Shown one piece after another: positions 1 to 64,000 of a stretch of 64,000 bases of DNA. A program made the position numbers and the translations under genes. Origin of the DNA: Bifidobacterium breve (GTDB lineage Bacteria; Actinomycetota; Thermoleophilia; Solirubrobacterales; Solirubrobacteraceae); assembly GCA_945878865.1 (NCBI GenBank), contig CAMCUD010000012.1, forward strand, positions 62,001 to 126,000, given 5' to 3'. Position 1 is the first letter of the stretch; each line of letters opens with the position of its first letter. Under the pieces are notes generated by a model, which saw only the letters and a program-made list of their open reading frames with translations, ran no database searches and was not told where the DNA came from.

Positions 1-1
1 G

Positions 2-400
2 ACCCCCGCAGTCTTCCGCCTGTCCGCCAGGCACCTGCGCGCGCTCCGGGCGGCGCTGCGCCGCGGCAAGCGTGTGCGCTTCACTGCGAGCGTCCTTGCC
101 ACGGATCTCGCGTCGGGTGAGACGGCCGCGCAGTCGCGCACCTGGAGTGTCGCGCTGCCTGACGCGCAGACCACGCGCGCGGAGAGGGCGTTCGCCAAGC
201 TCGTGTACGCGCGATACGGGGATTCCGGCCCCGTGGTGTCGTGCCGTCGGGTCGGACGCAGGCGCTGGACCTGCGCGTTTGAGGCGTACACCGGTGGCGG
301 GCAGCTCTGCTCCGGAGAGGACGCCGGGACCGTGCAGCTCGTCAACGGCCGGTACCGCGCAAGCCTCGACCGGACGAAGGTGATCTGCGAGGAGGCGTAG
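2..400 (+). CDS. C-terminal part of a secreted or surface hypothetical protein (5' truncated)
   Basis: The reading frame is open from the left edge of the window, so the start lies upstream. The visible 132 residues begin with a stretch resembling the last strands of a small beta-sandwich repeat ('RRGKRVRFTASVLATD'), a type common at the ends of secreted actinobacterial proteins. A terminal domain of about 80 residues follows, with four cysteines (SCRR, TCAF, LCSG, ICEEA) that could form two disulfides. I do not recognise the terminal domain. It ends 11 bases before the LigD-type gene, but no functional link can be inferred. Confidence 0.6.
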   Translation, partial: TPAVFRLSARHLRALRAALRRGKRVRFTASVLATDLASGETAAQSRTWSVALPDAQTTRAERAFAKLVYARYGDSGPVVSCRRVGRRRWTCAFEAYTGGGQLCSGEDAGTVQLVNGRYRASLDRTKVICEEA

Positions 401-411
401 AACTCCCGGAC

Positions 412-1470
412 ATGGCCTCACCCGCCACCACGGTGGACGCCGACGGCGTCGAGGTCCGGGTCTCCAACCCGGACCGCGTGATCTTCCCGGCCACCGACCG
501 GACCCCGGAAGTCACCAAGCTCCAGGTCGTCGAGTACTACCTCGCCGTCGACGACGGGATCATGCGCGCGCTCCGTGAGCGGCCGACGACGCTCGAGCGC
601 TGGCCCAAAGGGGTGCACCCGGGCATGGAGATATCCACCCGGATGGAGCGCGGCGGCGACGCCTTCTACCAGAAGCGGATCCCCAAGGGCGCTCCCGAGT
701 ACGTCGAGACCGCGCGCATCACCTTCCCCTCCGGGCGCCACGCCGACGAGGTGTGCCCGACGGAGATCGCGGTCGTCGCGTGGTGCGCGCAGATGGGGAC
801 GATCACCTTCCATCCGTGGCCGGTCCGGCGCGAGGACGTGGACCATCCCGACGAGCTGCGCATCGACCTCGACCCGCAGCCGGGCACGGACTTCGACGAC
901 GCCGTCCGCGTGGCCGGCTGCGCGCGCGAGCTGCTCGGCGACCTGGGCTACGCCGGCTTCCCCAAGACCTCGGGCGGGCGCGGGATCCACATCTACGTGC
1001 GCATCGAGCCGAAGTGGACGTTCACCGACGTCCGCCACGCCGCCATCGCGTTCGGTCGCGAGCTCGAGCGACGCCTGCCGGGCGAGGTCACGACGAAGTG
1101 GTGGAAGGAGGAGCGCGGCGAGCGCATCTTCGTCGACTACAACCAGAACGCCCGCGACCGGACGATCGCCTCGCCCTATTCGATCCGGCCGAAGCCCGGG
1201 GCGCCGGTGTCCGCGCCGCTGCACTGGGATGAGCTGGGCGCGGTGCAGCCCGAGGACTTCACCGTCGCGACGATGCCGGCCCGCTTCGCCGAGCACGGTG
1301 ACCTGCACGCCGCGATCGACGACGTCGCCCATTCCCTGGAGCCGCTGCTGGAGATGTACGAGCGCGACGAGCAGGGCGACATGCCGTATCCGCCGGACTA
1401 CCCCAAGATGCCGGGCGAGCCCAAACGGGTGCAGCCGTCACGCGACCGGGACCGGCGGCGCGACGACTGA
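412..1470 (+). CDS. LigD-type DNA polymerase/primase domain protein (stand-alone PolDom)
   Basis: This 352-residue protein matches the polymerase domain of bacterial non-homologous end-joining ligase D, an archaeo-eukaryotic-primase-type enzyme that adds (ribo)nucleotides at broken DNA ends. The metal-binding pair is visible at residues 152-154 (IDLDP), followed by the KTSGGRGIHIYVR segment (about 186-197) with the Ser and His of the nucleotide-binding site. The usual N-terminal 'LSNPDRVIFP-like' segment is also present (residues 18-26, VSNPDRVIF). The protein stops after the polymerase domain, so there is no nuclease or ligase domain, and no Ku gene is visible nearby. The ATG at 412 precedes the conserved start. 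The family call is confident; a role in end-joining is inferred. Confidence 0.92.
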   Translation: MASPATTVDADGVEVRVSNPDRVIFPATDRTPEVTKLQVVEYYLAVDDGIMRALRERPTTLERWPKGVHPGMEISTRMERGGDAFYQKRIPKGAPEYVETARITFPSGRHADEVCPTEIAVVAWCAQMGTITFHPWPVRREDVDHPDELRIDLDPQPGTDFDDAVRVAGCARELLGDLGYAGFPKTSGGRGIHIYVRIEPKWTFTDVRHAAIAFGRELERRLPGEVTTKWWKEERGERIFVDYNQNARDRTIASPYSIRPKPGAPVSAPLHWDELGAVQPEDFTVATMPARFAEHGDLHAAIDDVAHSLEPLLEMYERDEQGDMPYPPDYPKMPGEPKRVQPSRDRDRRRDD

Positions 1471-1475
1471 CGCGA

Positions 1476-1501
1476 CGCGCCCGGCCAGAAGGCCGGGCGC
1501 G
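1476..1501. terminator. Bidirectional GC hairpin between convergent genes
   Basis: A perfect 11-bp stem (CGCGCCCGGCC pairing with GGCCGGGCGCG) closes an AGAA loop directly after the LigD-type gene and before the stop of the convergent secreted-protein gene. There is no T-run, so it is either an I-shaped terminator of the kind seen in actinobacteria or an RNA 3'-end stabiliser. Confidence 0.65.
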
Positions 1502-1529
1502 CGAGTGTCATCGAGTCCCCACGATGACG

Positions 1530-3080
1530 TCAGTTGGCGTAGTAGTTCCCGCCCGTGTCGCTGATGTGCCGCTGCAGCCGGCGCAGGCACCGACCGTTGA
1601 GGTACTCGAGCACCCGGCACTGGACGCCCTGCGGCGTCGCCGAGCCCATGAGCGCCGGCGTCGCCGACCACTCGGAGCCCAGGGTGCTGAACGGCGTGCC
1701 CGGGGGCTGCGCGACGAGCCCGGACCCGGCCGGCAGGGTAGCCTGCGGGCCGAACATGCACGGGACGCCCGTGCGAGACGCCGTCGGGTACGTGCCGCCC
1801 TGGTACGTCGACGCCGGGCCGTTCACGCGGATCCACATCGACTGGGCGTACCGGCCGGGCGCCTGCGCGTTGCCCTGCAGCAGGTTCCAGCCGCGAGACC
1901 GCGCCAGCCGGAAGACCAGTGCGCGCTCGATGACGTTCAGGTTGCGCGGCCACACGACGAACGTCGCGCCGCCCGTGTCATCGGTCCGGATGTCCTCATT
2001 GCCGATCGCGTAGGTGAACGGCGTCCCCGGGCTGAACGACTCACGGAACTGGCCGTAGATCGTGAGGTTGTACGCCTGGGCGTCGGTCTGCTGGTAGAGC
2101 GCGGTCGCCGGCAGACTCTTCGGCTGGTACGACGGGATCTTCGGCACGCGGATGACGGCCAGCCGGCGCTGGTCGAGGTTCGCGCTCAGGTAGTTGGCGC
2201 ACCCATCAGCCGGCGTCGGCACGACGCCACCCGGCAGGCCGGTTCCCGAGGGCGGCACCCGGAAGAACTCGACGAGGTCGGGGTTCGGCTTCGGAGGCTG
2301 CGCCTCGTTCTCGCCGAACTGCGGGAAGATCGGGCGCAGGAGGCCCGGCAGGTCCCGGATGCCGTCCCACCCGGTCGTGTTCCAGGGCGTGAACCGCTGG
2401 ACGGCGTCGCGCGACGGCTGGATGTCGGCGCACGGGACGGGCTGTCCGGTGTGGACGTCGTACGTCCGCACGTCGACCCAGTCGGTGTTCGTCGGGCCGC
2501 CGGTTCCGCCGCGGTCGTACCCGCTCTTTGCGTTGTACGAGCGCTGGAGGAGGGAGTAGCCGTTCGCGTCGTCGCTGGGCCACGAGATCCGGTTCGCGAC
2601 GCCGGCGAACTTGCCGGGCAGGTTGGCCTGCGGGATGTCGCTGGCCGCGGCGACCATGGTGTAGCGCCGGTTCGGTGCGAACACGGGGTTGCCGGGCACA
2701 TACGGGTTGACGCTGCCGGAATCCGGCTGCATCGCGGGCCAGTTCACGCCGTCGGTGGGCAGTTCGTACGTCGTGGGGTAGAGCTGGTACCCGCCGTTGG
2801 CGGCGTAGGGGAAGTCCTGCCGGAACACGATCAGGGTGTCGTTGAGCTTCCGGGCCGCGGTGTCCTTGAACCCGAACGCCGAGTACGACGCGTACGGGCT
2901 TGACCCGTTGGGGAGCCGGATCGACGTGGCCCAGCCCATGAGGACGGCACACTGATTCGATGCGAGGCCGTTGCCCCCTGATGACTGGGCGCCTGCCGGA
3001 GCAGCGCCCGTCGTCGCCGCCCCGGCGAGCACGAGCCCGGCCAGGAGCGCCCCACCGCTCCGCCTCAATGTACGTCTCAT
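1530..3080 (-). CDS. Secreted hypothetical protein of the D-x-GS-x-NP-[FY] family, subgroup B
   Basis: This 516-residue protein has a clear signal peptide ending near APAGA-QS. It carries the family motif DSGSVNPYVPG near residue 120 and a late WPRNLN segment followed by RSRGW. The C-terminus resembles those of the genes at 20405 and 22361 (GRCLRRLQ-HISDTGGNYY here, CERKLAGWIAQTGGSYY there), so the three form one subgroup. Ordered cysteines fit an exported protein with disulfides. A GTG lies one codon upstream, but the ATG at 3080 has the better spacing to AAGGAG. A strong hairpin lies 20 bases before the start. Function is unknown; the protein shows no recognisable catalytic motif. Confidence 0.8.
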   Translation of the reverse strand: MRRTLRRSGGALLAGLVLAGAATTGAAPAGAQSSGGNGLASNQCAVLMGWATSIRLPNGSSPYASYSAFGFKDTAARKLNDTLIVFRQDFPYAANGGYQLYPTTYELPTDGVNWPAMQPDSGSVNPYVPGNPVFAPNRRYTMVAAASDIPQANLPGKFAGVANRISWPSDDANGYSLLQRSYNAKSGYDRGGTGGPTNTDWVDVRTYDVHTGQPVPCADIQPSRDAVQRFTPWNTTGWDGIRDLPGLLRPIFPQFGENEAQPPKPNPDLVEFFRVPPSGTGLPGGVVPTPADGCANYLSANLDQRRLAVIRVPKIPSYQPKSLPATALYQQTDAQAYNLTIYGQFRESFSPGTPFTYAIGNEDIRTDDTGGATFVVWPRNLNVIERALVFRLARSRGWNLLQGNAQAPGRYAQSMWIRVNGPASTYQGGTYPTASRTGVPCMFGPQATLPAGSGLVAQPPGTPFSTLGSEWSATPALMGSATPQGVQCRVLEYLNGRCLRRLQRHISDTGGNYYAN

Positions 3081-3100
3081 CACGTCTCTCCTTTGGTCGA

Positions 3101-3130
3101 CCCGGAGTCGCTGCCTCTCAGCGATCCGGG
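3101..3130 (-). promoter_or_regulatory. 5'-UTR hairpin upstream of the secreted-protein gene
   Basis: In the mRNA sense the arms CCCGGA-TCGCTG and CAGCGA-C-TCCGGG form a 12-bp stem with one bulged C and a five-base loop. It ends 20 bases before the ATG, just upstream of AAGGAG. The placement matches hairpins in front of three other family members. The rest of the 3131-3323 gap holds no gene that I can see. Confidence 0.55.
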
Positions 3131-3323
3131 CAGGACCTCTTCGCCGCCTCCGTGCCCGCAGGATGCTGAGTGCGCGGGGGCGGCTTACTGGTTTCCGGTC
3201 GACCCTACGTCGAGGAATCGGGGACGCCTATAACCCGAACGGGAGGTTGTGGCTCAGCCGTTCGAGCGATGCCAGCGCCGTCGTGCTCCGGCAGTGAGCG
3301 CGTCGGGGCGGGGAGAAAGACCG

Positions 3324-4193
3324 CTAGCTCTTGCGCTGCGGAAGCGCAGCCGTGCCCGGTCGAGCGGCCGGTGCGCTCGGCGGCGGGACGACCGGGCCGA
3401 TGTCCCCGTCGGGCGCCTCGTCGAGGTCGATCATCACCGGGGCGTGGTCGCTGGGGCCCTTGCCCTTGCGCGCCTGGCGGTCGATCCACGCGGCCTGCAC
3501 CCGCTCGGCGACCGCGTCGCCGGCGAGGACGAGGTCGATCCGCATGCCCAGGTCCTTGTGGAACATCCCGGCGCGGTAGTCCCAGTAGCTGAAGACCCGC
3601 TCGCTCGGCCAGCGGTCGCGGACGACGTCGTGCAGGCCGACGGCCTGCAGGTCGGCCAGCGCGGCGCGCTCGGGCGCGGTGACGTGGGTGTGGCCTTCGT
3701 AGGCAGCTGGATCGAAGACGTCGGCGTCGGCGGGGGCGATGTTCATGTCGCCCAGGACGACGGTGGTCGCGGGGTCGCCGTCGGCCACGATCTCGCGCAG
3801 CCGGGCGAGCCACGCGAGCTTGTAGTGGTAGTGCTCGGAGTCCGGCTCGCGGCCGTTGGGGACGTAGCAGCAGATGAAGCGCAGCCCGCTGCAGGTCGCG
3901 GCGACGGCCCGCGCCTCCTGGTGGGGGAACCCGGGGCCGCCGGGGAGGCCCGCGACGACGTCGTCGAGGCCGACCTTCGAGAGGATCGCCACGCCGTTCC
4001 ACTGTGCCTCGCCGTGGGCGGCGACCTCGTAGCCGCGCTCAGCCAGCGGCGCCTCGAACAGCTCACCGAACGCGCCGTCGGCGAGCTTCGTTTCCTGCAG
4101 GCACACGACGTCGGGCTGCCGCTCGTCGAGCCACGGCAGGAGGCGGGGGAGGCGCTGCTTGGCCGAGTTGACGTTCCAGGTCGCGATCCGCAT
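3324..4193 (-). CDS. xth: Exodeoxyribonuclease III (AP endonuclease family)
   Basis: This 289-residue protein shows the exonuclease III/AP endonuclease signature: MRIATWNVNS at the start, LQETK with the metal-binding Glu at residue 34, a central GDMNIAP, and GPSDHAPVMIDL near the end carrying the catalytic Asp-His pair. The enzyme cleaves DNA at abasic sites and trims 3' ends during base excision repair in the cytoplasm. A short Pro/Ala-rich tail follows the conserved core. There is no Shine-Dalgarno sequence; TAGGCT lies eight bases before ATG, consistent with a leaderless message. It is transcribed away from the MFS gene at 4273-5694 and has no obvious operon partner. Confidence 0.95.
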   Translation of the reverse strand: MRIATWNVNSAKQRLPRLLPWLDERQPDVVCLQETKLADGAFGELFEAPLAERGYEVAAHGEAQWNGVAILSKVGLDDVVAGLPGGPGFPHQEARAVAATCSGLRFICCYVPNGREPDSEHYHYKLAWLARLREIVADGDPATTVVLGDMNIAPADADVFDPAAYEGHTHVTAPERAALADLQAVGLHDVVRDRWPSERVFSYWDYRAGMFHKDLGMRIDLVLAGDAVAERVQAAWIDRQARKGKGPSDHAPVMIDLDEAPDGDIGPVVPPPSAPAARPGTAALPQRKS

Positions 4194-4272
4194 CGCGGGT
4201 CAGCCTACGCGGCGGATGCTCCTGAAGAAACGGGCGCCAGGCGACCCTTTCCTCAGGAGCGTTGCGCGCAGG

Positions 4273-5694
4273 TCACCCGCTGACGGCTGCGGCGGGCTCG
4301 GCCGCGGGCACGCGGCGCACAAGGAGCGCCAGCGCCACGCCCGCGCCGACGACGGAGAACGCCGCGGTGACGAGCCAGCCGGTCCGGAACGCGTCGAGCG
4401 CCGCCTGCCCGCCGGCGGGGTCGCCGAGCACGGCGACGAGCGCGGCGACCCCGATCGCCAGGCCGACCTGGCGGAACATGTTCACCACGCCGGAACCGGC
4501 CGCGAACTGCTCGGGGCCCAGCGCGCCGGTCGCCGTCGCCATGAGCGTCGGCAGGGTGAGGCCGACCCCGGCGCCGGTGAGGAGCATTCCGGGCACCACG
4601 CCGGTGAGGTAGTTCGGCTCGACCGTCACGGCGACCGACCACCACACGATGCCCGCCGCGAAGAGCAGCATGCCCGCGACGCTCACGCGGCCCGCGCCAA
4701 GGCGGTCGATGAGCCGGCCGCTCACGCCGAAGGCGAACAGCGGCACCATGAGCGGACCGGGGGCGATCCCGAGCCCGGTCTTCAGCGCCGACCAGCCCCA
4801 GACCCCCTCCGCCCACAGCACGACCGACAACAGCATCGCGCCGAAGCCCGCGGAGAAGAGCAGCATCGCGACGGATGAGCCGGTGAACGCGCGGACGCGG
4901 AACAACGCCGGGGACACCAGCGGGTTGTCGTGCCGCACGCAGCGCAGCGCGAACGCGCCGAGCAGCACGGCCGCCGCCACGAGGGTGCCGGCCGTCGAGG
5001 CGGACGCCCAGCCCCAGTCGTCGCCCTTGACCAGCCCCAGCGAGAGCGCGCCCACACCGAGCGTGACGAGCAGCGCCCCGAGCGCGTCCGGGCGGGCGAT
5101 CGGGTGCCCGGGCACGCGCGGCAGCAGCCGCCAGCCCGCGATCAGCGCGATCACGCCGATCGGCACGTTGACGATGAAGACCCACCGCCAGCTCGCCTCC
5201 GTGAGCAGGCCGCCGACGACCGGGCCGAGCGCGGCGGCCAGGCCACCCATCGCCGTCCACGCGCGCACCGAGCTGGCGCGCCGCTCCGGCGGCGCCGTCG
5301 CGAGGATGAGGCCGAGGGACGTGGGCGTGAGCAGCGCGGCGCCTGCCGCCTGCACCACGCGGGCGGCGACGAGGGTCTCCACGCTGTCGGCCGCCGCGCA
5401 CGCGGCCGAGGCCGCGACGAAGATCGCGAGCCCGAGCAGGAAGCCGAGCTCGCGCGGATAGCGGTCGGCGAGGCGGCCGAACAGGACGAGCAGCGACGCG
5501 TAGACGATCGCGTAGGCGTTGAGCACCCAGGACAACGCGCTGAGGTCTGGCTCGCCGAGGTCCCGCGCGAGATCGGGGAGCGCGACGTTGACGATGAACA
5601 GATCGAGGCTCGCGACGATGACGCCGGCGCTGACGATGGCCAGCACCGTCGTGGGGGAGGCGCTCGCGCGGCGGAGCTGACTTAGGGAGGACAT
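4273..5694 (-). CDS. MFS drug-type transporter (DHA2-like, about 14 membrane segments)
   Basis: This 473-residue protein is almost entirely hydrophobic helices. It has the MFS motif A region (FGRLADRYPRE, about 77-87) and a motif-C-like stretch (MGGLAAALGPVVGG, about 148-161) typical of proton-coupled drug exporters. It faces an HxlR-type regulator across 55 bases that contain a palindrome and a repeated 12-mer. One copy of the repeat lies inside the first codons of this gene. On this strand TTGACA and TACGCT sit 16 bases apart inside the operator region, a good promoter candidate. I infer export of a toxic compound controlled by the HxlR protein. The substrate cannot be read from sequence. 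Confidence 0.9.
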   Translation of the reverse strand: MSSLSQLRRASASPTTVLAIVSAGVIVASLDLFIVNVALPDLARDLGEPDLSALSWVLNAYAIVYASLLVLFGRLADRYPRELGFLLGLAIFVAASAACAAADSVETLVAARVVQAAGAALLTPTSLGLILATAPPERRASSVRAWTAMGGLAAALGPVVGGLLTEASWRWVFIVNVPIGVIALIAGWRLLPRVPGHPIARPDALGALLVTLGVGALSLGLVKGDDWGWASASTAGTLVAAAVLLGAFALRCVRHDNPLVSPALFRVRAFTGSSVAMLLFSAGFGAMLLSVVLWAEGVWGWSALKTGLGIAPGPLMVPLFAFGVSGRLIDRLGAGRVSVAGMLLFAAGIVWWSVAVTVEPNYLTGVVPGMLLTGAGVGLTLPTLMATATGALGPEQFAAGSGVVNMFRQVGLAIGVAALVAVLGDPAGGQAALDAFRTGWLVTAAFSVVGAGVALALLVRRVPAAEPAAAVSG

Positions 5695-5736
5695 AGTCAG
5701 CGCAGCGTACAGCTGACTTAGGACTTGTCAAGTCAG
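5675..5736. promoter_or_regulatory. Operator/promoter region shared by the MFS and HxlR genes
   Basis: The 12-mer AGCTGACTTAGG occurs exactly at 5675-5686 and 5711-5722. The second copy is also the left arm of an inverted repeat, CTGACTT (5713-5719) with AAGTCAG (5730-5736). The MFS promoter candidate (TTGACA, 16 bases, TACGCT on the minus strand) lies within it, so a bound regulator would block transcription. Confidence 0.65.
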
Positions 5737-5749
5737 GTACGATGGCGGC

Positions 5750-6253
5750 ATGAGCGAGACCTCGACCATCCGCCTGTCCGGCCCGATGGCGCCCCGTGAC
5801 GCCTGGACCGCCGAGCGTTGCCCGATGGCGGCGGCGTTCGGCCTCGTGCGCAACCGCTCGACGCTGCTCATCCTGCGCGAGGCGCTCTACGGCGCCGAGA
5901 GGTTCGGCGACTTCGCCTCACGGACCGGGCTCTCGGAGCCGGTCGCGGCCGCGCGGCTGAAGGAGATGGTGGCCGACGGGCTGCTCGCGCAGGACGAGTA
6001 CCGCGAGCCCGGCCAGCGCGCCCGGCCCCGGTATCGGCTGACCGAGAAGGGGTCGGAGCTCGCGCCCGTCCTGCTCGCGCTGAAGGACTGGGCCGACCGG
6101 TGGATTTACGACGACGAGAGCCCGATCGAGCTGCGCCACGTCGACTGCGGCGCACCGGTCCGCGTCGAGATCCGGTGCGCCGAGGGCCACGAGATCGAGC
6201 GCGCGAACGAGCTCGAGCTCCTGCCCGGGCCCGGCGCACGGCGTCGCGGTTAG
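5750..6253 (+). CDS. HxlR-family winged-helix transcriptional regulator
   Basis: This 167-residue protein has the HxlR (DUF24) pattern. An early Cys-Pro (ERCPMAAAFGLVRNRSTLLI, about 22-41) is followed by the winged helix with 'YGAERFGDFASRTGLSEPVAAARLKEMVADGLL' features and a PRYRLTEKG wing. The conserved Cys near the N-terminus is the residue used for redox or electrophile sensing in some family members. It diverges from the MFS exporter and probably represses it and itself through the palindrome between them. The hexamer TACGAT ends six bases before ATG with no Shine-Dalgarno, which suggests a leaderless message. Confidence 0.9.
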   Translation: MSETSTIRLSGPMAPRDAWTAERCPMAAAFGLVRNRSTLLILREALYGAERFGDFASRTGLSEPVAAARLKEMVADGLLAQDEYREPGQRARPRYRLTEKGSELAPVLLALKDWADRWIYDDESPIELRHVDCGAPVRVEIRCAEGHEIERANELELLPGPGARRRG

Positions 6254-7296
6254 GCCGGCGCCTTCACGCCCCCGCGCGCGAACAGGCTGCGCGCCGTGTC
6301 CTCGATCGACTGCTCGATCGGCCGCGGGGCCCAGCCGAGCACCGACCGCGCCTTCTGGTTGGAGAACTCCGACTTCTTGCCCAGATCCCCGACGATCGTG
6401 CGCACCGACGGGTCGAACCGCCCCATGAGCTTGACCAGCGCGTTGGGCGCCACGCGCGTGGGCACCTTGCGCCCCTGCGGACCTAGCCGCTCGCGCAGGA
6501 TCTTCGCCGTCTCGCTCGTCCACAGGAACCGGTCGACCGCGAGGAAGCGCTCGCCCGCCGCCTCGGGTGCGGTCATCGCGCGCAGGTGCAGGTCGGCAAC
6601 GTCGCGCACGTCGACGTAGGTGAAGCCCAGCTTCGGCGCGGCGGGGACGGCGCCCGAGATGAGCCGCTCGATGATCTGGATGGAGTACGAGAAGTCGTCG
6701 CTGAGCACCGGGCCGATGATCAGGCCCGGGTTGACGACGGCGAGGCGGTCCTTCGCGCCGGCCTCCTCGACGAGCTCCCATGCGGCGCGCTCGGCGAGCG
6801 TCTTCGAGCGGACGTACGGCGTGAGCGACGTGTCGTTCCCGTCGGTCCAGTCGGCCTCGGTGAGCGGGCCGCTGTCGGTCGTGCGGGTGCCCTGCCGGAC
6901 GGCCGCGATCGAGGAGGTCAGCACGATCCGCTCGACGCCGGCGTCGAGCGCGGCGCGCAGGACCCGGCGCGCGCCCTCGCGCGCGGGGACGATGAGCTCG
7001 TCCGGGTCCTTCGGTTGGGCGGGAGGGAACGGCGACGCGACGTGCAGGACGTGGGTGCAGCCGGCGACCGCGTCGGCCCATCCCTCGTCGGCGAGCAGGT
7101 TCGCGGCGACGACGGTCAGCCGGTCGCCGGGCGTGACGCCGGTGGCGGCGACGGCGGCGCGGACGTCAGGCTCGCGGGCGACGTCGCGCACCGTGGTGCG
7201 GACCTCTCGCCCCTGCTCGATGAGCTGCGAGATGCACCAGGTGGCCAGGAAGCCCGAGCCGCCTGTGACGAGGACGGGACCGTCGGAAGTCGGCAT
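6250..7296 (-). CDS. Extended SDR, dihydroflavonol-4-reductase-like NAD(P)-dependent reductase/epimerase
   Basis: This 348-residue protein has the Rossmann glycine motif VTGGSGFLA (about 10-18) and the catalytic YxxxK as YVRSK (about 166-170), preceded by a TSSIAAV segment with the catalytic Ser. It is closest in appearance to the dihydroflavonol reductase/3-beta-HSD branch of extended SDRs, which reduce ketones or aldehydes on diverse small molecules. The substrate is not predictable. Its stop overlaps the end of the convergent HxlR gene by four bases. GATAGGGT lies six bases before the ATG, so the message may be leaderless. Confidence 0.88.
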   Translation of the reverse strand: MPTSDGPVLVTGGSGFLATWCISQLIEQGREVRTTVRDVAREPDVRAAVAATGVTPGDRLTVVAANLLADEGWADAVAGCTHVLHVASPFPPAQPKDPDELIVPAREGARRVLRAALDAGVERIVLTSSIAAVRQGTRTTDSGPLTEADWTDGNDTSLTPYVRSKTLAERAAWELVEEAGAKDRLAVVNPGLIIGPVLSDDFSYSIQIIERLISGAVPAAPKLGFTYVDVRDVADLHLRAMTAPEAAGERFLAVDRFLWTSETAKILRERLGPQGRKVPTRVAPNALVKLMGRFDPSVRTIVGDLGKKSEFSNQKARSVLGWAPRPIEQSIEDTARSLFARGGVKAPA

Positions 7297-7325
7297 GCGC
7301 GAACCCTATCCGCGCGCGGGTGGCC

Positions 7326-7664
7326 CTATGCGGGCTGCGGCTCTGCGGCGTCGATCTGGTCGAGCGCGGCGACGAGCTGGTCGGCTTGGACGACGCCCGA
7401 CGCGGTGCCTAGGAGCTTGCCGTCGCGCAGGACGGCGAGCGTCGGGATGCCCCGGACCTGGAACGTCGCGGCCAGCTGCGGCTCCTCGTCGACGTTGACC
7501 TTGGCGAACGTGTACTGCGGTCGCAGCTCGGCGGCGCGCTCGAGCTGCGGCGCCATCATGCGGCACGGACCGCACCACGGCGCCCAGAAGTCGACGACGG
7601 TGATGCCCTCGCCGGAGACGCCCGCGGTGAAGGTGTCGGTGGTCAGGTCGGTGATCGCGCTCAT
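7326..7664 (-). CDS. trxA: Thioredoxin
   Basis: This 112-residue protein has a standard thioredoxin fold. The active site WCGPC lies at residues 30-34 after the VVDFWAP strand, and the cis-proline is in RGIPTLAVLRDG. It reduces protein disulfides in the cytoplasm. The ATG at 7664 begins seven bases after TATAGT with no Shine-Dalgarno, so the message is probably leaderless. It diverges from a single-domain rhodanese across 39 bases with a 15-base inverted repeat. The arrangement suggests joint control of a small thiol/sulfur redox unit. Confidence 0.95.
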   Translation of the reverse strand: MSAITDLTTDTFTAGVSGEGITVVDFWAPWCGPCRMMAPQLERAAELRPQYTFAKVNVDEEPQLAATFQVRGIPTLAVLRDGKLLGTASGVVQADQLVAALDQIDAAEPQPA

Positions 7665-7683
7665 ATGAACCACTATACAACCA

Positions 7684-7698
7684 GAGAGTGGTACTCTC
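7684..7698. promoter_or_regulatory. Palindromic operator between thioredoxin and rhodanese genes
   Basis: GAGAGT, three bases, ACTCTC is a perfect inverted repeat. The plus-strand -10 candidate TACTCT (7692-7697) lies inside it. The minus-strand -10 candidate TATAGT (7677-7672) lies just outside. One regulator could therefore control both genes. I cannot name the regulator. Confidence 0.6.
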
Positions 7699-7703
7699 CA
7701 CCC

Positions 7704-8024
7704 ATGTTCTTCACGCGCACGCAGTCGATCACCCCTGAGGACGCCCAGCGCCGCCTGAAGGCGGGCGAGATCGTCCTTGTTGACGTCCGTGAACCGTCGG
7801 AGGTCGCGGCGGGACGGGTCAAGGGGGCGCTCACGATCCCGCTCGGCGAGCTCCCGCGACACCTGCCCGAGCTGCAGCGTGGCAAGCCGGTGGCCTTTCT
7901 GTGCCGCTCCGGCGCGCGCAGCGCACGCGCGACGAAGGCCGCGGCGAAAGCCGGGCTCGACGCGATGAACGTCACCGGCGGCATCTCCGCCTGGGAGCGG
8001 GCTGGGCTGCCGGTCAAGCATTGA
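7704..8024 (+). CDS. Single-domain rhodanese-like sulfurtransferase
   Basis: This 106-residue protein has the rhodanese pattern. It starts with an ITPEDAQRRLKAG segment, then VLVDVREPSEVAAGRVKGA, and the active-site loop FLCRSGARSARA with the persulfide-forming Cys near residue 68. A GGISAWERAGLPV close ends it. It transfers sulfane sulfur in the cytoplasm. The neighbouring divergent thioredoxin could be its reductant (inference). The start at 7704 is chosen because the conserved domain starts directly there and TACTCT lies six bases upstream. Confidence 0.93.
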   Translation: MFFTRTQSITPEDAQRRLKAGEIVLVDVREPSEVAAGRVKGALTIPLGELPRHLPELQRGKPVAFLCRSGARSARATKAAAKAGLDAMNVTGGISAWERAGLPVKH

Positions 8025-8049
8025 CACACCGTCAGGCGGGCGGGATAGG
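8021..8049 (+). promoter_or_regulatory. Sigma-70-type promoter for the 8058 operon, leaderless layout
   Basis: TTGACA at 8021-8026 and GATAGG at 8044-8049 are separated by 17 bases, and the ATG at 8058 follows after eight bases. The -35 overlaps the rhodanese stop codon. The transcription start would fall at or next to the start codon. Confidence 0.65.
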
Positions 8050-8057
8050 GTCGGCCC

Positions 8058-8267
8058 ATGTCCCTGGAGCGCCTGACGGAGGCCCTGGGCGCAGCGCCGC
8101 CGAAGGGTCTGCATCATCTCGAGCCGGAGGTCCTCGGCCGCCTCGCCGACCGGATCGACCACGCCGCGGCGTGGGAGCGCGACGAGATCGCGCGAGGGCT
8201 GAAGCGGGCCGTGCGTATGGTTCCGCTCCCGCTGCGCCCCGTCGTCAAGGGGATCCTGCGCGGATGA
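8058..8267 (+). CDS. Small hypothetical protein (69 aa), first gene of a two-gene operon
   Basis: This 69-residue soluble helical protein has a basic second half (RGLKRAVRMVPLPLRPVVKGILRG). I do not recognise a family. It overlaps the next gene by four bases (ATGA), so the two are translationally coupled and probably act together. It has a well-formed promoter and no Shine-Dalgarno. The charge pattern (acidic N-terminal half, basic C-terminal half) could suit binding to a protein partner or membrane surface; that is speculation. Confidence 0.75.
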   Translation: MSLERLTEALGAAPPKGLHHLEPEVLGRLADRIDHAAAWERDEIARGLKRAVRMVPLPLRPVVKGILRG

Positions 8268-8773
8268 CCGGCTCGACCGCCGAGCACGAGCGGCTCGCCC
8301 GGCTGCTCCTCGTCGACGGCGACGAGCTCGAGGGGCTCCGCGACGTGCCCCCCGACGTCCTGCGTCGCCTGCACGACCTGGCGTCCGACGCGATGCTCGA
8401 CGCCAACCGCCACGCGCTCGAGCCCCTGGTCGGCCTGGCGACGAAGCTGCCGGGCCGCGTCCTCGGTCCGCTCATCCGGCAGGTGCTGCACCCCCGGATC
8501 GCCGCCCGCGCTGTCGCCGTGCTCCCGCACGAGCAGGCCGTGTCGCTCGCGCAGGGGCTCCCCGTGGACCTGCTGGCCGACGTCGCCGCCGCGGCGGACC
8601 CGCGCCATCTCGGCCCGGTCATCTCCGGCGTGCCGCCGGAGACGGTCGGCGAGGTGACCGCGGAGCTTGTCGCGCGTGGCGATCGGGTCACGGTCGAGGG
8701 GCTGCTTCCCGAGCTGGAAGGCGAGCGCCGAGAGGCCGCGGAGGCGGCCCTCGGCGGGCTCGTGGCCGGATGA
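8264..8773 (+). CDS. Hypothetical helical-repeat protein (169 aa)
   Basis: The protein appears all-helical. It has a weak internal periodicity in which LP-containing turns recur every 25-30 residues (TKLPGRVLG, AVLPHEQAV, QGLPVDLLA, SGVPPETVG, GLLPELEGE). The pattern recalls HEAT-like repeats or the N-terminal domain of MgtE magnesium transporters, but there is no membrane part. It is coupled by ATGA overlap to the preceding 69-residue protein. A regulatory or scaffold role is possible; I cannot assign one. Confidence 0.7.
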   Translation: MTGSTAEHERLARLLLVDGDELEGLRDVPPDVLRRLHDLASDAMLDANRHALEPLVGLATKLPGRVLGPLIRQVLHPRIAARAVAVLPHEQAVSLAQGLPVDLLADVAAAADPRHLGPVISGVPPETVGEVTAELVARGDRVTVEGLLPELEGERREAAEAALGGLVAG

Positions 8774-8813
8774 GCGGCGGCCCTCGCCGGCAGGCGCGGG
8801 CCACCGTAACGGA

Positions 8814-10289
8814 TCAGCGCCAGCGGTTGAGCACGTGCTCCCACTGCCGCTGCAGGGGGTGCTTCGGCTTGCAGCCGCGCTGGGCGAACTGCGCCGGGCT
8901 CTGGTACTCGAGCTTCGGCGTGTACTCCCCGAGGGTCGACGCGACCTGGGCCGGAAGCCCCGGGGCCGGGATGTTCTGCGCCGTCTGGGCGAACGACGGG
9001 TCGGGGATGAGGTTGCGCACGATCAGCATGCCGGCGGTCGGGCGCGTGTAGGGGGCGGGTGCGCCGTCGCCCTCGCCCCAGTTCAGCCAGGCCACGCCGC
9101 AGCGCTCCTGGGCGTTGGAGGGGCGATCCCCCGGCATGCTCGCCACGATCGTGTACCGGCCCTGGCTGTCGACCGGGATGTCCTCGTCGTAGGTGCAGCC
9201 GTCGTCGACGGTCACCTCGGTGGTGAGCAGGCTCTCGTTCGTGCAGACGCCCCAGTAGCGCATCTGCTTGCCACCGCGGAAGAACGGGTTGCGCTGGTAC
9301 GTGCGGTTCGTCGTGGGCAGCTTGCCCGTCATGACGATGATGTTCTTGCCGTCAGGCGCCGGGCCGAAGCGCCGGTCGACGTAGGCGGCGATGTACGCGT
9401 TGTCCTTCGTGGGGTACTGCGTGAGCCCCGGGGTCTGCGGGCAGGCCGGCAGCGGGTACCCGGCCGACTGGAAGAACGGGTACTGGAACATGCACGAGTT
9501 CAGCGGGCGGTACCACTGCGGGGTCTCGGTCGCCGGCGACTGCGGCGTCGATCCCGCGGCTCCGGCGGCGGCGTTCGGCGGGAGGTGGGTCAACGCGACG
9601 TACTGGTTCAGGGTGAACGTCGGCGGCGTCGGCGGGGCGGTCTGGACGCCGACGGCGTCGCAGAGCGCCTGCCCGGTCAGCGTCGTGCCGTCCTGGAGGA
9701 CCAGCGTCGGGCGCGGGATGCCGCCGTTGCCGGCCAGGTCCGTTCCCTTGTCCGGCACGTAGATCCGGTAGAGCAGCTCAACCGGCTGTGCTTCGGCCGC
9801 GGGGCGCGTGCCCGCGTACAGCGTGTTCGGGGCGCGATCGGCGGCGGCCGGCGGCTGCTCGCCGGACACGGTCAGGGTCCATGCGCGCCCGCGGCGGTCC
9901 GGCGTGCGCTTGGCGCCGGGCAGGAACGGGTTCGTCGAGCCCGGGTTGGGCGCGATCTGCGCGTCGTACACCGCGTCGCTGGGGATGCCCTTGAGCGCGG
10001 GGTCCGTCGGCGAGGAGTAGTACGAGTTCACCGACATGTAGCGCGCCTGCGGGTACGTCCCGTCGAGCAGGATCTTCGCCCCGGCGGGCAGGGTGAGCTT
10101 GGTGTACCAGTAGTTCGTGAGTTCGCCGTTGGGGAACGCCACGTTCGCGGACTTGGCGTTGATGGCGATGCTCCAGAAGCAGCCGGAATCGGGGGCGGCC
10201 GGCCGGGTCGCGTGCGCGCTCCCGGTGCCGAGCGCCAGGACGGCGGCCAGCGTGACGCCGGCGACGCCGAGCCGGGGGATGGCTCGCAT
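8814..10289 (-). CDS. Secreted hypothetical protein of the D-x-GS-x-NP-[FY] family, subgroup A
   Basis: This 491-residue protein has a signal peptide (cleavage near GSAHA-TR). Near residue 32 lies a C-F-W-S segment, then an ARYMSVNSY strand and the motif PGSTNPFLPGA. Further on is 'YRIYVPDKGTD', and a C-terminal module runs RYWGVC, RYTIV, CGVAWLNW and VRNLIPDPSF. The cysteine pattern (FW, GVC, DGC, ERC, RGC) suggests disulfides in an exported domain. The same landmarks occur in the genes at 14090 and 18872. A GGAGGAG Shine-Dalgarno and an 8-bp hairpin lie upstream. It diverges from a TetR-type regulator across a palindrome, which suggests control by that regulator. Function is unknown; the YWS/RYT layout only faintly recalls DUF1214. 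Confidence 0.8.
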   Translation of the reverse strand: MRAIPRLGVAGVTLAAVLALGTGSAHATRPAAPDSGCFWSIAINAKSANVAFPNGELTNYWYTKLTLPAGAKILLDGTYPQARYMSVNSYYSSPTDPALKGIPSDAVYDAQIAPNPGSTNPFLPGAKRTPDRRGRAWTLTVSGEQPPAAADRAPNTLYAGTRPAAEAQPVELLYRIYVPDKGTDLAGNGGIPRPTLVLQDGTTLTGQALCDAVGVQTAPPTPPTFTLNQYVALTHLPPNAAAGAAGSTPQSPATETPQWYRPLNSCMFQYPFFQSAGYPLPACPQTPGLTQYPTKDNAYIAAYVDRRFGPAPDGKNIIVMTGKLPTTNRTYQRNPFFRGGKQMRYWGVCTNESLLTTEVTVDDGCTYDEDIPVDSQGRYTIVASMPGDRPSNAQERCGVAWLNWGEGDGAPAPYTRPTAGMLIVRNLIPDPSFAQTAQNIPAPGLPAQVASTLGEYTPKLEYQSPAQFAQRGCKPKHPLQRQWEHVLNRWR

Positions 10290-10308
10290 GTCTCCTCCAG
10301 TGACAGGT

Positions 10309-10329
10309 GGGCGCCCCGGATGGGCGCCC
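10309..10329 (-). promoter_or_regulatory. 5'-UTR hairpin of the 10289 gene
   Basis: GGGCGCCC at 10309-10316 and 10322-10329 form an 8-bp stem with a five-base loop. The 3' end of the hairpin in the mRNA is 19 bases before the ATG. The position matches hairpins before the genes at 3080, 20405 and 22361. Confidence 0.5.
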
Positions 10330-10350
10330 GGTCTCTATGGAAGCACACTG

Positions 10351-10377
10351 ATGCGACAAACACAAAATTTGACGCAT
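10351..10377. promoter_or_regulatory. TetR-type operator between the secreted-protein and TetR genes
   Basis: The arms ATGCGACAAA (10351-10360) and TTTGACGCAT (10368-10377) are inverted with one mismatch. TTGACG at 10369-10374 followed 17 bases later by AAGAAT forms the likely promoter of the TetR gene, so the operator covers its -35. A further half-site TGACGCA lies at 10397-10403. Confidence 0.6.
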
Positions 10378-10407
10378 ACGCAGCATTGCAGAAGAATGAC
10401 GCAGAAC

Positions 10408-11037
10408 ATGGCGCCCGATACTGTCGCCCCGATGCCCAAGGTCTCCCCGTCTTCGGGCCGGCCGGCCGCCTTCCGGCGTGCGACCGAGGCCGATGCCTAT
10501 GCGTCGGCGCGGGCGACGTTCCTGGCGGGCGAGCGCGTCGACATGCAGACACTCGCGACCGAGCTCGGCATCTCCCGCGCGACGCTGCACCGCTGGGTGC
10601 AGACGCGTGAGGCGCTGCTTGACCGCGTGCTCGGCGAGCTGGCCGAGGAGTACTTCGCGCAGGCGCGCGACGCGGCGACCGCGGCGTCACCGGATGAGGC
10701 GGTCGTCGGCGCGGTCGTCGGCATCGCGAACGCCACGATCGCGTCGGAGGCCATCAGCGGGTTCGTGCAGCGGGAGCCCGAGTTGGCGTTGCGGCTCATG
10801 CTGCGCGACACCGCGAGCGTGCGCCGCGGTCTCGCCGGCGGGCTGCGCTCGCTGGTCGCCGAGGTGCTCCCCGAGGAGGCCGACGAGCTGCGGGGGTTCG
10901 TCGACGCGATGGTGCAGGTCGGGCTGCTCCTCGTGTGGCCGACGCTCGTTGCCGGCGACCAGCCCTCGGGCGCCCGCGTGGGCGAGCTGTGTCGCGCGCT
11001 GCTGGCCGGCGCGCGCGCCGGCGAGCTGCGCGGCTGA
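10408..11037 (+). CDS. TetR-family regulator (QsdR-like)
   Basis: This protein of about 209 residues has an N-terminal helix-turn-helix in 'RVDMQTLATELGISRATLHRWVQTREALLDRVL'. It is followed by a helical ligand domain ending in 'LVWPTLVAGDQPSGARVGELCRALL', similar to the QsdR branch of TetR proteins. ATG codons also occur at 10396 and 10432. The one at 10408 sits where a leaderless or very short leader would place it relative to the promoter. It faces the secreted-protein gene at 10289 and probably represses it and itself. The inducing ligand is unknown. Confidence 0.85.
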   Translation: MAPDTVAPMPKVSPSSGRPAAFRRATEADAYASARATFLAGERVDMQTLATELGISRATLHRWVQTREALLDRVLGELAEEYFAQARDAATAASPDEAVVGAVVGIANATIASEAISGFVQREPELALRLMLRDTASVRRGLAGGLRSLVAEVLPEEADELRGFVDAMVQVGLLLVWPTLVAGDQPSGARVGELCRALLAGARAGELRG

Positions 11038-11094
11038 GCGTCGCGGGGTCCGGCAGGTCGGCCGCGCAGGCGCGGAGAGCGGTTGTCGTCTTCG

Positions 11095-11150
11095 TGTCTG
11101 AGACATTTTGCTGTAATGTCTTATCTGCGGCATAGGGAGCCGCTGTCTCA
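11095..11150 (+). promoter_or_regulatory. Promoter and operator region of the P450-GMC-LuxR operon
   Basis: TTGCTG (11108-11113) and CATAGG (11131-11136) are 17 bases apart, a plausible promoter. Overlapping it are the palindrome TGTCT-G-AGACA (11095-11105) and the inverted repeat AGACAT (11101-11106) with ATGTCT (11116-11121). CTGTCTCA at 11143-11150 lies near the expected transcription start, and the same octamer recurs upstream of the second LuxR gene. Confidence 0.5.
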
Positions 11151-11181
11151 AACGCGGCGCCGCCGCAAACCCGGGAGAGCC

Positions 11182-12411
11182 ATGAACGCCACCGCCTCCG
11201 TCGACCTCGCCGGTCTGGACATGAGCGACCTCGCGCTGTGGCGCGAGGGCCCGCCGCACGAGCTCTTCGCGCACCTCCGCAGGGAGGCGCCGATGCACTT
11301 CAGCGCCCTCGGCGACTTCGAGCACGAGCGGGGGTTCTGGTCGGTCGTCCGTCACGAGGACATCGCCGCCGTCGGCCGCGACCACGAGACGTTCTCCTCG
11401 GCGCGGAGCATCGTGCTCGTCGACAAGCTGTCCTGGGATCCCGCCGTGCCCGACCCGATGGACCTCGCGCAGCACATGATGATCACGACGGATCCGCCGC
11501 GGCATGACCGGATGAAGGCGCTCGTCCAGCGCGCCTTCACGCCCAAGCGCGCCCTCGAGCACACCGAGCGGATGCGCGAGATCATCCACCTCGTCTTCGA
11601 TCGCGCCCTCGAGCGCCATCCCGACGGGAAGATCGACCTCGTCCAGGACGTCGGCCAGTACGTCCCGGCGATGGTGATCGGCGAGATGCTCGGCTGCCCG
11701 CGGGAGGACGCCGAGCAGCTCGTCGACTGGACGAACCGCACCACGGCGTTCGAGGACCCGCGTCTCGTGCCCGACCTCGGCGAGATCATGCGGGCGCTCG
11801 AGGAGTTCATCCCGTACGTGAACACCATGATCGAGTCCCGGCGCGTCTCGCCGCAGGACGATCTGACGAGCGCGCTCATCGAGGCGAAGATCGACGGCGA
11901 TCACCTCAGCCACGAGGAGATCCTCATGTTCTTCTTCCTCCTCATGGTGGCGGGCAACGACTCCACCCGCGCGGTCTTCACGTCCGGGATGAAGAACCTC
12001 CTCGAGGACGAGGAGCAGATGCAGCTCGTCCGCTCGGGCGCCGTGCCGCTCGAGGACGTCGTCGAGGAGTTCGTCCGCTTCAACCCCGCGTTCGCGTACA
12101 TGCGGCGGACGGCCACCAAGGACGTCGAGCTGCACGGTCAGCAGATCAAGGCCGGCGACAAGCTCGCGCTCTGGTACGTCTCCGGCAACCGCGACGAGAC
12201 GGTGTTCGACGACCCCAACCGCTTCGACGTCCGCCGTGACACGAGCGCGAGCCAGGGCTTCGGCGCCGGGCTGGCGCGGTTGGAGCTCCGGCTGTGGATC
12301 GAGATCGCGCTCGAGCGCTTCCCCGACCTCACGCTCGACGGGGAGAGCGACCGGCTCGCGTCGACCTTCCTCAACCAGTACCGCTCGATCCCCGTCTCGC
12401 TGCTGGGCTGA
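11182..12411 (+). CDS. Cytochrome P450 homologue lacking the haem-ligand cysteine loop
   Basis: This 409-residue protein aligns by eye with bacterial P450s of the CYP125/142-like kind. The I-helix AGNDSTR, the K-helix EEFVRF (ExxR) and the RRTATKDVELHGQQIKAGD segment are all present. Where the family reads FGxGxHxCxGxxLAR, this protein reads GFGAGLARLE (residues 359-368), so about eight residues including the haem-thiolate Cys are missing in frame. Such a protein could not form a normal P450 haem centre. It is the first gene of a coupled operon with a ChoD-like GMC oxidoreductase. Start ATG 11182 has GGGAGAG upstream. It may be a decayed enzyme, a repurposed protein or a sequence error. Confidence 0.85.
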   Translation: MNATASVDLAGLDMSDLALWREGPPHELFAHLRREAPMHFSALGDFEHERGFWSVVRHEDIAAVGRDHETFSSARSIVLVDKLSWDPAVPDPMDLAQHMMITTDPPRHDRMKALVQRAFTPKRALEHTERMREIIHLVFDRALERHPDGKIDLVQDVGQYVPAMVIGEMLGCPREDAEQLVDWTNRTTAFEDPRLVPDLGEIMRALEEFIPYVNTMIESRRVSPQDDLTSALIEAKIDGDHLSHEEILMFFFLLMVAGNDSTRAVFTSGMKNLLEDEEQMQLVRSGAVPLEDVVEEFVRFNPAFAYMRRTATKDVELHGQQIKAGDKLALWYVSGNRDETVFDDPNRFDVRRDTSASQGFGAGLARLELRLWIEIALERFPDLTLDGESDRLASTFLNQYRSIPVSLLG

Positions 12412-14090
12412 TGGCCGACCACCGCCACACCTACGACTGGGTCATCGTGGGCTCGGGCTTCGGCGGCAGCGTCGCGGCCTTGCGCCTCGCGCAGAAGGGC
12501 TACCGCGTGCTCGTGCTCGAGAGCGGCCGGCGCTTCCGCGACGAGGACTTCGCCGAGAGCACGTGGAACCTGCGGCGCTACTTCTTCGCTCCGCGACTCG
12601 GGCTGCGCGGCGTGTTGCGGCTCTCGCTCTTCCGCGACATCTTCATCGCCTCGGGCGCCGGGGTCGGCGGGGGCAGCCTCGGCTACGCCAACACGCTCTA
12701 CCGCGCGCGGCGCCGGTTCTTCGAGGACCCCGCGTGGGCGGATCTCGCCGACTGGGAGCAGGAGCTGACTCCGCACTACGGCACGGCGGAGTGGATGCTC
12801 GGCGTCGAGGACGTGACGTTCGACTCCGACGGGGACCGGCTTCTGCGGGAGATGGGCGAAGCCTTCGGCGTGGGGGACACCTACCGGCACACCCGGGTCG
12901 GCGTGTACTTCGGACAGGAGGGCGTCGATCACCCTGATCCGTACTTCGCCGGGGAGGGCCCGCCGCGCACCGGCTGCGTGAAGTGCGGGCAGTGCATGAT
13001 CGGCTGCCGCTACGGCGCGAAGAACACGCTGGTGAAGAACTACCTGTGGTTCGCCGAGAAGCATGGCGTGGTGGTCGAGCCCGACCGGACGGTCAGCGAC
13101 ATTCGCCCGCTCTCGCCGGACGGGGCGGACGGCTACGAGATCACCCACGAGCGGACGGGCGCGTGGCTGCGGCACGGGCGGCGGCGGGTCACGGCACGCG
13201 GCGTGGTCGTCGCCGCCGGCGCGCTGGGGACCAACCGGCTGCTCGCCGACTGCAAGGCGCGCGGCTCCCTCCCGCGGATCTCCGATCGCCTCGGCCATCA
13301 GGTGCGCACGAACAGCGAGTCGATCGTGGCGGTCACCGCGCCGAACGACGATCGCGACCTCGGTGCCTCGGTGGCCATCAGCTCGAGCGTCTACCCCGAC
13401 CCGGAGACGCACATCGAACTCGTGACGTACGGCGCAGGCGGCGATGCGATGTCATCGCTCTACACCACGCTGGTCGGTGACGGCACGCGGATCACGCGGC
13501 CGATGCGCTGGCTCGCCGCCGTCCTGCGCCGTCCGGGTCGGTTCGCCCGGACCCTGTGGCCCGTCGCGTGGTCGCGGCGGACCGTCATCGTGCTCGTCAT
13601 GCAGACGACCGACGCGGCCATCCGGTTCCGCGCGCGGCGCAAGCGCCTGGGCCGCGGGGTCCGGCTGACGACCGAACAGGATCCGGCGAATCCCAACCCG
13701 ACGTATCTGCCGGCGGCCAACCGGGCCGCGGAATGGCTGGCCGAACGGCTCGGCGGCACGCCGCAGAGCGCGGTCACCGAGGCGCTGCTCAACGTGCCCG
13801 TGACGGCCCACATCCTCGGCGGCGCGACGATCGGACGCGATGCCGAGCACGGCGTCGTCGACCGTGACGGCCGGGTGTTCGGCTACCACCATCTGCTCAT
13901 CACCGACGGCTCGGTCCTCCCGGCGAACCCGGGGGTCAACCCGAGCCTCACGATCACCGCACTGGCGGAGCGCACGGTCTCCCGCGTGCCCGCCACCGAC
14001 GCTGCAGTTTCCCCCCTGCGGCTCGCCGTCGTGCCATCCCAGACCCCTGGCGCGCATGGAGCCGGTGGCGTGACGAAGACGGTCGTGTGA
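12411..14090 (+). CDS. GMC-family FAD oxidoreductase, ChoD-like (cholesterol/hydroxysteroid oxidase type)
   Basis: This 559-residue protein has the N-terminal FAD motif VIVGSGFGGSVAALRLA (about 11-27) and ASGAGVGGGSLGYAN (about 79-93). It has the Cys-rich CVKCGQCMIGCRYGAKN insert (about 188-204) seen in ChoD-like GMC proteins, and a C-terminal HILGG...DGSVLPANPGVNPSLTI block with the flavin-binding His and Asn regions. Proteins of this branch oxidise hydroxyl groups on sterols or other hydrophobic alcohols. The ATG overlaps the P450 stop (TGATG), and its own stop overlaps the next start in the same way. I infer a common hydrophobic substrate for the operon. Confidence 0.9.
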   Translation: MADHRHTYDWVIVGSGFGGSVAALRLAQKGYRVLVLESGRRFRDEDFAESTWNLRRYFFAPRLGLRGVLRLSLFRDIFIASGAGVGGGSLGYANTLYRARRRFFEDPAWADLADWEQELTPHYGTAEWMLGVEDVTFDSDGDRLLREMGEAFGVGDTYRHTRVGVYFGQEGVDHPDPYFAGEGPPRTGCVKCGQCMIGCRYGAKNTLVKNYLWFAEKHGVVVEPDRTVSDIRPLSPDGADGYEITHERTGAWLRHGRRRVTARGVVVAAGALGTNRLLADCKARGSLPRISDRLGHQVRTNSESIVAVTAPNDDRDLGASVAISSSVYPDPETHIELVTYGAGGDAMSSLYTTLVGDGTRITRPMRWLAAVLRRPGRFARTLWPVAWSRRTVIVLVMQTTDAAIRFRARRKRLGRGVRLTTEQDPANPNPTYLPAANRAAEWLAERLGGTPQSAVTEALLNVPVTAHILGGATIGRDAEHGVVDRDGRVFGYHHLLITDGSVLPANPGVNPSLTITALAERTVSRVPATDAAVSPLRLAVVPSQTPGAHGAGGVTKTVV

Positions 14091-15406
14091 TGAGCAGCGG
14101 CGCGTCGCCCTCCGCACCTCCGACCTGGACCGGAGCGCCGTGTGCGGAGGGCGGCGGCTCCGCCGCTGCCGAGCGGTTCGAGACGCCGTTCTGGGGCGCG
14201 GTCGCCGGGGCGCCCCCGGCGACGAACCGCCTCATCGTCGACCTGCACGAGCTCGCGTTCGCGGCGTGGGTGCACGTCCCCGCGGGCGGGTTGCGGCTCG
14301 CGCATCACTTCCCGCACGCGCGCAGCGTGGCCTGGTCGCTCTACCACCCGGTCTCGGTGGCGCCGCTCCAGGCGCTGCGCGACCACGAGATCGTGCCCGA
14401 CCCCGGCTCGGTCAATCCGTTCCTGCCGGGCGCCGATCGCACGGCCGCCCGGCGCGCGTACACCGTCACCGTCTCGCGCCGGGACACCGGGGAGCCGAAC
14501 ACGCTGTCGAGCGGCGGGCTGCCGATCGCGCTGCTCTTCTACCGCCTGTACGTCCCTGACCGCGGGACCGGCCGCCTCGGCGGGGTTGGCGTGCCCCACC
14601 CGGTGGGCCGCGGGGACGGACCGCTCTCGCCGTGGTGGCGCGCCGGCCGCGCGGCGGCGAGTGCCGTCGTGTGGCGCATGACGTCCGTCGGACTGTCGCC
14701 GCCCTACCTCGCGCTGCGTGCCCTGCATGGCCGGGGCGCCACGCGGCCCGCCGACGCCGAGCTGACGTGGGACGCGTTCTTCAACCCCGCCCGCACGCTG
14801 GTCGAGCCGCACCTGCGCGGCACCCGCTTCGCCGGTGTCGCCGCCCGCCTCCCACGAGGACGCCGGGGCCCGGCGAAGAACTGGGCGACCGACAGCGCGC
14901 TGGCGTTCACGGACGTCGACCGGCGCCTCGGCCCGTCCGCGGACGGCCGGAACGTGCTCGTCATCCGCGGGCGGATGCCGCGCACGCCACGGACGTGGAA
15001 CGGCGAGCCGGTGATGGCCGAGGACGTCGACCTGCGGTACTGGTCGCTGTGCAGCATGACCGCGCTGCCGCTCGGGGTCACGACCGCGTCGCTGTTCGAC
15101 GAGCAGGTGCCGCTCGACAGCGACCGGCGGTACACCATCGCCGTGAGCACCGCCGCCGATCGGCCGCGCACCGCGACGCGCGAGCACGGCGTCGCCTGGC
15201 TGCGCTGGCCCGAGCGGGGCGACGGCTACGGGCGCGCGACCGCCGGCACGCTCGGGCTGCGCAACCAGGATCCGGCACCGCGGTTCGGCGGCGCCATCCA
15301 GGACGTGTCGGAACCGGGGGCGGAGGCCGCCACGATGGGGGCCTATCTCCCGCGCGGCGCCTACGTCAGCCCGGAGGAGTTCGATGCGACGGCGGGCGCG
15401 GCGTGA
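14090..15406 (+). CDS. D-x-GS-x-NP-[FY] family protein without signal peptide (subgroup A)
   Basis: This 438-residue protein aligns along its length with the secreted proteins at 8814 and 18872: [70 protein letters not shown] and GLRNQDPAP. It begins [11 protein letters not shown] and has no hydrophobic leader, so it should stay in the cytoplasm. Several cysteines of the secreted relatives are replaced: GSC becomes TAS, DCGVAW becomes EHGVAW, and the C-terminal RGC is absent. That fits loss of disulfides. TGATG overlap with the GMC gene and GTGA overlap with the LuxR gene show translational coupling. Its role in the operon is unknown. Confidence 0.82.
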
Positions 15407-16290
15407 GCGTCGTGCTCGACCCGCCCCGCACGAGCGACCCGGCGTCGACCGGGCTGCGGCTGGCGCTGTCGGCCCTGCGCCCGGCGGCGGACTTCCAGGA
15501 TCTCGCCGCGCGCGGGGCCCGAGCGCTGTGCGAGTCGCTCGGCTTCCGCCGGGCGATGGTCTCGCGCGTCGAGGACGCGCGGCTCGTCGTCATGGCGGCG
15601 TGCGTGCCGGCGAACCCACCGTTCGAGCGCGCGGTGCTGGCATTCGGCCGGACCGCGCCACTCGTGCTTGACGGCGCGGTCGTCGAGACGGACATGCTGC
15701 ACGGTCGTCGCCCGATCCTCGTGGCGGATATCCGGCGGGAGCCGCGGGTGCACCGCGAGTTCACGACCTTCCTGCGGACCCCCGGCTACGTCGCGGCGCC
15801 GATCGTCGCGCGTGGCCGGGTGCTCGGTGTCGTCCACGCCGATCTCATGGGGGCCCACCGAGGCGTCGACGAACGCGACGTCGCGCGCCTGGGCGCGTTC
15901 ACGGAGGGGCTGGCCTGTGTGGTGGACCGGCTCCTGCTGGAGGCGGAGATCCGCGAGGCGCAGCCGGCGCTGCAGCGGCTGCTCGGTGCCGTCGACGGCG
16001 GCCCCGGCGGGCGGATGGCCACGCGCCTCTCGCCGTCACTCGCGGTGGCTCCGGCGTCGTCGCCGTCGGGCTCCGCCGCGGGCGACATCGCCCGCCTGAC
16101 CGCGCGCGAGCGGGAGGTCCTCGAGCTCATGGCCGAGGGGCTCTCGAACGCGGCGATCGCCGAGGAGCTCGTCGTGGCGCCGGGCACGGTCAAGGCCCAT
16201 GTCTCGCGCATCCTGCGCAAGCTCGATGTCAGCAGCCGCGCGCAGGCGATCTCACGGTTCCTGCGCGCCGCGCCGCCGCCCCGCGGCTGA
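15403..16290 (+). CDS. LuxR-family regulator with N-terminal GAF-like sensor domain
   Basis: This protein of about 295 residues starts at a GTG that overlaps the preceding stop (GTGA). Residues about 15-180 resemble a GAF-type sensor ([34 protein letters not shown]). The C-terminus is a LuxR helix-turn-helix: [20 protein letters not shown]...[15 protein letters not shown]. It is the last gene of the P450-GMC-paralogue operon and probably controls it. The next regulator on the opposite strand (16312) is a paralogue with the same architecture. The inducing signal is unknown. Confidence 0.88.
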
Positions 16291-16311
16291 GCGCGGGCGC
16301 GGGGGCTCGAG

Positions 16312-17226
16312 CTAGGCCTCGGCGGTGCAGGGGTCGCCGTCGATGCGCTTGACGGCGAACCTGCTCGCAGATTGCCCTGCCGGAGCGCCGCCGAGGTAGC
16401 GCGAGACCGCCTCCGAGCGCGTGTGTGCTTCGAGCTTGCGCAGGATGCTCGCGACGTGGGACTTCACGGTTCCCTCGCTGATGACGAGGTGGCCGGCGAT
16501 CTCACGATTCGTCCCGCCGCGCGCCATGAGCTCGAGCACCTCGACCTCGCGGCCGGTGAGCATCGAGCGCACGGTCGCGTCGCCCGCCCGCGCCGCGCCG
16601 GCGGAGCGGTCGCCCGGCGCGCCGAGGGACAGCGCGGCGCGCTCTGCCGCGAGCAGCACGTCGTTGATGCGTGAACGCTGGGCGCGCTGCTGGTCGCGCG
16701 CCGTGCGGCTCTCGAGCGCGAAGCCGAGTCCTTCGGCGAACGCCCAGAGGCACTCGCGGTCCTCGTTGCCCATGCTCGTTCCCGTGCCGTTGTCGTCGGC
16801 GTGGAGCAGCCAGTGGATCTCGCCGTGGCGGGCAAGCGGCGCGACGACGTAGGGCGCATGACCCATGAGTCGCGCGAGCTCGTGCGGGAGCGCGGAGCGG
16901 TCCGGTGTCTCGACGAGGACGGCCGCCACCGTCTCGATCGCTCGACGCTCCGCCGCCAGGACACTGAGCGGGAAGGTCAGCCCGGCGACCTGCTCCTCAA
17001 GCCGAGCGGCCTCGCGGTGCTCGCGAGGGATGCGGATCTGCTCGACGATGAGCGTGTCGCGATCGATGCGCGACAGGGCCGCCCGCCGGAATCCGAGCGT
17101 GGAGCACACCTGGGTGAGCGCCATCTCCAGGACGCCGTCGGCGGACTGCGCGTCGCCGACGCGCCGCAATGCCTCCCGGACCCGCCGCAGCCCGCCCTCC
17201 CGGCGGGACCGGTGCACCAGCGTCAT
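16312..17226 (-). CDS. LuxR-family regulator with GAF-like domain (paralogue of the 15403 gene)
   Basis: This 304-residue protein has a GAF-like region ('CSTLGFRRAALSRIDRDTL', 'PYVVAPLARHGEIHWLLHAD') and a LuxR helix-turn-helix (LTGREVEVLELMARGGTNREI...EGTVKSHVASILRKL). It is convergent with the preceding LuxR gene, and the two share both domains in order, so they arose by duplication. The upstream region contains three GAGACAG-type octamers that also occur in the P450-operon promoter, so cross-regulation is plausible. The target set and signal are unknown. Confidence 0.88.
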   Translation of the reverse strand: MTLVHRSRREGGLRRVREALRRVGDAQSADGVLEMALTQVCSTLGFRRAALSRIDRDTLIVEQIRIPREHREAARLEEQVAGLTFPLSVLAAERRAIETVAAVLVETPDRSALPHELARLMGHAPYVVAPLARHGEIHWLLHADDNGTGTSMGNEDRECLWAFAEGLGFALESRTARDQQRAQRSRINDVLLAAERAALSLGAPGDRSAGAARAGDATVRSMLTGREVEVLELMARGGTNREIAGHLVISEGTVKSHVASILRKLEAHTRSEAVSRYLGGAPAGQSASRFAVKRIDGDPCTAEA

Positions 17227-17351
17227 GAGGGGAACCGAGACAGACGGCGGACCATGGTCCGCGACCTTAGGTGTTGCGGACTGTCTCGCCTACGGGCGAT
17301 GTGCTGTCTCAGAACCGGCGCGGGTGTGCCGGTCGCACAGCCGGAAACCGG
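17227..17351. promoter_or_regulatory. Promoter region of the second LuxR gene with repeated GAGACAG octamers
   Basis: CGAGACAG lies at 17236-17243, and CTGTCTCG (17281-17288) and CTGTCTCA (17304-17311) give the same octamer on the other strand. The region also lies downstream of the PucR-type gene. I see no coding sequence here. Confidence 0.45.
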
Positions 17352-18518
17352 TCAGTCTTCGCGCAGCACGAGGTCGGGCAGCGCCTCGGCGAGAAGGAGC
17401 GCCGCCTGGAGCTCGAGTTGGCGCGTCAGCACGTCTGCCCCGCGCCGTTCACCGGCGCGCTCGAGCCGCTGGCGCAGCGTGTTGCGATGGACGCCGAGCG
17501 CGGCCGCGGCCGACGCGTGCGCGCACTGCGCCGCGAAGAACGTGCGGACGGTGTGACGCAGCAATGCGTCGCGCTCATCGCGTGAGGCCAGCGCGCCGAG
17601 CTCGCCGCGCACGAACTCGCACGCGGCCTCGGTATCGCGGCTCAGCAGGTCGACCATCGCGATGTCGGAGAAGGCCGTCAGCCGGGGGCCGTCCGGCGAG
17701 AGCCGCGCGATCCGCCGGGCGCGCAGGGCCTCGCCGTAGCTCGTGCGCAGACCCTCCACGCCGGTGTGCACGGCGCTCACGGCGACGCGAGCGCCTGGCT
17801 GCGCGCGACGGATCTCCGCGTGCAGCCGCTCGGGATCCATGCGCTCGTCGGCCAGCCGCAACCACCACACGCTCGGACTGCCCGGGTGCCGGAGCACGAG
17901 GGGCAGACCGCCCGTGCCGACCCCGCCGAGCCACACGCCGTGATCGTCTTCATCCTCGGACCCCGTGTCCCTCCACGGCAGGACGCAGACGACACGCTGC
18001 TCGGGGGCGACGCCAAGCGCTTCGGCCGCCTCGTCGGTGGAGATCGGCTCGCCCGCGACGATCGCGGCGAGCGTGCGCTCCCGCGTCCCACCGGTCACCT
18101 GCTCGATGCGCGAGTGCTCGGCGAGCAGCTCGGTCGTGACCTGCGACGACATGATGTCCAGGAACCGGTGGGAGAACCCGGTCATCTCCTGGATGATCAC
18201 CGCGTGGCGGTCCTGGTCGAACGCCTGCAGCTCGGGTGACGCGATCGCCCACTGCCAGAAGTGCGCGTGGGAGAGGCGGTAGTACCGCAGGAGGCCGTCG
18301 ATGTCCGCGCCGCGGCGGGCCAGATGGCGCGCGTGGGACATCGCTGTCGCCGGCGCCTGCGTGTCGTTGACATCGATGCCGTGGGAGACCATCGTCAGGC
18401 CCAGGTCGAACACTGAGTACAGGGTGGCCATCGTGATGCGCTGCGTGTCCTGCTCGTTGCGGAGCTCGGCAAAGTGCTCCTTGAGGACCTCCAGCGCGGT
18501 CTCGCTGATCTCGCGCAC
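17352..18518 (-). CDS. PucR/CdaR-type transcriptional regulator
   Basis: This 388-residue protein has the C-terminal helix-turn-helix of the PucR family: 'HTVRTFFAAQCAHASAAAALGVHRNTLRQRLERAGE'. A GGDEF-like degenerate middle region precedes it (VSAVHTGVEGLRTSYGEALRARRIA). The N-terminal half is an RsbRD-like helical region. Family members activate catabolic or other operons in response to small molecules. The only normal start in frame is the GTG at 18518, although the frame stays open to about 18792 without another start codon. It lies between the second LuxR gene and a secreted-family gene; the target is unknown. Confidence 0.85.
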   Translation of the reverse strand: MREISETALEVLKEHFAELRNEQDTQRITMATLYSVFDLGLTMVSHGIDVNDTQAPATAMSHARHLARRGADIDGLLRYYRLSHAHFWQWAIASPELQAFDQDRHAVIIQEMTGFSHRFLDIMSSQVTTELLAEHSRIEQVTGGTRERTLAAIVAGEPISTDEAAEALGVAPEQRVVCVLPWRDTGSEDEDDHGVWLGGVGTGGLPLVLRHPGSPSVWWLRLADERMDPERLHAEIRRAQPGARVAVSAVHTGVEGLRTSYGEALRARRIARLSPDGPRLTAFSDIAMVDLLSRDTEAACEFVRGELGALASRDERDALLRHTVRTFFAAQCAHASAAAALGVHRNTLRQRLERAGERRGADVLTRQLELQAALLLAEALPDLVLRED

Positions 18519-18871
18519 ACGGTCGAACAGGGCGTCGGCGAACGCTCGCGTCTCAGGGGAGAACGGGGCCTGCTTCTCGGGCGTCCCGTGCCCCGGTGCG
18601 TCGGTGGCAGCGATGGCGGACTCTCCGTCTTCGTGGAACCTGGGCGCGGGGGACTGCGCTCGCGCTCGAGTGTACGTCGCAGACGCCCGCGAAAGCGCCG
18701 GTTGGACGACGTTCTGGACGGCGCGCCCGGCAAGTGTGGCCGGAAGGCCGACGAAGTGTGGTCCAGCGGCCGATGAGCGGGCCTCCGGACACGACTACCT
18801 TCGCAACTGTGTGACGGAGGTCACGTACGCCGCCGGGTTCGGCGGGGTTTGGTCATGGGAGGTCAGGTCGT
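18519..18871. other. Intergenic region between PucR-type and secreted-family genes
   Basis: These 353 bases carry no convincing gene. The PucR frame is open across 18519-18792, but it has no start codon and a low-complexity translation. Near the right end lie a CRP-like site (18810-18825), a modest 5-bp GC hairpin around 18828-18845 and the Shine-Dalgarno GGGAGG before the ATG at 18872. Confidence 0.6.
18810..18825 (+). promoter_or_regulatory. CRP/GlxR-like binding site
   Basis: TGTGA, six bases, TCACG matches the CRP-type consensus TGTGA-N6-TCACA with one difference. It lies 46 bases upstream of the ATG at 18872. Regulation by a cAMP-receptor-type protein is an inference from the motif alone. 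Confidence 0.4.
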
Positions 18872-20278
18872 ATGTCTCGACGCGCTCTGCGCGCCGCTTG
18901 TGGGAAGCGCCAGGTCATCACGGTCGTCGCGGTGCTCGCCGTGCTGCTGGCTGCTGCTTCCCCGGCCGCGGCCGTCCAGCCGCGCCCGGACCTCACGACC
19001 TGCTTCTGGGGCGGTGCGGCCGGCGCGCCGCCGGCGACGAACCGGCTCGTCAGCGACCTCAACGAGCTGGCGTTCTTCGGCGTCGCCGTCCTGCCTCGCG
19101 GCGGCAGCATCCGGTTCACCCACACCTTTCCGTACGCGCGGAGCGTTGCCTGGTCGGTGTACGACCCCTTCACCTTCACGCCGCTGGACACGCTGCGCGA
19201 CGACGAGCTCGTCGCCGACCCCGGCTCGGTCAACCCCTACGTGCCGGGTGCGCCCAGGCAGGCGTCGAACCGGGCCTACACCATGACCGTCACCACCGCG
19301 CGCCGGCCCGCGACCGGGGCGGCGCCCAACACGCTGTACACCGAAGGGAAGACCGTGGTGGCGGTCTTCTACCGGCTGTATGTCCCCGATCGCGGGCGCG
19401 ACCGCCTCGGCGATGCGGGGCTCCCGGATCTCAGCTACCGCCCCTTCCGCTGGGGGCCGACGCTCACCAACGATCGCGCGTGCGTGGCCCTCAACGCAGG
19501 TCGGGCCGCGACCGGCCCGCTGTACGACCTCGTCTGGAATTCCACCACCGTGGGCCTCGGCCCGTCGTACAAGGCCCTGCTCGGGCTCAAGGCCGACACG
19601 CCTACCTTTCCGGCACGCACCGAGGGACGATGGGACGTCTTCTTCGGGTTCCTCCAGCTTGCCCGGCCCTTCCTGCGGGAAGCCGGCCTCGGCGCGCAGG
19701 CGGCGGCGCTGCCCACCCAGCGCGTCGGCCCGGCCGTGGACTGGGACAGCGATAGCGCCGTGGCGGTCAACTACGTCGACCGGAAGCTCGGACCGGATGC
19801 CGGCGGGCACAACCTCCTCGTGGTGCGCGGAACGATGCCGCGCACACCGCGCACGGTCGGGGGTGACCCCGTGATGGGTGGCGATGTCGACATGCGCTAC
19901 TGGTCGCTGTGCACGATGAACGCGGCGCCGCTGGGCCGGACGGGCTCGTGCCTGTTCGACGAGCAGGTCCCGGTCGATGGCGCCCGGCGGTACACCGTGG
20001 TGGTCGGGGCGCCCGAAGATCGCCCGCCGAACGCCACGGCGGACTGCGGCGTCGCGTGGTTGGACTGGTCGCCAGACGGGGACGGCTACGGTCGCGAGAC
20101 CGCCGGCACGCTTGTCCTGCGCAACCAGGATTCCGCGCCGGGCTTCACCCAGGCCATCCAGGACGTCGCAACAGCCGAGACGGAACGTGAGGTCATGGGG
20201 CCCTACCTGCCGACGCAGGAGTACGTGGCCGCTGATGCCTTCGCGGCGCGCGGCTGCGCCGGCGCGGCCGAAAATTGA
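18872..20278 (+). CDS. Secreted hypothetical protein of the D-x-GS-x-NP-[FY] family, subgroup A
   Basis: This 468-residue protein has a signal peptide (MSRRALRAACGKRQ, hydrophobic stretch, cleavage near PAAA-VQ). It then shows [87 protein letters not shown] and LRNQDSAPGF. It is the closest secreted relative of the cytoplasmic protein at 14090. The two share long blocks, but this one keeps the cysteines (GSC, DCG, RGC). A GGGAGG Shine-Dalgarno precedes the ATG. No enzymatic motif is recognisable. It is followed by the leader and gene at 20405. Confidence 0.82.
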   Translation: MSRRALRAACGKRQVITVVAVLAVLLAAASPAAAVQPRPDLTTCFWGGAAGAPPATNRLVSDLNELAFFGVAVLPRGGSIRFTHTFPYARSVAWSVYDPFTFTPLDTLRDDELVADPGSVNPYVPGAPRQASNRAYTMTVTTARRPATGAAPNTLYTEGKTVVAVFYRLYVPDRGRDRLGDAGLPDLSYRPFRWGPTLTNDRACVALNAGRAATGPLYDLVWNSTTVGLGPSYKALLGLKADTPTFPARTEGRWDVFFGFLQLARPFLREAGLGAQAAALPTQRVGPAVDWDSDSAVAVNYVDRKLGPDAGGHNLLVVRGTMPRTPRTVGGDPVMGGDVDMRYWSLCTMNAAPLGRTGSCLFDEQVPVDGARRYTVVVGAPEDRPPNATADCGVAWLDWSPDGDGYGRETAGTLVLRNQDSAPGFTQAIQDVATAETEREVMGPYLPTQEYVAADAFAARGCAGAAEN

Positions 20279-20283
20279 TCCCC

Positions 20284-20404
20284 CGTTCGGAGGAGGCGAA
20301 ACCTGCCACCTGGCGGATTGTGGCCGACGGTCCGGATTCACGAGATTCCGGTCGCAAAGAGGGCGCCACCGGACGGCGCCCTCGCCACAAGGAGGAGTGG
20401 TCAC
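20284..20404 (+). promoter_or_regulatory. Structured leader of the first tandem subgroup-B gene
   Basis: The leader folds on paper into a 5' stem-loop around 20288-20317 (GGCG pairing with TGCC across AAACC). A 9-bp hairpin follows: GAGGGCGCC (20359-20367) pairs with GGCGCCCTC (20375-20383) around the loop ACCGGAC. The loop can pair with GTCCGG at 20330-20335, a possible pseudoknot. The Shine-Dalgarno AAGGAGGA lies in the loop of CCAC/GTGG (20385-20400). The same architecture recurs at 22239-22360 with changes that keep pairing. Confidence 0.55.
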
Positions 20405-22084
20405 ATGAGAGGGTCTCCAGGAACATCCCGGCCGGGGCGCGGACGTCGCGCGCTGGCCTGTCTCGCCGGCGTCGTCGCCGTGGCGGCCACGATCGGGGGC
20501 ATGGCGCCGTCGGCGCACGCTGCCGGTCCTTCCGCGCTGCCGGCGGGCGCCTGCAACTACTACTACGAGTGGCTGGGCGTGACGCGGTTCCCGCTGCAGC
20601 CCGACCCGCACGCGACGTACACCTACGTCATGCCCTCCAACGAGGCGGCCGAGGACGACGTCGGATTCCTCGTGCGTGGCCAGTTCATCCACGGCGTCTG
20701 GACCTCGTGGATGGCCTACACGGGCAAGGCACAGCCCTTCGACGTCGCGAACTTCGTCAACAACCCGCCCGCGAACACGAACAACCCGATCGTCGCCGAT
20801 GAGGGCAGCGTCAACCCGTTCGAGCCGGGTCAGAAGATGAACGGCACGCCGCGGAACTTCACGCTGCTGTGGACGCCGAGCGGCTTCGACAAGAGCGAGA
20901 TCGCCGACACCCTCGACGGGACGACGACGGCGGACATCAACGCGCTCAACCAGAAGAACTACCCGAGCCCGGGCGACGACAACCAGGGCGCGAACTTCTG
21001 GGCGCTGGCGAACCGCAACTACAACGCGTTCCCCGGCTACAACCCGGGCGGCACGACGCAGGACACGTTCCCCGTCACCACCGCCGTCAACCTCAAGACC
21101 GGCGAGCCCGTGGACTGCCAGAAGTACAACGTCCTGCCCGATGCGATCCAGCGCTCGCCGCTGGATCCCCCCGCTGAGCTCAACCGCACGCGGCTGAGCG
21201 AGCGGATCATCCTAAAGAACGGTCAGCGGTTCTTCTCCATCGGTGGTCTCGGCACGGTCATCGGCAACGACGACGGCGTGCAGTACGCGCCGTCGAACCC
21301 CGGTGACGTCGTCCAGTGGACGCGTCCGCCCCTGCTCCCGGGGGCCGACGTCGCCACCATCCCGCCCGCGCAGAACTGCGCCGGCTACCTGGGCACGAAG
21401 ACCGACCCGAGGCGGGTGACCCTCATCAGGATCCCGAGGGTCGCCAACTTCACGAGCAACAACGTGTTGATGGGCGATACGACATCGGTGTACCCGAACC
21501 CGTTCAACCCTGCCCAGCCATGGCAAGCGGCCTACACGTCGCTGAACATGTACGGCACGTCGCTGAACGAGTACATCTCCGGCAGCCCGAACACGGGCAG
21601 CATCGCCGGCTCTGAGTACAAGATCGACGCGAGTGGCGGCTCGACGGTCATGGTGTGGCCGCGGAACCTGAACCGCTTCCAGCAGGAGGCGCTGTTCAAC
21701 TACGCCAAGCGCCAGGGCTGGGCCATCATGCGTGGAGGCACGCAGGGCATCGCCTCCTCGGCGAACATGCTCTACCGGGTCAAGGCGTCCGCCTCGGACT
21801 TCCAGGGCCGGCTGAGCAACGTGCCGTGCTTCTTCGGAACGACGCAGAACCCCGTCAACACCGACAAGGCGTGGACCGATGTGCCCACGGCGAAGGGCTC
21901 GCAGTACGCGGCCGCGCCGTACAACCTCGGCCCGTACGCGCCGTCGTCCGTGGCGTGCGAGCGCAACATCGGCTCGTTCACGACGATCGTCGAGACGGTC
22001 AGCGGCCAGTGCGAGCGCAAGCTCGCGGGCTGGATCGCCCAGACGGGCGGCAGCTACTACAACCCGGCGCCGCCGAGTAGCTAG
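20405..22084 (+). CDS. Secreted hypothetical protein, D-x-GS-x-NP-[FY] family subgroup B, tandem copy 1
   Basis: This 559-residue protein begins at the ATG after AAGGAGGA. An in-frame start further upstream would translate the structured leader and is rejected. The signal peptide ends near AHA-AG. Landmarks are CNYYYEWLGVTRFPLQPDPHA, DEGSVNPFEPG, LLPGADVATI, a DPRRVTLIRIPRVANF strand, a long conserved WPRNLNRFQQEALFNYAKRQGW block, and the C-terminal CERKLAGWIAQTGGSYYNPAPP. Six cysteines suggest disulfides. It is highly similar to the adjacent gene at 22361 and related to the gene at 1530. The function is unknown; exported, perhaps surface-active or carrier-like (speculation). Confidence 0.85.
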   Translation: MRGSPGTSRPGRGRRALACLAGVVAVAATIGGMAPSAHAAGPSALPAGACNYYYEWLGVTRFPLQPDPHATYTYVMPSNEAAEDDVGFLVRGQFIHGVWTSWMAYTGKAQPFDVANFVNNPPANTNNPIVADEGSVNPFEPGQKMNGTPRNFTLLWTPSGFDKSEIADTLDGTTTADINALNQKNYPSPGDDNQGANFWALANRNYNAFPGYNPGGTTQDTFPVTTAVNLKTGEPVDCQKYNVLPDAIQRSPLDPPAELNRTRLSERIILKNGQRFFSIGGLGTVIGNDDGVQYAPSNPGDVVQWTRPPLLPGADVATIPPAQNCAGYLGTKTDPRRVTLIRIPRVANFTSNNVLMGDTTSVYPNPFNPAQPWQAAYTSLNMYGTSLNEYISGSPNTGSIAGSEYKIDASGGSTVMVWPRNLNRFQQEALFNYAKRQGWAIMRGGTQGIASSANMLYRVKASASDFQGRLSNVPCFFGTTQNPVNTDKAWTDVPTAKGSQYAAAPYNLGPYAPSSVACERNIGSFTTIVETVSGQCERKLAGWIAQTGGSYYNPAPPSS

Positions 22085-22137
22085 CGGCGGGGGACGCGGC
22101 GCGCGCTCGACAGGGAGGGCGCGCCGTTTCGCCGCAC

Positions 22138-22168
22138 GGGGCGCGGCCCGGCTCCCGGGCCGCGCCCC
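22138..22168 (+). terminator. Strong GC hairpin after tandem copy 1
   Basis: A 14-bp perfect stem (22138-22151 with 22155-22168) closes a three-base loop, 54 bases after the stop. There is no T-run, as is common in high-GC actinobacteria. It separates copy 1 from the leader of copy 2. Confidence 0.7.
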
Positions 22169-22238
22169 CGATTCCGTGCGGGCACTTCCTCCGGTGACCG
22201 GACGCGGACCTGACGACACCTGAGATCGGCGTCTCGCT

Positions 22239-22360
22239 CGATCGGGGGAGGCGAAATCCGCCCCCTGGCCGATTGCGGGCGACGGTCCGGATTCACGAGA
22301 TTCCCGGGGTCGAAGAGGGTGCCACCGGACGGCGTCCTCGCCACAAGGAGGAGTGGTCAC
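22239..22360 (+). promoter_or_regulatory. Structured leader of tandem copy 2
   Basis: This is the same layout as the copy-1 leader. The main hairpin is GAGGGTGCC (22315-22323) with GGCGTCCTC (22331-22339), where two G-C pairs of copy 1 become G-U pairs. The loop ACCGGAC is unchanged, as is its partner GTCCGG (22285-22290). The 5' stem GGCG/CGCC replaces GGCG/TGCC. The Shine-Dalgarno again sits between CCAC and GTGG. Confidence 0.55.
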
Positions 22361-24034
22361 ATGAGAGGGTCTCCAGGAACATCCCGGCCGGGGCGCGCAC
22401 GTCGTGCGCTGGCCTGTCTCGCCGGCGTCATCGCCGTCGCGGCGACAGTGGGGGTCGCGGCGCCGTCCGCGAACGCGGCCGCGCCGTCTGCGTTGCCTGC
22501 GGGTGCCTGCAACTACTACTACGAGTGGCTGGGAATCACACGGTTCCCGCTGCAGCCTGATCCGCACGCGACGTACACGTACGTCATGCCCAACAACGAC
22601 GCCGCGGCAGACGGCGTCGGCTTCCTCGTGCGCGGCGAGTATCCGCACGTCGTGTGGTCGTCGTGGATGGCCTACACCGGGACCTTCGTTCCGGCCGGCG
22701 TCGTGAACTTCGTCAACAACCCGCCGAACAACACCAACAACCCGATGGCACCCGATGCGGGCAGCCAGAACCCGTTCCAGGACGGGACGCCGATGAACGC
22801 CACGCCGCGCAAGTTCACGCAGCTGTGGACGCCAAGCGGTTTTGACAAGAGCCAGATCGCCGACACGCTTGACGGCGCAACGGTTGCGGACATCGCCGAT
22901 CAGAACCAGCAGCAGTACCCGAGCGCCGCTGACAACGACGGAGCGAACTTCTGGGTGCTGGCCAACCGCAACTACAACGCGTTCCCGGGCTACAACCCAG
23001 GCGGCACGAACCAGGACAACTTCCCGATCGTCACGGCCGTCGACCTGAAGACCGGCGACACCGTTGACTGTCAGAAGTACAACGTGGTGCCCGACGAGCT
23101 CCAGCGGTCGCCGCTGGACCCGCCGAGCGAGCTGAACCGGACGAAGATCCCGGAGCAGATCATCCTGAAGAACGGCTCTCGCTTCTTCTCCGTGGGCGGT
23201 CTCGGCACCTTCGGCAAGGAGGACGGCTTCCAGTACGGGCCGAAGAACCCGGGCGACGTCGTGCAGTTCACACGGCCCCCGCTCCTCCCGGGCGCTGACG
23301 TGGCCACGGTTCCGCCCCCCGGTAACTGCTCGGGCTATCTGGGCACGTCGACCGACCCGCGGCGGGTGACGCTCATCCGCATCCCCAGGGTCGCGAACTT
23401 CACCAGCAACGACGTGCCGCTCGGGGACACGTCCATCCTGTACCCGAACCCGTTCAACCAGAGTCAGCCGTGGCAGGCGGCCTACACGTCGCTGAACATG
23501 TACGGCACGTCGCCGAACCTGTACATCTCGGGCAGCCCGAACACGGGCAGCATCGCGGGCTCGGAGTACAAGATCGACGCGTCGGGCGGTTCGACGATCA
23601 TGGTGTGGCCGCGGAACCTCAACCGTCTCCAGCAGGAAGCGCTGTTCAACTACGCCAAGCGCCAAGGCTGGGCCATCATGCGCGGCGGCACGCAGGGCAA
23701 GGCGGCTGGCGCGAACATCCTGTACCGCGTCAAGGGCTCGGCGTCCAACTTCCAGGGCTCGCTGAGCAACGTGCCGTGCTACTACGGCACGGCGGCGAAC
23801 CCGGTGAACGAGGATGTGCCGTGGAGCGGTGTTCCTGCGGGCAAGGGCTCGCCGTACGCCGCTGCTCCGTACAACCTCGGCCCGTACGCACCGTCGGCCG
23901 TCGCATGTGAGGCGAACTTCGGCTCGTACACGACGATCGTGGAGACCGTCAGCGGGCGCTGCCAGCGCAAGCTCGCCGGCTGGATCGCCCAGACGGGTGG
24001 CAGCTACTACAACCCGGCGCCGCCGAGTAGCTAG
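22361..24034 (+). CDS. Secreted hypothetical protein, D-x-GS-x-NP-[FY] family subgroup B, tandem copy 2
   Basis: This 557-residue protein begins with the same MRGSPGTSRPGR leader peptide as copy 1, and cleavage is near ANA-AA. It repeats every landmark: CNYYYEWLGITRFPLQPDPHA, DAGSQNPFQDG, LLPGADVATV, DPRRVTLIRIPRVANF, WPRNLNRLQQEALFNYAKRQGW, and a C-terminus CQRKLAGWIAQTGGSYYNPAPP. The protein differs from copy 1 mainly in surface-type substitutions, so both copies look functional. It is followed by its own terminator. The function is unknown. Confidence 0.85.
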   Translation: MRGSPGTSRPGRARRALACLAGVIAVAATVGVAAPSANAAAPSALPAGACNYYYEWLGITRFPLQPDPHATYTYVMPNNDAAADGVGFLVRGEYPHVVWSSWMAYTGTFVPAGVVNFVNNPPNNTNNPMAPDAGSQNPFQDGTPMNATPRKFTQLWTPSGFDKSQIADTLDGATVADIADQNQQQYPSAADNDGANFWVLANRNYNAFPGYNPGGTNQDNFPIVTAVDLKTGDTVDCQKYNVVPDELQRSPLDPPSELNRTKIPEQIILKNGSRFFSVGGLGTFGKEDGFQYGPKNPGDVVQFTRPPLLPGADVATVPPPGNCSGYLGTSTDPRRVTLIRIPRVANFTSNDVPLGDTSILYPNPFNQSQPWQAAYTSLNMYGTSPNLYISGSPNTGSIAGSEYKIDASGGSTIMVWPRNLNRLQQEALFNYAKRQGWAIMRGGTQGKAAGANILYRVKGSASNFQGSLSNVPCYYGTAANPVNEDVPWSGVPAGKGSPYAAAPYNLGPYAPSAVACEANFGSYTTIVETVSGRCQRKLAGWIAQTGGSYYNPAPPSS

Positions 24035-24047
24035 TCGACGCGGGGGA

Positions 24048-24074
24048 GGGCGCGGCCGGCAGGGGGCCGCGCCC
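24048..24074 (+). terminator. GC hairpin after tandem copy 2
   Basis: GGGCGCGGCC (24048-24057) pairs with GGCCGCGCCC (24065-24074) around a seven-base loop, 14 bases after the stop codon. It also lies just before the stop of the convergent small gene at 24083. Confidence 0.7.
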
Positions 24075-24082
24075 GGCGCCCG

Positions 24083-24322
24083 TCACTCGACGCGGTAGCC
24101 GAGCATCGTCCGGCGCCGCGCGGCGTCGCGTCCGTAGACGCGCGTCACGCGGTGCCCGGCGAGCTCGAGCTCGTACAGCGCCTGCCCGGGGGCGGTGATC
24201 CCCGCCTGGCGCAGGTCGGCGATCGTGAGAGGACGGGGCGCGGCCTCTGCGAAGACGCGCAGGAGGCGGGCGGCATCGGCGCCGACGTCGGACATGCGCA
24301 CGGGAATGGTCGCGTCGGTCAT
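24083..24322 (-). CDS. Small winged-helix-like DNA-binding protein (79 aa)
   Basis: The 79-residue product starts MTDATIPVRMSDVGADAARLLRVF. A winged-helix layout follows: helix (ADAARLLRVFAEA), helix-turn-helix (TIADLRQAGITAPGQALYELELAGHRV) and a basic hairpin (TRVYGRDAARRRTMLGYRV). This suggests a one-domain regulator or nucleoid-type protein. No partner domain is visible. The upstream frame is open, but its translation is low-complexity, so the ATG at 24322 is chosen. The target is unknown. Confidence 0.7.
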   Translation of the reverse strand: MTDATIPVRMSDVGADAARLLRVFAEAAPRPLTIADLRQAGITAPGQALYELELAGHRVTRVYGRDAARRRTMLGYRVE

Positions 24323-24414
24323 GGGGCCTCGCTTGCTCGGGTGACCTCGCGCGCACCCTACGCCGACGGGCGCGCCGGACCATCCGGTGCTACCCCGCGG
24401 GGGCGCCCGGCGAA

Positions 24415-25062
24415 CTACGGATGCGCGGAGGCCGGCGCGTCGTCGAGCAGATCGCCCGCCGCACGCAGGAGGAACGGCTTCATCGCCGCCCAGCGCGCGT
24501 TGAGCTCCTCGATCCCCGAGATGGGCGCGGCGACGACGAGGCCGCGGATGAGCGAGACCGAGGCGTCGATGAGCGCGGGGAAGGCGGGATCGTCGACCAG
24601 GTCGGGGAAGAGCGCGCCGGACGTCGCGTGCACGATCGCGGTGAGCCGCTCCTCGAGCTGGCGCAACGGCTCGGCGAGCTCCGGCTCGGTCCAGGCCGCG
24701 GCCCACACGGGGACGGCGGCCAGGGCGCGCGGCGACGTGAACGTGCGCCACGCCTGATCGAGCACCGCCTCGCGGTGCTCGGGGGCGCGCAGGGCGGCGA
24801 GGTCGACATGGTCGAGCGCCTCGTCGGCCAGGCCGGTCGCCAGCTGCGTGACCGCCTCGACCAGCAGCGCCTCACGGGTCTCGAAGTGGTGCATCAGCGT
24901 GCTCTGCGCCACGCCCGCGCGTTCGGCGACCCGGCGCGTGGTCAGCGCGGCGTAGCCCTCCTCGACGAGGCAGTCGGCAGCGGCGGCGATGAGCGCGAGC
25001 CGGGTGGCGGCACGCTGCTGCGCACGGGTCTGGCGCGGTGGTGAGGACGTTTCGTCGATCAC
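24415..25062 (-). CDS. TetR-family transcriptional regulator
   Basis: This 215-residue protein has a TetR helix-turn-helix, '[38 protein letters not shown]'. A helical ligand-binding domain follows ([29 protein letters not shown]). The first normal start in frame is the GTG at 25062, which lies in the middle of a 16-bp palindrome. The gene diverges from the ABC1-kinase/hydrolase operon, and two palindromes fill the gap, so it probably represses both directions. The ligand is unknown; lipid-like ligands are common in the family. Confidence 0.88.
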
Positions 25063-25070
25063 GTGATCGA
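25055..25070. promoter_or_regulatory. Perfect 16-bp palindrome over the TetR start codon
   Basis: TCGATCACGTGATCGA is perfectly self-complementary and includes the GTG start of the TetR gene. It is a likely autoregulatory operator. Confidence 0.6.
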
Positions 25071-25087
25071 TGATGGTACTGTTCCGG

Positions 25088-25111
25088 TTCGCCGATCGCA
25101 CGATCGGTGAA
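25088..25111. promoter_or_regulatory. 24-bp palindrome upstream of the ABC1-kinase operon
   Basis: The core CCGATCG-CA-CGATCGG is perfectly inverted, and the flanks TTC and GAA extend it with one mismatch pair. It lies 27 bases before the GTG at 25138. It shares the CGATC core with the 25055 site, so the same TetR dimer could bind both. Confidence 0.6.
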
Positions 25112-25137
25112 CGACCCGGACCGGACGAGGGCAACAC

Positions 25138-26532
25138 GTGAGCAAGATCCAGGGGGGCCGTCTTCGTCGCGCGGCCAAGATCAGCGGCACGGCCGCCGAG
25201 GTCGCGGCGCGCAACGTCACCGCGCGCGCCGTCGCGAAGTCGGGCACGTCCGACCAGCGGCGCGCCGCGGCCAACCGCCAGCAGCTGAAGTCCGCCGAAG
25301 CGCTCGTGAAGGTCCTGGGCGGGATGCGGGGTGCGGCGATGAAGGTCGGCCAGACCCTGTCCGCCGTCGACGTCGGTCTCGTCCCGGAGGAGATCCGCCC
25401 GGAGTTCCAGGAGATCCTCGCCAAGCTGCAGCAGGACGCCGACCCGATGCCGTTCAAGGCGATCCGCAAGGTCATCGAGGAGGACCTCGGCGACCGGCTC
25501 GACGCGCTGTTCGAGCACGTCGACGAGCAGCCCCTCGCGGCGGCGTCGATCGGGCAGGTCCACCGGGCCCGCACGCTCGACGGCCGGGAGGTCGTCATCA
25601 AGGTGCAGTACCCCGGCATCGCCGAGGCGATCCACGCCGACATGCAGAACCTCAAGCTCGGGCTGAAGCTCCTGAGCACCATCGCGCCCGGCATCGACAC
25701 GGGCGCCATCGCCGACGAGGTGCGCGACCGCATCGGCGAGGAGCTCGACTACGAGCTCGAGGCGCAGAACCAGCGCGCGATGGCGCGTGTCTATCGCGGC
25801 CACCCGTTCATCTTCGTCCCGGACGTCGTGACGTCGCTGTGCTCCGAGCGCGTGATCGTCAGCGAGTTCGTCCCCGGCCGCCGGTTCGCCGAGCTGAAGG
25901 CCGCGCCGCAGGACGTCCGCGACCGCGCGGGCGAGATCCTCGTGCGCTTCTACATCAACGGGCCGTTCCGCCACCGCCTGCTCAACGGCGATCCGCACCC
26001 GGGCAACGTCCTGTGGTGCGAGGACGGGCGCCTGGCGTTCCTGGACTTCGGGTTCTTCAAGCATCTGGGCGACCGCGAGTACGGGGAGCTGCTGGCCTCC
26101 AACCGCGCGGTGTACGAGCGCGATCCGCAGGCGCTCCAGCAGGTGATGGTCGCCGCGGGCGTGATGGACGACGACCCGGCGCTCGCCCAGCCCTTCTTCG
26201 AGCACTACGACGCGATCCTCGGCTGGCTGTCCGTGCCCGAGGCGATGACGATCGACGCGCGGCGGACGGGCGACATGATGCGCCGCTACACCGAGCTGCG
26301 GCGCAGCGACGGCTTCGAGTCGCTCGAGCTGCCCGCTGGCCACTTCGTGCTCATCCGTGCCGTGATGCTGCTCATCGGCCTGCTGGGCCAGCTCGAGGCG
26401 ACGAACGTCTGGCTCGACACGGGCCGGGAGTGGCTGCTCAACGAGCCGCCCGTCACGGAGCTCGGCCGCCAGGAGGCCGAGTTCTTCGTCGACCGGCCGT
26501 ACACCGGCGCGCCCGTCCCGGCCGCGACGTAG
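25138..26532 (+). CDS. ABC1/UbiB-family atypical kinase (AarF-like)
   Basis: This 464-residue protein shows the defining ABC1 motifs in order: KVGQTLS (KxGQ, about 70), [11 protein letters not shown] (about 135-145), VVIKVQYPG (about 153-161), DPHPGN (about 286) and LDFGFFK (about 302). Family members are unorthodox ATP-binding proteins that support quinone or other isoprenoid-lipid metabolism at the membrane. No C-terminal membrane helices are obvious. The GTG start has GAGGG six bases upstream. It is followed 11 bases later by a metallo-hydrolase and faces a TetR regulator, forming a regulated two-gene operon. The lipid substrate is unknown. Confidence 0.92.
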
Positions 26533-26543
26533 GCTGCGGCCGC

Positions 26544-27467
26544 ATGCCGCGGCCGCTGCACCATCTCGCCAGCGTCTCGCGCTTCGCCGCCCACCGGGCG
26601 CGGCGCGAGCGTGACGACGCCGCGGCGATGGCGCAGCTCACCGCCGCGCCGCTCGAGCTTCCCTCCGGGCTCGACCTGGCGTGGCTCGGGGTCGCCGGCT
26701 ACCGCCTCACGTACGAGGGGCAGACGATCTTCCTCGACCCGTACGTCTCGCGCGTGTCGTTCGGCGACACGCTGCGCGGGCGCCCGGCGCTGCCCGACCC
26801 TGTGCTCATCGACCGGCACATCCGGCCGCCCGGCGAGGTGCTCGGCGTGCTCGTCGGCCATACCCACTTCGATCACGCCATCGACGTGCCGGCGATCGCC
26901 GCCCGGCACGACTGCCGGGTGTACGGCTCGGACTCGCTGGCGCACCTCATGGCGCTGCACGGCGAGCAGGAGCGGGCGGTGATCGTCGAGCCGCACCGGC
27001 GATACGAGCTCGGCCCGTTCGTCGTGACGTTCGTGCCGAGTCTGCATTCCAAGCTGCTGCTCGGCTACAAGGTCCCGTACGACGGCGAGCTGACGTGCGA
27101 GCACCTCGACGGGCTGAAGCCGGGCGCGTACAGGTGCGGGCAGGTGTACGGCATCCGCATCGAGGTGGCGGGCGTGAGCCTGTACCACCAGGGCAGCGCG
27201 AACCTCATCGAGGACGAGATCCGCGAGCCGGGCGTCGACGTCTTCCTCGCGGGGATCGCCGGACGCAGCTTCACCCCCGACTACTGGCCGCGGATCATCC
27301 GCGCGCTGGAGCCGAAGGTCATCGTCGCTAGCCACTTCGACGACTTCTTCCGCCCGGTCGACGCGCCGATGGGCTTCTCGCTGAACGTCAACCTCGCGGC
27401 GTTCCCCGAGGAGATCGAGGCGGTCACGCGGAACGTGGAGGTCGCAGCGCTGCCCCAGGGGCACTGA
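26544..27467 (+). CDS. Metallo-beta-lactamase-fold hydrolase
   Basis: This 307-residue protein has the MBL metal motif HTHFDHAID (HxHxDH) near residue 111 and later His/Asp ligands (SLHSK, YHQGSAN, ASHFDDFF). It resembles the UlaG/N-acyl-phosphatidylethanolamine phospholipase D-like branch of lipid-active hydrolases; the branch assignment is tentative. It shares an operon with the ABC1 kinase, which suggests lipid chemistry. TAGGCT lies eight bases before the ATG, but it overlaps the upstream stop codon and may be coincidental. The 3' end overlaps the convergent WS/DGAT gene by 44 bases. Confidence 0.87.
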   Translation: MPRPLHHLASVSRFAAHRARRERDDAAAMAQLTAAPLELPSGLDLAWLGVAGYRLTYEGQTIFLDPYVSRVSFGDTLRGRPALPDPVLIDRHIRPPGEVLGVLVGHTHFDHAIDVPAIAARHDCRVYGSDSLAHLMALHGEQERAVIVEPHRRYELGPFVVTFVPSLHSKLLLGYKVPYDGELTCEHLDGLKPGAYRCGQVYGIRIEVAGVSLYHQGSANLIEDEIREPGVDVFLAGIAGRSFTPDYWPRIIRALEPKVIVASHFDDFFRPVDAPMGFSLNVNLAAFPEEIEAVTRNVEVAALPQGH

Positions 27468-28866
27468 CCCGGCGCGGCTGCAGCTCGTCGAGCGCGACGT
27501 GCAGGTGATCAGCGAGCTCGTCGGGGTCGGGCATCTGAGCGCGGTCGGCCACGATGCCGACGTGCAGGCGCCCGGCGTAGCCCACGACGGTGACGTTCAG
27601 GCCGACCCCGTCGACGATCGCCGAGATCGGGTGGAGCGCCTCGACATCCACGCCCGCGCACCGCACGGGCGTCGGCGGTCCGGGCACGTTGGAGATGACC
27701 ACGTTGCACGGCGGCGTGAACGGCGGGAGCGCGGCGAGCCGGGTCACGGTGCGGCTGACGAGCCCGAAGGCGGCCGGCGGGACGAGGGCGTTGGCGTCCT
27801 GGAGCAGCGTCGCGGGCAGGCGCGCGTGGCGGGCCTTGGCGGCCCGCAGCTCGCGCATGGCGGCCGGCAGGCGGCGCGCGGGATCACGGACGTGGGTCGG
27901 GATCGGCACGAGCATCGAGCCGACCTGGTTTCCGCTCGGGGGCGAGGCTCCCGCCCGGCGCAGCGACACGGGCACCATCGCGACGAGCGGCACGGCGGGG
28001 AGCTCGGAGCGACGGAGCAGCCAGCCGCGCAGCGCACCGGCGACGAGGGTGACGACGAGGTCGTTGACCGTGGCGTCGTGGACGGCGCGGGCGGCATGCA
28101 CGGCGTCGAGGTCGAGCGTCGTCAGCGCGACGCTGCGACGCGCGCTGACCCGGCCGTTGAGGCTCGTGCGCGGCGTCGCTGGGACGCCGGCGCGCCGCTG
28201 CAGCGTGACGCGGCGCAGCGTGGCGGCCAGCGGACCGGTGCCGGGCAGGACGCGGGTCATGGGCATGGCGTCGAGGTGGGGGAGCACCCGGGGCAGCGCG
28301 CCGGCGGCGTGGAGCGGGTGCGCGGCGAGCTGCGCGGCCGTCCGGGTGGCGCGGGCGCGATCGGTCGGGGCCGGCGCGAGCGGCGCGGGTGCGCGGTCGG
28401 GACGCCCGCCGAAGAGCGCCGCGAGGATCGCGAGGCCCGCCGCGCCGTCGGTCACGGCGTGATGCGCCTTCATGAGGAGCGCCTGGGCGCCGCCCCGCAG
28501 GCCATCGACGAGGTGGAGCTCCCACAGCGGCAGCCGGCGGTCAAGGGGGCGCTCGTGGATCGTCGCGACGTGCGCGGCGAGCTCCCGCGGGCCGCCGGGC
28601 CAGGGCAGCGTGCCGGCGTGGACGTGCGCGGCCGGATCGGGGGAGCCCGTGTCCTGCCAGCACGGATGCGTGAGGCCGAACGGCATCGGGGCGATGCGGC
28701 GGCGCAGCGCGGGCACGCCGCCCGCCCCGGCGGCCACGAGCCGCCGGACGTCGTCCTCGGTCATCCGCGAGCCGGGCGCGAGCGTGAGCAGGCCGCAGAT
28801 GTGGCCATGGACGCGTCCGTCCTCGATGGCGAGGAACTGGGCGTCCAGGCTCGTGAGCTGCTCCAT
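27424..28866 (-). CDS. Wax ester synthase/diacylglycerol acyltransferase (WS/DGAT)
   Basis: This 480-residue protein starts MEQLTSLDAQFLAIED, typical of the family. It has the catalytic HHxxxDG motif as HHAVTDG (residues 135-141), the PLW region before it, and the later NVVISNVPGPP segment. It esterifies fatty alcohols or diacylglycerol with acyl-CoA, making wax esters or triacylglycerol storage lipid at the membrane. It follows a PlsC-like acyltransferase by only seven bases, so the two form a neutral-lipid operon. The C-terminal Arg-rich tail overlaps the convergent hydrolase gene. Confidence 0.93.
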   Translation of the reverse strand: MEQLTSLDAQFLAIEDGRVHGHICGLLTLAPGSRMTEDDVRRLVAAGAGGVPALRRRIAPMPFGLTHPCWQDTGSPDPAAHVHAGTLPWPGGPRELAAHVATIHERPLDRRLPLWELHLVDGLRGGAQALLMKAHHAVTDGAAGLAILAALFGGRPDRAPAPLAPAPTDRARATRTAAQLAAHPLHAAGALPRVLPHLDAMPMTRVLPGTGPLAATLRRVTLQRRAGVPATPRTSLNGRVSARRSVALTTLDLDAVHAARAVHDATVNDLVVTLVAGALRGWLLRRSELPAVPLVAMVPVSLRRAGASPPSGNQVGSMLVPIPTHVRDPARRLPAAMRELRAAKARHARLPATLLQDANALVPPAAFGLVSRTVTRLAALPPFTPPCNVVISNVPGPPTPVRCAGVDVEALHPISAIVDGVGLNVTVVGYAGRLHVGIVADRAQMPDPDELADHLHVALDELQPRRVSAPGAALRPPRSA

Positions 28867-28873
28867 CGCGCGG

Positions 28874-29764
28874 TCAGCCGAAGACGGGCATCGACCGGCG
28901 GCTGGCCAGGCGGTCCATGCCGGCCTGCAGTGCCGCTTCGACGTCGCGGTAGACCCGGTCGACGTGGGCGTCGTCCTCGGCGAGGTCGGGGTCGTCGCCG
29001 GGGTCGATCGGATCGAGCAGCTCGGTGCGGATCTTCGCCGGCAGCGGCAGGTGCATCGGGAGGATCTCCAGCGCGAGCGGGAAGGGAAACCCGGCGATGA
29101 TCGGCAGGGTCGCGCCGCGGAGATGCGGGCCGAGCCCGGACCAGCGCGCGAGGAACCGGCCCTCGGAGAGGACAAAGACGGTGTCCGCGCCGCCGACCGA
29201 CGCGACGGGCACGATGGGCACGCCCTGGCGGATCGCGAACCGGACGAAGCCCTTGCGGCCGGCGAGGACCACCTGGTCGCGCTTGCGCCAGCTGCGCATC
29301 GCGTCCTGCTCGCCGCCGGGCCACAGCACGACGTCGTGCCCTGCCTCGAACGCGGCGCTCATCGCTTCGACGGTCGGCGGGATGACGCCCATGGCGCGGA
29401 AGTAGTCCCCGAGGCCCGGCGCGGCCATGAGGACGTCGTGAGCCGTCGGGTGCAGGACACGGCCGCGACCGAAGCGCCGGTACCACTGCAGCGCGAGCGT
29501 CCACGCGTCCATGGTCAGCGCCCCGCCGGAGTGGACGCCGACCAGCAGCGCCGGGTCCTCGGGGATGCGGTGGAAGCCGTCCATCTCCATCCGGAAGTAG
29601 TGGTCCATGAGGAGGTTCCAGAACGGCATCTGGAGCTTGAGCAGGCCGAAGTTCGGGCCGTCGACGTTCCAGCCGGCGGCGCGCCGGGCGACGACGCCGG
29701 CAAGGCGGCTCGGCGCCGGCCTCTCGTGCGCGCCGTTGGGCGCCGCGGTGGTCTGGTGCGTCAC
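28874..29764 (-). CDS. Lysophospholipid/monoacylglycerol-type acyltransferase (PlsC/DGAT2-like)
   Basis: This 296-residue protein belongs to the LPLAT superfamily, MGAT-like branch. VGVHSGG (about 74-80) stands in the position of the HxxxxD block. VVLWPGGEQDA (about 145-155) is the FxxPGG block, and GIPIVPV-like substrate strands are present (GVPIVPVAS). It would transfer acyl groups to a glycerolipid acceptor, feeding the downstream WS/DGAT. The upstream region holds two large palindromes, so the operon is probably regulated by a TetR-like repressor. Confidence 0.85.
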   Translation of the reverse strand: MTHQTTAAPNGAHERPAPSRLAGVVARRAAGWNVDGPNFGLLKLQMPFWNLLMDHYFRMEMDGFHRIPEDPALLVGVHSGGALTMDAWTLALQWYRRFGRGRVLHPTAHDVLMAAPGLGDYFRAMGVIPPTVEAMSAAFEAGHDVVLWPGGEQDAMRSWRKRDQVVLAGRKGFVRFAIRQGVPIVPVASVGGADTVFVLSEGRFLARWSGLGPHLRGATLPIIAGFPFPLALEILPMHLPLPAKIRTELLDPIDPGDDPDLAEDDAHVDRVYRDVEAALQAGMDRLASRRSMPVFG

Positions 29765-29805
29765 GTGGGGTCTCCCTCTCCGGCGGCCGGGAGGGCGCCC
29801 CGCAC

Positions 29806-29842
29806 CGCGTATGCGACATCTTAAGCAGATGTCACATACGCG
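29806..29842. promoter_or_regulatory. Large inverted repeat upstream of the lipid operon
   Basis: The arms CGCGTATG-C-GACATCT and AGATGTC-A-CATACGCG flank a five-base centre. Pairing is complete except for the two single unmatched bases. The half-site resembles that of the 10351 operator (ATGCGACA). It lies 42 bases before the acyltransferase start and could be an operator, or a terminator for the MFS gene transcribed into it. Confidence 0.6.
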
Positions 29843-29869
29843 CCATACCCGACAATTGTCGGGTTATGG
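29843..29869. promoter_or_regulatory. Second palindrome upstream of the lipid operon
   Basis: The core CCCGACAATTGTCGGG (29848-29863) is perfectly palindromic and is flanked by CCATA and TATGG. It sits between the first inverted repeat and the stop codon of the MFS gene. Confidence 0.6.
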
Positions 29870-29873
29870 TGTC

Positions 29874-31463
29874 TCAGTTTGGGTTCGACGCCGCCGCGCG
29901 GGCGAGCGAGTCGCGCTGGTACTCGGCCAGCAGTTCCTGCTCGCGCTCGTGCTTGGGGAAGCAGGTCGACACGAGGATCGCGCCGAGCGCGATCGCCACG
30001 AGACCGGCGAGGTACGCCCAGTGGTCGCCGTCGAGGAACGCGGTCTGCGCGCCGTTGATGATCGCGTCCTGGTACTGCGGGTACTGCTTGGCGGTCTCGG
30101 CGGCGCTGGAGAACGACTTCGTCAGCTCGGACTGCACCTGGTCGGTGACCTTCGAGGCGTTGGGCGACGCGGCGATCTCCTTGCCCACGGCCGCCGCGTA
30201 GCCGGCGGTCAGCAGGGCGCCGAAGATCGACTGCATGATCGCGCCGCCGAGGTCGCGCTGCAGGTCGGCGGTGCCCGACGCCATGCCCGCGCGGTCGGTC
30301 GGGACCGAGCCCGTGAGCGACCGTGACGCGGGCGTGCCCGCGAGGCCCACGCCGATGCCGACGAAGATGTAGCCCAGCGCCACGTGCCAGTACTGGGCGT
30401 CCTGGTCCCACAGCAGCAGCATCGTGAGGAACCCGAGCGCGACGAAGACGTAGCCGAAGAGCAGCGTGAACCGCGCGCCGCGCTCCTCGACGAGCTTCGC
30501 CGAGCGGGGCGCGACGATGACCATCGCCACCGCGGCGGGCAGGACGGAGAGACCCGCGTCGATCGTGGAGTAGTCCAGGACGTTCTGCAGGAACTGCTGC
30601 CCGATGAACATCGCGCCCATGAGCGAGCCGAAGACGATGATGCCCGCGACCGCCGCCACCCAGAAGGTCGGGCGGCCCGCGACCTTGAGGTCGTAGAGCG
30701 GCTGCGGCGCGCGCCGCTGGCGCAGGACGAACGCGCCGATACCCGCGAGCGCGATGATGAGCAGGCCGATCGCCGCCGCCTGCGCGTTGGGCACGACGAT
30801 GAAGTTGATGCCGAGCACGAGTGCCGCGACCATCACGACCGAGAGGATGCCGCCGAGGTTGTCGACGGGGTCGGTGCTCTCGTTCACGTGCGCGGGGATG
30901 TAGACGAGCGCGAGCCCGAGTGCGATCGCCGCGAGCGGCACGGTGATGAGGAAGACCGAGCCCCAGTCGTAGTGCTCCAGCAGGAAGCCCGCCACGAGCG
31001 GGCCGAGGGAGGCGAACGCGCCGCCGATGCTCGACCACAGCGCGATCGACTTCGTGCGCGCCGGGCCGGACCACAGCGCCGTGATGAGCGCGAGGGTGGT
31101 GGGGTAGGCCATGCCGGCGGCGACGCCTCCGAGCAGGCGGCCGGCGAACAGCAGCTCGATCGATCCCGCGAGGCCGGCGAGCAGGCTCGCAGGAATCGTG
31201 AGCGCCATGCCGGCGAGCACCATCTGCTTGCGGCCGTAGCGGTCGCCGAGCGCGCCGAGGTACAGCACGGACGCGGCGAGGCCGAGCGAGAAGCCGACGG
31301 CGACGAGGTTCAGCTCGGTCTGGCCGGCGTCGAACGCCTTGCCGATGTCGGGCAGGGCGACGTTCGCGACGGCGAGGTTGAGGTTCGCGACGGTGGAGAC
31401 GGCGATGAGCGCGGCGAGGACGAGCCCGGCGCGGGCAGGGGAGGTGCTCTCGGGTTCGGCCAT
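29874..31463 (-). CDS. MFS transporter, DHA2-like (14 membrane segments)
   Basis: This 529-residue protein has multiple hydrophobic helices and MFS motif A (LGALGDRYGRKQMVL, about 68-82). LGPLVAGFLLEHYDW marks the motif-C region of exporters. A soluble loop near the C-terminus (ASPNASKVTDQVQSELTKSFSSAAETAKQYPQ) is an unusual insertion before the last helix. The ATG at 31463 is chosen because translation upstream is low-complexity. Transcription continues into the region of the lipid operon palindromes. The substrate is unknown. Confidence 0.88.
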   Translation of the reverse strand: MAEPESTSPARAGLVLAALIAVSTVANLNLAVANVALPDIGKAFDAGQTELNLVAVGFSLGLAASVLYLGALGDRYGRKQMVLAGMALTIPASLLAGLAGSIELLFAGRLLGGVAAGMAYPTTLALITALWSGPARTKSIALWSSIGGAFASLGPLVAGFLLEHYDWGSVFLITVPLAAIALGLALVYIPAHVNESTDPVDNLGGILSVVMVAALVLGINFIVVPNAQAAAIGLLIIALAGIGAFVLRQRRAPQPLYDLKVAGRPTFWVAAVAGIIVFGSLMGAMFIGQQFLQNVLDYSTIDAGLSVLPAAVAMVIVAPRSAKLVEERGARFTLLFGYVFVALGFLTMLLLWDQDAQYWHVALGYIFVGIGVGLAGTPASRSLTGSVPTDRAGMASGTADLQRDLGGAIMQSIFGALLTAGYAAAVGKEIAASPNASKVTDQVQSELTKSFSSAAETAKQYPQYQDAIINGAQTAFLDGDHWAYLAGLVAIALGAILVSTCFPKHEREQELLAEYQRDSLARAAASNPN

Positions 31464-31551
31464 GGCGCGCAGGATGCTCGCATCCCGGGCGGCTGGCGTC
31501 ATCCGGTTGGGGTGACCCGGATCCGCCTCGGGCGTGGGTAGGGTCACGCGC

Positions 31552-31977
31552 ATGAGCGCCACGCCCCCGCCCCCTCCGGGCGCCCCGGATCCGAACGACC
31601 CGACGCGGCAGATGTCGACGCCCTACGACGCGCCGCCTCCGGGTGGGCCGCCGCCCGGCGGCCAGCCGCCCGCCGGCGGCGACAGCGGCGGCAAGGGCTG
31701 GATCATCGCGCTCGGCGTCGGGCTGGTCATCGCGATCGCGCTGCTGCTCTTCGTGCTGCTCTCCGGTGACGACGACAACGACAAGACGTCGACGACGACG
31801 CCCGCGGTCACGGTCGTCCAGCAGCAGCCCACGGTCACCGACGAGATCAAGACCGACGAGATCAAGACGCAGACCGAGGTCCAGACGGTCACCACGCCCG
31901 CGCAGACGGTGACGACGCCCGCGCAGACCGTCACGGTCCCAGCCGAGACGACCCAGGGCGGCGCAACCGTCCCGTAG
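31552..31977 (+). CDS. Single-pass membrane protein with Pro/Gly-rich N-terminus and Thr-rich tail
   Basis: This 141-residue protein has a Pro/Gly-rich cytoplasmic part (residues 1-48), one membrane helix (WIIALGVGLVIAIALLLFVLL, about 50-70) and an acidic then Thr/Val/Gln-rich outer tail. The tail repeats TVTTPAQTVTTPAQTVTVPAET, a likely extended or O-glycosylated stalk. TAGGGT lies seven bases before ATG. No enzymatic motif is present; it looks like an envelope protein of unknown function. Confidence 0.8.
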   Translation: MSATPPPPPGAPDPNDPTRQMSTPYDAPPPGGPPPGGQPPAGGDSGGKGWIIALGVGLVIAIALLLFVLLSGDDDNDKTSTTTPAVTVVQQQPTVTDEIKTDEIKTQTEVQTVTTPAQTVTTPAQTVTVPAETTQGGATVP

Positions 31978-31981
31978 GCCC

Positions 31982-33196
31982 TCAGCCGACGAGCGCGACG
32001 CGCAGCTCCGAGGGGTACGGGCCCTCCCACCGCAGCCGTCCGGCGCGGTGCAGGGTCGGCCCCTCGAGCAGCGCGGTGAGCATCGCCGGGATCTGCGCCC
32101 GGTTGATCTGCTCGCCGAAGCAGGTGTGCAGCCCGTGGCCGAAGTGCAGGTACGCCTCTGCCGGCCGCCCCGGGATGAACGCGTCCGGATCCTCGACGAC
32201 CTCGTCGTCGAACATCGCGGCCTGCAGCCCGCAGAACACGATGGCGCCGGCAGGGATCGTCGTCTCGCGTGACGTGCCCGCGGCGATCACGCGGTCGTGC
32301 GCGCAGGTCCGCAGCACCGCGACGGCCTGCGGGCGGAAGCGCAAGGCCTCGAACGCGATGGCGGCCACGGCGTCGCGGTCGCCCGCGCGTGCGGCTTCCT
32401 GCGCGGCCGACAGCTCGGTCGGCCGTTCGAGCAGCTCCTCGACGATGTTCGCCAGCGCCTTGCCCACCGTCGGGATCCAGCCGGAGATAAGCCCGATGAG
32501 GTTGTGGCGGATCGCGACGTCGTGGAGCGCCGGCTCGTCTCCCGCCCGCCGGGCGCGCAGCAGGCGCCCGAGGACGTCGTCGGCTTGCAGCTCACCCGCC
32601 GCCGCGCGTTCGGCGATGAGCGCGTCGAGGTGCGGGCGCCACGCTGCGGCGTCGTCCTGCGCGCGCCGGCGGATGCTCGGCAGGTTGCCGACGTTGAGGA
32701 AGATCTCCTCGAACAGCGAGCGCGCCCAGCGGCACTGGGTCGCGCGGTCAGGGCCGGGGGCGCCGAGGTAGCTCGCGATGAGCTCGTCGACGACCGGATC
32801 GCACAGGTCCGAGACGACATCGAGCTCCGCGCCCGCGGCGGCGATCCGGCGCCGGGCGACGGCAAGGGCGACGTCGCCCAGCGCCGGGACGTCCTGCGGG
32901 CGCACCGCGGCGCGCAGCGCCGCGTGGTCGTGGCGGTACAACGGCGTGTCGTCCAGCCCCAGGATGAACGGGCCGGTGAGCGCCTCCATCTTCGGCGCGT
33001 AGTGGGCGACGGTGAACGCCTGGTGGTCGCCCAGCGCCTCCCGGACGTCGTCCGCGCGGGCGAGCACGGCGACCTTGCCCGCCACCGTGATCGGCCGATG
33101 GCGGCGCAGCCGCCGCAGCACGTCGAGCGACCAGCGGTCCAGCGCCCGGCCGGCGCCGTCGGCGAGGTCCTCAGTAAGGTCGGCGACGACCGTCAT
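31982..33196 (-). CDS. Cytochrome P450 with atypical I-helix (fourth gene of the DyP operon)
   Basis: This 404-residue protein has a complete haem-binding loop HFGHGLHTCFGEQ (ligand Cys359), the K-helix EALRFRP (ExxR) and typical P450 spacing. The I-helix reads GLISGWIPTVGKA, so the acid/alcohol pair that activates O2 is missing. A Pro occupies the region where H2O2-using CYP152 enzymes have Arg-Pro. The start overlaps the DyP stop as ATGA. No ferredoxin or reductase gene is nearby. Use of peroxide, or catalysis of an isomerase-like reaction, is inferred; substrate unknown. Confidence 0.9.
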   Translation of the reverse strand: MTVVADLTEDLADGAGRALDRWSLDVLRRLRRHRPITVAGKVAVLARADDVREALGDHQAFTVAHYAPKMEALTGPFILGLDDTPLYRHDHAALRAAVRPQDVPALGDVALAVARRRIAAAGAELDVVSDLCDPVVDELIASYLGAPGPDRATQCRWARSLFEEIFLNVGNLPSIRRRAQDDAAAWRPHLDALIAERAAAGELQADDVLGRLLRARRAGDEPALHDVAIRHNLIGLISGWIPTVGKALANIVEELLERPTELSAAQEAARAGDRDAVAAIAFEALRFRPQAVAVLRTCAHDRVIAAGTSRETTIPAGAIVFCGLQAAMFDDEVVEDPDAFIPGRPAEAYLHFGHGLHTCFGEQINRAQIPAMLTALLEGPTLHRAGRLRWEGPYPSELRVALVG

Positions 33197-34578
33197 CCCG
33201 TGACCCCGTCGGCGATCGCGCCCAGCGCGGTGAGCCCCGGGACGAACAGGTAGTCGCCGCCGCGCGTCGTGACGAATGGGCCCTGCGGCGCGAGGTAGAA
33301 CGGCGGGTCGTCGCCGGTCGCGCCCGGGACGACCATGCTCCCGCCGTTCTGACCGCCGAGGAGCCAGTCGGTGTCGTGGCCGAGTCCGAAGACGTTGCCG
33401 TCGTTGAGCCACTGGACCTGGATGCCCTCGAACTGGCGGGAGATGCTCGCGTTGAAGCACACAAACACCAGCCCGCGGTCCGCGCCGTCGTCCTCGAGCA
33501 CGCCCTCGGCGAGCGGCTCGCCGTAGGGCATGCCGCGCCGGATGATCCGGTGGCGGAAGCTCAGCCGGCCCTCGAACCCCAGCGCGTCGCGCGGGTTGGA
33601 GCGGCGCACGTGCGCGCCGAGCGGGCACCGGCGCCCGTCCTCGTCGTCGCCGTAGAGGAACGCGTTGGCGCCCGGCGCGGTCGCGTCGAACGTCCCCGGG
33701 TCGATCGGGTGGCTGACGAGCGGCGCGCCGTCCTCCCAGCGGCCGACGACCTTCGCGCGCAGCAGGCGCTCGTCGCCTCCCGCGTAGCGCGCCGCGGCGG
33801 CCGCGACGGTGCGGCGGAACAGCGCGACGTCCTGCCGCAGCTTGCGCCACACCATGTACGTGCCGTTGCGTCCGAGCGGCGAGGCCGGCGCGCTCGGCAG
33901 CCGGCCCTGCGGGTCCACCCGCGTGTCTTCGTCGGGGTAGCCGAGGATGAACTCGCCGGGCGCCAGCGCGCGCCAGCGGCCCGCGCGCAGCGGCACGCCG
34001 CCGCCTTCGGCCCGGTCGTCGCTCGCGCCCTCGATCGCGGGCTGCGCGAAGCCGTCGGCGAACCCGAAGTGCTCACGCGCGCCGTCGAGCGTGTGCGCGT
34101 GCTCTTCATGGGCGATCTCCAGGCCGTGCCGGACGACCTCGGTGCGCAGCTCCGTCAGCGCGGCCTCGAGCTCGCGCTCCCCGAGCCCGTTGAGCGTCAC
34201 CAGGACGTGCGGGTGCCGCAGGCCGCCATCCCACTGCTCGGGCGAGCTGGAACCCGTGTCGCCGAGCACCTTGGCGCGCAGCTCCATGCCTTCGAGGAAC
34301 TCGTCGCTGAATGTCCGCAGGACGCGCTCGGGCACGCCCAGGGCCGCCAGCCCCGGGGCGCTGAACGCCACGTTCCACGCGCACGAAGGTTTCTCGGCGC
34401 CGGGCCACGGCGCGGCATTCATCACCCGGTCGGCGATCGCGCGCAGCCAGTCCCGGCCCCCGGTCGGGTCGCGGATCGTCACGAAGACGTAGCTCGTGCG
34501 CCCGTACGCGTTGCCGTACGCGCGCAGGATGTCGCCCTGGATGTCGCCGAGGTCCAGCGCGGTCGCGGTGGCGGTCAT
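33193..34578 (-). CDS. DyP-type haem peroxidase
   Basis: This 461-residue protein has the DyP signature GFADG (172-176) with distal Asp175, the proximal His323 in CPLGAHVRRSNPRD, and the R-x-x-R-region IIRRGMPYGEP. It ends in the usual VFVCFNASISRQFEGIQ barrel. It lacks a Tat signal, so it acts in the cytoplasm. It oxidises dyes, phenols or other substrates with H2O2. It overlaps both neighbours by four bases (ATGA), so its production is tied to the FYSAYP proteins upstream and the P450 downstream. The natural substrate is unknown. Confidence 0.93.
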   Translation of the reverse strand: MTATATALDLGDIQGDILRAYGNAYGRTSYVFVTIRDPTGGRDWLRAIADRVMNAAPWPGAEKPSCAWNVAFSAPGLAALGVPERVLRTFSDEFLEGMELRAKVLGDTGSSSPEQWDGGLRHPHVLVTLNGLGERELEAALTELRTEVVRHGLEIAHEEHAHTLDGAREHFGFADGFAQPAIEGASDDRAEGGGVPLRAGRWRALAPGEFILGYPDEDTRVDPQGRLPSAPASPLGRNGTYMVWRKLRQDVALFRRTVAAAAARYAGGDERLLRAKVVGRWEDGAPLVSHPIDPGTFDATAPGANAFLYGDDEDGRRCPLGAHVRRSNPRDALGFEGRLSFRHRIIRRGMPYGEPLAEGVLEDDGADRGLVFVCFNASISRQFEGIQVQWLNDGNVFGLGHDTDWLLGGQNGGSMVVPGATGDDPPFYLAPQGPFVTTRGGDYLFVPGLTALGAIADGVTG

Positions 34579-35147
34579 GATCCGCCCACCTCGGCGAGGA
34601 AGCGCCGCTGCAGCTCCTCGGCCGTCAGCATCGGCGCGTCGACCGCGAGCGCCCGCAGCGCGGCCTGCTGGCGCAGCACCCGCCGGACCTCGCCGACGGT
34701 CGTGTTCGGGTACGCGCTGTAGAACAGCCCCGTGTCGATCTGGTTGTGGCGCAGGTAGCGGACCAGGTCGGCGCCCTCGGCCGGGTCGGGCGCGTTGATG
34801 CAGTGCCGCCAGATCATGCGCGTCTCGGGCGCCAGCTCGGCGCACAGCTCCTCGAGGTAGCTCTGGATGTCCCCGTCGATGCAGCAGGTGAAGATGAGGT
34901 GCGGGCAGCCCATCGTGTCGGCGCCACCCTGCGACGGGTCGGTGACGAAGTCCTCGCAGACCACCCAGCGACCGAAGTGGGTGCGGGGCAGGCGCGCGAG
35001 CGGGCTCGGTCCGTCGCCGGCCCCGAGCGCCTCGAGGTCAGCGCGCAGCAGGTCCTCGTGCCCGGCCTTGATCGGGGTGAGCGCCATGAACGCCGACGCC
35101 TGCCCGCAGCGGTTGCCGTCCCGGAGCGCGGTGAGATCTAACAGCAT
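34575..35147 (-). CDS. FYSAYP-motif protein B, unknown function
   Basis: This 190-residue protein is a paralogue of the upstream gene product. They share GNRxGxAxA near the N-terminus, SxLxRLxxxHFxRW (here SPLARLPRTHFGRW), xPHLxF, a YLxxN stretch and FYSAYPxxTxxxxxRxL (here LFYSAYPNTT). The conserved His-Phe-x-Arg-Trp strand and pairing with a DyP peroxidase suggest an alpha/beta (ferredoxin-like) fold related to DyP half-domains; this is inference. It has several cysteines (CGQ, CED, CCIDG, CAEL, HCINA). It overlaps the upstream gene by 10 bases and the DyP gene by four. Confidence 0.78.
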   Translation of the reverse strand: MLLDLTALRDGNRCGQASAFMALTPIKAGHEDLLRADLEALGAGDGPSPLARLPRTHFGRWVVCEDFVTDPSQGGADTMGCPHLIFTCCIDGDIQSYLEELCAELAPETRMIWRHCINAPDPAEGADLVRYLRHNQIDTGLFYSAYPNTTVGEVRRVLRQQAALRALAVDAPMLTAEELQRRFLAEVGGS

Positions 35148-35749
35148 CGCTGCGCCTCGGCCATGAGCGTGCCGAACGCGGCGGCGAACTCGTCGGGCGG
35201 CATGTCGGCGGCCCGGGCGCGCAGGTCGGCGAGGAGCTCGTCGAGCTCCAGGGCCCGCGTGATCTGTGTGGCCGTCGCCTGCGGGTAGGCGGAGTAGAAG
35301 TGGCTCGCCTCCATCTCGTTGGCCTTGATGTACGCCTTGAACGGGCCGGTCGGCAGCGCCTTGGGGAAGCCGTAGGAGCTGCCCCAGAACAGCCACATCC
35401 CGCGGGTGAGGATGTGGGAGAACGCGTCGATGTACTCCTCCCAGCCGCCGTTGAAGTTGCTCTCGAAGTAGAGGTGGGGATGGCGCAGCTTGATCTCCGG
35501 CTGCGGCGCGCCGTTGTACGGGATCTCGCGGATGAGGCTCCACCGCGCGAAGTGGATGAACGACAGCCGCTGCAGCGTGGAGATCGTCTGCGGCGCGATC
35601 TTCGGGACGGTGAAGACGACGGGCAGTGCGGCCCGTCCCCACCACTTCACCGTGCTGAACACGGTGATGGCGATGGCATAGCCGTCGCGGTTGCCGGGCC
35701 GGGTCCCGGTGGCCGTCGTCGGAGTGGTCAGCGACGCCGTGGCGTTCAT
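35138..35749 (-). CDS. FYSAYP-motif protein A, unknown function (first gene of the DyP/P450 operon)
   Basis: This 203-residue protein shares the order of motifs with protein B: GNRDGYAIA, STLQRLSFIHFARW, HPHLYFESNFNG, YIKAN and SHFYSAYPQATATQITRAL. A hydrophobic patch (GMWLFWGSSYGFP) could dock onto a haem protein or membrane. I know of no characterised function for the family. Together with B, the DyP peroxidase and the P450 it makes a four-gene operon in which every junction overlaps, so the four products are probably made in fixed proportion and may form a complex. Confidence 0.78.
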   Translation of the reverse strand: MNATASLTTPTTATGTRPGNRDGYAIAITVFSTVKWWGRAALPVVFTVPKIAPQTISTLQRLSFIHFARWSLIREIPYNGAPQPEIKLRHPHLYFESNFNGGWEEYIDAFSHILTRGMWLFWGSSYGFPKALPTGPFKAYIKANEMEASHFYSAYPQATATQITRALELDELLADLRARAADMPPDEFAAAFGTLMAEAQRCC

Positions 35750-35836
35750 GGCACGACGACGCTACGCCCGCATCCGAAACCCAGTCAACCGAACCGAACG
35801 TCGCTCCGGAAAGCCGCCCCTGCGACACTGGTCTGC

Positions 35837-36454
35837 ATGACCACGGACGCCGCCAGGCGCGGCCCGCTCGACCTCGACTCCGATGTCCGCCACGGCCTCG
35901 TGTTCGTGGGGGTGATGGCGGTGATCATGTGGGTCGCCGAGATCGTCGACACCGTCATGGGCGGCGACCTCGACGCGTACGGGATCGAACCGCGCGACAC
36001 CGACGGGCTGGACGGCATCGTCTTCGCGCCGTTCCTGCACGGCGGCTTCGACCACCTGATCGCCAACACGGTGCCGTTCCTCGTGCTCGGCGCGATCATC
36101 GCGCTGAGCGGCCTGGCGCGGGTGGCGCTCGTCACGCTCATCGTCATGGTCGTCGGCGGTCTCGGGACGTGGCTCGTGGCGCCTTCGCACACCGTGCACA
36201 TCGGAGCCAGCGGCGTCGTGTTCGGCTACGCGGGCTACCTCATCGCCCGCGCGGTCTACACCCGCAGCCTCAGCCACCTGGCCGCAGGCATCATCGTCGT
36301 CGCGATCTGGGGCTTCACGCTGCTCGGCGGCCTGCTGCCGCAAGACGGCATCTCCTGGCAGGGCCACCTCTTCGGGCTGGTCGGCGGCGTCGTCGCGGCG
36401 TGGGCGCTCGACGGGCGCGACGCCCGCCGAGCTCGTCCGGAGCCGGCGGTCTAG
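35837..36454 (+). CDS. Rhomboid-family intramembrane serine protease
   Basis: This 205-residue membrane protein has the rhomboid catalytic motif GASG with Ser125, the histidine in WQGHLFG (His177) and the upstream HLIAN motif (73-77). It cleaves transmembrane segments inside the membrane. It has six membrane helices. It diverges from the DyP/P450 operon across 87 bases with no clear shared operator. Its end overlaps the convergent secreted protein gene by four bases. Confidence 0.92.
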   Translation: MTTDAARRGPLDLDSDVRHGLVFVGVMAVIMWVAEIVDTVMGGDLDAYGIEPRDTDGLDGIVFAPFLHGGFDHLIANTVPFLVLGAIIALSGLARVALVTLIVMVVGGLGTWLVAPSHTVHIGASGVVFGYAGYLIARAVYTRSLSHLAAGIIVVAIWGFTLLGGLLPQDGISWQGHLFGLVGGVVAAWALDGRDARRARPEPAV

Positions 36455-37242
36455 ATGCGGCTCGACGACTTCTGCTTGCGCTTCTTCGTGCAGGTCCGGT
36501 AGGTCCGCGTCCCCGTGATCGTCTTGCCGAGCACGGTCTTCGCGGTGATCTTCACCTTGTAGCGGCCCTTCGGCAGGCCGGTGAGGTTGACCGGCGCGGT
36601 GATGCGATCGCGCTTGATCGTGCGCACGAGCTTGCCGTTGACGAAGACCTTCGCGCTGTCCAGCGCGTCGCCCTTGGGCTCCTTCAGGCGGATCTTGAAG
36701 CTGCGCTTGCTCAGGCACTTCTTCGCGCCCTGGCTGGGCAGGACGGCGATGTCCTTGACGGTCGGCGGGGCCGGCGGCGGGGCCACGAGGTCGGAGTCGA
36801 CGCAGCCCGTCGTGGTGTTGGCGGAGGTTCCGGCCGCGTCGATCGTCGGCTGCTGGTCCGGGAACTCGGGCCCCGCGAAGCAGACGCGCAGGAAGGTCGT
36901 GCCATCGGGCTTCTTCAAGGTCCGAAACGCGGTGTTGCCCCGGCCGATCGTCTCGCACGTCGTGCTGTTGAACCACTGGTGCTGGCCGAAGTACTGCCCG
37001 TCAGGCTGGGCGCGCAGGCCGAGCCACGTCTGCTCTCCGACCGGATGCACGCAGTTGGAGAAGCGGGTCTCGCGGATGATGGTGCCGGTGAAGCTGCCAT
37101 CTGCGGCGGGCTGCACCGCGAGTTGCCCGCCGGTGAAGGACCAGGTGCCTTCGATGTCGGCGGCGGCGTGGGCCGCGGCGGGCGCGGCGGCGAGGATGGC
37201 GGCGGCGGCGAGAGCCGCGCGGCGGATGGTGGCGGCGGACAT
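36451..37242 (-). CDS. Secreted two-domain protein (lipocalin-like N-terminus, Ig-like C-terminus)
   Basis: This 263-residue protein has a signal peptide ending at AHA-AA. The N-terminal domain starts DIEGTWSFTGGQLAVQP and contains cysteines (NCVHP, TCETI, VCFAG, GCVDS). This resembles small beta-barrel (lipocalin-like) domains. A proline linker (PPPAPP) leads to a basic beta-sandwich (KKCLSKRSFKIRLKEPKGD...GRYKVKITAKTV), common in this organism's secreted proteins. The lysine-rich tail KKRKQKSSSR might contact the cell wall. The function is unknown. Confidence 0.75.
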   Translation of the reverse strand: MSAATIRRAALAAAAILAAAPAAAHAAADIEGTWSFTGGQLAVQPAADGSFTGTIIRETRFSNCVHPVGEQTWLGLRAQPDGQYFGQHQWFNSTTCETIGRGNTAFRTLKKPDGTTFLRVCFAGPEFPDQQPTIDAAGTSANTTTGCVDSDLVAPPPAPPTVKDIAVLPSQGAKKCLSKRSFKIRLKEPKGDALDSAKVFVNGKLVRTIKRDRITAPVNLTGLPKGRYKVKITAKTVLGKTITGTRTYRTCTKKRKQKSSSRI

Positions 37243-37298
37243 GCCGCCACCGTATGCCGATCGGTCAGCGCCGTCTGTCGAATCGGCGACAGTCGCCG

Positions 37299-38183
37299 TC
37301 AGTCGTACTGATCGAGGTCGTACCGGTCGACGAGCGACAGCAGCTTCGTCGCGTACGCCGGGTCGGTCGCGTAGCGCCGGGCGACCTCGCGCAGGAAGCG
37401 GCGCGGGTTGTCGGTGTACTTGAACGCCGGCGCGTAGACCGGGTTCGCGCGCAGCCGCGCGCCGTAGTCGAGGATCGACGCGTCAAGGGTGCTGTACGCC
37501 CGGAACGCGCCGACGGTCAGCACGAGGGTGCCGCCCTCGGATTCGCGTGTCTTCTTCAGGACGCAGCCCACGGCGTTGCCCTCCCAGCGGTAGCGGCCCG
37601 GCGTGCTCGTGGGCTGGGCTTTCATCCCGAAGTAGTTGTTCGCCAGCGCGGCGATCTTCCCGGCGCCGGTCTCCAGGATGCTCTGGGCCAGCGCCGCGGA
37701 GACGGGCACGTCGTACGTGTCGCGGTTCTTCCGGGCGCCGGGCAGCGCCGCGGAGATGAACGCCTCGGGCGTGGTGAACGGCGGGATGAGCGTGACTGGC
37801 GCGACGATCCCGCAGTTGCCCTCGACGATCCCCGTCGAGGCGGGCGTCGTGGGCGCGGGGATGCCGCACAGCGGCGCGGTCAGCGCCTGGGTCGAGCCGG
37901 TGAGCAGGCCGTCGGCGATCCATCCGCGGCGGCCGCCGACGATCACGCGCGACCAGATCCGCGAGGGGCCGTCGCGCTTCGTGGTGGCGACGCCGCCGAG
38001 CTGCTGGCAGACCACCGTCGCCTTCGTGCCCGTCTTGACCTTGGCGAGGACCTTGCCGCCCCCGGGCTTGGAGCGGAAGTTCGCGCTGCCGGTGACCGTC
38101 GCGGGGACGGCGGCGGCGAGCGCGGCGGACGGCGCGGCGGCCAGCAGTGCCGCGACGACGACGAACAGACGGACCACGGACAT
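37299..38183 (-). CDS. Secreted cell-wall hydrolase: SH3b domain plus GH73-like glucosaminidase
   Basis: This 294-residue protein has a signal peptide (cleavage near ALA-AA). An SH3b-like domain follows (TGSANFRSKPGGGKVLAKVKTGTKATVVC, about 30-95). The catalytic domain has ALAQSILETGAGKIAALANNYFGMK (Glu of the glucosaminidase family) and ends with DYGARLRANPVY and YATDPAYATKLLSLVDRY. It would cut glycan strands of peptidoglycan. It follows the glycosidase gene at 38184 without any gap, so the two form one envelope-remodelling operon. Confidence 0.9.
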   Translation of the reverse strand: MSVVRLFVVVAALLAAAPSAALAAAVPATVTGSANFRSKPGGGKVLAKVKTGTKATVVCQQLGGVATTKRDGPSRIWSRVIVGGRRGWIADGLLTGSTQALTAPLCGIPAPTTPASTGIVEGNCGIVAPVTLIPPFTTPEAFISAALPGARKNRDTYDVPVSAALAQSILETGAGKIAALANNYFGMKAQPTSTPGRYRWEGNAVGCVLKKTRESEGGTLVLTVGAFRAYSTLDASILDYGARLRANPVYAPAFKYTDNPRRFLREVARRYATDPAYATKLLSLVDRYDLDQYD

Positions 38184-39506
38184 TCAGGCTACCTCCTGCG
38201 TTGGCGTTGCCCAGCGGCTCAGCGAGCCGTCCTCGAAGCGCAGCCGCACACGAGGCAGCCGGCGGATGCGCAGGGCGAAATAGCGAGTGGCGCGCCGCGA
38301 CGCGACGACGCCGTCGGGGCCGAGCACGGTCACACGGCCGGCGTGCGGGACGCGCCCCCACACGAGCAGACCCCGGCCGCGGGGCACGGCGACCACCGGC
38401 AGCCGGTAGGCCGCGAGCAGCGCCTTGGGCCGGCCGTCGGCGAAGCGCAGCCCCGTCTGGAAACCGGTCGGCTCAGGGTCGTCGCGGATCGCGTACTGCG
38501 TGAACGACCGGATCCGCGGGGTGCGCCACGCGATGAACTCCGCCTCGTTGACGAGCTGCGCCTGGCGGGCCTGCGAGACGCCGCGCCGGTCGGGCTTCGA
38601 CTGGACGCCGTTCTCGGTGTCCCACACGGGCAGGTCGGCGCGCAGGCGGCCTTGGCGGCCGGCGACCGCGAGCAGCGTGCGCAGCCCGTCGAGGTAGGAG
38701 GGCGAGAGGTCGTCCTCGGTGGGCGGCAGCGCGAACGGACCCTCGCTGGCGCGGAAGTACCCGTGGATGGCCCAGCCGGTGCCGGGCAGCCGGGAGAAGC
38801 GCCGCCCGCATCCGGGGTGGCGCGGCCCCCGGACGGGGCGCAGTGCGGGGTCGAGGCAGAGCAGCTCGCGGGCGAACGCCAGCGGGCGCATGGTGCAGGA
38901 CGCGCACCGGCCGTCGCTGCCGACCGGCAATCCCGGCCCGATGAGGATGGTGTCGCGGCCGTGGCCGGTCGCGGAAAGCGCCCGCCCGCCGGCGCGCAGC
39001 AGGTCGCGGTAGCGCGCCGGCGCCAGGCGGGTCCCGTCCCGCGCGCGTTGCGGGGCGAGGAACTCCGGGTGGTTCGGCTCGTTCCAGAGCTGCCAGCGAC
39101 GCACGCCCGGATAGCGGCGGCCCGCAGCGGCGACGAACCGCTCGTACGCGGCGACGTCCGGGCGCACGGAGTGGAACTCGCCGATGGTCCCGGCGGCCCA
39201 GTCCGGGGCGGGGGAGGTCAGGACGAGCAGCGGCTCGAGCCCGCGGGCGCGCGCGGCGGCGACGAACGCGTCGTACCGCGACCAGTCCGTCGGGCCGCTG
39301 CGCGTCGGCTGGACGAAGCGCCACACCACCTGGGCGCGGACGACGTCCACGCCGCTGACCACGGCGAGGTCGAGCGCGGCGTCGCGCTCGGCGCCGCCGG
39401 AGAGGACCATGAGCCGGTCGTCCTCCAGGATGCGCAACGGGCGCGCCGCCGCGGGGGCGGCGGACACGAGCACGAGCAGCACGACGAGGGACAGCGCACG
39501 GATCAC
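38184..39506 (-). CDS. Secreted glycoside hydrolase, (beta/alpha)8 clan A type (GH5/GH39-like)
   Basis: This 440-residue protein has a signal peptide (AAPAAA-RP) and a TIM-barrel glycosidase layout. It shows the acid/base motif RRWQLWNEPNHPE (Glu about 144) and a later WDTENGV with the probable nucleophile Glu. FVQPTRSGPTDWSRYDAFVAAARA matches strand-helix units of clan A enzymes. The exact family and sugar specificity are uncertain. Its stop abuts the start of the glucosaminidase gene, so the two probably act on the same cell-surface polymer. Confidence 0.82.
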   Translation of the reverse strand: MIRALSLVVLLVLVSAAPAAARPLRILEDDRLMVLSGGAERDAALDLAVVSGVDVVRAQVVWRFVQPTRSGPTDWSRYDAFVAAARARGLEPLLVLTSPAPDWAAGTIGEFHSVRPDVAAYERFVAAAGRRYPGVRRWQLWNEPNHPEFLAPQRARDGTRLAPARYRDLLRAGGRALSATGHGRDTILIGPGLPVGSDGRCASCTMRPLAFARELLCLDPALRPVRGPRHPGCGRRFSRLPGTGWAIHGYFRASEGPFALPPTEDDLSPSYLDGLRTLLAVAGRQGRLRADLPVWDTENGVQSKPDRRGVSQARQAQLVNEAEFIAWRTPRIRSFTQYAIRDDPEPTGFQTGLRFADGRPKALLAAYRLPVVAVPRGRGLLVWGRVPHAGRVTVLGPDGVVASRRATRYFALRIRRLPRVRLRFEDGSLSRWATPTQEVA

Positions 39507-39550
39507 GACAGTCCGTAACTCTTCGGCAGCCCCGCCGTTTCGCTTTCACC

Positions 39551-40381
39551 ATGCGACGACCCGCCCTTCTGCTCCTCGCGTTCGCCCTGACCCTCGTGCC
39601 GGCCGTCCCTGCGGCCGCCGCGAAGTCCAGCCTGCGTGTCACGCCCAAGCGCGGCACACCGACCACGGTGTTCCGCGTGGTGTTCCGCCCCCAGCAGACC
39701 ACCGGGGCGCACGACACGTACGTCGTGCGCATGGACTGGCGCGGCAAACGCGCGCCGAAGGGCTGCGACCGCTACGCGTCGGTCGAGGTCACCCGCGCGA
39801 AGCGGCGGACGTGGAAGGCCGTGCGCCTGCGTCCGAACGCGCCGCGCCGCGCGCCCCGGTGGTGCACCGGCACGTGGGTCGGCCGCGTCGTCGAGCGTCA
39901 CACCGAGGACTGCGAAGGCGACGAGATCTGCCGCGACACCGACGAGGACTGGGAGGAGCAGCGGTGGTACCGCCGGATCGTTGCGACACCCGCCCGCGCG
40001 CGCGCCGCCAAGGCGAAGGGGCTGAAGGTCACGCCACGGGTCGCGTCGCCGAGGACCCCCTTCCGGATCGCCTTCCGGCCCAAGCGGACGCTCAAGGGCT
40101 GGGAGGAGGACCGGTACGTCGTGCGGATGGATTGGCGCGGCGGCCGCGCGAAGCGCTGCGATCGCTTCGCCACGGTCGACCTCTATGGGATCCGCCGCGG
40201 CCGGTGGAAGGCCGTGCGGCTGCGGCCCGACACGCCGCGGCGCCACCCGCGCTGGTGCAAGGGCACGTGGAGCGGCCGGATCCTCTACGTTGTGGTCGAC
40301 GACTGCGGCGGCGACGAGATCTGCCGCGACCCGGACGAGGACGCCACCGTGGAGCGGCGGTTCACCCGGCGCGTGCGCTGA
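39551..40381 (+). CDS. Secreted protein made of two tandem about 120-residue repeats
   Basis: This 276-residue protein has a signal peptide (AVPAAAA-KS). Two copies of one domain follow. Copy 1 has LRVTPKRGTPTTVFRVVFRP, TYVVRMDWRG, WKAVRLRPNAPRRAPRWCTGTW and DCEGDEICRDTDED. Copy 2 has LKVTPRVASPRTPFRIAFRP, RYVVRMDWRG, WKAVRLRPDTPRRHPRWCKGTW and DCGGDEICRDPDED. Each has four cysteines and an acidic CxGDEICRDxDED loop that could bind a metal such as Ca2+ (inference). I do not recognise the family. The gene diverges from the glycosidase operon, so a cell-surface role is likely. Confidence 0.78.
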   Translation: MRRPALLLLAFALTLVPAVPAAAAKSSLRVTPKRGTPTTVFRVVFRPQQTTGAHDTYVVRMDWRGKRAPKGCDRYASVEVTRAKRRTWKAVRLRPNAPRRAPRWCTGTWVGRVVERHTEDCEGDEICRDTDEDWEEQRWYRRIVATPARARAAKAKGLKVTPRVASPRTPFRIAFRPKRTLKGWEEDRYVVRMDWRGGRAKRCDRFATVDLYGIRRGRWKAVRLRPDTPRRHPRWCKGTWSGRILYVVVDDCGGDEICRDPDEDATVERRFTRRVR

Positions 40382-40403
40382 GCGTCTGCGGCAGGATCGG
40401 CGC

Positions 40404-41996
40404 ATGCCTTCTGCCGACTACGTGATCGTGGGTGCGGGCTCGGCCGGCTGCGTGCTGGCCGCCCGCCTGTCCGAGGACCCGTCCGTGCGTGTGCTGCTGC
40501 TGGAGGCCGGCGGCTCGGGCCGGCATCCGAACATCGCGATTCCGGCGGCCTTCGGCAAGCAGTTCCGGACGAAGCTCGACTGGGGCCTGGACACCGAGCC
40601 CGAGCCGCATTGCGACGGGCGCCGCCTCTACGTTCCACGCGGACGCGGCCTCGGCGGCTCCAGCGCGATGAACGCGATGCTCTACGTCCGCGGCCGCCCG
40701 CTGGACTACGACCTGTGGCAGGCCGAGGGCGCGGAAGGCTGGGGCTGGGACGACGTCCGCCCGTACTTCCTGCGCGCCGAGGACAACGCGCGCGGCGCCT
40801 CCGAGCACCACGCCGTCGGCGGCCCGCTTCGTGTTGAGGACGAGCGCTCGCCCCGGCCGCTCACCCCGCGGTTCCTCGCGGCGGCCGAGGCGCAGGGCAT
40901 CCCGTACATCGACGACTACAACGGGCCCGAGCAGGACGGCTGCGCGCTCGTCCAGGTCACGCAGAAGGGCGGCCGGCGGTGGAGCACCGCCCGCGGGTAC
41001 CTGCGGCCGGCGATGGGGCGGGAGAACCTCGAGGTCGTCACGCACGCGCAGGTCCAGCGGATCGAGCTGCGCGGCGGCCGCGCGGTCGGCGTGCACTACC
41101 GCGACCGCCGCGGGCGCGCGCAGGTCGCCCACGCCGAGCGCGAGGTGATCATCTCGGCGGGCGCGATCGCGAGCCCGCAGCTGCTCATGCTCTCGGGAAT
41201 CGGGCCGGCGGACCACCTCACGTCCGTGGGCCTGAGCGTCGAGCACGACCTCCCCGGCGTCGGGCAGAACCTGCAGGACCACCCGTACGTCGTGTGCGTC
41301 TGGCACGTCGACGGCGGCGGCTCGCTCGTCGACGCCGAGCATCCGAAGTTCCTCGCCGAGTGGCTCCTGCGCGGCAGCGGGCCGCTGACGTCCACGGTCG
41401 CCGAGGCGTTCGCGTTCGTCCGCACCCGGCCCGGCCTGCCAGCCGCCGACATCCAGTTCCATTTCGCGCCCGCGTACTTCGTCGAGCACGGCTTCGAGAC
41501 GTACGACCACGACGCGATGACCAACGGCCCAGTGCTCATCACGCCGAAGAGCCGGGGCAGCGTGACGCTGCGCAGCGCCGATCCGGCGGCCGCGCCGAAG
41601 ATCCTCACGAACACCCTCAGCGAGCCCGAGGACCTCCAAGCGCTCATCGCGGGAGTGCGGATCGCGCGGGAGATCGCGGCGCAGTCGCCGCTGCGCGAGG
41701 TGGCCACGCGCGAGCTGCTCCCCGGCCCGGACGTCGGCGACGACGACCTCGAGGGCGACGTGCGCCGCCGGGTCGAGCTCCTCTACCACCCGGTCGGCAC
41801 GTGCCGGATGGGGGCGCCCGGCGACGAGCTCGCGGTGCTCGACCCACAACTGCGTGTGCGCGGGATCGAGGGGTTGCGTGTGGTTGACGCCTCGGTCATG
41901 CCGGTCATCCCGGGCGGCAACACGAACGCTCCGACGATCATGGTGGCCGAACGTGCCGCGGACCTCATCCGCGATCGCGTCCCCGCCCCGGCGTAG
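40404..41996 (+). CDS. GMC-family FAD oxidoreductase (choline dehydrogenase-like)
   Basis: This 530-residue protein has the FAD motif YVIVGAGSAGCVLAARLSED (residues 5-24), the GMC signature 1 region RGRGLGGSSAMNAMLYVRG, signature 2 GAIASPQLLMLSGIGP, and the C-terminal YHPVGTCRMG...DASVMPVIPGGNTNAPTIM. It oxidises primary alcohols to aldehydes with FAD. It resembles the choline/alcohol dehydrogenase branch rather than the ChoD-like protein at 12411. A multicopper oxidase gene follows 12 bases later. The substrate is not predictable. Confidence 0.93.
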   Translation: MPSADYVIVGAGSAGCVLAARLSEDPSVRVLLLEAGGSGRHPNIAIPAAFGKQFRTKLDWGLDTEPEPHCDGRRLYVPRGRGLGGSSAMNAMLYVRGRPLDYDLWQAEGAEGWGWDDVRPYFLRAEDNARGASEHHAVGGPLRVEDERSPRPLTPRFLAAAEAQGIPYIDDYNGPEQDGCALVQVTQKGGRRWSTARGYLRPAMGRENLEVVTHAQVQRIELRGGRAVGVHYRDRRGRAQVAHAEREVIISAGAIASPQLLMLSGIGPADHLTSVGLSVEHDLPGVGQNLQDHPYVVCVWHVDGGGSLVDAEHPKFLAEWLLRGSGPLTSTVAEAFAFVRTRPGLPAADIQFHFAPAYFVEHGFETYDHDAMTNGPVLITPKSRGSVTLRSADPAAAPKILTNTLSEPEDLQALIAGVRIAREIAAQSPLREVATRELLPGPDVGDDDLEGDVRRRVELLYHPVGTCRMGAPGDELAVLDPQLRVRGIEGLRVVDASVMPVIPGGNTNAPTIMVAERAADLIRDRVPAPA

Positions 41997-42008
41997 TGTC
42001 CGCGCGCC

Positions 42009-43457
42009 ATGTCGCGCACCCTCACCATCCGCCTTCTCCTCCCGCTCGCCGCGCTGAGTCTGCTCGCCGCGGCGCTGGCGGTGCTCGTCCGCGGGAGCGC
42101 CGACGCGCCGTCCCAGGCCGCCTACGCGCAGGCGCCCGCGCAGGGGTGTCCGGCCACGCGCGGCGAGCCGATCCGCGACAGCTTCTTTCAGCCCGAAGAG
42201 CGGCGCAGCGCGAACGGCGTGCTGAGCACGACGCTGCGGATGTCCCAGGCCCGCGCCTACATCGGTAAGGCGAACATCCGCAGCACGATCTTCGAGACGT
42301 CCTACCCGGGCCCGACGCTGCGCGTCTGCCCGGGCGACACGCTGCGCGTCAAGCTCATCAACGACTCCAACCAGCCGACGAACCTCCACGTCCACGGGAT
42401 GCACGTCAGCCCGAAGGGCAACGGCGACAACGTCCTGCTGGACATCCCGCCGGGCGGCACGCAGCAGTACGAGTACAAGATCCCGCTCGACCAGACGCCC
42501 GGCACGTACTGGTACCACCCGCACCGCCACGGCTTCACCGAGCCGCAGGTGTGGAACGGCGCGGCCGGCGCGCTCATCGTCGACGGCAAGGGCTACGACG
42601 ACCTGCCCGGCATCGCGGGCGCGCGTGAGCGCACGATCGTGATCATGGCCAACCAGCTCCAGGGCTCGAGCGTCATGAACGTCGACAACGCGACGAACGA
42701 CGGCGTGCGCATGCTCGTCAACGGCCGGCTGCGCCCGAAGATCGACATCCGCCCCGGGGAGCTTCAGCGCTGGCGGATCCTCAACGCGAGCGCCGACTAC
42801 TTCGTGCGGCTGCAGCTCTCCAATCAGAAGCTCAACGTCATCTCGACCGACGGCAACCCGTCGCGGATCCTCGACAGCCAGGACCGCGTCATTCTCGGCG
42901 GCGGCGAGCGCGTCGAGGTGCTCGTGCGCGGCACCGACCGGCCGGCGAAGCTCGAGACCCGCTCGTTCGAGCAGGGCTTCCTCAACACCCGTCCTGCGGT
43001 GCTGGCCGACATCGTCCCCGGCGGCGACGCGTCATCGGGTGAGCTGCCGCAGCACCTCGTCCCCTTCGAGGATCTGCGCAAGGAGAAGGTCGACCGCAAG
43101 CGGTCGATCGTCTACTCCGAGACCCCCACCGAGTTCCTCATCAACGGTAAGCCGTTCGGGCACCATCGCATCGACCAGACGATGAAGCTCAACACGATGG
43201 AGGAGTGGACCATCACGAACACCACCACCGAGTGGCATTCGTTCCACATCCACATCAACCCGTTCCAGGTGGTCAAGATCGACGGCAAGCCGGTCGATCG
43301 CAACGCCTACGAGGACACGGTGCGCATCGCGCCCAACGGCGGCTCGGTCACGATCCGCCAGCGGTATCGCGACTTCACCGGGAAGTTCGTCTTCCACTGC
43401 CACATCCTGGGCCATGAGGACGGCGGGATGATGTCGCTGGTGCAGATCGTCAAGTAG
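42009..43457 (+). CDS. Multicopper oxidase (laccase-like, secreted)
   Basis: This 482-residue protein has an N-terminal hydrophobic segment serving as signal or anchor. All four copper motifs are present: HVHGMH (127-132), WYHPHRHG (168-175), WHSFHIHINP and the type-1/3 block FHCHILGHEDGGMM near residue 462-475, with Met as axial ligand. The enzyme couples one-electron oxidation of phenols or metals to O2 reduction outside the cell. It stands between a GMC oxidoreductase and a Tim44-like membrane protein; a functional link is not evident. Confidence 0.95.
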   Translation: MSRTLTIRLLLPLAALSLLAAALAVLVRGSADAPSQAAYAQAPAQGCPATRGEPIRDSFFQPEERRSANGVLSTTLRMSQARAYIGKANIRSTIFETSYPGPTLRVCPGDTLRVKLINDSNQPTNLHVHGMHVSPKGNGDNVLLDIPPGGTQQYEYKIPLDQTPGTYWYHPHRHGFTEPQVWNGAAGALIVDGKGYDDLPGIAGARERTIVIMANQLQGSSVMNVDNATNDGVRMLVNGRLRPKIDIRPGELQRWRILNASADYFVRLQLSNQKLNVISTDGNPSRILDSQDRVILGGGERVEVLVRGTDRPAKLETRSFEQGFLNTRPAVLADIVPGGDASSGELPQHLVPFEDLRKEKVDRKRSIVYSETPTEFLINGKPFGHHRIDQTMKLNTMEEWTITNTTTEWHSFHIHINPFQVVKIDGKPVDRNAYEDTVRIAPNGGSVTIRQRYRDFTGKFVFHCHILGHEDGGMMSLVQIVK

Positions 43458-43474
43458 CCCGTACCATCCGGCGC

Positions 43475-44797
43475 ATGTCCCGCCCGCTCGGTCTGTCGGT
43501 TCTCCTGGTCCTGCTCGCCGCGCAGGACGCCCTCGCGGCCGCCGGCGGCGGCTCGTCGGGCTTCAGCGGCGGCGGCGGCGGAGGAGGCGGCTCGAGCTTC
43601 AGCTCGGGCGGAAGCAGCAGCTCCAGCGGCACCGGAGGAGGCGGCGGGCTCATCTTCTTCGGCCTCTTCGCGCTGATCGTGATCATCGTCGTGGTCGTCG
43701 GCTGGTGGCAGGCGCGCAAGCTGCGCAAGAAGCGCGCGGCGCGCGACGCCCAGGTCCGCCTGGCCTCGGTCGAGGCGGCCGAGGACGACGCCTACTTCCA
43801 TCACGAGTACGTCGAGAAGGAGGCGGCCGACCTCTTCCTCGCGATCCAGGCCGCCTGGTCGCAGAACGACGTCGACACGCTGAAGCGGATGGTCGGCGCC
43901 GACCTCATGGTCGAGTGGGAACGGCGGCTGCGCGACTTCGAGCGCAAGGGCTGGCACAACATCTGCCAGGTCCACAACCGGCCGACGGTCGAGTACGTCG
44001 GCCTCGTCAACCGGGAGGACGACACCGAGGACCGGGTCACGGTGCGGCTGACCGCGTCGATGGAGGACTACGTCCAGGACGCCAACGGGACGAAGATCAT
44101 GCACGAGGGGTCGACCACCACGTCCCGCACGCTCGTCGAGTACTGGACGCTCGCGCGCGTGGATGCGCACTGGATGCTCGTCTCGATCGAGCAGGACAGC
44201 GAGGGCGCGCACCACCTCGATGCCGAGATCGTCGCCTCGCCCTGGTCGGACAGCCGGCTGCAGGACGACGCGCTCGTCGAGCTCGCGAGCGCGGAGGCGG
44301 TCGTCGGCGACGACGTGAAGGCCGGGGAGCTCGTCGACGTCGACTACGCCGAGGACGCGCACGCCGCGGCGCTCGACCTCTCGCTGGTGGACCCGCGCTT
44401 CGGCCCCGACGTGCTCGAGGCCGCCGCGCGCCGCGCGATCGCCGGCTGGGCCGAGGCCGTCGACGGGGCCGACACCGCGCTGGAGGCTGTCGCCACGCCG
44501 GAGGCGATCCGTGCGCTGCTCTACACCGACGAGGGCGCCAAGCACCGCATCGTCGTGCGTGGACCGAAGCTGAAGACGCTGAAGATCACCGCGCTTGAGG
44601 GCAAGACGACCCCGCCGACGATGGACGTCGCCGCCCAGGTGCGCGGCCGCCGGTACGTCGAGGACCGCGACACCGCCGCCGTGGTGTCCGGCAGCAAGGA
44701 CAGCGAGAGCACCTTCACCGTCGGGCTGCGCATGGCGCTCGACGGGGAGGGGCCGGCCGCGTGGAAGGTCGTCGCGGCCGGCGCCCCGGTCGGCTAA
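43475..44797 (+). CDS. Membrane-anchored Tim44-like domain protein with Gly/Ser-rich leader
   Basis: This 440-residue protein has a signal-like start, a Gly/Ser low-complexity stretch (residues about 24-58), a membrane helix (GLIFFGLFALIVIIVVVVGWW, about 59-79) and a large soluble part. The soluble part holds two Tim44-like (NTF2-like) units: 'FLAIQAAWSQNDVDTLKRMVGADLMVEW...' and a weaker second copy from about residue 270 (AARRAIAGWAEAVDGADTALEAVATPEAI). Tim44-like domains bind lipids or proteins. TACCAT lies seven bases before the ATG. The function is unknown. Confidence 0.82.
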   Translation: MSRPLGLSVLLVLLAAQDALAAAGGGSSGFSGGGGGGGGSSFSSGGSSSSSGTGGGGGLIFFGLFALIVIIVVVVGWWQARKLRKKRAARDAQVRLASVEAAEDDAYFHHEYVEKEAADLFLAIQAAWSQNDVDTLKRMVGADLMVEWERRLRDFERKGWHNICQVHNRPTVEYVGLVNREDDTEDRVTVRLTASMEDYVQDANGTKIMHEGSTTTSRTLVEYWTLARVDAHWMLVSIEQDSEGAHHLDAEIVASPWSDSRLQDDALVELASAEAVVGDDVKAGELVDVDYAEDAHAAALDLSLVDPRFGPDVLEAAARRAIAGWAEAVDGADTALEAVATPEAIRALLYTDEGAKHRIVVRGPKLKTLKITALEGKTTPPTMDVAAQVRGRRYVEDRDTAAVVSGSKDSESTFTVGLRMALDGEGPAAWKVVAAGAPVG

Positions 44798-46188
44798 CGC
44801 GTGAGCGTCACCTTCGCGGTGCGGCGCTCCACGGCCTTGCCGCGCGTGGGCGTGAACGTCGTCGCGACGGTGAGCGTCACGTAGCGGCGGCTCGCCCAGC
44901 GGCGCTTCGCCGTCTTCGTGAAGCGCAGCCGCACGGTCAGCGTGCCCGCCTTCCGCGCCTTCGCCTTCCCCGATGCCGCGGTCCGGCCCGCGTTGCGCCC
45001 GACGGCCTTCACCGTGCCCGCGCCCGGCACCGCGATCTTCACCGGGAGGCCCGAGCGCAGCGCGGCGCGCAGCTTCACGGCCGGGATCGTCAGGGTCTTC
45101 TTCGTGGACGCCGGGCCGGGCTTCGCGGGGCCCGTAGGAGCCGGCGCCGCGGGGCGCGTCGTCGGCACGTCGGCCGGCCCCCAGTCGGGGTAGATCCCCT
45201 TCGACGCCGGGATGATCACGCGGCCGCTGTCGCCGTTGTCGGGTGCCTTGCAGTTGCCACCCGACAGGTCCGGCACTGGCAGCACACGGATGCCGGCGCC
45301 CTCGTCGAAGGCGACTTTCGTGCCGTCGGGCGACCAGGTCGGCGCGTCGGTGACGCTCTTGTCGTCGGGCTGGTAGCGGAAGCACGCCTCCGGCGGCGCG
45401 TCGAACCCGTTCGTCATCCGGTAGATCCGGATGCCCTCGTACGCGGTGAACGTGCCGGCCGGGCCCGCCTCCTTGTCGACGAGCGCCATCTTCGTGCGCT
45501 GGGGATTGACGACCGCGTCCTCGCGCTCGAGCGCCTCGGCCTTCATCCACCGCACGAGGCCGGCGTCGGGGCCGCGGCTCACGCGGTTCATCACGACGTT
45601 CTCGGCGAGGGCGACGCCCGCGTCGCTGCGGACGAGCTCATCGTTGTCGACCCACTGCGGGTCGCGCCAGCCGGTGAGGTTGCCGCCGAAGGCATCCCAC
45701 GCGGTCAGGCGGTCGCTGTGCGTCACGGCCGTGCCGCTGCGCAGCGTGTTGGCCAGGCACCCGGTGCCCCCGCAGGCGGTCGGGTCGTAGCTGTAGGACT
45801 GGTGGTAGTAGGTGTAGGCGACCTTCGTGCCGTCCGGCGAGATGTCGGGCGCGTACGGGCCCTCGAAGTGGTTGTCCTGCGAGTTGGCCGGGGTCGGCCC
45901 GTCACTGACGGGCGTCGCGAACTCGGCGAGGACGTTGCCCCACCGGTCGAGGCGGTGCAGCCTCTCCGAGCCGTCGGAGAGCAGGGCGATGAACGAGCCG
46001 TCGTCGGCCTGGGAGGCGAACGCGTATCTCCCGCTCGTCGTGACCTGGAACTGCCTCGCTCCATCCGGGGTCGTCAGCCAGATGTTCTGGTCGCGCCCGA
46101 TGTAGGAGATCGAGTCGGCGGACGCCGCGCCCGGCGTGGAGGCCAGGACGGCGGCGGCGAGGGTGGCGGTGGCGATGCTCTTGACCAT
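44794..46188 (-). CDS. Secreted WD40/TolB-like beta-propeller protein with C-terminal beta-sandwich
   Basis: This 464-residue protein has a signal peptide (GAASA-DS). PD40-type propeller repeats follow: APDISPDGTKVAYTYY and APTWSPDGTKVAFDEG are recognisable. A proline-rich linker (TTRPAAPAPTGPAKPGP) then leads to a basic Ig-like domain. The ATG at 46188 is preferred over the upstream in-frame start because the signal peptide starts there. It probably binds ligands or polysaccharide outside the cell; no enzymatic motif is seen. It overlaps the convergent Tim44-like gene by four bases. Confidence 0.82.
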   Translation of the reverse strand: MVKSIATATLAAAVLASTPGAASADSISYIGRDQNIWLTTPDGARQFQVTTSGRYAFASQADDGSFIALLSDGSERLHRLDRWGNVLAEFATPVSDGPTPANSQDNHFEGPYAPDISPDGTKVAYTYYHQSYSYDPTACGGTGCLANTLRSGTAVTHSDRLTAWDAFGGNLTGWRDPQWVDNDELVRSDAGVALAENVVMNRVSRGPDAGLVRWMKAEALEREDAVVNPQRTKMALVDKEAGPAGTFTAYEGIRIYRMTNGFDAPPEACFRYQPDDKSVTDAPTWSPDGTKVAFDEGAGIRVLPVPDLSGGNCKAPDNGDSGRVIIPASKGIYPDWGPADVPTTRPAAPAPTGPAKPGPASTKKTLTIPAVKLRAALRSGLPVKIAVPGAGTVKAVGRNAGRTAASGKAKARKAGTLTVRLRFTKTAKRRWASRRYVTLTVATTFTPTRGKAVERRTAKVTLTR

Positions 46189-46254
46189 GCCCCCATGCTG
46201 CAGCGGTGCGCCTCCCGCCACACCGGGTCGGCACCCCAGGGTTGACCCCAGGAG

Positions 46255-47250
46255 TCAGCCGACGCCGGCCAGCGACGCCCGGGTCTCGGCGTCGCTCATG
46301 CCGCGCCCGCGCCCGGCGAACACCAGCGCGACGGCGGCGCCGACGACGGCCCACGCGAGCAGCACGAGCAGCGGGCCCGCAAGCGAGGCGTCGGGGAAGT
46401 AGGCGGCGTCGCGCACCCCGGTCGTCGCGGCGCCAGTCGGGATGTAGGGGCCGAGCACCCGCCACAGGCCGGGGAGCAGCTCACCGGCGTAGGCGCCGCC
46501 CGCCGCCGGGTTGCCGAACACGACGAAGATGAGGATCGCCAGCCCCGTCCCGATGATCCCGAACAGCGTCTGCAGGGCGACCGTCACCCCGCCGGTCGCC
46601 AGGACGGTCAGCAGACCCAGCACGACGAGCCAGCCGAAGCCGTGGTCGTAGCCGGCGATCGACGTCGCGATCGCCGCGCCGCCGAGGCCCACGAGCAGGC
46701 CGAGCGCGCCGAGCGCGATGCCGCGCCACACGGTCCGCCGGCGGTCGGGGCCCGTCCCGAAGACGAGACCCAGGAGGGTCGCCCCGAGGTAGCCCGCGAT
46801 CGCCCACCCGACGGCGAGGTAGAAGCCGACCAGGCCGCGCGCGTCGGTTGCCGGCAGGCGATGGACGGTGCGGATCGTCACTGGCGTGCCGCTGCGGCGC
46901 AACTGCTGCGCGACCGTCGTCTGCAGGAAGTCCGCGATCGCCGCGGACGCCGCGGGGGCGACCACGACGGTGACCCCGCGCGTCGTCGCGATGACCGCGC
47001 CGTAGCTGCGCCGCTCGTCGATGCGCTGCAGCGCCGCGGCCTCGTCGGCGACGACCTGCACGTCCAGCGCGCCGCCGGCGCCGAGCTGCTGCCGCACCTC
47101 GGGCGGGACGCCGGACGTCACCGCGACAGGCACGTCGTGCGGCTGGGGCCGGTGCAGGGCCTGGGCGTAGGAGAAGATGAACAGCAGCGCGAGGACGGCG
47201 ACACCCGCGATCGCGCCTGCCGCCCGGATCATCGTCGCTCGGTCGGGCAT
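46255..47250 (-). CDS. Multi-pass membrane protein, YhgE/Pip or DUF3533-like
   Basis: This 331-residue protein has one N-terminal membrane helix (about 8-30) and an exported domain of about 120 residues (PHDVPVAVTSGVPPEVRQQL...). A C-terminal set of six membrane helices (from about residue 150) resembles ABC-2 transporter permeases. The topology matches YhgE/Pip and DUF3533-type proteins, which are thought to take part in export of large molecules. No ATPase gene is beside it. The ATG start at 47250 has no Shine-Dalgarno. Confidence 0.78.
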   Translation of the reverse strand: MPDRATMIRAAGAIAGVAVLALLFIFSYAQALHRPQPHDVPVAVTSGVPPEVRQQLGAGGALDVQVVADEAAALQRIDERRSYGAVIATTRGVTVVVAPAASAAIADFLQTTVAQQLRRSGTPVTIRTVHRLPATDARGLVGFYLAVGWAIAGYLGATLLGLVFGTGPDRRRTVWRGIALGALGLLVGLGGAAIATSIAGYDHGFGWLVVLGLLTVLATGGVTVALQTLFGIIGTGLAILIFVVFGNPAAGGAYAGELLPGLWRVLGPYIPTGAATTGVRDAAYFPDASLAGPLLVLLAWAVVGAAVALVFAGRGRGMSDAETRASLAGVG

Positions 47251-47283
47251 GGGCGGAGTCTCGCACCTACCGCGCGAGCCGAT

Positions 47284-47301
47284 GCGTGTCTACCGACACG
47301 C
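47284..47301. promoter_or_regulatory. Inverted repeat in the membrane-protein/PPK2 intergenic region
   Basis: GCGTGTC, four bases, GACACGC is a perfect inverted repeat lying 34 bases from the start of the minus-strand gene and 95 bases from the PPK2 start. It may be an operator for either gene. Confidence 0.4.
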
Positions 47302-47395
47302 GGTCCAGCGTCCCGGGCGGGTCCGACCGTGCAAGTGACGAACCGCGCGCGTGCCTCACGTACGCTCCGGGCACCAGCTCAGCACAGGACCCGGA

Positions 47396-48211
47396 ATGGC
47401 GAAGAACGCGAAGAAACAGAAGGACAAGAAGCAGCGGCCGCTCGGCAAGGACGTCTTCGAGAAAGAGCTCCGTCGCCTCCAAGCCGAGCTCGTGCTCCTG
47501 CAGGAGTACATCAAGAAGGAGGGCCTACGGGTCGTCGTGGTCTTCGAGGGGCGCGACGCCGCCGGCAAGGGCGGCGTGATCAAGCGGATCGTCGAGCGCA
47601 CGAGCCCGCGCGCCATCCGCATCGCGGCGCTCGCCACGCCCACCGAGCGCGAGAAGACGGAGTGGTACTTCCAGCGCTACGTCGCCCACCTGCCGGCGGC
47701 CGGCGAGATGGTCCTGTTCGACCGGTCCTGGTACAACCGCGCCGGCGTCGAGCGCGTCATGGGCTTCTGCACCGACGAGGAGTACCGCGAGTTCATGCGG
47801 TCCTGCCCCGAGTTCGAGCGGATGCTCGTGCGCTCCGGGATCATCCTCATCAAGTACTGGTTCAGCGTCAGCGACGAGGAACAGGAGAAGCGCTTCCAGG
47901 CGCGCGTCCACGACCCCATGCGGCGGTGGAAGCTCAGCCCGATGGACCTCGAGTCCCGCGCGCGCTGGGAGGACTACTCCAAGGCCAAGGACGAGATGTT
48001 CATGTACACGGACATCAAGCAGGCGCCCTGGTACGTCGTGCGCGCGGACGACAAGCGGCGCGCCCGGCTGAACTGCATCACCCACCTGCTCAGCCAGATC
48101 CCCTACGAGGACGTGCTGCCGCCGCCGCTCGAGCTCCCGCCGTTGAAGAAGGGCACCGGGTACCTGCGGCCGCCGATGAGCGACCAGACCTTCGTGCCGG
48201 AGGTCTGGTGA
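47396..48211 (+). CDS. ppk2: Polyphosphate kinase 2
   Basis: This 271-residue protein has the PPK2 fold: a Lys-rich N-terminus, Walker A EGRDAAGKGG (51-60), Walker B with the metal-binding Asp in MVLFDRSWYNR (105-115), and the lid RMGF-like segment (VERVMGFCTDEEY). ARWEDY and the C-terminal PPLK stretch are also present. It moves phosphate between polyphosphate and nucleotides. The ATG at 47396 is preferred over an upstream in-frame start. Its stop is directly followed by the PEP carboxylase gene, giving an energy/carbon operon. Confidence 0.95.
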   Translation: MAKNAKKQKDKKQRPLGKDVFEKELRRLQAELVLLQEYIKKEGLRVVVVFEGRDAAGKGGVIKRIVERTSPRAIRIAALATPTEREKTEWYFQRYVAHLPAAGEMVLFDRSWYNRAGVERVMGFCTDEEYREFMRSCPEFERMLVRSGIILIKYWFSVSDEEQEKRFQARVHDPMRRWKLSPMDLESRARWEDYSKAKDEMFMYTDIKQAPWYVVRADDKRRARLNCITHLLSQIPYEDVLPPPLELPPLKKGTGYLRPPMSDQTFVPEVW

Positions 48212-48284
48212 TCTGACCGCCACCCTCCACGCGGCGTCCGGCTCCCCGCGCGGCTACGCCGATGACGAGGCGCTGCTGCGCGAG

Positions 48285-50966
48285 GTGCTCGAGGAGGTCA
48301 TCGCCGCCGGCGAGGGCGAGGACGCGCTCGTCTTGCATCGGCGCGCCATCGCGCTCGGGCAGGCCTTGCGCGGCGGTGACGAGGAGGCGGGCGCCGAGCT
48401 CGAACGGCTCGTCGCGAGCCTGTCGGTCGACGATCTCCAGGTCCTCATCCGGTCGCTGACGCGCTGGTTCCAGCTCGTCAACCTCGCCGAGGACAACGAG
48501 CGGGTGCGGCGCCTGCGCATCCGCGAGTCGGCCGAGGCGCCCGCGCCGCGCCGCGGCTCGATGCGTGACGCGATCGCCCGCCTGGCCGCCGACGGCGTCG
48601 ACGCCGATCAGCTGCGCACGCTGCTCGGCGCGGCCGACATCGAGCTCGTGATGACGGCGCACCCGACGGAGGCGCGGCGCCGGACGACCCTCCAGAAGCT
48701 CACGCGGGTCTTCAACACCCTGCGCGCGCTCGACGAGCGCCGCGGCACGCCGAGCGCGGTCATCGCCGCGCGCCAGCGGCTCGCGGCCTCCGTGCAGGAG
48801 CTGTGGGCGTCCGACGAGATCCGCGCGGTGTCGCCGAAGGTCCTCGACGAGGTCCGCACCGGGCTCATGTACTTCACCTCCAGCCTCGCGGAGGTCGTGC
48901 CCGGGCTCTACCACGACCTCGAGGCGGCGGTCGCCGAGGTCTACCCCGGCGAGGAGATCGCGGTGCCGCCGGTGCTGCGGTTCGGCTCGTGGATGGGCGG
49001 CGACCGCGACGGCAACCCGTACGTCACCCCGGAGGTGACGCAGGAGACGCTCGAGGTCATGCGCGAGGCGTGCCTGCGCTTCCTCTACGACCGGGTCGTC
49101 CGGCTCTCCGAGCGCATCTCGCTGTCGTCGCGGCTCATCGGCGAGCCCGAGGCGCTGGCGCCCGTGCTGCTCGCCGGCGCCGAGGACTTCCCCGACCTCG
49201 CCGACGAGGTCGCCGCGCGCAACCCCGAGGAGCCGTACCGGCGCGCGTTCAGTTTCATCGCCCGCCGGATCCGCATGACCGTCGAGGGCGAGGACTCCGC
49301 GTACGAGGGGCCGGAGGACCTGCTCGCCGATCTGCGCGCCTGCGACGCGGCGCTGCGCTCGCACGGCGGGGCGTTCGTCGCCGACGGCGATCTGCGCGAC
49401 ACGATCCGCCAGGTCGAGGTCTTCGGGTTCCACTTCGCCCGGCTCGACGTCCGCGAGCACGCGGGCATCCACGCGCACGCGATCGGCGAGATCCTCGCCG
49501 AGCTCGGGATCGAGCCCGACTACGCCTCCCTCGACGAGGCGGCGAAGATCTCGCTCCTCGTCCGAGAGATCGACCAGCGCCGTCCGCTGATCCCCGCGGA
49601 CATCAGCGGCTTCAGCGCGTCGACCCAGGAGACCGTCGAGACGTTCCGCCTCCTCTACGACCTCGTGACCGGTGACCACGGCGACGCGCTGCGCAGCTAC
49701 ATCATCTCCGGCACGTCGGGCCCGGTCGACCTGCTCGAAGTCCTCCTGCTCATGAAGGAATGCCGCCTCTCGCGGGCCGGCGGGCGTGACGCGCGATTGC
49801 GGATCGTCCCCCTCTTCGAGAGCGGCGAGACGCTCGCCGACGCGGCCAGGACGATGGGCGTCCTGCTCGACCTGCCGTGCTACCGGGCGGCCGTCCGCGG
49901 GGTCGGCGACGAGCAGGAGATCATGGTCGGCTACTCGGACTCGAACAAGGACGTCGGGTACGTCGGGTCGGGCTGGGCGGTCTACCGCGCGCAGCTCGAA
50001 CTGGCCGACCTCATGCGCCAGCACGCCGTGCGGTGGATCTTCTTCCACGGCCGCGGCGGGGCGGTGGGTCGCGGAGGCGGGCCGAGCAGCACGGCGATCA
50101 TGGCGCAGCCGCCGGGGACGGTCGGCGGCCGGCTGAAGGTCACCGAGCAGGGGGAGGTGCTCGCGGGGAAGTACTCGGTGACGGAGATCGCGCATCGCGA
50201 GCTCGAGCTGACGGCCAGCGCGGCGCTCATGCGCGGAGCCGGGCCGGGGGACGCGCGGCTGTCCGAGGAGCGGCGCGCCCGGTTCGAGCCCGTCATCGAG
50301 GACATGGCCACGCGCTCGGCCGCCGCGTACCGCGAGCTCGTCTACGGCGACCCGGACTTCGTCTCGTTCTTCCACGCGGTGACGCCGGTCGACGAGATCT
50401 CACGGCTGCGCCTGGGCTCCCGGCCGGCGAAGCGCAAGCAGACCGATCGCATCGAGGACTTCCGCGCGATTCCCTGGGTGTTCAGCTGGACGCAGGCGCG
50501 GATCGTGCTGCCAGCCTGGTACGGGCTGGGCACCGCGCTGGCCGCCGCGAGAGAGACGTATGGCCTGGAGCGTCTGCGCGAGATGGACGCCGACTGGCCG
50601 TTCTTCGCCGCGCTGCTGAGCAACGCGGAGATGGCGCTGTCGAAAGCCGACCTCGACATCGCCCGGCGCTACGCGGCGCTGTGCGAGGACGACGCCGTGC
50701 GCGAGCGGATCTGGTGCGCGATCGAGCGCGAGTTCCTGCGCACGCGCGACGAGCTGCTGGCCATCGACGGCGGCGAGCGCCTGCTCGACCGCGAGCCGGT
50801 GCTGCAGCGCTCGATCGAACGGCGCAACCCGGCGGTCGACCCGCTGTCGTTCATCCAGCTCGAGCTGCTGCGCCGGCGCCGCGCGGGGGAGACCGGCGAG
50901 GCGTTGTCCCGGGCGAGCTTCCTGGCGATCAACGGCATCGCGGGAGGCCTCCGGAACACCGGCTAG
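48285..50966 (+). CDS. ppc: Phosphoenolpyruvate carboxylase
   Basis: This protein of at least 893 residues carries the PEPC hallmarks: TAHPTEARRRT with the catalytic His, SWMGGDRDGNP, GYSDSNKDVGYVGSGWAVY, FHGRGGAVGRGGGP, RAIPWVFSWTQAR and the C-terminal GGLRNTG. It fixes bicarbonate onto PEP to make oxaloacetate. The annotated GTG at 48285 has no Shine-Dalgarno. The frame is open to 48180, and a CTG at 48213 has GGAGG nine bases upstream and directly follows the PPK2 stop, so the true protein may be 24 residues longer. Confidence 0.96.
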   Translation: MLEEVIAAGEGEDALVLHRRAIALGQALRGGDEEAGAELERLVASLSVDDLQVLIRSLTRWFQLVNLAEDNERVRRLRIRESAEAPAPRRGSMRDAIARLAADGVDADQLRTLLGAADIELVMTAHPTEARRRTTLQKLTRVFNTLRALDERRGTPSAVIAARQRLAASVQELWASDEIRAVSPKVLDEVRTGLMYFTSSLAEVVPGLYHDLEAAVAEVYPGEEIAVPPVLRFGSWMGGDRDGNPYVTPEVTQETLEVMREACLRFLYDRVVRLSERISLSSRLIGEPEALAPVLLAGAEDFPDLADEVAARNPEEPYRRAFSFIARRIRMTVEGEDSAYEGPEDLLADLRACDAALRSHGGAFVADGDLRDTIRQVEVFGFHFARLDVREHAGIHAHAIGEILAELGIEPDYASLDEAAKISLLVREIDQRRPLIPADISGFSASTQETVETFRLLYDLVTGDHGDALRSYIISGTSGPVDLLEVLLLMKECRLSRAGGRDARLRIVPLFESGETLADAARTMGVLLDLPCYRAAVRGVGDEQEIMVGYSDSNKDVGYVGSGWAVYRAQLELADLMRQHAVRWIFFHGRGGAVGRGGGPSSTAIMAQPPGTVGGRLKVTEQGEVLAGKYSVTEIAHRELELTASAALMRGAGPGDARLSEERRARFEPVIEDMATRSAAAYRELVYGDPDFVSFFHAVTPVDEISRLRLGSRPAKRKQTDRIEDFRAIPWVFSWTQARIVLPAWYGLGTALAAARETYGLERLREMDADWPFFAALLSNAEMALSKADLDIARRYAALCEDDAVRERIWCAIEREFLRTRDELLAIDGGERLLDREPVLQRSIERRNPAVDPLSFIQLELLRRRRAGETGEALSRASFLAINGIAGGLRNTG

Positions 50967-50978
50967 GTTTCGGCCGGC

Positions 50979-51989
50979 ATGGCCTTCGAGCAGGGAACCC
51001 TGCGCCTGCCGTCCCGCCAGGCGCCGCCGCTGAAGCTGCTGGGCCAGCGGCTGGCGATCGCCGTGGGCCTCGTCCTGTTCGTCGCCGTCGTCGCCTACCT
51101 CGATCGCGACGGCTACCAGGACAACGGCGGCGGCGGGCTCTCTCCGCTCGACGCGCTCTACTACTCGACGGTCAGCATCACCACGACGGGCTACGGCGAC
51201 ATCTTCCCCGTCTCCGATCAGGCTCGGCTCGTGACGACGCTGCTCATCACCCCGGCGCGCATCCTCTTCCTCATCGTCCTGGTCGGGACGACGGTCGAGG
51301 TGCTCGCCGGCCACACCCGGGACGCCTATCGCCAACGACGCTGGAGGAAGCGCTTGTCCGGTCACACCATCCTCTGCGGCTTCGGCGCGACCGGCCAGGC
51401 CGCCGCGCGGACGATCCTCGCGCGCGACCCCGACCCGGCGAAGGTCGTCGTCATCGACCCCGATCCGGCGCGCATCGAGGAGGCGGGCGTGGCGGGGTTC
51501 GCGTCGGTGCACGGCAACGCGACGCACGCCGGCGTCCTGCGCCAGGCGGGGATCGAGGACGCCGCGAACGTCGTCGTCTGCTCCGGCGCCGACGAGACGG
51601 TCGTGCTCGTCACCTTGACCGCGCGCGAGCTCAACCCGCGCGCGGTCATCGCCGCGCGCGTGCGTGAGGAGGAGAACGCGCACCTGGTGCGCCAGAGCGG
51701 CGCGACGTCGGTCGTCGTCTCGGCGGGCGCCGCGGGCCGACTGCTCGGCCACGCGCCGAAGGACCCGCGCATCGTCGAGCTGCTCGAGGACCTCCTGTCG
51801 GTGGGCGAGGGCCTGGACATCGTCCAGCGCGACATCGCGCCGGAGGAGATCGGGCCGATCGCGGACGTCACGGCGGCCGGCCCGGTCATCGCGGTGTTCC
51901 GCGGCGGGGATCTGCTGCGCTTCGACGACCCGCGGGCCCAGACGCTCGAGGCGGGCGACTGCCTCGTGATGCTCGGGCGGGCCTCCTAG
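50979..51989 (+). CDS. Potassium channel with TrkA-N (RCK) domain
   Basis: This 336-residue protein has two membrane helices flanking the K+ selectivity filter TTTGYGD (68-74). An RCK Rossmann domain follows (HTILCGFGATGQAAARTI, about 128-145) and then a TrkA-C-like end (IGPIADVTAAGPVIAVFRGGDLLRFDDP). It conducts potassium across the membrane under nucleotide or ion control. It begins 12 bases after the PEPC stop and may be in the same transcript. Its end overlaps the convergent PhnB-like gene by four bases. Confidence 0.94.
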   Translation: MAFEQGTLRLPSRQAPPLKLLGQRLAIAVGLVLFVAVVAYLDRDGYQDNGGGGLSPLDALYYSTVSITTTGYGDIFPVSDQARLVTTLLITPARILFLIVLVGTTVEVLAGHTRDAYRQRRWRKRLSGHTILCGFGATGQAAARTILARDPDPAKVVVIDPDPARIEEAGVAGFASVHGNATHAGVLRQAGIEDAANVVVCSGADETVVLVTLTARELNPRAVIAARVREEENAHLVRQSGATSVVVSAGAAGRLLGHAPKDPRIVELLEDLLSVGEGLDIVQRDIAPEEIGPIADVTAAGPVIAVFRGGDLLRFDDPRAQTLEAGDCLVMLGRAS

Positions 51990-52468
51990 GCCGGCGCGCC
52001 GTCGGCCGCGCGCCGCAGCGCCTCGATGTCGAGCTTCTTCATGCCGAGCATCGCCTGCATCCCGCGCTGCGCCCGGGTCGGGTCGGGGTCGGAGAAGACC
52101 TCCTCCATGCCCTCGGGGACGACCTGCCAGGACAGGCCGAAGCGGTCCTTGCACCAGCCGCACTGGCTCTCCTGGCCCCCGTCGGCGGTGAGCGCGTCCC
52201 AGTACCGGTCGAGCTCCTCCTGGGTCGAGCAGGTGATCATCATCGAGACAGCCTCGGTGAACGGGAACTGCGGGCCGCCGTTGATCGCGACGAACGGCTG
52301 GCCGTCGAGCTCGAAGTCGACGGTCATCACCGCACCGGCGGGGCCGGGCGCGCCCTCGGGATAACGCGCGATGTGCCTGATGCGCGAGTTCGGGAACAGG
52401 GAGACGTAGAAGCCGGCGGCTTCCTCGGCCTGGAAGTCGAACCAGAGGTTGGGCGTGATGGTGGGCAT
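51986..52468 (-). CDS. PhnB-like (3-demethylubiquinone-9 3-methyltransferase-type) VOC-fold protein
   Basis: This 160-residue protein shows the PhnB/VOC pattern: MPTITPNLWFDFQAEEAAGFYVSLFPNSRI, FVAINGGPQFPFTEAVSMMI, a DRYWDALTADGGQESQCGWCKDRFGLSWQVVP block, and a C-terminal RAQRGMQAMLGMKKLDIEAL. It is a small metal-dependent or metal-free fold found in many unlinked contexts, so no reaction is assigned. The ATG at 52468 is chosen by homology. It diverges from the DUF427 gene. Confidence 0.88.
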   Translation of the reverse strand: MPTITPNLWFDFQAEEAAGFYVSLFPNSRIRHIARYPEGAPGPAGAVMTVDFELDGQPFVAINGGPQFPFTEAVSMMITCSTQEELDRYWDALTADGGQESQCGWCKDRFGLSWQVVPEGMEEVFSDPDPTRAQRGMQAMLGMKKLDIEALRRAADGAPA

Positions 52469-52532
52469 GGTGGGTAGACGGAGTCGGGCGTGGAAAGTCA
52501 TCGCAGGGGCATCGAGGAGCCGTACGCACAAC

Positions 52533-52814
52533 ATGAAGGCGATCTGGAACGGCGAGGTCATCGCCGAGAGCGACGACACGGTCGTCGTGGAGAACAATCA
52601 CTACTTCCCCCGCGAATCGGTCCGAGACGACGTGCTCGTCGCATCCGACCACACGTCGTTCTGCGGGTGGAAGGGCGACGCGAGCTACTTCACGCTCGAC
52701 GTGGGCGGGCAGCGCAACGAGAACGCGGCCTGGTATTACGCCGAGCCATACGACGCGGCGAAGGAGATCCGGGGCAGGGTGGCGTTCTGGAAGGGCGTGC
52801 AGGTCACGCCCTGA
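52533..52814 (+). CDS. DUF427 family protein
   Basis: This 93-residue protein fits DUF427, a small beta-tent fold common in actinobacteria. It starts MKAIWNGEVIAESDDTVVVENNHYFP, then DHTSFCGWKGDASYFTLDV, and ends AAWYYAEPYDAAKEIRGRVAFWKGVQV. The biochemical role is unknown. The ATG at 52533 is chosen because homology begins there. The AlkD-like frame overlaps its stop codon, so translation is probably coupled. Confidence 0.92.
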   Translation: MKAIWNGEVIAESDDTVVVENNHYFPRESVRDDVLVASDHTSFCGWKGDASYFTLDVGGQRNENAAWYYAEPYDAAKEIRGRVAFWKGVQVTP

Positions 52815-53467
52815 TCGAGGCGCAGCTTCGCGCGGCGGCCGACCCGCAGCGCGCCGCCGGCTCGAAGGCGTATCTCAAGAGCGACCTCGCGTTCCTCGGT
52901 GTGCGCGTGCCCGAGGTGCGCCGGATCGTGCGCGGCGCGCTGCGCCCGCCGCCCGGCCGCGAGGAGCTCCTGCGCCTCGTGGCGGAGCTGTGGGCGCAGC
53001 CGGTCCACGAGCTCCGGCTCGCGGCGGTGGAGGCCCTGGCGTTCCGGGCCGACGACCTCGAGGCGGAGGATCTCGCGCTGGTGGAGGGGATGCTGCGCGA
53101 GGCCCGCACCTGGGCGCTCGTCGATCCGCTGGCGATCGATGTCGCGGGGCCGCTCGTCGTGGCGCATCCCGGGCTGGGGGCCACGCTCGACCGGTGGTCG
53201 CGCGACGAGGATTTCTGGTTGCGTCGCGCCTCGATGCTCGCGCTCCTGCGCCCGTTGCGCGACGGCGGCGGCGACTGGGAGCGCTTCGCCCGCTACGCCG
53301 ACGCGATGCTCGAGGAGCGCGAGTTCTTCATCCGCAAGGCGATCGGCTGGGTGCTGCGCGACACGGGCCGCCGCCGGCCGGAGCTCGTGGCGGCCTGGAT
53401 CGCACCCCGCCGGGACCGCGCGTCTGGCGTGACGCTGCGCGAGGTGCGCAAGGTCGTCAGCGACTGA
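52811..53467 (+). CDS. DNA alkylation repair protein, AlkD-like HEAT-repeat family
   Basis: The roughly 218-residue product has the AlkD pattern: RAAGSKAYLKSDLAFLGVRVPEVR, ELRLAAVEALAFRADDLE, TWALVDPLAIDVAGPLV with the catalytic-type Trp/Asp, WLRRASMLALLRPLRD and EFFIRKAIGWVLRDTGRR. It excises alkylated bases such as N7-alkylpurines. No ATG or GTG lies close upstream in frame. The CTG at 52811 overlaps the DUF427 stop (CTGA) and gives the family's expected N-terminus. The nearest normal start is a GTG about 48 codons upstream, in low-complexity translation. The start is uncertain. Confidence 0.85.
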   Translation: MIEAQLRAAADPQRAAGSKAYLKSDLAFLGVRVPEVRRIVRGALRPPPGREELLRLVAELWAQPVHELRLAAVEALAFRADDLEAEDLALVEGMLREARTWALVDPLAIDVAGPLVVAHPGLGATLDRWSRDEDFWLRRASMLALLRPLRDGGGDWERFARYADAMLEEREFFIRKAIGWVLRDTGRRRPELVAAWIAPRRDRASGVTLREVRKVVSD

Positions 53468-55712
53468 CGCGCAGCTGCTTCGTCACGGTCGTCGGCGCGC
53501 CGACCGAGGCGGTGGCCGTCACCGTGACGTTCGCCGTCAGCGCCTTCGCGCCGCGCAACGCCTTGCCCAGGCGCGAGGCCTGCGCCTTGGACAGCTTCAC
53601 CCGCACGATGCGCGAGTCGCCGGCAGGAACCGACGTCTTCGGGCCGCTAAGCGACACGACGACGCGCTTGCCCTTCTTCGGCGGTGACGCCTTCGGCGTG
53701 AGCGTGACGGTGGACGCCACGGTGCACACCGTGTCGCAGCCTACGCGCAGCGGCAGCTCGCGCCGCGTCACGACGCCGGTCGTCCGCAGGGCGCGCAGCG
53801 TCACGAGCGGCCCGTCGGGCGGCGGCAGCGTGGGCAGCTGCGGGGCCGGCGGGCGGCCGAGCGCGGGCAGGTCGCGACAGGGCGATGTCGCGGGCGCGGC
53901 GAGCGCGAACTGCTGCACGCGGTTGTTGTACGCGTCGGTGACGGTGAGGGTGCCGCGGCAGTCGATCGCCACGCTCGTCGGGTAGATGAACTCCCCGGGC
54001 GCGGTCCCGCGACGGCCGAAGCTCAGGAGCCGCTCGCCGTCCGGTCCGAAGCGCTGGACGCGGTTGTTGCCGCGGTCGGCGACCCACAGCGTCCCCGCGG
54101 CATCCACGGTCATCTGGGCGGGAGCGTTCAGCTTGCCGAGCTTGCTGCCCGTCCCGCCGAAGTCGTCGAGGAACGTCCCGTTCTGGTCGTAGACGTTGAT
54201 CCGGTTCTGCGTGTCCGCCGCGTAGACCCGCGTGCCGTCGGGGGAGACCGCGATGCCGCGCAGCGTGCCGGTGTCCGGGATCGAGCCGAGGTGCTCGCCG
54301 GCGGTGGTGAACCGCGCGATGCGCTTGTTGCCGCTGTCGGCGACGTAGATCGTGCCGCCGCCGGAGATCGCGAGCGCCGACGGATCGAGGAGCTTGCCGC
54401 CGTCACGCCCCTGGGATGCGATCGTGCGGACCGGCAGGCCCGTCGTGCGGCTGAAGACGACGATCCGCGCGCGGCGCTGATCCAGGACGTACGCCGTGCC
54501 GTTGGCGTCGAACGCCACGGCCACTGGGCGCGGCAGGACCGTCGGCCCGGGGGCGGGGGAGCCCCACTCGCTGACGACGCTGCCGTCGGGGTTCAGGAGC
54601 GTCACCCGGCCGTTGTTGCTGTCGGTGATCGCGCGGAAGCCCGCGGCGTCGGCGGCCGCGCCGGCCGGGGCGTTGAACTGGCCCTCACCGCGGCCGGAGC
54701 GACCGAAGGACCGCAGGCGCGCCCCGCCGCGGTCGAAGACGTCGATGCGGTCGTTGCCGGTGTTCGCGACGTAGAGGTTGCCGGCGGCGTCGATCGCGAT
54801 CCCGCGCGGGTAGGCGAGCTGGCCCGGGCCGGTGCCGTAGCTGCCCCAGCGCCCCTTGTACGGGTACGACGGGCCGGTGCTGAAGCGCAGGATCCGCTGA
54901 TTGAGGTTGTCGGCGACGAACACGCGCCCGGCCTTGTCGAGCGCCACCCCGTACGGGTAGTTGAGCTGGCCCGGCTTCGTGCCCGAGCCACCGCCGATCG
55001 TCGTCAGCTGTCGGCCGCCGGTGTCCATCACGACGATCCGGTGATTCTGGTCGTCGGCGACGAACAGCCGCGTCCCGCGGACGGCCAGGCCCTTCGGATG
55101 GCTCAGCACGCCGGGCTTGACGATCTGCGCGCCCTGGCTGCCGTCGAGGGCGAAGCGCTGGATCCGGTCGTTGCCCGAGTCGGCGACGTAGACGGTCGAG
55201 CCGCTGACGGCCAGGCCGCCGCCGGCGCCCGCGTCGTTCGCGCGGCCGCCGCCGAAGCGGAACCTCCCGATGTCGGTGCCCGTGCCGCCCCAGCCGGTGA
55301 GGCTCGCGCCGTCGGCGCCGAAGCGCTCGATGCGGTTGCTGCCGTCGGCCGCGAGGATCGAGCCGTCGGGCGCGGCGGCCAGCGCGCCCACCGCGGTGAG
55401 CTCTCCGGTCCGCGTGCCCGGCGCGCCGATGCTGCGCACGAAGCCGCCGTCGGGCTTGAAGACCTGGATGCGGTGGGTGCCCTGGTCTCCCACGTAGACG
55501 TTGCCGTCGGTCCCGATCGCCACGGCCTGCGGGAAGCGCAGGGTGCCGCCGGCGGAGTCGCCCACCTGCCCCCAGGCGGTGTACGGGCAGTCACCGGACG
55601 CGCCCGGGCAGCCGTCGGGCGTCTGCGCGCGGGTGGCGGTGACGGTCGTGGCGAGCAGGGCGAGGCCGGCCAGGGTGGCGGCGATCGCGCGGCGGGTGGG
55701 GGACGTCGGCAT
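53457..55712 (-). CDS. Secreted NHL-repeat (six-bladed) beta-propeller protein with Ig-like C-terminus
   Basis: This 751-residue protein has a signal peptide (MPTSPTRRAIAATLAGLALL, cleavage near ATRA-QT). A long series of NHL-type repeats follows (RFPQAVAIGTDGNVYVGDQG, LSHPKGLAVRGTRLFVADDQ, LNYPYGVALDKAGRVFVADN, LAYPRGIAIDAAGNLYVANT and others), about ten units. A basic beta-sandwich forms the C-terminus. Repeat proteins of this kind bind partners or carbohydrates at the surface; no catalytic residues are apparent. The ATG at 55712 is chosen because the signal peptide begins there. The 3' end overlaps the AlkD-like gene by 11 bases. Confidence 0.86.
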   Translation of the reverse strand: MPTSPTRRAIAATLAGLALLATTVTATRAQTPDGCPGASGDCPYTAWGQVGDSAGGTLRFPQAVAIGTDGNVYVGDQGTHRIQVFKPDGGFVRSIGAPGTRTGELTAVGALAAAPDGSILAADGSNRIERFGADGASLTGWGGTGTDIGRFRFGGGRANDAGAGGGLAVSGSTVYVADSGNDRIQRFALDGSQGAQIVKPGVLSHPKGLAVRGTRLFVADDQNHRIVVMDTGGRQLTTIGGGSGTKPGQLNYPYGVALDKAGRVFVADNLNQRILRFSTGPSYPYKGRWGSYGTGPGQLAYPRGIAIDAAGNLYVANTGNDRIDVFDRGGARLRSFGRSGRGEGQFNAPAGAAADAAGFRAITDSNNGRVTLLNPDGSVVSEWGSPAPGPTVLPRPVAVAFDANGTAYVLDQRRARIVVFSRTTGLPVRTIASQGRDGGKLLDPSALAISGGGTIYVADSGNKRIARFTTAGEHLGSIPDTGTLRGIAVSPDGTRVYAADTQNRINVYDQNGTFLDDFGGTGSKLGKLNAPAQMTVDAAGTLWVADRGNNRVQRFGPDGERLLSFGRRGTAPGEFIYPTSVAIDCRGTLTVTDAYNNRVQQFALAAPATSPCRDLPALGRPPAPQLPTLPPPDGPLVTLRALRTTGVVTRRELPLRVGCDTVCTVASTVTLTPKASPPKKGKRVVVSLSGPKTSVPAGDSRIVRVKLSKAQASRLGKALRGAKALTANVTVTATASVGAPTTVTKQLRVSR

Positions 55713-55825
55713 CGAGGGTCGGAACACGGGGGAAGGCTCGAAGTCGCAGGGTGGCAGCGCCCGCCGCGCGATCCTGCAATGGGTCATGCGGCTATTAGTC
55801 AAGGGATGCTGCGTATGATGGCGCG

Positions 55826-56188
55826 ATGCCGGACATCGTGAATCTCTTGCCCTACCTGCACGTCGCCGACGTCGAACGCTCGCTGGTCTTCTACGCGCTC
55901 CTCGGCTTCGAGGTGCACGCGCGGGTGGTCGACGACGAGGGGGTGGCCTGGGCGCGGCTGCACTCGCACGGAGCGGGCTTGATGGTGGCGCGGGCCGACG
56001 CGCCGTTCGATCCGGGCGCCCAGGCCGTGCTGCTCTACCTCTACGCCCAGAACCTCGAGGCGACACGGGATCGCCTGATCGCGGCGGGCCTCGCTCCCGG
56101 GCCGATCGAGGCCCAGGCCGCCGCCCCGCGTCGCATGCGCCTCGACGACCCGGACGGCTACGGCCTGCTCATCGCGGCACCGGTGTGA
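55826..56188 (+). CDS. Glyoxalase/bleomycin-resistance (VOC) family protein
   Basis: This 120-residue protein begins NLLPYLHVADVERSLVFYALLGFEVHARV, the VOC beta-alpha-beta-beta-beta signature with a potential metal-ligand His. It ends MRLDDPDGYGLLIAAPV, where the conserved Glu/Asp ligand region lies. Dimers of such units catalyse glyoxalase-like reactions or bind drugs. No specific substrate is inferred. TATGAT ends six bases before the ATG without a Shine-Dalgarno, so the message is probably leaderless. Confidence 0.88.
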   Translation: MPDIVNLLPYLHVADVERSLVFYALLGFEVHARVVDDEGVAWARLHSHGAGLMVARADAPFDPGAQAVLLYLYAQNLEATRDRLIAAGLAPGPIEAQAAAPRRMRLDDPDGYGLLIAAPV

Positions 56189-56269
56189 CAGGTCTCGTGA
56201 TCGCCGTGTCGAGTTGTGCGCCCCATGGCTGCGTTTCTCGCCACAGCGGTTCGCGCTACCGTCCCGCGC

Positions 56270-56647
56270 ATGGGACGCCGAGCACGCAACCGCGCCGGGG
56301 CCGAGGGCGCGCCCGCGCGGCGCCCGAAGCCCGCGCGTCAGGCCGCGTCCACCGGGATCGACCCGGCGCGCAAGATCATCGGCGCCTACGTCGGTGCGGC
56401 GGCGCTGCTCGGCCTGCTGACCCTCGTCGGGATCGCGAGCCTCGGCGGACTCTTCGGGCCGATCCTCGTCTTCCTCGCGGTCCTCGGCCTGGCGCTCGCG
56501 CTGCAGCGGACGATCGCGCGCCGCATCGAGGGGCTCGAGCTCACCGAGCAGGACCGGCTCATGCGCATGCTCGCCACGGGGGTGCTGGCCACCGCGGTGG
56601 TCCTGGCGCTGATCTCGGCGATCGTGCAGATCGTCGTCAACGCATAA
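56270..56647 (+). CDS. Small membrane protein with two-three helices, unknown function
   Basis: This 125-residue protein has a basic, Arg/Ala/Pro-rich N-terminal tail (residues 1-33). Hydrophobic helices follow (IIGAYVGAAALLGLLTLVGIASLGG, LFGPILVFLAVLGLALAL, and a C-terminal VLATAVVLALISAIVQIVV). A short acidic loop with a leucine-rich sequence separates the last helix. TACCGT lies seven bases before the ATG. No family is recognised. Confidence 0.75.
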   Translation: MGRRARNRAGAEGAPARRPKPARQAASTGIDPARKIIGAYVGAAALLGLLTLVGIASLGGLFGPILVFLAVLGLALALQRTIARRIEGLELTEQDRLMRMLATGVLATAVVLALISAIVQIVVNA

Positions 56648-56656
56648 CCGGCCGGA

Positions 56657-58816
56657 TCAGCCGACGGCGCGCAGGTGCGAGTACGGCTCGCCGTCGCGCA
56701 GGATCTTCAGCACGCCCGCCAGCACGGTCGTCTCGTCGCCGGCCTGGCCGTCGGTGACCGCCGCGACGATCTCCCGCTTGCGGGCCAGCAGCTCGCTCAT
56801 CGTCTCGTCCATCGTCTTGGCGGCCAGCAGGTACCAGGCCGTGACGGCGTCGCGCTGGCCGATGCGGTGGACGCGGTCCTCGGCCTGGTCGTGGAGCGCC
56901 GGCGTCCATTCGAGCTCGAGGAACGCGACGTTCGACGCCCGCGTGAGCGTGATGCCCTGCGACGCGACGCGCGTCGCGCAGATGATGAGCTGCGGCCCGT
57001 CGGGGCGCTGGAACGCGCGGACTGACGCGTCACGCGCTTCGGTGCTGTCGCGGCCCAGGAGGTGTGCGGCGTCGGGGAAGCGCGTCACGAGCGCGTCCTG
57101 GATCTCCCGGTGCCGGGCGAACACGACGAGCGGCTCGCCGGACGCCAGGAAGTCGTGGATCCACGCCAGCGCCGCCTCGAGCTTGCCCTTGGCCGCGAGA
57201 CGCTGCAGCGTGCCGAGCTGGGCGAGGCGCTCGGCGCGCAGCGTGCGCGCGATCTTCGCGTCGAGCTCGGCGAGGTCGAGCGGCTGCTCGCGCAGCCAGT
57301 CGATGACCGACTGCTCGGCCAAGCGGTACTCGCGCTCGTTGTCGAGCGGCATCGAGACGACGACCCGGCGCTTCTCGGGGAGCTGCGGCAGGACCTCCTT
57401 CTTCAGCCGTCGCACGAAGCAGTGGCGCCGAAGGTGCCAGTGCAGCCGCTCCTCGGAGAGCTCACCACCGAACTGGCGGGCGAACCGTGCGCCGGAGCCG
57501 AACTCCTCGATCCGCCCGAGCACCCGTAGCTGGCTGACGAGCTCCTCGGCGTGGTTGAGCACCGGCGTGCCGGTCAGCGCGAGGCGCAGCCCGTGCGGCG
57601 GGATCGCCTCCGCCAGCCGGCGGACGGCGTGGGTGCGCTTGGCCTGGGGGTTCTTGCAGTAGTGCGATTCGTCGACCACGAGCGCGCGCGGCGACGCGGC
57701 CGAGAGCGCGCGCCGGTGCGCGGCGACGATCTCGTAGTTGAGGATCGTGATGTCGGAGGTCGGCGTGTACGCGCCTCGCCCGCCGACGACGTCGACGGTG
57801 CGGTGCGGCAGCCACTTGCGCGCCTCGCGCTCCCAGTTGAGCTTCAGCGAGGCCGGGCAGATGACGATCGCCGGGAACGCGCCGTCGGCCTCGAGCGCCG
57901 CGAGCGCCTGCACCGTCTTGCCGAGGCCCTGCTCGTCGCTGATGAAGCAGCGGCGGACGTCCAGCGCATAGCGCACGCCCGCCCACTGAAACGGCTGCAG
58001 CTCGCCGCCGAGCCGCGGCACGATCTCGTCGATTGCCGGCGCCTCCGTGGCCTTCGAGCGCGCGACCGCCGCGGCGGCCTCTTCGTGCTCCTCGCGCAGC
58101 TCGTGCACCGCCTGGACCGCCGCGCCGACGACCGGGATGCCGTGCTCGGAGAGGAACGCGTCGAGGTGGTCGGCGTTCCACGGGTCGAGCGGCAGGCCGC
58201 GCCCGTCCTGCGCACCGGGGAGCTGGGCGAAGAGATCGCCGACCGACGCGTCCCAGAGGACGTCGAGCCGCAGCCGGTCGCCTTCGACGCTCTCGGCCAG
58301 GACGAGCCGCGCGCGCGGCGGCTCCTGGTCGGCGAGCAACGATTCGACGCAGCGCTGGGCGGCGCGGTCCATGCGGACGGAGCGCTGGTCGTCGAGCACC
58401 TCGGCGACCGCGCGGGTCATGGATGCGAGGGTCGTGCCGTCGACGGTGATCGTGCGATCAGCGACCTCCTCGGGCACGTTCCCCGCGCGCGTGCGCAGGA
58501 CGAACCACCCGCGGCCGTCGTGCTTCGTCGTCGCCACGGTGGCGATCCAGCGCTCGCTGATGCGGTCCAGCCAGGTGAGGACCTCGGGCGCCGGCTCGAG
58601 GTCGGGGAAGCGGCGCAGGAGGTCGGCGATGTGCAGGCCGACCCAGTCGTCGATCGGCGCCGACCACTCCTTCGAGTCCCAGTCGAACTGCCGCCCGGGG
58701 ATCGCGCGGACCGCGGCGACGATGTTCACGTCATACGGGAACGTGAGCACGACGACGCGGTGTCCGTCACGGCGCAGTCGCAGCTCGACGTTGGGGGTGT
58801 CCGGGACGAGCTCCAT
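56657..58816 (-). CDS. SNF2-family helicase/ATPase (SMARCAL1-like layout)
   Basis: This 719-residue protein has an N-terminal domain that recalls HARP-type annealing domains (DGHRVVVLTFPYDVNIVAAVRAIPGRQFD). SNF2 motor motifs follow: GLGKTVQALAAL (Lys about 300), VVDESHYCKN in the DEAH position, LALTGTPVLN, and the C-terminal RVASQGITLTRASNVAFLE and QAEDRVHRIGQ. It moves along DNA using ATP, possibly in fork remodelling. An ATG at 58816 has GGAGAG seven bases upstream and is preferred over the GTG at 58840, which lacks a Shine-Dalgarno. Confidence 0.92.
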   Translation of the reverse strand: MELVPDTPNVELRLRRDGHRVVVLTFPYDVNIVAAVRAIPGRQFDWDSKEWSAPIDDWVGLHIADLLRRFPDLEPAPEVLTWLDRISERWIATVATTKHDGRGWFVLRTRAGNVPEEVADRTITVDGTTLASMTRAVAEVLDDQRSVRMDRAAQRCVESLLADQEPPRARLVLAESVEGDRLRLDVLWDASVGDLFAQLPGAQDGRGLPLDPWNADHLDAFLSEHGIPVVGAAVQAVHELREEHEEAAAAVARSKATEAPAIDEIVPRLGGELQPFQWAGVRYALDVRRCFISDEQGLGKTVQALAALEADGAFPAIVICPASLKLNWEREARKWLPHRTVDVVGGRGAYTPTSDITILNYEIVAAHRRALSAASPRALVVDESHYCKNPQAKRTHAVRRLAEAIPPHGLRLALTGTPVLNHAEELVSQLRVLGRIEEFGSGARFARQFGGELSEERLHWHLRRHCFVRRLKKEVLPQLPEKRRVVVSMPLDNEREYRLAEQSVIDWLREQPLDLAELDAKIARTLRAERLAQLGTLQRLAAKGKLEAALAWIHDFLASGEPLVVFARHREIQDALVTRFPDAAHLLGRDSTEARDASVRAFQRPDGPQLIICATRVASQGITLTRASNVAFLELEWTPALHDQAEDRVHRIGQRDAVTAWYLLAAKTMDETMSELLARKREIVAAVTDGQAGDETTVLAGVLKILRDGEPYSHLRAVG

Positions 58817-58892
58817 CTGCGAGCTCTCCACGGTAGTCACTCGGGCATCGCGGCGAGGGTCTCGTTGACGCGCATGGCGGCGAAACCTAGCG

Positions 58893-60074
58893 TCAGGGGC
58901 GGTTGCGTCCGTAGGTGTCGTGGGCGGAGACCCACTCTTCCGCGACGATCGCCGCGCCGAGGCTGATCTCCCCGCACAGCACGGTCGCGCCCACGATCTC
59001 GGCGAACTTGCGCACCTTGCCCTGCCCGTAGCAGCCCAGGAGCTCGAGGCACTCGCGCTGGGTCGGCAGGCCCGTGCCGCCGCCGTAGGTCGCGACGATC
59101 AGGGCGGGCATCGTGATCGAGTAGTAGTAGTCGCCGTTCTCGCGCAGCTCGGTGTAGACGAGCGCCGCGTGCGATTCCGCGACGTTCGCCGCGTCCTGCC
59201 CGCACGCGATGAACATCGCCGTGATGCCGTTGGCCGAGTGCGAGCCGTTGTTGGCCAGGCCGGAGAGCTGGCCGCCGAGCGTCGCGACCTGCCGTGCTCG
59301 GTAGACCCGCTCGGTGGAGACCTTCATGACGTCGCGCATGACCGCGTCGGGGATGGTCGCCTCGGCGACGACGCGCTTGCCGCGGGTGCGCAGGAGGTTG
59401 ATGTGCGAGTGCTTCTTGTCCGTCGCGAGGTTCGCCTCGAGCGTGTAGTGACGAAGCTCGGGGTGCCGCGCCCGGATCCACTCGCACGCCGCCAGCGTGG
59501 CCTTGCCCGTCATGTTCTGCCCGGCGGCGTCGCCGGTCGTGTAGTTGAAGCGCGTGAAGCAGAAGCGCCCGGCGAGGTAGCGCTCGACGTCACGCAGCCG
59601 GCCGCTGCTCGTCGTGGCCTCGGCTGCCGCGCGGATCTCGTCGAGGTGCTCGTCGAGCCACGCGGCGAAGTCGCGGGCCTCGCGCGCGCTGTCGAAGATG
59701 AAGACGGGCGCACGCTGCATCGCGTCGTCGACGACGGTCGCCTTCACGCCGCCGGCGGCGCGCAGGAGCTTCATGCCGCGGTTGTACGAGGCGACGAGGG
59801 TCCCCTCCGTCGTGGCGAGCGGGACGTAGAACTCGCCCTGGGCGTGCTCGCCGTCGACGAGCAGCGGGCCGGCCAGTCCGATGGGCACCTGCGCGACGCC
59901 GGTGAAGTGTTCGATGTTGCCGGGCAGGACGCCCGGGTCGAACGAGTGGGCGCCGACGTGGTCGAGCGTCGCGCCCGTCTGCTCGGCGGCGAAGGCGCGC
60001 CGGGTGGCCGCCGCCTCGGCGGTGTAGTCGTTCTCGCGGGAGCGGGGGATGGGCGGACCGGGCATGGCGCGCAT
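58893..60074 (-). CDS. Hydroxymethylglutaryl-CoA reductase, class-I-like
   Basis: This 393-residue protein has the HMG-CoA reductase motifs: PLATTEGTLVASYNRGMK with the catalytic Glu, TGDAAGQNMTGKAT, DKKHSHINLLRTRGKRVVAEATI with the catalytic Lys, LANNGSHSANG, GGGTGLPTQ, and a C-terminal SAHDTYGRNR with the catalytic His. It reduces HMG-CoA to mevalonate with NAD(P)H. Most actinobacteria use the MEP pathway instead, so this gene is notable. No other mevalonate genes lie in the window. It diverges from modA across the operator at 60113. Confidence 0.93.
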   Translation of the reverse strand: MRAMPGPPIPRSRENDYTAEAAATRRAFAAEQTGATLDHVGAHSFDPGVLPGNIEHFTGVAQVPIGLAGPLLVDGEHAQGEFYVPLATTEGTLVASYNRGMKLLRAAGGVKATVVDDAMQRAPVFIFDSAREARDFAAWLDEHLDEIRAAAEATTSSGRLRDVERYLAGRFCFTRFNYTTGDAAGQNMTGKATLAACEWIRARHPELRHYTLEANLATDKKHSHINLLRTRGKRVVAEATIPDAVMRDVMKVSTERVYRARQVATLGGQLSGLANNGSHSANGITAMFIACGQDAANVAESHAALVYTELRENGDYYYSITMPALIVATYGGGTGLPTQRECLELLGCYGQGKVRKFAEIVGATVLCGEISLGAAIVAEEWVSAHDTYGRNRP

Positions 60075-60112
60075 TCTGTCCTACCGTTCAGAAGGATGTC
60101 GCCGCTTCACCA

Positions 60113-60139
60113 TCCTTCCTAGGTAACGCCTAGGTAGGA
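60113..60139. promoter_or_regulatory. Inverted/direct repeat operator at the start of modABC
   Basis: TCCTTCCTAGG (60113-60123) and CCTAGGTAGGA (60129-60139) are inverted with one mismatch around a five-base centre. CCTAGGTA also occurs twice as a direct repeat. The right arm contains AGGTAGGA, the apparent Shine-Dalgarno for the GTG at 60148, so a bound protein could control transcription or translation of modABC. The regulator is unknown; ModE is one possibility. Confidence 0.55.
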
Positions 60140-60147
60140 TGCCGCTC

Positions 60148-60873
60148 GTGCCTCGACGTCTCGCTCCTGCCGTCGCTGTGCTGGTCCTGCTGTGCGCGGC
60201 GCCTGCGGCGTCGGCCACCACGGTCTACGCGGCGGCCTCGCTGCGGGCGGTCTACCCCCGCATCGACGGCCGGGCGACATTCAGCTTCGCCGGGTCAAAC
60301 CAGCTTCAGCTCCAGATCGAGCGCGGCGCGCCAGCCGACGTGTTCGCCTCAGCGAGCCCGAAGGAGGCACAGGCGCTGTACCGCGAGGGCCGGTGCACCC
60401 GCCCGATCACGTTCGCGACGAACCGCCTCGTCGTCATCGTGCCGGCGGCGAACCGCGCGAAGGTGCGGTCCGTCGCCGATCTGCGACGCGGCGGGCTTCG
60501 CGTGGCCATCGGCACGGCGGGCGTTCCGATCGGTGGCTACACCCGGCAGGTGCTGCGGCGCCTGAGGCTCCTGGATGACCTCGCGCGCAACCGGGTGAGT
60601 CAGGAGCCTGACGTCTCATCGATCACGTCGAAGGTCGCGCTGGGTTCGGCGGACATGGGCTTCGTCTACTTCACAGACGCACGTGCGTCACGCGACCGCA
60701 CCGATCCGATCGCGCTCCCCGCTCGGGCCCAAGCGCGGGTCGAGTACCAGACGTGCATCGTGCGGCGGCGCGGTGGCGACGGTGACGGTGCGAAGGCGTT
60801 CATCCGCCGGGTCCTCTCCGACCGCGGCCGCCGGCTGCTGCGCGCGGCCGGGTTCGGCGTTCCGCGGCGGTGA
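60148..60873 (+). CDS. modA: Molybdate ABC transporter substrate-binding protein
   Basis: This 241-residue protein starts at a GTG, although an ATG lies at 60139. It has a signal peptide (AAPAASA-TT) and the ModA fold: TVYAAASLRAVYPR at the N-terminus, FAGSNQLQLQIERGAPADVFASAS, NRLVVIVPAAN and a KVALGSADMGFVY segment. It binds molybdate outside the membrane and passes it to ModB. Its stop overlaps the modB start (TGATG). The GTG start is preferred because AGGTAGGA lies eight bases upstream. This feeds molybdenum-cofactor enzymes. Confidence 0.93.
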   Translation: MPRRLAPAVAVLVLLCAAPAASATTVYAAASLRAVYPRIDGRATFSFAGSNQLQLQIERGAPADVFASASPKEAQALYREGRCTRPITFATNRLVVIVPAANRAKVRSVADLRRGGLRVAIGTAGVPIGGYTRQVLRRLRLLDDLARNRVSQEPDVSSITSKVALGSADMGFVYFTDARASRDRTDPIALPARAQARVEYQTCIVRRRGGDGDGAKAFIRRVLSDRGRRLLRAAGFGVPRR

Positions 60874-61664
60874 TGGCCGCCGCGGCTCGACGGGGCGGCT
60901 TCGGCCTGCTCGCGGGCGTCTGCCTGCTGCTCGCGCTCGCCTTCTTCACGATCCCCCTGATCGCGCTGGTCACCGAGGTCCCGCTGCGCGACGTCCCCAA
61001 CCTGCTGCGCGACCCGATGGTCAAGGACGCGCTGAAGGTCACCGCGCGGACGAACCTCATCGCGAACCTCCTCTTCGTCGGGATCGGGACGCCGGCCGCG
61101 TACCTCATCGCGACCCGGCGATTCCCCGGGCGCGCGCTCGTCGTCACGCTCGTCGAGCTGCCGATCGTCCTGCCTCCCGCCGTCGCGGGCATCGCGCTGC
61201 TCGCGGCCTTCGGCGCGGGCGGCCTGCTCGGGGACGATCTCAAGGGCCGCGGGATCTTCCTGCCGTTCACCGAGTGGGCGGTCGTCTTCGCGGTGACGTT
61301 CGTCGCCGCGCCCTTCTATCTGCGTCAGGCGATCGCTGCGTTCGAGTCGGTCGACCGCACGTACACCGACGCGGCGCGCACGCTCGGCGCGGGGCCCGCG
61401 CGCACGTTCTGGCGCGTCGCGCTGCCGCTGGCGGCGTCCGGCCTGCTCGCCGGCTGGGTCCTGGCGTTCGCACGGGGCGTCGGCGAGTTCGGGGCGACGA
61501 TCGTGTTCGCGGGCGCGGTGCAGGGCGTCACGCAGACGCTGACGCTGACGATCTACGCCGAGCTCGACGCGAACTTCGACGCGGCGCTGGCGATCGGCGT
61601 GCTGCTCGTCGTGCTCAGCGCGTTCGTGCTGCTCGCCTCCAAGGCGGTGACATGGCGGCGCTGA
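60873..61664 (+). CDS. modB: Molybdate ABC transporter permease
   Basis: This 263-residue protein has about six membrane helices and the permease EAA motif (DAARTLGAGPARTFWRVALPLAASGLLAG), the site of contact with the ATPase ModC. RGVGEFGATIVFAGAV is typical of the ModB/CysTW type. The ATG overlaps the modA stop, and the 3' end overlaps modC by 13 bases. It forms the channel for molybdate uptake. The assignment is confident because modA and modC flank it. Confidence 0.95.
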   Translation: MAAAARRGGFGLLAGVCLLLALAFFTIPLIALVTEVPLRDVPNLLRDPMVKDALKVTARTNLIANLLFVGIGTPAAYLIATRRFPGRALVVTLVELPIVLPPAVAGIALLAAFGAGGLLGDDLKGRGIFLPFTEWAVVFAVTFVAAPFYLRQAIAAFESVDRTYTDAARTLGAGPARTFWRVALPLAASGLLAGWVLAFARGVGEFGATIVFAGAVQGVTQTLTLTIYAELDANFDAALAIGVLLVVLSAFVLLASKAVTWRR

Positions 61665-62596
61665 GTGTGGACCTCGTGATGCAGCTGCGCGCCTTCGAGC
61701 TGCACGCCGCCCTCGAGGTAGGGGAGGAGACCCTCGCGCTGGTCGGCCCTTCGGGTGCGGGCAAGACCACGGTGCTGCGCTGCGTGGCGGGGCTCGCGCG
61801 GCCGGACCGCGGGCGCGTCGCGCTTGGCGGCCACGTCTGGGGCGAGCTGCCCCGCGGGCCGTGGCTCGTGCCCGAGCGCCGGGCGGCGGGCTACGTCTTC
61901 CAGGATCACGCGCTCTTCCCGCACTTGTCGGTGCGCCGCAACGTCGCGTTCGGGGGTCGCGCGCGGGTCGATGACCTGCTCGAGCGCTTCGGGATCGCCG
62001 CGCTCGCCGATGCCAAGCCGCGCGAGATCTCCGGCGGCGAGCGCCAACGGGTGGCGCTCGCCCGTGCGCTGGCGCGCTCACCGGAGGTGCTGCTGCTCGA
62101 CGAGCCGCTGTCGGCGCTGGACACCGACACGCGCCTGCGGGTGCGCGGCGAGCTGCGCGCGCTCTTCGACGAGCTGCGCCTGCCGACGCTGCTCGTCACC
62201 CACGACTTCCGCGACGCACTCGCGCTGGCCGACCGGATCGGCGTCATCGTCGAGGGGACGGTGCGCCAGGTCGGCACGCCGGGAGAGCTCATGGCCGCGC
62301 CGGCCGACGCCTTCGTCGCGACGTTCACGGGCGGGCACGTGGCCGGCGGCGTGGCGGTCTACCCGTGGGACGCGACCGTGCGGAGCGGCGCCCCCGACGG
62401 CGACGCCGGCCTGTTCGTCGTGGCCGGCCCGGCCGAGGAGGTCGTCTTCGACGCGGGACGCTCGCTCGTGCGGGTCGGCGGATTGGTCGGCGAGGCGGCT
62501 GCGGGCGAGTCGATCGCCCGCGGCGAGCAGGCGTGGCTCACGGTCCCCCGCGAGCGCACCCACCCCGTGCCGAACGTCGAAATGGTGTCGCCATAG
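61652..62596 (+). CDS. modC: Molybdate ABC transporter ATP-binding protein
   Basis: This 314-residue protein has Walker A GPSGAGKTT, the Q-loop FQDHALFPH, ABC signature SGGERQRVALARALA, Walker B LLLDEPLSALD and the H-loop VTHDF. The C-terminal extension (about residue 230 onward) may be a TOBE/MOP-like domain that senses molybdate. It powers uptake through ModB. It overlaps the end of modB by 13 bases and ends 24 bases before the convergent typA gene. Confidence 0.94.
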   Translation: MAALSVDLVMQLRAFELHAALEVGEETLALVGPSGAGKTTVLRCVAGLARPDRGRVALGGHVWGELPRGPWLVPERRAAGYVFQDHALFPHLSVRRNVAFGGRARVDDLLERFGIAALADAKPREISGGERQRVALARALARSPEVLLLDEPLSALDTDTRLRVRGELRALFDELRLPTLLVTHDFRDALALADRIGVIVEGTVRQVGTPGELMAAPADAFVATFTGGHVAGGVAVYPWDATVRSGAPDGDAGLFVVAGPAEEVVFDAGRSLVRVGGLVGEAAAGESIARGEQAWLTVPRERTHPVPNVEMVSP

Positions 62597-62620
62597 CGAC
62601 ATCTCCTCGACGTTCGGCGG

Positions 62621-64000
62621 TCAAGCCGGGGCCGCGCCCGCCTTCGCGCGCCGCGCGGCCTTGGCGCGGCCCGTCTTGTCGAGCACCTGCTTGCGCAGCC
62701 GCACGCGCTCGGGCGTGACCTCGACGCACTCGTCCTCCTGCACCCACTCCAGCGCCTGGTCGAGCGAGAGCTGACGGTGGGGCACGAGGCGCACGAGGAC
62801 GTCGGCGCCCGACGAGCGCATGTTCGTGAGGTGCTTCTCGCGGCAGGCGTTGACGTCGAGGTCGTCCGCGCGGGCGTTCTCACCGACGATCATGCCCTCG
62901 TAGACCTCCTCGCCCGGCCCGACGAACAGCGAGCCGCGCTCCTGGAGGTTCATGAGCGCGAACTGCGCGGTGGCGCCGCGGCGGTCGGCGACGAGCGCGC
63001 CGGTGGGGCGGCTGCGCAGCTCGCCGGCCCACGGCTCCCAGCGGTCGAAGACGTGGTGCAGCAGGCCTGTGCCGCGGGTCTCGGTGAGGAACTCCGTGCG
63101 GAAGCCGATGAGGCCGCGCGCGGGGACGAGGTACTCCATGCGCACCCAGCCGGTCCCGTGGTTGACCATCTGCTCGAGGCGGCCCTTGCGCAGCGCCATG
63201 AGCTGCGTCAGCACGCCGACGTAGTCCTCCGGCGCGTCGATCGCCAGGCGCTCGACGGGCTCGTGGATCACGCCGTCGACCTCGCGGGTGAGGACCTGCG
63301 GCTGGCCGACCGTCAGCTCGAAGCCCTCCCGGCGCATGAGCTCGACGAGCACGGCGAGCTGCAGCTCGCCGCGGCCCTGGACCTCCCAGGCGTCCGGGCG
63401 GTCCGTGTCGTTGACGCGCAGCGACACGTTGCCGATGAGCTCGGCGTCGAGCCGCGCCTTGACCTGGCGCGCCGTGAGCTTGTCGCCGTCCTGGCCGGCC
63501 AGCGGCGACGTGTTGATGCCGATGATGACGCTGAGCGACGGCTCGTCGACGCTGATGACCGGCAGCGGCCGCGGGTCGTCGAGGTCGGCGAGCGTCTCGC
63601 CGATCGTGACCTCCGCGATGCCGGCGACGGCGATGATCTCGCCCGGCCCGGCCGACTCGGCCTCGACGCGGTCGAGGTTCTCCGTGACGTAGAGCTCGCC
63701 GAGCTGCGCGCGCTGGATCGTCCCGTCGGCGCGGCACCACGAGATCGTCTGGTTGCGCTTGATCGTCCCCTGACGGACGCGGCACAGCGCGAGGCGGCCG
63801 ACGTACGGCGACGCGTCGAGGTTCGTCACGAGCGCCTGGAGCGGGTGATCGGGCTCGTAGGAGGGCGGCGGGATGTGCTCGACGAGGAGGTCCATCAGCG
63901 GCTTGAGCGACTCGCCGCCCTCGGGGTTCTCCTGGTCGAGCGTCGCCTTGCCGTCCTTGGCGACGCAGTAGACGATCGGGAACTCGATCTGGTCCTCCTC
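62621..64000 (-). CDS. typA: Translational GTPase TypA/BipA, 3' portion (N-terminus outside window)
   Basis: The frame runs off the right edge of the window. The visible part (about 460 residues) covers the end of the GTPase-linked domain (EFPIVYCVAKDGKATLDQENPEGG), the beta-barrel domain and the EF-G-like domains III and V. TypA landmarks are GRGELQLAVLVELMRREGFELTVGQPQV, FRTEFLTETRGTGLLHHVFD and VGEN near FVGPGEEVYEGMIVGENARADDLDVN. The C-terminus contains GYEHP-equivalent WVQEDECVEVTPERVRLRKQVLD. It binds ribosomes during stress and assembly. Confidence 0.95.
   Translation of the reverse strand, partial: EEDQIEFPIVYCVAKDGKATLDQENPEGGESLKPLMDLLVEHIPPPSYEPDHPLQALVTNLDASPYVGRLALCRVRQGTIKRNQTISWCRADGTIQRAQLGELYVTENLDRVEAESAGPGEIIAVAGIAEVTIGETLADLDDPRPLPVISVDEPSLSVIIGINTSPLAGQDGDKLTARQVKARLDAELIGNVSLRVNDTDRPDAWEVQGRGELQLAVLVELMRREGFELTVGQPQVLTREVDGVIHEPVERLAIDAPEDYVGVLTQLMALRKGRLEQMVNHGTGWVRMEYLVPARGLIGFRTEFLTETRGTGLLHHVFDRWEPWAGELRSRPTGALVADRRGATAQFALMNLQERGSLFVGPGEEVYEGMIVGENARADDLDVNACREKHLTNMRSSGADVLVRLVPHRQLSLDQALEWVQEDECVEVTPERVRLRKQVLDKTGRAKAARRAKAGAAPA

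Follow-up and report, generated by a model that had tools for sequence, protein, structure and literature searches.

We analyzed a window of 64,000 nucleotides and examined four genes on its minus strand that follow one another in the order A, B, DyP, and P450 from 35749 to 31982. The genes and the motifs discussed below are listed here in the order in which they are read.

35138-35749, minus strand: gene A, 203 aa, DyP companion protein with no family match
35540-35569, minus strand: motif RLSFIHFARW of A
35420-35458, minus strand: motif NFNGGWEEYIDAF of A
35282-35299, minus strand: motif FYSAYP of A
34575-35147, minus strand: gene B, 190 aa, paralogue of A
34965-34994, minus strand: motif RLPRTHFGRW of B
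34890-34904, minus strand: motif PHLIF of B
34707-34724, minus strand: motif FYSAYP of B
33193-34578, minus strand: DyP gene (gene 3), 461 aa, DyP-type peroxidase
34051-34065, minus strand: motif GFADG of the DyP (GxxDG motif)
within 33601-33627, minus strand: proximal-His motif CPLGAH of the DyP
33535-33552, minus strand: distal Arg region of the DyP, HRIIRR
31982-33196, minus strand: P450 gene (gene 4), 404 aa, cytochrome P450
32468-32485, minus strand: P450 I-helix SGWIPT, without the acid-alcohol pair
32114-32143, minus strand: Cys-ligand motif FGHGLHTCFG of the P450, kept

Gene A overlaps gene B by 10 bases, B overlaps the DyP gene by 4 bases, and the DyP gene overlaps the P450 gene by 4 bases, which bears out the original prediction of an overlapping, translationally coupled four-gene operon. 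A divergent gene on the plus strand, starting at about 35838, bounds the operon upstream, and a convergent gene (31534-31977) bounds it downstream; simple scans for a promoter and a terminator found neither. In the window and 30 loci fetched from relatives, the A-B junction was -20 to +21 nt in 30 of 31 cases, the B-DyP junction -13 to +4 nt in 32 of 32, and the DyP-P450 junction -23 to +9 nt in 10 of 10. Conservation of these tight junctions among relatives is more than chance. Downstream of the operon, at 27424-29764 on the minus strand, we noted by eye acyltransferase-like and wax-ester-synthase-like frames, a lipid setting that may be coincidental.

The product of gene 3 exceeded the cutoffs of PF21105 (40.6 bits, cutoff 27.5), PF20628 (27.7 bits, cutoff 20), and TIGR01413 (104.7 bits, cutoff 100.5). 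Its catalytic Asp and His are invariant in the 30 operon DyPs and in the 62 alignable DyPs from the fusion proteins described below, and the distal Arg is kept in 29 of the 30 operon DyPs (the remaining one has a gap) and in all 62 fusion DyPs. Judged by these profiles and residues, the product is a DyP-type peroxidase. For most DyPs, neither the substrate nor the role in nature is settled.

The proteins encoded by A and B had been described as paralogues with no nameable function. The motifs RL-x3-HF-x-RW, PHL-x-F, and FYSAYP are indeed common to both, and the E-values of a direct alignment (27% identity, E 2.6e-11) and of a profile-profile alignment (E 1.5e-35 over 179 columns) agree on the relationship. 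Searches of Pfam, NCBIfam, and PHROGs returned no match for either protein, in line with the second part of that description, and neither has a sequence relative in the PDB. The AlphaFold models, which are of fair confidence for A (pLDDT 83) and confident for B (pLDDT 93), each contain a ferredoxin-like core and two C-terminal helices. Their structural neighbors are mostly dimeric alpha+beta-barrel proteins, with best Z scores of 7.6 for A and 8.1 for B, middling values obtained by comparing monomer models; Foldseek returned no match for either model under E 1e-3. A and B are thus predicted to be ferredoxin-like alpha+beta-barrel domains, the same fold class as the ABM proteins, but they differ from the latter in their extra C-terminal helix pair, their family-specific motifs, and the absence of a Pfam ABM match. 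Neither matched the ABM profile PF03992, which gave a subthreshold match in one Rhodococcus relative. We considered a membrane anchor in the window's A protein but do not claim one, as Kyte-Doolittle hydropathy reaches no more than 1.08 in its most hydrophobic segment.

One role proposed earlier for the pair was haem delivery. Some alpha+beta-barrel proteins bind haem (IsdG and HemQ; PMC4835899), but the alignment of A contains no invariant His or Cys, and the invariant residues of the wider companion family (Arg, Phe, Gly, and Tyr) are not a typical set of haem ligands. Moreover, according to the available text of PMC10820274, the DyP of Deinococcus radiodurans was produced recombinantly and studied in its haem-bound form, apparently without the protein encoded next to it. 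We regard it as highly improbable that A and B deliver haem to the DyP and the P450 or help these enzymes to fold.

We then asked what the companion proteins are linked to in other bacteria. When 232 genomes of the order were searched with A, 28 had a match, and B nearly always adjoined it. In all 31 A-containing loci that we examined in the order (the window and the 30 fetched loci), a DyP gene adjoins A or B, the A/B-type genes lying directly before it; in one of these loci, the companion has two domains only. Outside the order, 5 of 5 genomes of the phylum with an A-like match have a DyP adjoining or close by, and the A/B-type protein is encoded directly before a DyP or fused to one in 15 of 15 plasmid loci spanning Actinomycetota, Alpha- and Gammaproteobacteria, Deinococcota, Cyanobacteriota, and Acidobacteriota (D. 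radiodurans, Acinetobacter, Paracoccus, Sphingomonas, Rhodococcus, Streptomyces, two Nostoc, Gloeothece, Granulicella, and five other alphaproteobacteria). The relationship also appears when the search starts from the peroxidase: DyPs of the order without an A match beside them have a single adjoining companion domain in 5 of 5 cases, and more distant DyPs have one in 6 of 10, with none in three and the last at a contig end. In the loci examined, A/B-type proteins are therefore not encoded mostly far from DyP genes, the outcome that would have counted against a functional link.

The further gene beside companion and DyP varies. Depending on the locus, the extra gene encodes a P450, a DUF4331 protein, or a catalase-family protein, the last in Deinococcus, Paracoccus, Sphingomonas, Rhodococcus, and Acinetobacter; at one locus, a gene near A-B-DyP specifies a haem peroxidase of the animal type (L044, 8885-10825, minus strand), and this neighboring gene was the only place where PF03098 was seen. 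A P450 gene directly follows the DyP gene in 10 of the 31 loci of the order, or about a third. Because most A-B-DyP loci have no P450, the P450 is not needed for the core. The constant unit is the companion plus DyP, not A/B-DyP-P450, and the P450 joins it as an optional partner. Several genomes of one genus also have a conserved protein of about 480 to 510 aa encoded directly upstream of A-B-DyP (L052, 5926-7362; L055, 5807-7330; L049, 10328-11854), which gave no Pfam or NCBIfam match when the L052 copy was searched and is preceded in some genomes by an alpha/beta hydrolase. In a same-genus draft genome, the DyP is split over two frames (L033, 6928-8702), reflecting a frameshift or an assembly error.

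In other bacteria, the same parts occur in a single chain. A scan of a genome collection by companion similarity, from which we took the best 80 of 327 relatives, together with three plasmids, returned 83 alphaproteobacterial loci, all of which carry P450, companion, and DyP domains in one frame of 1,160 to 1,630 residues in the order P450-(B)-A-DyP. Profiles recovered all four domains in 42 of the 83 fusions; the A match was below threshold or displaced in 27, and the B match likewise in 14. Most of these loci come from Mesorhizobium relatives, so the 83 are far from independent events and are not a phylogenetic sample; the same architecture is present in Novosphingobium and Sulfitobacter. 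In Skermanella, a B-TM-A protein, a DyP, and a P450 are encoded by three adjacent genes. Membrane helices are predicted between B and A in the Skermanella protein and in three fusions that we read directly.

When proteins that are separate in some organisms are fused in others, this is a standard sign of physical or functional association. Because the same parts are fused in other bacteria, the four parts very probably work as one machine, and we infer that their products would form a physical complex in this organism. The earlier reading of a peroxide-driven oxidation system with a dedicated accessory pair is therefore upheld in outline, both as regards the pair, which is tied to DyP, and, in view of the 83 fusions, as regards the four genes being one functional unit. 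It needs correction in that the invariant core consists of A/B and DyP only, with the P450 replaced elsewhere, often by a catalase-family protein, or by other enzymes.

These data also bear on whether A and B are enzymes in their own right (a cofactor-free ABM-like oxygenase, an isomerase, or a lyase), with the operon encoding a short pathway that requires no contact between its enzymes. The nearest folds include ABM-type monooxygenases, methylmuconolactone isomerase, and hydroxynitrile lyase, and each protein has invariant polar residues, Tyr106 in A and Arg60 and Cys116 in B (Cys116 in a 30-row alignment). However, the invariant residues of A are not those of B, the linkage across phyla is to DyP itself while the further genes vary, and there are direct fusions of A-type domains to DyP, which suits a subunit better than a pathway step. 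We consider this alternative unlikely. A and B are best read as dedicated subunits of the DyP, as one of the options in the original prediction had it, and both the linkage and the fusions favor that option. An A/B heterodimer docking on the DyP would be an attractive arrangement because DyP has a double ferredoxin-like alpha+beta-barrel fold of its own (PMC4835899).

The fourth gene encodes a P450 that matches PF00067 at 42.4 bits (cutoff 22.8). The I-helix of a P450 usually reads A/G-G-x-D/E-T-T/S. In the window P450, Ile-Pro stands where the acid-alcohol pair (D/E-T) is expected. As a control, we examined the other P450s of the same genome, of which 18 of 25 regions were readable and 7 were left out; Thr is kept in 18 of these 18 and Asp or Glu in 17, and the window P450 is the only one of the 19 readable sequences in which the pair is wholly lost. 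The claim that this P450 has no O2-activating residues thus withstood comparison with its own genome. A second P450-like match in the window lies at about 11476-12270 on the plus strand, in two pieces within one 457-codon frame (G000:C12:73476-74270).

Loss of the acid residue is shared by the P450s linked to DyP. The I-helix reads G[FW]xPT in 9 of 10 operon P450s and in every one of the 61 fusion P450s that could be aligned; all 72 aligned linked P450s retain the haem-binding Cys. More distant DyP-linked P450s have GPLAL, AWVAS, GGPPQP, or AGYLST at this position (with the motif mostly placed by eye), and the acid residue is kept in none of the DyP-linked P450s examined. The P450 was found in 11 genomes of the order, all 11 of which have A-B-DyP, adjacent in 10, a co-occurrence with a hypergeometric probability of 1e-11 when relatedness is ignored. 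In a tree sampled by similarity, which shows consistency and is no test of origin, a single supported group, apart from the genome's other P450s, unites those of the operons, Skermanella, and the fusions with one unlinked relative. At locus L207 (2247-5141, minus strand), we noted by eye a frame in which a P450 comes after a lipase-like alpha/beta hydrolase part and which overlaps the DyP gene by 4 bases; it is apparently a second P450 lineage paired with a companion and a DyP.

The missing acid-alcohol pair is consistent with chemistry driven by peroxide or hydroperoxide, and from these residues we infer such chemistry for the window P450, which probably uses an O-O bond rather than NAD(P)H and O2. 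The competing explanation is that this P450 works as an ordinary NAD(P)H/O2 monooxygenase with a ferredoxin whose gene lies elsewhere, the DyP clearing leaked peroxide. The original prediction had pointed to the absence of an electron-transfer partner gene. There is indeed none inside the operon, but the genome has roughly 25 P450 loci and only four Fer2 ferredoxin-type matches, none of them on the operon's contig, and no Fer4_15 match. Because P450s at some 25 loci must mostly rely on distant partners, the absence of a redox-partner gene is uninformative, and we dropped it as evidence for peroxide use once these counts were made. Shared, distant partners being the rule here, an ordinary P450 could work in the same way. 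The alignment of PDB matches adds that EryK, too, has no acid residue; since this loss is tolerated in EryK, loss of the acid by itself is not decisive. Against an ordinary monooxygenase, Pro replaces Thr in nearly all linked P450s while the 18 other readable P450s of the genome all keep Thr, and the directly read fusions carry a peroxidase and no recognizable reductase part. We judge an ordinary monooxygenase to be quite unlikely.

Our preferred reading, which we hold to be reasonably probable, is that the four genes encode one haem-enzyme assembly, with A and B as DyP subunits and the P450 acting on O-O bonds. A and B, probably not haem ligating, would pair and dock on the DyP, where they would probably gate its haem or present its substrate. 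The DyP would react with H2O2 or an organic hydroperoxide. Although it keeps its haem thiolate, the P450 has lost the residues for protonating bound O2; it would be held in the same assembly and would use the O-O bond of H2O2 or of a hydroperoxide processed by the complex. The substrate may be hydrophobic or lipid-like.

Among known systems, the CYP152 peroxygenases (P450 BS-beta and OleT) offer a parallel for the P450, as their acid-alcohol pair is replaced by Arg-Pro (PMC5818669). The window P450 likewise has Pro at the Thr position; unlike CYP152, it has Ile and no carboxylate-binding Arg, and no entry named CYP152 was among its PDB matches at E 1e-10. It also scored far below the cutoff for the P450-derived glycosyltransferase activators (TIGR04515; 59.5 bits, cutoff 343). 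According to the available text of PMC13049297, thromboxane synthase and the P450 partners in fungal fusions, the latter acting on hydroperoxides, use peroxides without redox partners, and peroxide-isomerizing P450s function with a nonpolar residue beside the haem. The fungal dioxygenase-P450 fusions (PpoA and the linoleate diol synthases) and the oomycete CYP5619 unite a P450 with a haem peroxidase-type domain in one chain, and the available text of PMC13049297 and PMC5919972 describes no A/B-like protein for them. These fusions are eukaryotic and have a peroxidase half of the haem peroxidase/dioxygenase type; the operon peroxidase is a DyP and is not of the PF03098 type that marks the fungal proteins. 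The fusions and the P450s without an O2-activating pair suggest that bacteria have a peroxidase-P450 system, and we found no description of a DyP/P450/companion system in the open-access literature searched. We tentatively propose that it may be a DyP-based counterpart of the fungal oxylipin synthases, membrane bound when fused, in which the A/B-bound DyP would make or trim a hydroperoxide or radical on a hydrophobic substrate, the P450 would split the O-O bond without a redox partner, and the companions would serve as an obligatory activating subunit of this DyP branch across bacteria. Self-sufficient P450 chemistry of this kind could be of practical use.

The closest solved relative of the window DyP is that of D. 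radiodurans (E 6e-60; DR_A0145; PDB 8re2 and 8re3; PMC10820274), and the DyP of the D. radiodurans plasmid locus matches 8re3 over its whole length. The available text of that study reports the enzyme as inactive at physiological pH and has its authors speculating on protein partners; it also gives Met190 in place of Gly in the GxxDG motif, whereas the window DyP has the canonical GFADG. In the D. radiodurans genome, a companion-family gene (L066, 5809-6540) ends directly before the gene of the solved DyP, and a catalase-family gene lies downstream; this locus thus has one companion and a catalase-family gene where the window has two companions and a P450. The companion family supplies concrete, widely conserved candidate partner genes for DyPs, and the D. 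radiodurans DyP with its upstream companion gene provides a concrete test case, which we consider the most useful outcome of this analysis.
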